Shown here in pieces: positions 1 through 30,404 of a DNA stretch of 30,404 bases. Every line of letters starts with the position of its first letter. Positions within the stretch are counted from its first letter, which is position 1. The translations under genes were made by a program, and so were the position numbers. A model generated the notes under the pieces. The model saw nothing but the letters and a program-made list of their open reading frames with translations, was not told where the DNA came from and made no database searches. Origin of the DNA: Punctularia strigosozonata HHB-11173 SS5 (Eukaryota; Basidiomycota; Agaricomycetes; Corticiales; Punctulariaceae); NCBI RefSeq assembly GCF_000264995.1, contig NW_006767441.1, positions 1 to 30,404 of the forward strand, written 5' to 3'.

Positions 1-134
1 AACCCTAACCCTAACCCTAACCCTAACTAACCCTAACCCTAACCCTAACCCTAACCCTAACCCTAACTAACCCTAACCCTACTAACCCTAACTAACCCTA
101 ACCCTAACCCTAACCCTAACTAACCCTAACCCTA
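1..134. repeat. Telomere repeat tract (CCCTAA)n, left chromosome end
   Basis: The window begins with tandem CCCTAA units, the C-rich strand of TTAGGG, as expected reading inward from a left chromosome end. The array is not pure: several units carry an extra CTAA (CCCTAACTAACCCT), and once CCCTACTAACCC. Such variants usually mark the inner part of a telomere or template slippage by telomerase. About 22 units are present, so the true end is probably truncated by assembly. Confidence 0.97.
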
Positions 135-720
135 AGCCGCAGCGCACCGTCACGGACCGCGCGTGCGGGCTAACAAGCCGCAGCGCCTGCTTGCTAGCAA
201 GCCGCCGCGCGCGGTCACCGACCGCGCATGCGGGCTAGCAAGCCGCTGCACGCCGTCACCGACCGCGCATGCGGGCTAGCATGCCGCTGCGCGCGGTCAC
301 TGACCGCGGGTGCGGGCTAGCAAGCCGCAACGCACCGTCACAGACCGCGCGCACTGACCGCGGGTGCGTGCTAGCAAGCTGCCGCGCGCGGTCACCGACC
401 GCGCGTGTGTGCTAGCATGCCGCCGCGTGCGGTCACTTACCGCGGGTGCGTACTAGCATGCCGCCGCGCGCGGTCACGGACCGCGCATGCGGGCTAGCAA
501 GCCGCCGCGCACGGTCACTGACCGCGCGTGCGGGCTAACAAGCCATAGCGCCTGCTTGCTAGCAAGCCGACGCGCGCGGTCACCGACCGCGCATGCGGGC
601 TAGCAAGCCGCCGCGCATGCATGCTAGCAAGCTGCTGCGCGCGGGTGCTAGCAAGCCGCAGCGCGCCGTCACCGACCGCGCGCGGGTGCTAGCGAGCCAC
701 CGCGCGCCATCACTGGCCGC
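135..720. repeat. Subtelomeric GC-rich minisatellite, ~41-bp unit with internal hairpin
   Basis: About a dozen imperfect copies of a roughly 40-41-bp unit abut the telomere directly. A typical unit reads AAGCCGC.GCGCGCGGTCACCGACCGCGCATGCGGGCTAGC. At its centre GCGCGGTC and GACCGCGC form an 8-bp inverted repeat around ACC, ACT or ACG; the flanks carry the short palindromes GCATGC and GCTAGC. Some copies are shortened (near 340-370 and 600-660). Open frames run through the array on both strands, but their low-complexity content follows the repeat, so I do not call genes here. Confidence 0.9.
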
Positions 721-795
721 GCGTGTACACTCACGCACCGTCGCAGACCGCCCCCCGGCGCATGTGTCCTGCTGCACCTCCACCCACGTCCGTTC

Positions 796-877
796 CCAAT
801 CGGGAAGGTGGTTCCCACCGCTGGCCAGCGCTACGCCCAATCGGGAAGGAGTTTCCCAGCGCTAGGCCAACGCTACC
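796..877. repeat. Two-copy 41-bp direct repeat
   Basis: Two adjacent copies start at 796 and 837 with CCAATCGGGAAGG, followed by TTCCCA, CGCT, GGCCA and CGCTAC. They differ at a few positions. The period matches the preceding minisatellite although the sequence does not, and each copy contains a CGGGAA / TTCCC inverted pair. It lies between the minisatellite and the interstitial telomere patch. Confidence 0.75.
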
Positions 878-896
878 GTCGCATGCCCTCGCTCAT

Positions 897-922
897 AACC
901 TAACCCTAACCTAACCCTAACC
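897..922. repeat. Interstitial telomeric repeat patch
   Basis: A short run of CCTAACCCTAACCTAACCC, degenerate TTAGGG repeat in the same orientation as the terminal tract, sits about 760 bp inside the telomere. It closes the subtelomeric repeat block; AT-richer sequence follows. It could be a relic of an earlier chromosome end or of telomere addition followed by repeat insertion. Confidence 0.85.
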
Positions 923-2041
923 CACAGTGCTTGTTATCTCGGCGCAACCTCCGGTGCAGCCGTTGATTTTATAATCACTCGGCGCACTTGCCTTATTATT
1001 TTTTTCGATTTAAAAAACTCGGCGCATTCGCATTTCCCACGGTAAAGCGGTTCATAAATCGGGCAAAAATGCGTGCCGTATGGAGGTAACCTGGGGCGAT
1101 TTTTGGAGATAGTTACTGACCCCAGAGATATTGTATTGGGCTCACAAACTGCCTTGCACGGTGTCTATCATAAACATTTTATTGGCGGCTGCGCTGTGAT
1201 TCAAAATCTGTGGGGATGGTTCCTGACCACTGATATCTTGCTAATCTATGCATGTAGGCTGTAATCAACCAAATCTGAGATGGGCGGAAAACAGCCTGTT
1301 TTCCACCCTGGGGCATGGATAGGGATTTTTGGAGGATGATAATGACCCAAGTTGATAGACCCACTCTGTCCAATCCTCAATTCCATGTATTCAGTAAATC
1401 GGCCGTAGCGGCCGAAGGAACATTCCCACGGTCGTGGCAGTGTGATTTTCGGATTCCCACGATAATTCTGCACAGATTTAGGTACCCGACGGAATTGAGC
1501 CTCAATTCCGTCCAAACACAAGGATAGGGACAGGTGGAGACGCTACTATACAGCGGATCTGGTTCGGACGTTCCTCGGTCGTTTTACTCACTATGGGTGC
1601 GACTGAGGTACGTTATTCATGGACTCATGGGATGTTTATTAATGCTTTGTATTGTAGTCTTATGCCCTGCGCGGTCATCTAGTCATCTAGTCTTAATACA
1701 TGGGTCATGTATGACAAGGCTAAGGTTGCGTTGAAGGTGGTGGACGACACGATGGGGTGGACGTATGACAGAGAGGACGGGATGCACGGTTTGTCGGGAT
1801 CATGAAATGTGACGCGCGCGAGTGCAGCTTGACTGGCGGCTTTGTATATGACTTATCGTACTTGCTCACGTATGATCTTGTCGACACTCACCGTACTGAG
1901 CTTCCATGTATTATGCAGACCTCTTGCCGTCATGTTCGTGCATGTCATACCGAAGCCACACCGATGATTTCATAGATCTTGCGGGTCCTTATGCACGGCG
2001 ATATGGCTGCAATTGCAGACCCAGTCAAACGAAACTAGTCA
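923..2041. other. Subtelomeric spacer without a recognisable gene
   Basis: This stretch is AT-richer than the minisatellite. It holds short degenerate repeats: CTCGGCGCA three times between about 937 and 1027, and a related pair at about 1093-1130 and 1310-1350 sharing CTGGGG..GATTTTTGGAG followed by TGACCC. Only short open frames occur, none with a recognisable motif or convincing splice partners. I see no gene. Confidence 0.5.
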
Positions 2042-3016
2042 CTACGGCTGCGTGCTGCCTGTGTTTTGTTTTGAGTAGTTGTCCTGAGAGTACTGGGGTA
2101 CGCTCTTGGATGGTTGCCCTTCGTTCGTCTACAACGATCCAAAGCGTTAATCGAACCCCGTCGTGCGCATGGTAATAAGAACCTACTCGATGACTAGGCA
2201 GAGTTGGTTGCGGTGCGGCATTACCTTTGCCTTCGTCTTCTCCGTCCATTGATTTGTGCTTCAGATGGTCGTTCTGGTCCCCAGCCGTGTTGTCCTTGAT
2301 CGACGCGGAACCGGATGATGCCGGAGAAGAACGAGCATCCTTGGAAGTGCACTGTCGAACCAAGGAACGGTGTCAACTCGGTTGAAGTTTGTTGATCGTC
2401 CCTCGAAAGACTCACGGCGCTGGTGCTAAATTTTCTCGACGTTCCACTGCCTGTCACACCGCGACCACCGTCCTATCCATGTCGTTCAGTCGCGAAGGTC
2501 CCCAGGCGCAGAAGGGACGGCGCACCTGGTTTTGCTTTAGATATCCAGGTCCGGTTCCCAAACCCAAATTCTGCTTGAAATTGCTCCACAGTCCGGGAGC
2601 GCTAGCCTCTTCGCCGCCCTTGTGGCTCGCACCTGAGCCCTCGGCGGACGCGCCGCCGACTTGCTCCGCGAAGCCTACTCCCTCCTTGTTTGCGCCCACG
2701 TCCTCCCTATGCGCTTGCGATTGTCGGTGGGAAGACGCCGCATCGACCGGATTTCCGCTCGTGTGAGCTGCATCTGAGTTGTGTATCAGTAGAATGGCCG
2801 TGTAGCAGGCGAGCGATACTCACCCTTTCCCGACTTTGTGTTCTTGCTTAGTACGTCCTGAGGACTCTCATTGCCCCCTAGCGATGCGTGCCCTTGCGAC
2901 AATGAGGGATCATGCCCATCGGACGGACGAAAGCGCGGCGGTGTTGACTGGTAGAGTCGTGCGCGGACAGCCGGAGCAAGACGCAGGATGGCAATTTGAC
3001 TGCGGGTCGTGAACAT
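2042..3016 (-). CDS. Small hydrophilic protein, probably mitochondrial; fungal family of unknown function
   Basis: Five exons: 3016-2824, 2773-2526, 2472-2416, 2339-2187 and 2128-2042, giving 245 residues. All introns are GT-AG, 53-76 nt, and every join keeps frame. The N-terminus (MFTTRSQIAILRLAPAVRAR...) is basic, rich in Arg and lacks acidic residues, typical of a mitochondrial presequence. The rest is hydrophilic and low in hydrophobic core: ASSHRQSQAHRED, FAEQVGGASAEG, APGLWSNFKQNLGLG, then GVTGSGTSRKFSTSA, DQNDHLKHKS and GKGNAAPQPTLPSH. I recall similar unnamed proteins in other basidiomycetes but cannot name a function. The start at 3016 was chosen because the presequence begins there; an upstream in-frame start exists at 3079. 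The last splice (2187 to 2128) is the least certain. Confidence 0.75.
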
Positions 3017-3941
3017 AGCGTAGCCGGTCGTGCTTGTAGTTGATGATATGCAGTTCCCGTGCGGCTTCCTGGGGTTCAAGAGGGCAGTGGGGCGACGCAG
3101 ACATGACGAGATGCAGACGTAATGACGTCAGGGTCAGTCGGTGGAACGGTGTCGACGCTCGACACGGACGTTCGACATTGCTACGCGGTGCCCATGTGCA
3201 TCCTTGTTCAGGGCGACGTTGGTCTTTGCGAGCGCGGACTTGTAATGGTGGCCACGATACTTTGATGCCAGGTTGCGTAGATTCACCGATGCTAAATGTT
3301 GCCAACGTCAGTAAACGGCCAGGTTGTCCTCATCCAGTCAACAAATGTCACGTACCACCAGTTTGTCGGTCTGCCGATGAGGCAAGAACGCACGCTACCG
3401 AGCAAATCTGTGTTTCGTCGACATGACTCTCCCGTCCCACGGTTCTTGAAACATCAATGTGAGATTGCAGAGATAGTATGCAGCACTGCGGATGTCGATG
3501 TGCATGTTGCGTGGCCAAGCCAGACTCCAAAGACCCAAATACAGCCCGGATCGACGACAATAAAAACCGTCGAGACAGTCGGTGATACACTGCGGTCGTT
3601 GGCCGGGTACATGCATTTCATTACAACAAAACGAAACTAAGTACGCTGACTCTTTTGTATTGTGGCAACGTCGAGCTGTTCCATTCGAGCGATACAAATT
3701 ATACGAGGGTCCTGGAAGATGATACTAAAGAGAGGAGGAGCCGAGGCTTCAAGACGCACTGTACAGCAACAAGCAGCGAGTTACGGACGAAAGCAGACGT
3801 GCACGTACGCAACACGTCGCCCGTCGCAGACACGATAGATAAGCATACGAACATAGACATAGACAAGGGCTCTAGTTTATGGGACCGAGAGGGGGCAGAA
3901 TCGATGTGTAGAGTAGACCGCGACGACGGCCTCCAGGCAAT
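3017..3941. other. Intergenic region between two minus-strand genes
   Basis: It holds the upstream region of the small mitochondrial-type protein and the 3' flank of the bHLH gene. Open frames on both strands are below 135 codons, have no recognisable motif and overlap each other as shadows. I see no gene or RNA in it. Confidence 0.5.
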
Positions 3942-5663
3942 CTACATCATCATCGCCGCGTAAGCGCCGTTCATGTTGCCCCCGCCACCCACAGAGATAG
4001 GCGGGGTCATCGTGTGCTGGTGCTTCATCATCATGCCCATCGCGCTCTCGTTGAGGGTGCTCGGCACCTCGAAGCTGCTGCTGGGGCTTGCGTAGCCGCT
4101 GGTGCGACTCGCGCTACTGGTGCTGCGGGCCCGGCCCTGGATGCCCATCGTGCCGTCGACGCTGCCGTGGGCGCTGCCCGGAGGACCCGAAGTTACGCTA
4201 GCGTTGTCGTCACCGTCGACAGGGGAGCCGTAGACATGTCCGGTGTGCATGCCACCCAGATGCTGCTGGCGCTGGATCATTGAAATGGCGACAGGGCTGG
4301 TGGGCGGGTAGTGCTGTCCCTGAGCGTTGAAGTACTGAGAGGGGGCCTTCTCCACCTGAGGGACGCCGTGGACGGGAACTGCGTAGGTGGGAGCGTGCGC
4401 AGCGTAGTGAGCCGGGTGGCCAGGCGGGTAGAGCTGATGCGACTCGAAGATCGAGTTCTCGAGCTGGACGGAAGCGCCGGGGTGGGAAATACGGATGGCA
4501 CCGGCGCCGTTCTGGTATTGCTGGGCAGCGTTCGACTTGAGGAGGGCGTGGGCCGCGACGTGAGCCATCGGGTTGCGCATGCGGTCCATCCTGTCGAGCT
4601 CCATCTGCTCCATAGCGATCTGTTCCTCGATAGAGCTCAAGCCTCCCATAACGGCAGGATTCATCTGGTGGTTGAACGACGGCTGCTGCTGCTGTTGCAT
4701 CGGCATGGGCTGCGACAGCTGGTAGTCGTCGCCGTCGTCGTAGAACTCGCCTCCGTCGTCCTCCTCGGTAAGACGGGAACCCTGGAACGGCAACCAAGCG
4801 GGGTCAGCGTCCCGATGGGATATCGAGTTGCAAAAATGTCACCTGGGGCAAAAGGTCGAGCTCAATCTCGCCGGACATGACCGTGGCGAAGGCCTCGGAG
4901 CGGGGAGGCTCGTCGCAGCGAGGAAGGCCAGCACGATCACGCCACTCGTTCAGCTCCCGGCGAAGGGCGTCAGATTCGAGCTGTTAGACTATAAGGGAAT
5001 ATCTGATCCGAGTAGACGGTGAAACGGACCTTGAGGAGGCGCAGCTCCCTGGCGGCCATGAGCCGGTGCCTGCGGGAGGCGTGAACGTGAGCTATGCTCG
5101 AGTTGACGATGGCGCTCTTGGAAGGGCGACGGATCTGGGACAGGTTTGGAAGCAGACCAGCGAGATCCTGAGCGGTAAGATGGCGATTAGATGGGCTGCC
5201 GAAACCGTAGGCGAGGCGGCCGGTCGGCTTACCAAGAAGCGACCGTTGAGTGTCTCCCGGCGCTGGCGTTCGACGGCATTGTGGGTGGCGCGCCGTTCGG
5301 CGGTGTTTGCGCGGCGGCTGGGCTTGCGCTTCTGATCTACGGAGGCGTTTGCACCGACACCAGCATTCGCGCCTGATGAGGGGGATCAGAACTCTGAGCG
5401 CATCGTTCGCAGCGTGGAAACGCACCGTTCTGAGCGGTTTGGGTGAACGGCCCGTTGAGCGAAGCCTCCGGGAGGGCAAGCGTCGACGGCCCATTGGGAC
5501 CGGGGGACATGGGTTCCGGAGAATCAGGTGCGGAGGCGGGGGAGGTGCCTGCGGCAATCACGTGAGTGCGATAAGGGGAAACGGGCAGTGCCTGCCGCGT
5601 ACCGTTGGAGGCCGGCTGCTGTGCAGGGGCGGCAGGCACGGTGAGGGAGAGGGACATGGCCAT
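3942..5663 (-). CDS. bHLH transcription factor
   Basis: Five exons: 5663-5426, 5372-5233, 5167-5030, 4980-4843 and 4781-3942, 497 residues, with GT-AG introns of 49-65 nt. The basic helix-loop-helix lies at about residues 105-165: RRATHNAVERQRRETLNGRFL, then a loop with LLPNLSQIRRPSKSAIV and helix 2 with SSIAHVHASRRHRLMAARE. His110, Glu114 and Arg118 are the His-Glu-Arg set that reads CACGTG-type E-boxes. Leu-rich heptads (LRLLKLESDALRREL) follow helix 2 and could extend dimerisation. The N-terminus is Pro/Ser/Ala rich; the C-terminal half is disordered, with an acidic patch (EEDDGGEFYDDGDDY), a Gln run and Met/His-rich tail ending AAMMM. The protein is expected to be nuclear and to bind DNA as a dimer. 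Its target genes cannot be told from sequence. Confidence 0.92.
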
Positions 5664-8600
5664 GTCGATTCTATGTGGGTGAGGGTGGTGGTATGCGGGT
5701 TTTGGGTATTAAACGCTAAACAAGGGTGCAATGAGGGTGGCGGCGGTCGGAGGATTCGCGTATCGTCTTAGGGTATTGGGTGTTTGGTGTTGGTGTACAG
5801 TGTGGTCGTGGTGGTGGTAACAGGACCAGCGAGGAGTCGTCGGTAGTCGAGGCAAAGTGGTGGGTGGTGAAGCTGGGCGCAAGGTGGTGACGGTGGTAGT
5901 GGTGGTGACGAGAGTTGGTGGAGGCGGAGGCGGAAGGCGTCTGCGTCGGTGGGTCAGGCTACAAAGAGGATGAGCTGCGTTGAGCGCTGCAAGGGCACGG
6001 ACGGGGGCGTACCGAGAGTGAGAAGCACGGTACGAACGTCGGGAGCCAAGCTCAACCTAGTTCGGGGTGGTCGTCGGTGTCGGTGGGCGGGGTAAAAGGA
6101 CCAGGCGCAGGATCGCGAGCAGAGCTCAAGCGTCTCCGTTGCAAGGTATGGGCTTTGCGGATGAGGGGAAGGGGGACGGAGCGGCCGACGAGCGCGCCCT
6201 CGGTGCTTTGCCAGACGACGGGGGACGGTGGGATGGGGTGGGGCCAAAGCCTGGGTACGCGCGATGGCTTGTAGCTATATCGTCGCGACTTGCCGGCCCG
6301 TCCCACACCAGATAAGCCCGGAATGGCAACAGCCCCTGTCTGGACATGTGATAGGGCCCGAGCCGCTGATGTCCGAAACTCTAAAACTGCTTTGCGATAG
6401 CGGACCTGCTCATCCAACGCCAGCGTCCAAAGCACAGCGCCGCCGCCGTCGTCCGCAGCGAAACGCTGATCGTCGTCGGCGCCACTCGATCCGTCGCGCA
6501 CACCGCGTCGCCTCGCCAGCACCGCCCAAGCCCCTCCCTCCTCCCTGCTGCCAACGCTCGTGCGAGTCCGACAATGGCTGTACCACGCAACGACGTCCGT
6601 TCCCGGGCTGCCTCCCCCGCCGACGCCCTCCACCATCAAAGTATCCGTTCTTCTCGTTTGGGCCTCCTCGAATGCCACGCTGCAGTGCTCGTATCATTCC
6701 ATCCGCCTTCTCGACGTTCTTTCGCTTCAGCACCCGGCTCGTCACGTGCTCCAGCCTCCACTCCGAAATCAGTGGCTTGATAGAGTATGACGCCTCGACC
6801 GATTCCAGTGCTCTGGTCGTCAATGGTTACTTATCGCGACGTTACTACTCTACGCCCCGTCGGAGCTCCTCCTCGGTAATCACCCCTCCATCACGGATTG
6901 ACCATGATCAATCAACCCTTTGTCTGTCGATCCCGACTTTCCCTACTCACAAGATCTGGAATGCCTGCCTCCTCCAAGCCATCGGCATCAGTCCTGTAGT
7001 CCGCGGATTGATATCATCATCCTTCGTCCCGACCACGGCAGCCGACTCCAGCTTGGGCTACATACACTTTCCCGTCCCCTTGCCTTCCCCTTTCCGCCCC
7101 TTCTGATCTCGGCTCGGCCATCAAGGCCAGGAACGTTCGGGATCTGCAAAGATATCCCAGCTTCGTCAGACGAAGACAGACGGAAGACATGGTGCGAGCG
7201 CATTTCGGGCTCGATATCTCATACATACCTCCAACGTCATCCACGTTCCGCGCAAACGCCACTTCGCACCTCCCCTCGGACCTGACGATAATGTACTCCT
7301 TCTCGACATGCCGTCATGCTTCGATCATGGCGTTAAGCTCTGTTCCTAAGCCTTTCCTAAGCCTTCACCCGCTCTCGCCGTAGTTGGCTAACTCGCAGAG
7401 TCATCGCCTTTTGCTGACCGGCTACTACCCGTGCCGGACGAACTCTTCTCCCATCGGCATCTTCTCTGCGTTCGTGTCTCGCCACCGGAGGAGATCGATT
7501 CTAAACCCGTGCCGACTCCGAATTCAGCCCGCAGGGATCTTGCCTCGCAGACACCAGAATTGCTCGTTTGATCGACTACAATATTTTCTGGTCGCACAGG
7601 GCGCAAGTGATATATCCGTGATGATGCATCGGTCAAGTCTTGCTTCGTGCCTCGTCTGGTGTGTAATATAAGCCTTGTACTGTGTCCGCACCCGTCCTCT
7701 CTTCCCTCTTCCCGCTGTATCACACGATTCACGTCATGTGGCGTTGCTAGCTAGCCAGGATCTTTATTGGCGTCGCGTTGAGCTTCGTAACTTTATCGCC
7801 TGTCGTAAAGCTCTATCTTCCTCCATCATCGCAACTCAGAGAACGCTTCTGGCCCACGGTCTTCGTCTGCACCTGCTTCAACTTGTTTCTGATGAGCGCT
7901 CAGCAGCCATTCTCCGAGCAGCGTTTGCAACGATTCCTGATCACGCGACGCATGCCAGAGGCGTCTCCGACTCCACTGCCTGCATCCACTTTCAGCATCT
8001 CCTTATTCTCAACAACAGCCTCTGAGCCTCAAGCTGCTATACGCAGAGGTCGATTGGTGTGCCAGCGATCCATCATCGTCGCGCGCCATGCATTGCTGCT
8101 ACGGGGAGTAGTTCGCCGGTCCGGAGCTGTGTGCTTGTCAGACATTGCAAATCCGAGCGTCCCGCGTGCCGAACCTTGTGGTTGCTAATGAAACCTGATT
8201 TGTACGCCCCGTTCCCCCACCCAGCCCAAAGATAATCGTGGCCCTTCTCTTTGCCGAGCGTTTCCCCGCTTCGTATCCCCCCGTTTCATACCTGCACAGT
8301 TCATGTGCTATTCGTACGAGGCACGAGCTGATTCTCAATCGAGGCCGGGATTCGTGTCCCGGCTACGTTCAGGTGATCGCTACGTGTATGGATCTCGTTT
8401 TGAATCCCTTTTCTCCCATCCGGATCCTCCAACTGTTCACGTGAATCTCACGTGGCTGCCTTCGTCGAGCTTGTGCCATACATGTAATCTAAAAACCCTT
8501 CGGCCATTATTCGCTGCCTTGTGCAGATACATACTCACATTTGCGCCAGGACACTGATCTTGGGTATGCTCCGCCTCTCTGCATATGCGATAGCACACCC

Positions 8601-9388
8601 TCCAATGTGGACACTCCTTCTTCGCGAACCGCACGTTATATGTTTTCCCCATGGACGAGTCGCTCAGGATCCGAGATGTGGCTGCGCACACGAATTGACG
8701 ACTCGAGTGCCCACGATTCGTAGTTCAAGACCACGCGGCGGTCGCGGAACCTTCCAATCGGTTATGGGACGCGTACAGAGACGCACCACGCGGCAACGTC
8801 CACCATGGTATACTATAGTTGTGCACATGGTTCTGTTCACTTCTCGAGTCCCGTCCTGATTGTGGCTATCGACTATCGCGCTTCTAGACTCGTTCTCGAC
8901 GTGGCCGTACTGCATTTTGCGTGCGGTTACCTGAGGAACGTCAAGAACCGGACCTCTGGACGTGGTTCGCTGCAAGATTCTTTCATGAAACTAGATCGTC
9001 GGTCACATAACGCACGCATGGCTTAAGCCGGGATCTTGCGAACCTCGACCCGATTTATTCACTGCTGTTTGACTTCCTTCCGTGCATCATGCACATGCAA
9101 TGTGAAATGTGTGTGCAAGACTCGCAACGGTGCGATAGACAGCAAGAGGGCATAAAGTCTATACGCGCAAGCCTCAGGTTAGCCCGACGGTACGATGCGT
9201 CGAGTCTGTTGCAGCGAGTTCGGGCGCAAAGCATACATGGCACCGGTTATGTCTAAGTAGGAAGCGTGTCTATTACGAAGTTGCATACGGATGTGAGATA
9301 GTTGCGATTATTGCTACGTATGAGAAATGCTGATCCAGTGATGTCAATCCAAATCCATCGAATGTGCGTTCCTAGCTACGTTCCGTAT
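5664..9388. other. Long region without a defensible gene; weak coding-like stretch on the plus strand
   Basis: Between the bHLH start and the decarboxylase stop, 3.7 kb hold only short overlapping open frames. The first part (5664-6700) is GC-rich and probably includes the bHLH promoter and leader. On the plus strand 6574-7573 has stretches that read like protein: AIKARNVRDLQRYPSF (about 7118-7165), PPLGPDDNVLLLDMPS (about 7270-7317) and EEIDSKPVPTPNSARRDL ending in TGA near 7573. They lie in different frames and I could not join them with acceptable splice sites. It could be a decayed gene, a gene with an unusual structure, or chance. Nothing is recognisable in 7600-9388. Confidence 0.45.
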
Positions 9389-12300
9389 TCAACTTGTCGA
9401 CGACTGCGTCCTTGTGTTGGGGCGACGGCAACGCCCGATACCCATGCCAACTCGGACCAGAGTCTCCAACGACGCACGGCCGTTTACTAAGAGATCCTCG
9501 TCCCAATCGACGACTCCCTTCTCGAAGACGATGACGATCGTCGATCCGCCTACGAGCGTGGACATCAGCGAGGACGAGGAGGGTCGATACAGCTGGCCCC
9601 TACCGAAGGCAAAATACCCAAACTCATCTCCTCTTTTCACCTGCTGTCCTTCTTGCACGGTGGTGATGATACTACCGACCATCGTTGCCCCGACGCATAC
9701 CGCCATCACCTTACCAAACTGAGGGCTGTCGATGGGCACTACCTTGCGCGCATTCTCGCCATAAACGTCCAGCCCTGTTCGGATTGCCTGAGGCTATATA
9801 ATGCATGACGTGAATAACGATGGTTGGTGTCATCGGCAACTTTCTGCTCTGCTCACATTGACAGTATGATACTCTCCGGCAATATAGCTCATGGCTCCGA
9901 TAACACCGTCGACGGGAGAGTGGAAGCGGTGATAATCTTGAGGGGCAAGGCGGAAGATGGCGAGGGCACCTCCAGCGTATCTCTCGGCCAAGTTGCGATA
10001 TCCAGGACCGAAGAGCCGCCCTACGGTAAATTCCCGCCCCTTGATCCATAACCGAGTGGCCTCCGACACGGTCTCGAATGTCATCAAACGACAATCGGCG
10101 CAGCTGACCAAGCGTGTAGGATCGTTCGGGCTCTCGACGGGTCGCGAACCTGGCTTCAGCCGACGATAGAAGAACTGGTTGAATGTCCCTAAGCCGGTGT
10201 TACCAGCATGCCGACAGGACGGGTGGGGAAGGGGCTCACGATATGATTCGACGGGATCCAGAAATTCTTCCGTGTTGAGTCGGTGGAATCGGATGAACGG
10301 GATTATGTCTCGAGCCGACTCCGGCGAGTCAAACTTGATGCCTTGCTTGATCGTCATTGACTTCAGGAGCCTGCGAGCTACAGAACTTCAGAATGTGGGC
10401 CACAAGAACGATGGATCACACTTACCTCTGGCTCCTTCCATGGTACTCTTGGCACCCTGCGACAAACGTCAGCCTTGCGTGGATGGTATGCATGCTACTG
10501 ACCTTATAGAGTAGCCGTATGCCAAGACGAACGTAAACTTGCATTTTTTCTTCCTCCAACTGGCCAGTAAGACGATTTTGCACGATGATGTTCGCTGAGT
10601 TCTGGGTAGGGAGTTTAAGGATCGGTTCCAGCGACTCATGATGCACTCACCGCTCCCAACTGGTAAGCTCCTCTGGAGACCTTGCCGACTAGTTTCGTAT
10701 ACCATTTTCTCTGGGCTTGACTCGGGGTCACGAAGTTGCCGACCATGATTCGGTCCACGCGATCCCAGTCTTGGCTGGCGCATATCGCAAGGTGTGTGAT
10801 GATATCCACCTCCGCTTTCTTGCTCAAGCGCGGGCGATGGCATAACGGGCAGTTCTTGACGTTGATGACTCGTTCGAAGATCGGGGAGGGGGGGCCCTGC
10901 TGAAGAGGATGCGATATCGATGTGCCGGGTGTCGTTGAAGGAGAGGGGTCGTAGTCAGCCTCCGATCCTGACGAATACCCTTCCTGGCGTAACAATCTCC
11001 TGGAAGGAGGCGATAAAACACTAAGATCCGCACTAGCCCTCCTCCGATCCTTGATATTTTCGCGACGCCCGTTCAGCGCGGGGTCACCCAGTACCATCTC
11101 ACTAGGTTCCGTTGGGAATGTTTGAACCAGGACTGGGGACTGAGCGCTGGGGTCGACGGATGGCCCAATCCCGTCTTCACCGAGGTTTCCAGGAGGACCA
11201 GCGAAGCTCATCTTATCAAGAGCCAGACTGAGCCCAAGGCCATCAACCGCTCCTGGTATCGTCGGCGTGACAAATCCAGTGTCAGGAGGGCGGTAATCTG
11301 CCGAGTCTACCCTTTCGCGCTCTTCCTCGGGGCGACGCAACTCGTCCTCGAGACATTGCACAGCCTCGGTAATGGTGAGCTCGTCCCTGGCGGGCGATTT
11401 CCCATGCGAGGCAAAGAACGAGTCCACGGTGGAGGCCGACAGCGTTGAGCCAAGCGAATCCAGCATGGACGTCAATTCCAGTCGGGATATTGTATCGGTG
11501 TCGTCGGCATCATATTGTTTGAGGTATTTGCGCCAGAACTGCTGCCTCAGTGCATCATATGCCTGATACTTGGCCCTGATGTGGACGTGAGCTGTTCGAT
11601 GCATTTCGTTCATGTGAAAAAGGGACGAACCGGAAGGATAAAGTGGGGTTATGCTTGGCTTCCCAAACGGCTTCCTTCTCGGTCTTCAATCGCAAGTTGA
11701 ATTCCTTTCCCCGCGCCACACGACTCTTCTCGAGCTCCTCCGCATCGTAAAGCCCAGTCAGCTCGTCCTTTTTGGGAGTATCTCCGAGTAGCTCGGAGAC
11801 GTTGAATTGGACTTCGCCCACGTAGTCGTTGGAGGTGAGCTTATCCCAGTCCAATACCGTGAGTTGCACGTTGAAGTTCGTTTCGTAACGGCGAACGTGG
11901 AACAAAAGTTTCTCGTCCCAGACAGGATTTAGAGAGTGTCGGATTACGCGAGTGCGGAACACCTTCTTGCCGAATGATATGACCACGAAAGGGTCCATGT
12001 CCCATCCAGTCCGCGTTACTGCCAAGCGATGAGAGGAGAGTACGAGCTGTAATGATGGATGTGCTCACTGTTCTTAAGGCGAGGTAGATCGGTCGCGCCC
12101 TGTATATCGAGCGTGACAATGCCCACTATATCGTTGGCCGCCTCGAAATTGTAGGTGCCCTTCGCCCTCGTGCGCTTGCCCTTCCGCCGCCCTACGACTC
12201 TGCCGCTGGCTGCAACCACATCCACGCTCTTCAGGGACCGATTGGTGAAACCACGCATGCGCAATCCTGAAGGCCGGCGTTGCCCCGTAGCGTGAGACGG

Positions 12301-13788
12301 CGGTGATCGAGCTTGATCGTCTTCTGGAGCTAACGTGGAGGTGTGCGTTTCGGAAGGAAGTTGGGAGTGAGCAAGAGAGGGGCTGCCAGCGGACACGGAA
12401 CGGGCAGAAACAGGCGGCGCTGATCCGTGCGGAGTTTGCGAAGTTGAGATGGATCTAGCTCCGATCCCAGCTGGGCGGCGTAGCATGCGCGGTAGAAATC
12501 CCACTTTTGATGAGGATGCGAGGGGAAATTCTGTAGGGGTTGTAGCCAGGGCAGGGTTTGGTAACGTCTCGGCGCGATGAGGGCGTGGCCGTTGGGTCGA
12601 TTGTCTCGCTTTGCTAGGTTCTTCGGGGGGTACCAGGGCTACATGGTCGGGCTCTTCGTTGAGAACGTAGGTGGAGTGTTGAGTATAGACGGGAGGTGAA
12701 GGAGTTATAGGGATTGGGAGTGCAATAGCGTGCGAGATACGGGAGACAGATTGAGTTGGGGACCGCAATGTATGTTCGCCATTGTGGGGTGGTCCGTAGA
12801 GGTCGAGGAGTGGGGTGCGAGGTTGCAACGTCAGCTCGGTGTCCGTTGCAATGTCATCGTCCTCGTAATCTGAGCTGTCCTCGAGATCGTCCGAAGAGCT
12901 TAGGCCATCGTCAACGTATCCGTCGCCGGGACTGGACTGTCCTGGGGCGAGCGATGAGCGTACAGTCCCGATTCCCTCCGTCTGTCAAGGGATGTGATGA
13001 GCAGCGGGCCAAGACCACAGCGTTGATCGGTGACCTACAGGTGGAGCAGAGACAAGGCTGGGCCGAGAGCGCTTCACGAGCTCAGCGTAAACTGCCCGTA
13101 TGTTGACGTCTGGCATCCCGGGCACTTGGGTAAAGCCGATCTTGACATCGATGGCACCTGATGAGGTAGTGTTGCAGCGAGTGGAGACGACCGGAAAAGA
13201 GAGCGACTATTGTATGGGGGTGTCCTGGCATCAAGCATTGTTCGGTGTATACACCGAGGCACGAACTTTGTTCTGGTCGCTGGCCCAACTGATTTCAGCC
13301 CCATCCGCGCCAGCCCCTTCGCCAAAGAGCTCTTCCAGGGAAAGCGCGACTTCTCCCAAGTATTCTTTCCTGAGGACGTCCTTCCTGTCCCACACCACCA
13401 TCTCGATGACGCCGAGACGATCGGCGAGGGAGAAATATATGGGAAAGTCGAAAGTAGCGTCCTTGGGCACATACAAAGGGCTCCCATTCCTCTTTGCAAC
13501 GGGCGTCTGATGTCGCTTGCCAAGGACGGAGATCGTGACATAACTGGATTCGCAGTGAGAGGCGTACGGTAGCGTGAAGGAGTGCACTGCTCACGGATCC
13601 ACGCTCGCACTCCCGTTCTTTCCCGCCAAATCCCTGCATCCCATTACCTGGACCCTGAGGAGCATCGCGGGTTGTTCTCCTGGCAAAGGCAGGAAGGAGG
13701 CGCCGCGTGAGGTGGACCGTGTCCCGACGCGCCCGGGAAGACGGAAGGCACGTCGGAGCTTGAGTGCCTTTCTCGGGGCCGGAACCAT
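9389..13788 (-). CDS. PSD2: Phosphatidylserine decarboxylase, PSD2 type (C2-C2-EF hand-decarboxylase)
   Basis: Eleven exons: 13788-13595, 13543-13267, 13206-13039, 12981-12069, 12018-11631, 11575-10651, 10601-10503, 10456-10426 (31 nt), 10377-9857, 9793-9604 and 9549-9389; 1,288 residues, usual for the long fungal form. It makes phosphatidylethanolamine from phosphatidylserine on endomembranes. C2 domain 1 spans about 42-185 and C2 domain 2 about 495-640 ([26 protein letters not shown] keeps the Asp of the calcium loop, whereas domain 1 has lost some). An EF-hand loop is at 669-680 ([12 protein letters not shown]). A C2HC zinc-finger-like motif has Cys889, Cys892, His908 and Cys912. The decarboxylase domain is C-terminal: [11 protein letters not shown] with His1148 and His1151, and GATMVGSI, where cleavage before Ser1213 would form the pyruvoyl group; [15 protein letters not shown] follows. 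The linker at about 215-490 is disordered and acidic at its start. The gene symbol is by analogy with yeast. Confidence 0.95.
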
Positions 13789-14176
13789 GGCTGCAGCGAA
13801 CGGTCGTGGTTCCGCGGTTAGAGCCCGTTAGCCAGCGCGAGTCGTCCGACGCCGACGCACGGGAGGTGTGGCTCACACCGAGAGTGGCAGCAAACAACGT
13901 CTGCCAGGTTGACAGGTGGCGGTGCCGCACGCGAGGGCCTTAAAATCAAATTCGTCGTGTATCGGGATCAAACCCGAATAGCTGTCTGTTGATTGAGAAG
14001 CGGACGAAAGCAAACAGGGAGTAGCTACTGCGAATCAAAGCGATGATAGCATGCAGATCAAACGTAAGACAGCCTACGAAGCAATGCAGTGAAGAGTTCT
14101 ACAACGATGCCGAATAATGATAAATGCGCAATGAGGTGGCGTAGGGGCGTGTATGTATCAATATATAAGTTCAGAA
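13789..14176. other. Intergenic region, decarboxylase promoter and 3' flank of the histidine kinase gene
   Basis: This 388-bp gap separates two minus-strand genes. It must hold the decarboxylase promoter. I see no clear TATA box and no additional gene. Confidence 0.5.
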
Positions 14177-17100
14177 TCAATCTCGTCCCGATGGCGGGTG
14201 CAGAGCATTCCGTAATACTGTCTCCAAATCTGCGATGACGTTCAGATATCGCTAATCGCATTGGAGTGCGATCGTAGGGCGTACCTGCGAGGCGAAGCGG
14301 CTTGGGCATGAAAAACTCCATACCAGCGTTCCGACACTGCTCTTCGCTCTCGGACGTTACGTTGGCCGTGAGCGCAACGATAGGTAGGTGACGTTTGAGC
14401 GTGCCCGCTACTTCCATTTCTCGGATCCTGCGTGTGGCATCGAAGCCGTCCATGACTGCCAACCGACGTCAACGTTTATATCATCTCAGAGTGGTATGTC
14501 TTACCTGGCATCTAGAAGGGAAAACGTTATGAGGCGCGATCGAACAAACGTCGTGACCCACGTACCTGACAGTCCATGAAGCAGCAGTCTACGGTTTCCT
14601 CCGCGACCGTATCTACCGCCTGCTGTCCGTCGTTGGCAGTGATGACATCATAGCCAAGGCTTTCGAGTAGCTTTTTGCCCAATCGCTGGTTTATCTGTCG
14701 AATGGTAAGTTGAGCGTTCGCTGATCAAAAATCCTGAGCCCTTACCAAGTTGTCCTCGACCAGGAGCACTTTTTTCTTGATCTCATCCGGAGCGATCACC
14801 TCATTGGTGCGACGTCCCTCATCGAGTATAGCATCTGACGTTGGAGGCATGATCGCGCCACCAGCGCCAGTACTCGCCATCGGTAGCCGCTCCCCGGCCA
14901 CCATGTCGACAGTTGTGGTCGCAAAGCGCAGCTTCGGGGGATCCGCCAGAGCGTACTTAAGCTTGTTCCAATGGCACCCCGTGCCCTCCGAATCTTCGTC
15001 TTCGCATCGTCGGAGTAGCTCGATGACTCGATTTGCGACAACAGGCCGCTTGACGAGCAGGACATTCTTTGCCTCGGAAAGTGCAGGTTCCAGCGCGGCC
15101 AACTCGTCGGCAGTTGAATGCACGACGCAGACGAGCGGGGGACTTGACCCGTTGGGAGCGCTTTTCGTCCTCGATGGGCCCGATGTCAAGACCAACAGGT
15201 CGCGAACAGCCTGCGAGCGCATCATGGCGATATCCGTCCATATGATGTCTGCATTGCCTCGGACATCGTCAGCCGAGTCGGTTTTGTGCACCACACGAGT
15301 ATCGAATCCGTGTTCGCTCCATATTTCCTCGAATAGGTCAGCGGTACGTGAGTGACTGCAGACGACGTGTAGCCTTCGCAGTCGCTGTTTTCCCCTCGAT
15401 TGATTGGGAACAGCCCCCGCGCCAGGTTGTTCGTCACCCAGCGGAACCTTGACCGGCATCTTGACGACGAATACGCTTCCGCCATCCCGATCTTCACCGG
15501 CGACCTCGCTGTGCACCTCGATGGTCCCGCCCATCCGCTGGACGAGATGCTTGACGATGCTCAGCCCCAATCCGGCGCCCTGATGCGGTCGAGTCAAAGA
15601 GCTGTCGGCCTGGCGGAAGGGCTCGAATATGACGTCGATGTACTCCGGCGAGATGCCACAGCCGGTGTCACGGATAGTCGCGACCAATGTTCGAGTAGAA
15701 CCATCTTGCGCTCCGGAGGGATCTACGTGGAAGGCTGCATAGATGAACCCATCCTGAGTGAACTTTTGAGCATTGGACAAAAGCTGAAGACAGAATTATC
15801 AGTCGGGGATCAATATTGCAGGCGACTAAGCTTACGTTCGTGAGCACCTGCATATGCCAACTCATGAGACTGAATGGTCAAGCACAATACATGGAGGCTT
15901 ACCCGCAACGCGTAGGTTTCATCAAGATATACTTCTTTCGGCATATTAGGCGCAACCGAGACAATCAATTCGACGGTATCCTGACATCCCACTTCGGAGA
16001 TCCGCGCAACGCCTTCAAGCATCTGGCGAGTATCAACGAGGACTGGACGCGCATCCGACTCTACGTTGGCCCGGTCCAACTAGGGCGGCGGTCATGAGCG
16101 CATCTGTGGAGAAATCGGATGGACGTACCTTGTTGAAATCTGTACAAGCTCCGTCAGTTGCTTGAAAGGCAGAGCAGGTTGGTCTAACATACCGAGTACA
16201 TTGCCGGCTATGACATTGATAGCATGGCATGCTTGCTGGATGCTCGTTACGTAAAGCTGCTGATCGGTGGACAACGGTGTCCGCGCAAGCAATTCGGCGT
16301 ATCCGTTGACTGTGTGCAACGGGGTCCGTATCTTGTTTCAGGGATCAGCCCCCGATCTGGCATAGCATTCGACGGAAAGATGAACCGACCTCATGACTAG
16401 CCACGCTGATGAATTGTAATCTAAGGGCATTTGCGCGATCAGCCGCTTCCTTCTCCGCCATGATGCGCCAGAGCCGACGCCTGGTTAGGATAGCTTCAGC
16501 CATCCTATTCCGAGCGAGTGTAGCGGAGTTGGCTATGAAAGTGCGATGTTGAACAAAGAGCTATCGTGCAATGCGCTTCACTGCCGCTCACCAAGAGCTG
16601 CGTTAGCGACGACTAGAACTGCTACTGCGACGGAGACGATAGACATGGGCAGGAATCGTGGATACCCTGCATGCGGGTCCGGTGCTGCCGTGCTGTGGAA
16701 CTTGGCAGCCGCCATACCTATTATGGAACAAGTGAAAACCAGTGACGGCGGAACAGAGAGATGAAAATACCAGTATAGTGCATGCCACATACGCCGGCGG
16801 CGGCGATGGCGCTCACTACCATTTGGCGCACAAGGTGCGTCTCCATTTGATACATCGCGACTGTCCCGAGAATGCAGACAACGAAGGCAATAAGTGACTG
16901 AATAGAGGAGTACAGTCAGCAACGTGGGGCAGGGAAAGGGCGAAAAAGAATACCGAGAGTAAGACGAGGGCGATATTCCACTCTATCCAGCCATCGGATA
17001 CTTGCATCGCCAGCATGCCTTGAGAAGGTTCAACGTTCCGTCATTGGGGCCAAAGCAGCAACACACTTACCGCAATAGTGCATTCCGACTATTCCCGCGC

Positions 17101-18667
17101 TCCACATGGCTGCGCGCACGTATACGGCGACGCTGAGCGTTTCCCAATGCTCAATCACCCACCGCCTCCACGGAATGACTAGATCTTTGGAGCTAAACTT
17201 TCGTCGCTTTTTGGCAACGACTGATCGTGCGCTTGCACCTGAACGAAGGGCGTGTCGACCTGTTCGAGCCGGGGGGGTCGCTGGGTTCACTGCGGTATGC
17301 ATCGTACTTGGTGTTTCTGCATTAGACGGCACAGGTATCCTCCCTCCTTCCCAGAATGTGCGACTGGCACCAGGAGATGTGGCAGCCGATGCAGGTGCCG
17401 ATGCAGGTGCCGATGTCTGTACGGTTTGTAGCAGTCAGGCCCCGGTACACCGACGCAACGGGACACTGCACGATTTCTCACCTCACTTCCTGATATCGTC
17501 AGTCCGTCGGAATCCGTCCGACTCATAGGGTAGTGCCGGCCCAAGCCACGTCCCCGCGAAGATGACGAACCCCTGCTACCTGATCCAGAACCGGAACCCG
17601 AGCTCGGTGCGGGAGACCTCGACGAGCCCGCCAGCCTGTGAATCACTGTCTTAAATAGCCCCCGACCTCGTCCGTAACGAGATTTGCTTGAGGGGGGCGA
17701 CAGCTTGGAATCAAGCCGCGATCGAGGAGTTCGCTCTCCCGAAGGTGCCGACACCGACGAACCAGGTATTCCAGTGGGGCGTCGCTCGAGAAAAACTCGA
17801 GGAGGATCTCGGCGGCGAGCGGATGGGCCTGGCGTTGGCTCACGTCGATGTGATGGCAAGCTTCGAGTATCGTTTTGCTCCGCAACTTCTGCTTCCTCGC
17901 CCCGTCCTTCCTCCTCGTCCCGTTCGTCATCATCTTCCTCTTCCTCATCCTCCATCAGATCCGTCAGCCCCGAATCTTCGCTTGAGTCTTCCGCTGCCTC
18001 GCTCTCGCCTTCGGACATCGGGAGAACGCTGGGACCGAGGACAGGATCGGCCGATTTGCCATGTGCGTGCCATTCCTGATTTCTTTCCGTCCCACTCGCG
18101 TCTTGAGCAGCCTCCTCAGTCTCCACGGTTGCAAACTCTCTCTCCGACTCTGACAAGAAGGGCTGAGCTTCTGCGTCTCTCCTGCGTCGTTGGCTGCCCA
18201 ATAGTCTCTGCCACCACGACCGTCTCCCGCTTCTTCGGTATCGCCTAGCAGCTATGAGGCTGCATAGCCAGCTTCGCTTGTTGTGTTTCGCATACGCAAC
18301 GAGGAATGGCCAGCCTATGCCGATGGAGGTGAAACCAACAGCCACGAGGGCAGAAGCCACCGTCAGAGGGAGCGAGAATTGGACGGGCACTTGCAGGTTC
18401 AAGGCGAGCATGCCCACTACACGCGCATAGTAAGAGGGGCGTAAAACACGAGACAACTGAGTGATACGACGTACGGAAATGCATGGACCATATACTGCAG
18501 AATCCGAAGGCGGCGCCTGCCATGGCAGCCCAGAGGAGCGCCTGGGATGGAGAGGATGTGTACTTGGCATGGACGATGAGTTGCGTGCCAGTGTAGGCGC
18601 CGAGCCAGGAGATGCAGTAGGAGAGAACGACGAGGAGGGGGGACCAGGTGGGGGTCAAGGTGTCCAT
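14177..18667 (-). CDS. Hybrid histidine kinase with N-terminal MHYT membrane sensor
   Basis: Sixteen exons: 18667-18475, 18416-17482, 17416-17071, 17018-16954, 16897-16771, 16717-16592, 16532-16390, 16331-16193, 16139-16129 (11 nt), 16079-15903, 15847-15836 (12 nt), 15783-14746, 14694-14566, 14511-14505 (7 nt), 14455-14285 and 14229-14177; 1,223 residues. About eight membrane segments carry three MHYT-type motifs: WSMHFLGM (His63), GMHYCGM (His489) and GMHYTGM (His553), a module proposed to sense diatomic gases through metal. A disordered loop of about 350 residues with acidic and Ser/Gly/Arg repeats lies between the first and second motifs. The kinase core follows: H-box SVASHEIRTPLH with His644, N-box NAQKFTQDG (Asn762), DTGCGIS and GAGLGLSIVK. 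A C-terminal receiver has VLLVEDN, phospho-acceptor Asp1145 and Lys1201 (MPKPLRL). All catalytic residues are kept, so it should autophosphorylate and relay to an HPt protein. Every splice join is in frame. Confidence 0.94.
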
Positions 18668-19074
18668 GGCTGAGCCGGTGACCGTCGTCGGCAACAGCGA
18701 GCACGACGGCAAGTCGAGCCGATCGAAAGCGTGGGCATGTTATTGTACGGCTGGTCCTCGAATAGCCTGGCCTGCTGTGGTCGACGTCATCCCGAAAACG
18801 AGTTAAATGCATTCGACCCGAACCCCTCCTCCCCTTTCGTCCAATTGGAGGCCCGCAACGTGATCAGTTAGGGTGACAACGAATCAGGCGTTGTACAGCC
18901 ACTGAAGACCGAGATCGCGATCACTTGGACGAGGCTTCGCTGCGTTTTGATTTGGCTTTGACTGCAAAGCAACTACGATTCCGCGCTACAAATACCGACA
19001 TCGATACTGCATATACATCCTTTCATTCAGTCAGATTATGCATGGGCGATGACGCCGTCCACCTCCTGTTACGT
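18668..19074. other. Intergenic region upstream of the histidine kinase
   Basis: About 400 bp separate the kinase stop codon from the histidine kinase start. It should carry the histidine kinase promoter and the kinase 3' end. An in-frame extension upstream of 18667 exists but lacks an ATG, so the start at 18667 is preferred. No gene is seen. Confidence 0.5.
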
Positions 19075-21380
19075 CTACAGGAACTCCAGATACTGCTTCG
19101 GAACAAGACACTTCCCCGCCGGATTCGAGGAGTCTACGAAATAGCACTCGTACATATTGACATCGCTGTGGTCTGCGATTACAGCTACGACATCCCCCGC
19201 ACACAGCGGGAGTTGTTGTTGCGCGATGGCTTGATAATGCATCACCCTATATGGAGCACGAACTCGTACTGATCCGGTGAGTCGTAAGTCTACGTATACA
19301 GCGAACATGCCTACCCCATTCCAATGTACCGCCACGGCCTTCCATAGGTCCCGGTCTAAGAAAGAGCGAGCGTCAATAATGAATACGTCATGCTCAGCAA
19401 TCGTGACCTTGCCTGGTCTCCTTGTTCAAGGAAGTTGGGAATGCGACGATACCGCCATCCTGAAGGACGACCCCAGAAAGCCATCCATCATTTGCCCGTT
19501 CACCTTCTGTAATAACAACGATAGAACCCTCCACTATCTTGAGCACCTTTCCTAAATGTGTCCCCGTTGATTGGACTACGATGTGGTATCAATTTAACTG
19601 ATGTTGTCGGATACACGACCTGCGTACGCACAGCAGAAAGGAATCAGTGCTGCAATTTGTTCCGGTGTTTTCTTCCTGTAGGGTAATCCATCATCATACA
19701 ATGAGGAAAAACCAACGTCACTAACTTCATTTCCTGTGGAAGCCAGGCAGGCACCTCGTGCTGGGGTCGCCGTCCAGAACGTCGCCACAACCTAGCGCGC
19801 CCCCAATTATCTCCTGAACCGTGCTGCATGATCTCCAAAAAGTCGTCTTCGTGGATATCCTTGACATGCGTGGCTGGTGGATCCGCATCCGTCTCTGGAT
19901 TATAACTTCTCGAAGCACGCACTGTGATGCAAGATCGATGAGCCCTGGTTGACCGAACGGCTTGCACCTACTGTAGAAGGATATCCCTCTTTCCTGCCCA
20001 CCAGGTGGCAAGTATTGATTGGTTGGGGGACGCATATGCCGTGGATCCAGACGAGCGGAACTGTCTTGCTCTGCACTGTACGGCACGTACGCAGTCAACA
20101 GCCTGAGGTTGAAGCCGCCCACCAGCGGTAGCACTACTCACGTCATCGCCTGGGGTGAGTGTTTGGCCCTTTCTATCTTCATTCTCTCCAAAACCTTCTC
20201 CATCGTCGGACGTTGGAAGACATTATAATCCCAACAATCCTTCAGTAATTTATACATCTCCTTACTGAAGTTATGGAACGTATAGGGTTTGATCTCCGGA
20301 ATCTTCTTCGCTCTCATCCTTTCTATCACCTGCTCGTCCGAATATTTATGCCATGGCTCCTTGCCACTGAATATTTGCTGGCGCATATGAGTGACTCGCT
20401 AGATCAGATACATTCCTAGATCATACCAGCGCAGTCATGCCCCATGCCCAGACATCTCCTTTCATGTAGATCGTGGACCGGTGTTCTCGTTTGTATGACC
20501 CGATTTTGTTCAGAGCGCGCTCCGGTGGAAAGAACCTCTGCGTACCCTGCCTAAGCGATGTAGTCTCGCGATTTTCCATTCCTTCCAGCGCCTTTGCCAG
20601 ACCGAAGTCACACAATAACGGCCGTGGTCGATAGCTATTGCCGACGCGAATGGTAGTGATCAAGATCTATACGAAACCCCTGAGTCGTATGCATGAGGGT
20701 GATCGCAGCGACGCACGTTCTGGCCCTTCATATCTCCGTGCGAGATATTGTGATCGTGCAGATACTTGACCCCATCAGCAATCTCGACCAGCTTAGTCCA
20801 AAAACCAGAGATAGGATAAGCCTTAAAAACTCAGTGCGATGATCAAGGCCACATACGAGGGCGATCCGGTCCACTTCCAGTTCAAGACGCCGACGCATGT
20901 ACTGAACAATATTCCCCCCTTCGACGAATGGCGAAACCATACACGGAATTCGGCCCCCAAATGCGTCCGTCAAGCCATAGAATTGAAGCACGTTTCGGTG
21001 ACATAAGCGGGCCCACAGTTCAGACTCAGTGTGCAACCGCTACAAGTAACCTGTATCAGAGCGGCTACTCAGAAGATGGCTATTGCACAAACTTGAGTCA
21101 TGGCAGCAATATTATGGTCGGGCAAGCCCCGGTCGAAGTCAAGCCTCTTCACGGCCACCGGCGTCCTCTGGTTGTACGTGGCCCGAAACACCGTGCCATA
21201 CCCGCCAGTGCCAATAACAGGATCACGACCCTGCTGAGGCTTGTTGTAAGCTGGGCTGTGAGTGTCTATACACAGGCTCACTGGGAGTATCTTGCCCCTC
21301 ATATCCGCATGCGCAGATATCTCGCGCAATCCTTGGAATAGGTGATCCTCCTCATGCAACTGTCCCGAGCGAGCCGCCAT
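19075..21380 (-). CDS. TKL-like protein kinase with three C-terminal SH3-like modules
   Basis: Ten exons: 21380-21093, 21039-20857, 20821-20717, 20666-20427, 20377-20142, 20102-19972, 19921-19726, 19675-19599, 19551-19408 and 19355-19075; 626 residues, all joins in frame. The kinase domain (about 52-340) has the glycine loop IGTGGYGTVF, VAVK (Lys78), the catalytic loop HGDMKGQN (Asp187, Asn192), DFGLAK (Asp212) and PPERAL in place of APE, then GDVWAWGMTAL and CWDYNVFQRPTMEKV. HGD rather than HRD, and the WDYNVFQRPTM region, resemble the tyrosine-kinase-like kinases expanded in agaricomycetes. After a short linker come three SH3-like stretches: about 396-458 (HEDDFLEIM, NWGRARLW, AWLPQEM), 470-530 (KIVEGSIVVITEG, DGWLSG, GGIVAFPTSL) and 568-626 (LCAGDVVAVIAD, CLVPKQYLEFL). 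They should bind partners, probably proline-rich. The SH3 calls rest on pattern only; the second lacks the usual ALYDY start. Confidence 0.85.
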
Positions 21381-22440
21381 GTTATTCAGTGTCCTAGAAG
21401 GGATCGACGGCGTGTATATAGACTCCTAGGTTGAACGTTGACAAAGAACCTTGCAGTAGCAGGATGGCTGGATCGCGGAATGGCGCTAGCTAACACGCAA
21501 GATGCGGCCAATAAAGGAAAATGAGTCTGCCGACTCATTGCCGCTCCTTCGCGTCGGAAAATGATGGACAGCATTGGGTGCGCACCTTTTGCAATACACG
21601 CACGTAACCCGATACCCAAAGCGGCAACATGAGTCCTGCGGCGGAACATACTTAAACGCATGCTGCCAGTCGCAAGTTACCACAGATTTAACCAATGCAA
21701 GGGCAAGAGAAAAGAGAGTGAACTAGTCAATGCATGTCATGACACCAACGCCAGCCTCGAGGCTCAGGTTATTGGAAAGGATTGAACGGAAGCAAAGTCA
21801 CGAAGTACTTTACGTACATAATAACAATGTTAACGTCCACGAACTACGGCAATCTCATTGACTACATTCCCACGGTCATCAACACAACGGACAATCACAA
21901 AGCACGCAATTGTCACTCCGGGTCGAGCACAAGACCCCGCAAAAGCCCTGATCATGAGAAAAGCAATACATGAGATGACGACACTATGTAATTCAAACAA
22001 GCCCACGCATCGTCCGCGACCTGACAACAAGATAAAGTTAAGTTAGTACTATCAATAGATTGGTCAATAAGTACTTACGCTTCAATGCGATGAAACTGTC
22101 CACACACGTGATATTATCCCTTTCAAAGATGCAGACTTCCCCTTCAGTCTAGCCGTTCTATGAGCACCTTGCCTGCGGTTTGCCACTTTCCTTCGATGTC
22201 TCCGCGCATTGTCCGGCAAAAGCAGGTGCGCATTGCCGCCATCCAAGACGTTTCTAATGCGGGGCCCCAGAAGCATCAGAGCAGACACCGTCGCAGATGG
22301 CGAAGATACACCGCTGCCAGAAACCCGACGAGTGAAGTAGAAGACCCCCGCACCCGAAAGGCTCCCAGGCTCGTGTGTCAAGTCTGCGGAAAATAGGTGT
22401 CCACGTATCAGCCGCAGGAGATGTGGAGAACCTCAATTAA
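21381..22440. other. Upstream region of the kinase with fragments of a possible minus-strand gene
   Basis: A near-ideal intron lies on the minus strand at 22078-22021: GTAAGT, a perfect TACTAAC branch site and a pyrimidine-rich TTGTTGTCAG end. Sequence on either side can be read in frame as GEVCIFERDNITCVDSFIALK joined to RGRCVGLFELHSVV. Further upstream, about 22215-22150, MRGDIEGKWQTAGKVLIERLD reads like protein but ends in a stop in another frame, one base out of register with the next stretch. This fits a decayed gene or an expressed but non-coding RNA. No family is recognised. Confidence 0.35.
21415..21420 (-). promoter_or_regulatory. Possible TATA box upstream of the kinase
   Basis: TATATA on the minus strand lies only 35 bp before the chosen start codon at 21380. 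If it is the core promoter, transcription would begin almost at that ATG, so translation may start further in or this is chance. Confidence 0.25.
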
Positions 22441-22684
22441 GTGAAGTTGCGAAATATTCTGTATGCGCGGTGTTTGCTCACGATGACCACAAAGCCAGCA
22501 CGTTCACGCTTCGTTACCTTATTCAAGTCTCAGATGAAGACGGCTATCCCTTCTGTCAGAGAATTCGAAGGGTCTGTTGTTGAGTCTCCTGTGCATTCTA
22601 CAATCTTCGGCTATTCCCTCGCCAATGTTCTACCACGCGGAAACTACTTGATTAACCTCGGGACTCCCTACGCGTATGTGAACA

Positions 22685-23158
22685 ACGAGCGGTTTATATA
22701 CCGACTCTGATAGCCAGGCCAGTGACAAACATGTCAAGTCTCGTCTTCTGGATGAGCTTCAAGTTGCTGCGAACTATCCGGTACTCGGCCGTATAATCTT
22801 GACTGATCGATTTCGCAGTGGCGTCCCTCAAACAAGAAAATGGGATGCAATACCTCAAAGGCAGGCATCTCGATAACTCAGAAGTTCCATTTGTTCCAAG
22901 CAGGATCATCTCAAGAACATTTCCCAGTATGAACCCTTCCACCACGATCGCATCCTCAAGCGAAACGAAGGGACTGACCAAATGCTCACGCGGAGAGATA
23001 ATGAGGTCTTCGGTGTTACGTTCATTCTAGGTCGGGTTGGATTAGGAAAGAGTACATGGCATTGCATGTACGCGCGTATTACGATGACTTCGCGTTCGGT
23101 TTATCCTGCAGTCCATGGATCCATCGTGAGGGTGTCACTCAGTGCTCGTGGAAGCTGA
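22685..23158 (+). pseudogene. Possible broken open frame of unknown family
   Basis: One plus-strand frame runs from about 22685 to 23158 with a single internal stop (TAA at 22874-22876). Before the stop it reads DSQASDKHVKSRLLDELQ and YPVLGRIILTDRFRSG; after it SKQDHLKNISQYEPFHHDR, then FILGRVGLGKSTW. The last part contains G-x4-G-K-S, formally a Walker A pattern (from 23030), but no other ATPase motif. The antisense strand also has a 95-codon frame (22981-22694), so the coding strand is uncertain. It may be a remnant or chance; an intron removing the stop was not found in a satisfying form. Confidence 0.25.
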
Positions 23159-23351
23159 ACGTCGGCGCGTGCTCTTCAGGCAGTCGACACAAGGAGGGGA
23201 GATCCACATATTGAAAGCATATATGTTCGCGATACAAACAATCTATATACCATTTCGGGTGCAGCGAAAAGGAATCCTGTAGAAGGCAACGAAACGGCAC
23301 GAGCGATGAGTGTTAATCGCATTCCCTCCAGACCAGCTGGGACCGCCAAGG

Positions 23352-24313
23352 CTATGGAGGCGGTGGTGGCGTAGCAGGGTTGGGCTTACCACCTGCGACA
23401 GATAATTGTGACCCGCCCACGTTGAGCCGATAGAGGGCATCTTCGCACAGGATCGTGTCAATGTATGCCTTGTCGTTACCGGGAAGTACGCACCAGCGAG
23501 TTCATCAGGTGAAAGATCTGTCGGCACCCATTCATCTGTTCTCTCTGCGTCCTCCCGTTCGGTTTCACTGAGCAGCGTATCTGAAACCCACTTCACATAG
23601 GCCTCTCTCGCCGCTTTAAGTCTGGCCTTATCCGTGACAATGCATCTGGGGAATGGGAGTTGGAAAAGGACGAGAGGAATTTGTTCCAAGGTCGGGACGA
23701 CATGAGTCGGTAACTCGACCCTGCCCGCTTTTGCCGAGGGTTCGGTCGATAATCTCATCTCTACTCCAATGTCTAACTCGATAGAACATGGCATCAGGTC
23801 ACCGAGCAAACCCGTGAGCTAGTCACTGACCTGCCGGTTCGGAAGAGGATCGCGTGAATCGTGGACTGCTAATCTTAGCGGTGAGGGATGCGGTCTGGGC
23901 AACGTAAGACAAAGGATATGAAGGACACAGTGGGACACAAACCCGTATGTCCGTTAGCAAGGCAACAGATTGCACCTTGCAATCAGAGAGCTCAGACTTC
24001 AACGCTGGATAGTATGCTGTCACGCCCGACAGCGCCAGATTTATTTCCCTCGTCTCGCTGATCACTCTGCGTGGCTGCGTTGAGCGAGGGGTCAAGCGGC
24101 ATCAATCAAAACCTACTTGGCCAGCCTAGTCTGCAAGTTGTGCAATTCCTTTTTCATGGTTTTCTCGATCTTCTCTGCATGCTCGTCCAGTACACGCACA
24201 GCGCATATCTGGAGCTCTTGCACTGCGTTGAGTTGCGCGACTAAACGCCATCGCAGGATATTTCCTGGGGCGTACGCAACTTTGTTCAGGAGATCGGATT
24301 CAGATATAGACAT
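23352..24313 (-). CDS. Small helical protein of unknown function
   Basis: Five exons: 24313-24117, 24066-23943, 23894-23831, 23760-23494 and 23440-23352; 246 residues, with introns of about 47-70 nt. I do not recognise the family. The N-terminal half looks helical and possibly coiled coil (LVAQLNAVQELQICAVRVLD, EKIEKTMKKELHNLQTRL). The middle holds a basic helix (DKARLKAAREAYVKW) followed by an acidic stretch (ETEREDAERTDEW). The C-terminus is ALYRLNVGGSQLSVAGG followed by PNPATPPPPP. The last intron (23493-23441) has a GTGCGT donor and is needed to keep frame; read without splicing, a one-base shift would be required. The third intron acceptor is inferred from frame. The gene is divergent from the plus-strand kinase-like gene and shares its promoter region. 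Confidence 0.6.
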
Positions 24314-24724
24314 GACCGGGACGTCTTGATTGAAAGCGAGGGTGGTTAAACGAAAATAGATATGGATGGCGCAGAGGGTAGATGGCACAGGATGGGGTGG
24401 CCGATCGTGGGTTGGGCAAGAGTGGTTGCCACTGGGGCACCATGAAGTAGGAAACGCAGAATGCTGTCCGCGATGACGTGGGAACATTCTCTGATCGTTT
24501 AAAGGGATGGCACCATTGTGCATGCAGTGGCTTCGTTGTCAACGTACAAAGTCCCCATGGGAGGTCCCGATTGTGGATCCACGACGCAAGTACAAGTACG
24601 AGGCACTTTCTGGTCTTTATGGCGAACTGGGACGGAACTTCGACGATCACGTGAGTCCCACGTTCAACACCGTCGCGTCCGGGTTCTGCATGTTGAGCTA
24701 ACATACCTCGGTACAGCGGAACCA
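24314..24724. promoter_or_regulatory. Bidirectional promoter region
   Basis: The 411 bp between the divergent start codons at 24313 (minus) and 24725 (plus) must serve both genes. Overlapping open frames are present on both strands, but none has a recognisable motif. No clear TATA box is seen. Confidence 0.5.
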
Positions 24725-26191
24725 ATGCCTCCTCAAAGGCGCGGACGTCAACGGAATGCACCTACCCCACCAGCTGCGGCTCAAAATAACTCGTATGTTC
24801 CTCCGGGACGCAACGTACCGGACCTATTGAAGCCGCTAGGTGTTCTGTACAACGAGGAGATGTTTTGGCGAGACCACTACGACTGGTTGAAGGAAAAGGG
24901 CTACGAACTGAGGTCTAGATTCTCTCCTAACTGGGTGCCGTCATGGTGGGGCACGAACGAATATTGGAAAAGCAAAGAGGACGCCCAGATGTCACCGGCA
25001 AGTCACCAAGCATATACTCGTCGTTCATTGGATTCTCATTATTTTCCTTAGCGGACGTATCTCGCTGATGCGACTCGCTTGTCTGACGGTGCCCACGTTG
25101 TCATCAAGTTGATTTATCAGCCGGATCATCCGCACGAAGTATCGATGTCCCGTCTCATCGGCATGGGTCCTACGGCGTGCGATTATTGCGTTCCTGTCTA
25201 CGATGTGCTTCATGTACCAGAGGAGGAGGACAGTTATCTCTTGGTTATGCCTATCCTACGCGATTTCGACGATCCTCCTTTTGATACGGTTGGCGAAGCT
25301 CTGGAGTGTATCCGTCAGATATTCAGGGTTTGTTTGTTCCCTTTCGCACCTATCTCTGTCTGAAACATATCTCAGGGTCTCCTTTCCATGCACGAAAAAC
25401 ATATAGCGCATCGGTGCGTCGGCACTGGTAGAGTCCTGTTGTTACTAACACGTGCTCAGGGACTGCCACGGACGCAATATTATGCTTGACCCTCGACCAA
25501 TGTATCCGGATTCGTTCAATTTCGCGAATCCTCAGAGGCGCAGGGACTATTCGGCCCCGTTGGAGCATCTTTATACCCGTACTCAGCGCCCCACGCGATA
25601 CTATCTCATAGACTTCGGCAACGCAAAACTCTATGACCCGTCGATGGGACCACCTCTGGATGTCCCTTTCCAGGGTGGGGACAAGACTCTTCCAGAGTTC
25701 AATGATTACGTTGGTCCCTCCAACCCATTCGCTGCCGACGTATATTACATTGGCAATTGGGTTAGGCAAAGTTTCATGGATGTTCGTCGCCTCTTCGGAT
25801 TCTTGTCGATGAAACTGAAAACTTCCACCAGAGGTACCGCGGCTTTGGCTTCCTGAAGCCGCTCGTAGATCGCATGGTTCGCCGTAGACCAGACGACAGG
25901 CCGTCTATCCACCAGGCCGTGGCTCACTTGGACGATATCCTCAGCGAAATCCCCACTCGACGTTTGCGGTCACGCGTCATCCTCAAGTGGGAAGTCCCTC
26001 TCTTTGCTCTCGGGACGATCTACCATCATTGGCGACGACGAATCACTTTCATGCGTCTCCATGTTCCAGCCCTTCCGCGGGTAGAGGAAAGTCATGCGTC
26101 AAACAAACCGTCGTCCATTACACCGGAGGCTATACCCCTCCCTCCTAGCCCGCCAGCTTCACAATCCTCCCGACCAACTTCGCCATCTTGA
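24725..26191 (+). CDS. Fungal protein kinase-like protein (HRDC/DFG type)
   Basis: Five exons: 24725-24997, 25052-25327, 25376-25413, 25460-25781 and 25832-26191; 422 residues. The N-terminal part has WVPSWWGTNEYWKS and TYLADATRLSDGAHVVIK (Lys110 as the likely ATP-contacting lysine). The catalytic loop is AHRDCHGRNIM (Asp197, Asn202), the metal motif IDFGNAK (Asp247), and GGDKTLPEF plus NPFAADVYYIGNWVR follow, the signature of a kinase-like family abundant in agaricomycetes. A canonical glycine-rich loop is not visible. The C-terminus is Ser/Pro rich. The first intron begins with GCAAGT, a GC-AG intron; the frame requires it and no phase-correct GT alternative is nearby. The remaining introns are GT-AG. 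Catalytic residues are present, so activity is possible; the substrate is unknown. Confidence 0.88.
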
Positions 26192-26566
26192 TCTTTTGAT
26201 GCCGCTTCTCCATGCTCCAATGCGTCTTGTTTGCTATGATGTTCGACGCTCGCTACGAGGATATTAGGCATACATTTGCCGCTTTCGTTTTGCTGTCGTG
26301 TTCAAGGATGATGAAATGTTTTCGTTATTTGGATGTAAATTGTCATAATGGCTATCTTTGAGCGCTTGGTTGCCCAAGAGATTATCTGCGAAGTCCGTCG
26401 GATCATAACAACAGTTAATTAGTTTCCTAAGTTTCTACTACACGTTTTGGGAACGGAGAGCAACCCATTCGTCACGCTCGCAATGATCCTTACCGTAACC
26501 CGCAATGCTCAACAGAACTCTAGCATCTCGCTCCGTAATTTGGTAGACTGATATGGGTACATCTAT
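26192..26566. other. Convergent intergenic region
   Basis: This 375-bp gap lies between the stop codons of the plus-strand kinase-like gene and the minus-strand RNase H gene. It is AT-richer and should hold both 3' ends. No gene is seen. Confidence 0.5.
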
Positions 26567-29206
26567 TCAATCGCTGATTTCGGCAAGCAGCTCGTCATCG
26601 TCCAACAGAGCGTCGATAAATATCTGACGAACATCGGCATGTGAAAGAAAGCATCAGAATAAGGCTCACAGAAGGGTCATCTTCAACGGTGGTCGAATAA
26701 GTGACGGTCTGACTTGTGTCCAACGTTGTACGCCCTCGTTGCAGCAACCTATTTGCTGCTTTGGAAGAATTGGATTTGCGCATCATCGCGGCGGGGAAAA
26801 AGCCGTACCCGAGGGGTCCGAGAAGTCTACACCGTTCATGTCCGCCCTCAATTGTTTCAGTGCAGCTTCATCGTCATCGCCGTCAACGGTGGTTATTCTT
26901 GAATGAGATAAAACGGATACTGCCAGTGAAATGGAGTGAATCGCTTTGTATAGAGCGCAGCTATACATCACATATCTCGGCAGCAATGGTATGGACGCAC
27001 CGAAAACGTCCGAGGAGACACGCGATTTTTCTACCGCTACTCTCAGTTCATCCCAGTCCGGGTCCGATACTGGAGGCCGCATAGCACCAAGGTTAGCTTG
27101 TTTATCGGCGGCCTCGTTGCCCTCAATATTGGCGTGGCCCTGTACACATTGCAACTCAACCTGATTGTCAAGGGTAAGCAATCACGACGCAGCTGTACGC
27201 ATACTACCATGACCTGCTGTCCAGCGTCCCGTCGGGCTCGCAATAAGGCGGACAAATATCGAATCACTGGCTTGTTCTTCACGGGGCTTTCGATACTGGA
27301 TATCCACCCGTTGCTTTCCCATTTGGGCATCCAATCGTTGACACCTGGTACGGCGAGTTGAATTTTGTCAAGGGCCTAACTCTGGTCACACACAGTTGAT
27401 AGAATATTCTGAGTCGGTCTTGATGAGCAACGGCGCCGTATTGAAAGGAGTTTCTTCCAGGATACGTATAATGGCCTGGGGCGTCACGAAGCCGAGCGTC
27501 AGTCACTTTCGGGAAACGGGTCCAGCGTCCAACGCTACTCACTATGAGTTCTGCACGAATGTTGGTTTGGGCACCGGGACAGCGCTCAGCGAGGTTTCTA
27601 CGCGACCGGTGTTAAGCCACGAGGGATACGTAATAACGCAGCATACCGAGGGTCTTCCGGGCCCCACCATACTCCAATCCCGGCAACAGATCCAGGATTC
27701 CCGTTGCCCGTGCACGCGCCATCGCAGTACACGACGTCTGCAGTGGGGACAAGTGCACTATTTGAGGCAGGCGTCAAAGATATGTTGACTTGCGAAAACC
27801 CGGCCGAAGGGCTTGAGTCCGATTCGGGCGGACCGCGAAGATTAGCCAACCTTGACTGGATGCTTGTACCAGTCGACGTCCCTGAGTTGGTCTCAGCTCT
27901 GGTTTGCTCGAGCGGTAGAGATAGGGGATTTGCAGAAGTGGATACGACCGCATCCGGGATAGACAGATGGTTCTCATCCCTTGCAACTGCGGTCACTGTT
28001 GATACTGCCGTGTCCTGGATCGCTCTGCCATCTTCAACGTCCACTAGCTCCACGTCGAGAGATGTTGATTCGTACTCGATTTCAAGCGCTACTCTCTTCG
28101 CATCCCAGTCTTCTTCGGGTAGCTCAGGAAGCAAGGCTCCGAGGTTCGCTTCAGCATCCGCGCCCTCGTTGCCAGCGATGCCTGCATGACCTTTCACCCA
28201 TTGGATCTGGACCTAAAGGCAATGACAACACCGTGAGCAGCCTGCTCATCGTCGCTGACATAGAGCGCACCTTCTGTCCAGCCTTGCCCCTTACGGCAAG
28301 AAGCGCGAGGATGTATCTGATCACTGCTTGATTCCTGACCGATTCCCCCTTCGAATTTTTCCAACCGTTCCTCTGCCATCCGGGTAACCATTTATGCAGA
28401 CCTGTCTCAGACCGGGTTGAGAAGAGATTAGTTAGCTGGGGAAAGGAACGCCCACAATCCCTCGAGTAAGCCGAGTCTGATTTGATGAGCAACGGCTTCT
28501 TGCTGATTGGTGTGTTCTCGAGAACGCGGGCAATTGCCTTCGGGACAGGTCCACACAGTCACGAAGCAGCATTAGGAATAAGACTCACAATCAACTCGGC
28601 GCGATTATTGGTCTGGTTGCCGGGACATCTTTCCGCGATGTTTCTGAAACAGCGAGATCATGTGAGCACTTCAGATATATGAGTGTCGGCGAGAGCAAAT
28701 ACCTGGGATCCTGGTGACCCCACCAAACCCCGATACCCGCATAGCTTCCCTTCTGTCCGTTTCCCTTGCATGCACCATCACAGAAGACGACATCCCACCC
28801 AGTTTCGTCTTCAATCTGTTCGTCTCGGTGTCTTGAGGAACTTTGGCCTGACAGGGGTACGGAGGATCCTGCGGCAGGACTGGCCCTCGAGGACGAGCGA
28901 GAAGAGCGATGGTACGGCGCCGCGCGTTGAGGTGGCGGGTTCGAAACGGGTTCAATTTTTGGTCCTATCATTGACGCAGGCCCACCATTTGCGCGATACC
29001 ATTCTTCAGCCTCTGCCGCGTTGTACAACTTTTTGTATCTCGCGCCGGGCCATCCTTTCACTTGCTCCTCCGCTTCCGTCCTGGGATCGTTTTCAGTGAA
29101 CCACAGTCGGGGAATGGCGACCGGAAACTTACCATGCCGTGTATATCCCTGGGTTCCTCCCTCTTGGTACCGCATAGAATGCCTGCTTTCCCGAGGCTTT
29201 TGGCAT
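26567..29206 (-). CDS. RNase H1-type protein with hybrid-binding domain and two RNase H catalytic domains
   Basis: Thirteen exons: 29206-29133, 29080-28703, 28643-28589, 28537-28456, 28401-28271, 28212-27647, 27597-27543, 27475-27394, 27344-27214, 27160-27001, 26919-26809, 26758-26670 and 26623-26567; 656 residues. Residues 6-60 form the hybrid-binding domain (AFYAVPRGRNPGIYTAW, GWPGARYKKL, AEAEEWYR). RNase H domain 1 (about 120-265) keeps Asp126 (FCDGAC), Glu167 (NRAELI), Asp190 (KSDSAYS), His249 (KGHAG) and Asp259. Domain 2 (about 398-545) keeps Asp404 (YCDGAC), Glu445 (IRAELI), Asp468 (KTDSEYS), His527 (QGHAN) and Asp537. A 130-residue Ser/Thr-rich linker in the single 566-nt exon joins them. 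The enzyme should cut RNA in RNA:DNA hybrids; the short N-terminus gives no clear mitochondrial signal. Exons 10-13 (acidic tail ending LLDDDELLAEISD) are less certain: the 27000-26920 intron is 81 nt, so skipping it also keeps frame. Confidence 0.92.
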
Positions 29207-30321
29207 GAAATATTTGCCGCGATTGGACGGGTAGCGCTGGAACTTCAATAGAGAGCCAACAAGCGTCCCGTATACCCCAGTCACAAGTCTGCCCTTGGTA
29301 TCCCTGTAGGCAATCTCAGTAGATCCGTGCGATGTCCAAGTAGCGATACGGAATCGCAGAGGCCTGGCAGATCTGGGTATGTAAGCCAGGATGGTGTCAG
29401 TATAGCTGTGCGTTCTATTGAGTCTGTAGTATTCGACGCGCTTTGACGGAAGGAAGCCACGCACACGTGATTTGGCCACGTGAGATTGACAAGACAACAA
29501 TGAAGGCGATTTACTGATGTTTGAACTCCAAGCTTGACCACACAACACGAAAGGTTCTTGAGAAGGCCACGTCTAAGATATATGTAACTATGACCTTCAC
29601 GAACTACTGCCCTGATGTTCCACCACCAAGTCGCCCTTCGTGCACATCGAAGTTGCGTTGCGCTTTATGTTACGTCAAGCTGTCCTGTTTGCACCCTGTT
29701 TGGCGGCACCCACATCAATACGTACAACGTTCACGTTCAAGTCCCCTCGCAATGTTACAGCAAACCGCAAGCCCAAGATAGCATTCACTCATCCTCACTC
29801 CCTATCGTCAAGCGATCTCCCACCCGTGCAACGCGACACATACTCTTGGGCGACTTCCTATGTTTCTTCTACACGTGTGGATAAGGAGAGCTAGCTTTGT
29901 CTCCGTGAAGATATGCAGCAGAGATTATCTCCCAAGGACTGGTTGCGGCATCAACCACGCCCAGAGTATCGCATCACCAACTAAGTTGGGATTTGTTTCT
30001 GCACGGGAATTGTCAGGGCACGGCTCCCACACTCGCCTCATGTCTCATTGTTCTCCTTTTCTGCTTCCGCTTCTGTCCCATTTCGTTCATTTCCCCTAAT
30101 ACTTCCGTCTCCCTATTCGGTCGCGCTCTCCCGCGCCCTCCTAGGCTTCCCGCGCCCTCCTTTTGGCATCTCCCCTATTTCGTTCCGTCGCTCGGCGCTC
30201 CTAGGGCCTCCGCACTCGCCCGGCCTTCCTAGGCCGGTCCACCGGTCACGTGTCGGGCACCCGAGGACCCTCCCCTTCTCTCATTGGACCATCTTTCGTT
30301 GCGTTGATGGATTACTCATCT

Positions 30322-30330
30322 ACTATATAG
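30322..30330 (+). promoter_or_regulatory. TATA-like box before the right-edge transcript
   Basis: ACTATATAG lies a few bases before a long inverted repeat and about 75 bp before AG|GTATGT, a good fungal splice donor. This suggests a 5' exon of a plus-strand gene that extends out of the window. Confidence 0.45.
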
Positions 30331-30333
30331 TCG

Positions 30334-30397
30334 CCTGTCGCACCAGGGAGCAACCCAGACTTGTTCTCTCAGTTGCTTCCCTGCCTTGTGCGACAGG
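30334..30397. repeat. Long imperfect inverted repeat (hairpin) at the right edge
   Basis: CCTGTCGCAC at 30334-30343 pairs perfectly with GTGCGACAGG at 30388-30397. The next parts of the arms, CAGGGAGCAAC and GTTGCTTCCCTG, also pair with small bulges, giving a stem of roughly 20 bp around a pyrimidine-rich loop of about 17 nt. The right arm ends exactly at the splice-donor-like AG|GTATGT. Confidence 0.75.
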
Positions 30398-30404
30398 TAT
30401 GTGT

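Follow-up and report, generated by a model that had tools for sequence, protein, structure and literature searches.

A Punctularia strigosozonata RNase H1 gene predicted to encode one hybrid-binding domain and two catalytic domains

The locus and its gene model

The window analysed here is the first 30,404 nucleotides of contig NW_006767441.1 (C9 in our numbering) of Punctularia strigosozonata HHB-11173 SS5 (assembly GCF_000264995.1), read on the forward strand. It opens with irregular AACCCT telomeric repeats (positions 1-135), after which a G+C-rich subtelomeric array, repeating about every 41 bases, extends to position 723. Further in, the minus strand holds pieces of a C2-domain phosphatidylserine decarboxylase (9830-12064; PF02666 at 100.2 bits, C2 at 71 bits) and, within 14725-18654, two further domains: PF02518 (histidine-kinase ATPase) at 14725-15795 and PF03707 (MHYT) in the frame 17287-18654. 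A plus-strand frame of 141 residues (25766-26191) stands 3' to 3' with the RNase H1 gene described below; its start resembles the end of a protein kinase domain.

The RNase H1 gene lies 27-29 kb inside the contig, counted from the telomeric start, and runs from 29206 to 26567 on the minus strand. Spliced by hand, the model has 13 exons that add up to a 1971-nt coding frame, open throughout and ending in TGA, for a protein of 656 residues. All 12 introns are short (46-81 nt) and bounded by GT..AG. The encoded order is a hybrid-binding domain (HBD), RNase H copy 1, a linker, RNase H copy 2 and a C-terminal tail, and an earlier note on this DNA, made from its letters alone, had the coordinates, domain order and residues right.

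The HBD (residues 10-52, 28999..29179) is interrupted by a 52-nt intron (29081..29132), and both of its exon pieces were recovered when the genome was searched with PF01693. Exon 2 (378 nt, 28703..29080) carries the end of the HBD, linker 1 (68 residues, 53-120) and, with Asp126, the opening strands of RNase H copy 1. The remainder of copy 1 is spread over exon 3 (55 nt, 28589..28643), which bears Glu167, exon 4 (82 nt, 28456..28537), which bears Asp190, exon 5 (131 nt, 28271..28401), which encodes the protrusion, and the beginning of exon 6. At 566 nt (27647..28212), exon 6 supplies the end of copy 1 with His249 and Asp259, the whole of linker 2 (132 residues, 396 nt) and the start of copy 2 with Asp404. 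Beyond the 49-nt intron 6 (27598..27646), copy 2 continues through exon 7 (55 nt, 27543..27597; Glu445), exon 8 (82 nt, 27394..27475; Asp468), exon 9 (131 nt, 27214..27344; protrusion) and exon 10 (160 nt, 27001..27160), which holds His527, Asp537 and a post-domain stretch, DWD..RVA.E. The tail past this stretch is assigned to exons 11-13 (26567..26919), whose limits are set by the open frame and GT..AG signals alone, not by homology.

Upstream of the first Met, the minus strand stays open for 122 codons (29207-29572) and contains no further Met. The protein could be longer at its N terminus, for example for mitochondrial import, if translation begins at a non-ATG codon or an upstream exon exists.

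Domains and active sites

In the spliced protein, Pfam finds a single Cauli_VI/HBD stretch (PF01693, E 9.9e-16, 58.2 bits), which also matches the yeast and human HBD structures in the PDB (1qhk and 3bsu), so that the protein has the N-terminal hybrid-binding domain of eukaryotic RNase H1. The RNase_H family is found in two stretches, with E-values of 1.6e-61 for the whole protein, 2e-32 for copy 1 alone and 2.8e-29 for copy 2 alone. The scores of 112.7 bits (copy 1) and 102.5 bits (copy 2) stand against a curated cut-off of 25.8 and place both copies among type 1 RNases H, and for both the top PDB matches are human RNase H1. Where the usual one-headed enzyme has a single catalytic domain, this frame holds two complete ones. 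A profile built from both copies and the human sequence places them at residues 121-266 and 399-544; as this profile contains the sequences it scores, its limits are usable and its scores are not independent.

Copy 1 carries D126, E167, D190 and D259 with the loop histidine H249, and copy 2 carries D404, E445, D468 and D537 with H527. Both sets align with human D145, E186, D210, D274 and H264, in what we take to be the standard human numbering (used here for all human positions), position 210 reading Asn in the human sequence that was aligned. The proposal of one HBD followed by two RNase H folds, each with a full Asp-Glu-Asp-Asp set and the active-site-loop His, is therefore borne out by Pfam and by the alignment, and Asp126 and Asp404 had been correctly picked as catalytic residues.

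Conservation extends beyond the acidic residues. Both copies keep the residues aligned with human Cys148, Asn151, Thr181, Asn182, Trp221, Trp225 and Asn240, which presumably contact the substrate. At human Arg179, copy 1 has Asn and copy 2 has Ala; judged from the alignment, this position does not separate the copies into an active and an inactive one. Both catalytic domains are apparently competent for chemistry, as predicted from these residues.

Repeated exons

Exons 7, 8 and 9 repeat exons 3, 4 and 5 both in length (55, 82 and 131 nt) and in start and end phase (2-0, 0-1 and 1-0). The exon that follows the trio also starts in phase 0 in both copies, so that four intron positions are common to the two. 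The 3' border of exon 9 is the only uncertain one among the repeated exons. After CAGCAG the sequence reads GTCATGGTAGTATGC, which offers three donors: GTCATG, giving the 131-nt exon, GTAGTA, 6 nt further on, giving 137 nt, and GTATGC, 9 nt on, giving 140 nt. The following intron would measure 53, 47 or 44 nt, respectively, and all three choices keep the frame. The first leaves the two copies without a gap and is itself an unusual donor. An exact repeat of exon lengths and phases, as had been described, thus stands for lengths and phases in general, with the 131 nt of exon 9 depending on the choice of donor. The shared introns, together with the alignment of the copies given below, bear out the reading that a gene segment with introns was duplicated in tandem inside a single reading frame.

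One reading frame across both domains

Exon 6 is where the two domains are joined. In its coding frame it has neither a stop nor a Met; the two remaining forward frames contain 5 and 8 stops. Met occurs in the whole protein only at residues 1, 62, 480, 545 and 599, and Met480 comes only after Asp404, Glu445 and Asp468 of copy 2, three of its four acidic residues. Linker 2 stays open in only 43 of 10,000 dinucleotide shuffles of its 396 nt. Because exon 6 is open, Met is absent between residues 62 and 480, and the openness of the linker exceeds chance, a single protein is favoured, and the suggestion that this is a fusion and not two genes is supported by the sequence. On the plus strand, a 213-residue open frame (27548-28189) lies antisense to exon 6 and is probably a by-product of codon use.

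The competing account has two genes, or mainly two transcripts: an HBD-RNase H gene whose end lies in or just past exon 6, followed by an independent RNase H gene with one domain. It can draw on intron 6: if this intron is kept in the transcript, the frame 27598..28212 ends at a TAG at the 3' end of the intron, giving a one-headed product. A start for copy 2 from an out-of-frame ATG with extra splicing, or from a non-ATG codon, is also conceivable. The in-frame continuity of exon 6 across both domains, the lack of an in-frame Met at residues 63-479, the position of Met480 and the rarity of open shuffled linkers all speak against this account, and we regard it as very unlikely. Under the single-gene model, retention of intron 6 could yield a one-headed isoform that ends after copy 1 and the linker.

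Age of the duplication and selection on the two copies

A gapless alignment of the two copies has 101 identities in 164 residues (59% over 174 columns), a likeness that, on this alignment, is not due to chance. Their coding sequences differ at 186 of 492 nucleotides, distributed as 52, 34 and 100 differences among the 164 first, second and third codon positions. Four-fold sites are identical at 14 of 48, where shuffling expects 12.1 (standard deviation 2.9). The dN between the copies is 0.317, and dS was not computable (NG86 returned -1). The four pairs of matching introns show no likeness beyond that of shuffled sequences, with 219, 236, 185 and 175 of 300 shuffles reaching the observed score.

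Because four-fold silent sites and introns are at chance-level similarity, the duplication is old; the comparison of copy 1 with copy 2 that had been proposed as a means of dating it thus returns saturated silent sites and unalike introns. Set beside the 101 identical residues, these silent sites and introns indicate that both halves were kept by purifying selection on the protein.

These figures also bear on the possibility that the repeat is an assembly artefact, a collapsed or chimeric tandem copy. What such a reading has in its favour is the nearness of a telomeric contig end (27-29 kb away), a setting in which assembly can go wrong. With 186 of 492 nucleotides different and introns unlike one another, the copies cannot be two readings of one sequence, and an assembly-wide DNA search finds the stretch of the gene once. 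An artefact is hardly credible.

Each copy shares 58 identities with human RNase H1 over 149-residue segments, and by this crude measure neither copy appears to have evolved faster than the other. In a tree of 19 rows, the fork of copy 1, copy 2, the human sequence and sequences from the same genome remained multifurcating, with branches of 0.66 for copy 2 and 0.19 for copy 1. As that fork stayed open, the sisterhood of the copies is based on their identity and their shared introns.

Differences between the two halves

The copies diverge in charge and at several aligned positions. Over 150 residues the net charge is +7 in copy 1 and -4 in copy 2, and the 27-residue protrusion carries +3 in copy 1 (exon 5), 0 in copy 2 (exon 9) and +4 in the human enzyme. 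Human Lys226, Lys227 and Lys231 align with Gln, Arg and Lys in copy 1 as opposed to Glu, Ser and Ile in copy 2, and the counterpart of human Gln183 is Asn in copy 1 and Ile in copy 2.

The protrusion's basic loop is described as important for substrate binding in foamy-virus RNase H (PMC3443672), and weak activity is reported for two archaeal RNases HI that have no protrusion (PMC1950709). Since the protrusion helps to hold the hybrid, copy 2 would do the chemistry yet bind poorly when alone. The description of both copies as apparently active thus stands for chemistry, both catalytic sets being complete, and is weakened for binding, copy 2 being less positive and having Ile at Gln183. From these features we infer that copy 1 acts as the main nuclease, with copy 2 as a weaker second one on a tether; the substitutions in copy 2 may be compatible with activity or may do away with it.

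If they abolish it, copy 2 would no longer be a useful nuclease and would be retained as a structural, protein-binding or regulatory module, comparable to the tether domain of retroviruses. The net charge of -4, the neutral protrusion and the replacement of three lysines and Gln183 speak for such a module, and the retroviral dual RNase H provides a precedent for one copy decaying to a tether (PMC9040795). Against this, copy 2 retains all four acidic residues, the loop His and every one of the seven residues aligned with human Cys148 to Asn240 listed above, some of which a mere tether would be expected to shed; the retroviral tether described in PMC9040795 is degenerate. We consider loss of nuclease function in copy 2 possible but doubtful.

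Other RNase H genes in the assembly

Searched against the assembly, the copy 1 protein gave 23 matches, of which 10 are exons of the two-headed gene. Profile searches returned 16 matches for PF00075 and, at E up to 1, 20 for PF01693; as genome searches score exon by exon, these counts are lower bounds. Fifteen of the 16 PF00075 matches lie outside the window, 10 of them in open frames of at least 898 residues, which suggests that these 10 belong to retroelements. Pfam was run on four of the 15 and showed one zf-RVT just below its cut-off, one sub-threshold endonuclease and two cases of RNase_H alone. Two of the outside matches (on C5 and C18) hold an internal stop. One match (L013, G000:C2:423427-423837) places an RNase H domain in a frame of 344 residues, after an endonuclease match that stays below threshold, and is 40% identical to copy 1.

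When PF01693 and PF00075 positions were compared across the assembly, every HBD match outside the window stood at least 90 kb away from any PF00075 match. C15 carries a gene for the catalytic subunit of RNase H2, recognised by two exon matches to PF01351. By these searches, the two-headed gene looks like the only cellular RNase H1 in the assembly.

A cluster of six PF01693 matches lies on C6 (G000:C6:2020033-2025873, L032-L037), where the 201-residue frame of L032 holds two in tandem. No PF00075 match was found near it, and by its domain content the cluster represents an independent expansion of HBD proteins that lack RNase H.

Origin and proposed mode of action

The stretch DWD..RVA.E is common to both copies, and the duplicated unit accordingly begins ahead of the first catalytic strand and extends beyond this stretch. 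An unequal crossing-over could have linked the sequence that immediately follows the catalytic domain to the linker sequence that immediately precedes it. Exon 6 would then combine the last catalytic exon with the 5' portion of the first one, as the product of one unequal exchange in coding sequence.

Repeated exons and a composite long exon 6 would likewise result if two neighbouring paralogous RNase H1 genes had fused and the second had lost its HBD and start. A trace of a second HBD is missing, however, with Pfam reporting one Cauli_VI stretch in the whole protein, and we hold such a fusion to be unlikely. The protein is the same under gene fusion and internal duplication, and only the history differs.

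Our preferred reading, to which we assign a probability of roughly 60%, is that of an RNase H1 gene that underwent internal tandem duplication of its catalytic segment, with copy 1 as the main nuclease and copy 2 as a tethered second one. The HBD would hold the hybrid, and copy 1, with its basic protrusion and net charge of +7, would be the main cutter. Copy 2, on its 132-residue tether, could reach the same or a neighbouring hybrid and add cuts; binding poorly by itself, it would cut once anchored to the hybrid through the HBD and copy 1. The outcome would be more cuts per encounter, on R-loops, replication primers or mitochondrial hybrids. That a two-headed enzyme might cut a hybrid at two sites or bridge two strands, as the earlier note proposed, is speculation.

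Linker length bears on this mechanism. For disordered linkers, PMC6540235 gives a usual processive range of about 10-100 residues. The 132 residues of linker 2 exceed it, which would fit reaching a second place better than close stepping.

A more elaborate version adds a division of labour, in which a basic, tight-binding copy 1 and an acidic, weak-binding but catalytic copy 2 would form a multi-cut machine acting on one hybrid, with a one-headed isoform made through intron 6. The species would then depend on this two-headed form, its genome having yielded no other cellular RNase H1. We offer this version tentatively and rate it as improbable.

RNase H1 removes RNA stuck to DNA and serves as a model for how a binding domain and a linker govern the behaviour of a nuclease. 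One HBD combined with two differently charged, complete catalytic domains would let one ask what a second active site does to cutting rate, spacing and release. The gene further offers a clear example of a domain duplication whose history is preserved in repeated introns. Its importance would be lower if the layout is common in mushrooms and has gone unremarked, or if copy 2 is inactive.

Comparison with known systems

We searched collections of viral, bacterial, archaeal and phage sequences for relatives, a scope that is silent on prevalence in fungi. The bacterial and archaeal search gave 111 stretches and, from these, 100 relatives, of which the best 80 were kept. Bacterial RNase HI belongs to the same family, and a related RNase HI frame was present in all 80 fetched loci; two RNase H stretches in one frame were found in none of these best 80 of 100, the same profile finding two in the window protein. 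Viral contigs gave no pattern match with the whole protein; the two-copy alignment yielded 54 stretches with a pattern match, of which none was confirmed. Among phages, 323 places matched, spread over 323 records with one in each. A cellular RNase H1 with two complete catalytic domains did not turn up in our searches of open-access papers, which is weak evidence of absence.

Multi-RNase-H-like proteins are mainly retroelement polyproteins, according to PMC3985635. Dual RNases H of retroviruses, Odin elements and plant Athila/Tat elements resemble the present protein in having two RNase H domains per polypeptide; in these, however, the older domain is a degenerate tether within a reverse-transcriptase polyprotein (PMC9040795). 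In the window protein, by contrast, both catalytic sets are intact and an HBD is present. Neither a degenerate domain nor an adjoining reverse transcriptase was found: Pfam shows only RNase_H and Cauli_VI in this protein. A retroelement origin of the gene was considered and rejected, given the HBD, the 12 introns and the absence of a reverse transcriptase domain in Pfam.

Eukaryotic RNase H1 is the closest system (human RNASEH1; PDB 2qk9, 8swb and 6vrd), with an HBD followed by a type 1 RNase H domain and the same catalytic residues. It differs in having one catalytic domain instead of two, the second here with a neutral protrusion. That the ordinary eukaryotic enzyme has one catalytic domain, as had been stated, agrees with PMC7657459.

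Drosophila RNase H1 and budding yeast Rnh1 likewise add a nucleic-acid module to RNase H1 by a long linker, but there the HBD is doubled and the catalytic domain single, the reverse of the arrangement here (PMC7657459). In Drosophila, the second HBD comes with a 115-residue linker and raises turnover; it is proposed to aid processivity, with linker length as an alternative cause (PMC7657459). By analogy, the logic of extra modules tethered by long linkers in the window protein resembles that of Drosophila RNase H1 (PMC7657459). RNase H1 with two HBDs is thus already known, as are retroelement dual RNases H with one decayed domain (PMC9040795). What appears to be new is an RNase H1 predicted to have one HBD and two complete catalytic domains, a familiar enzyme in a new arrangement.
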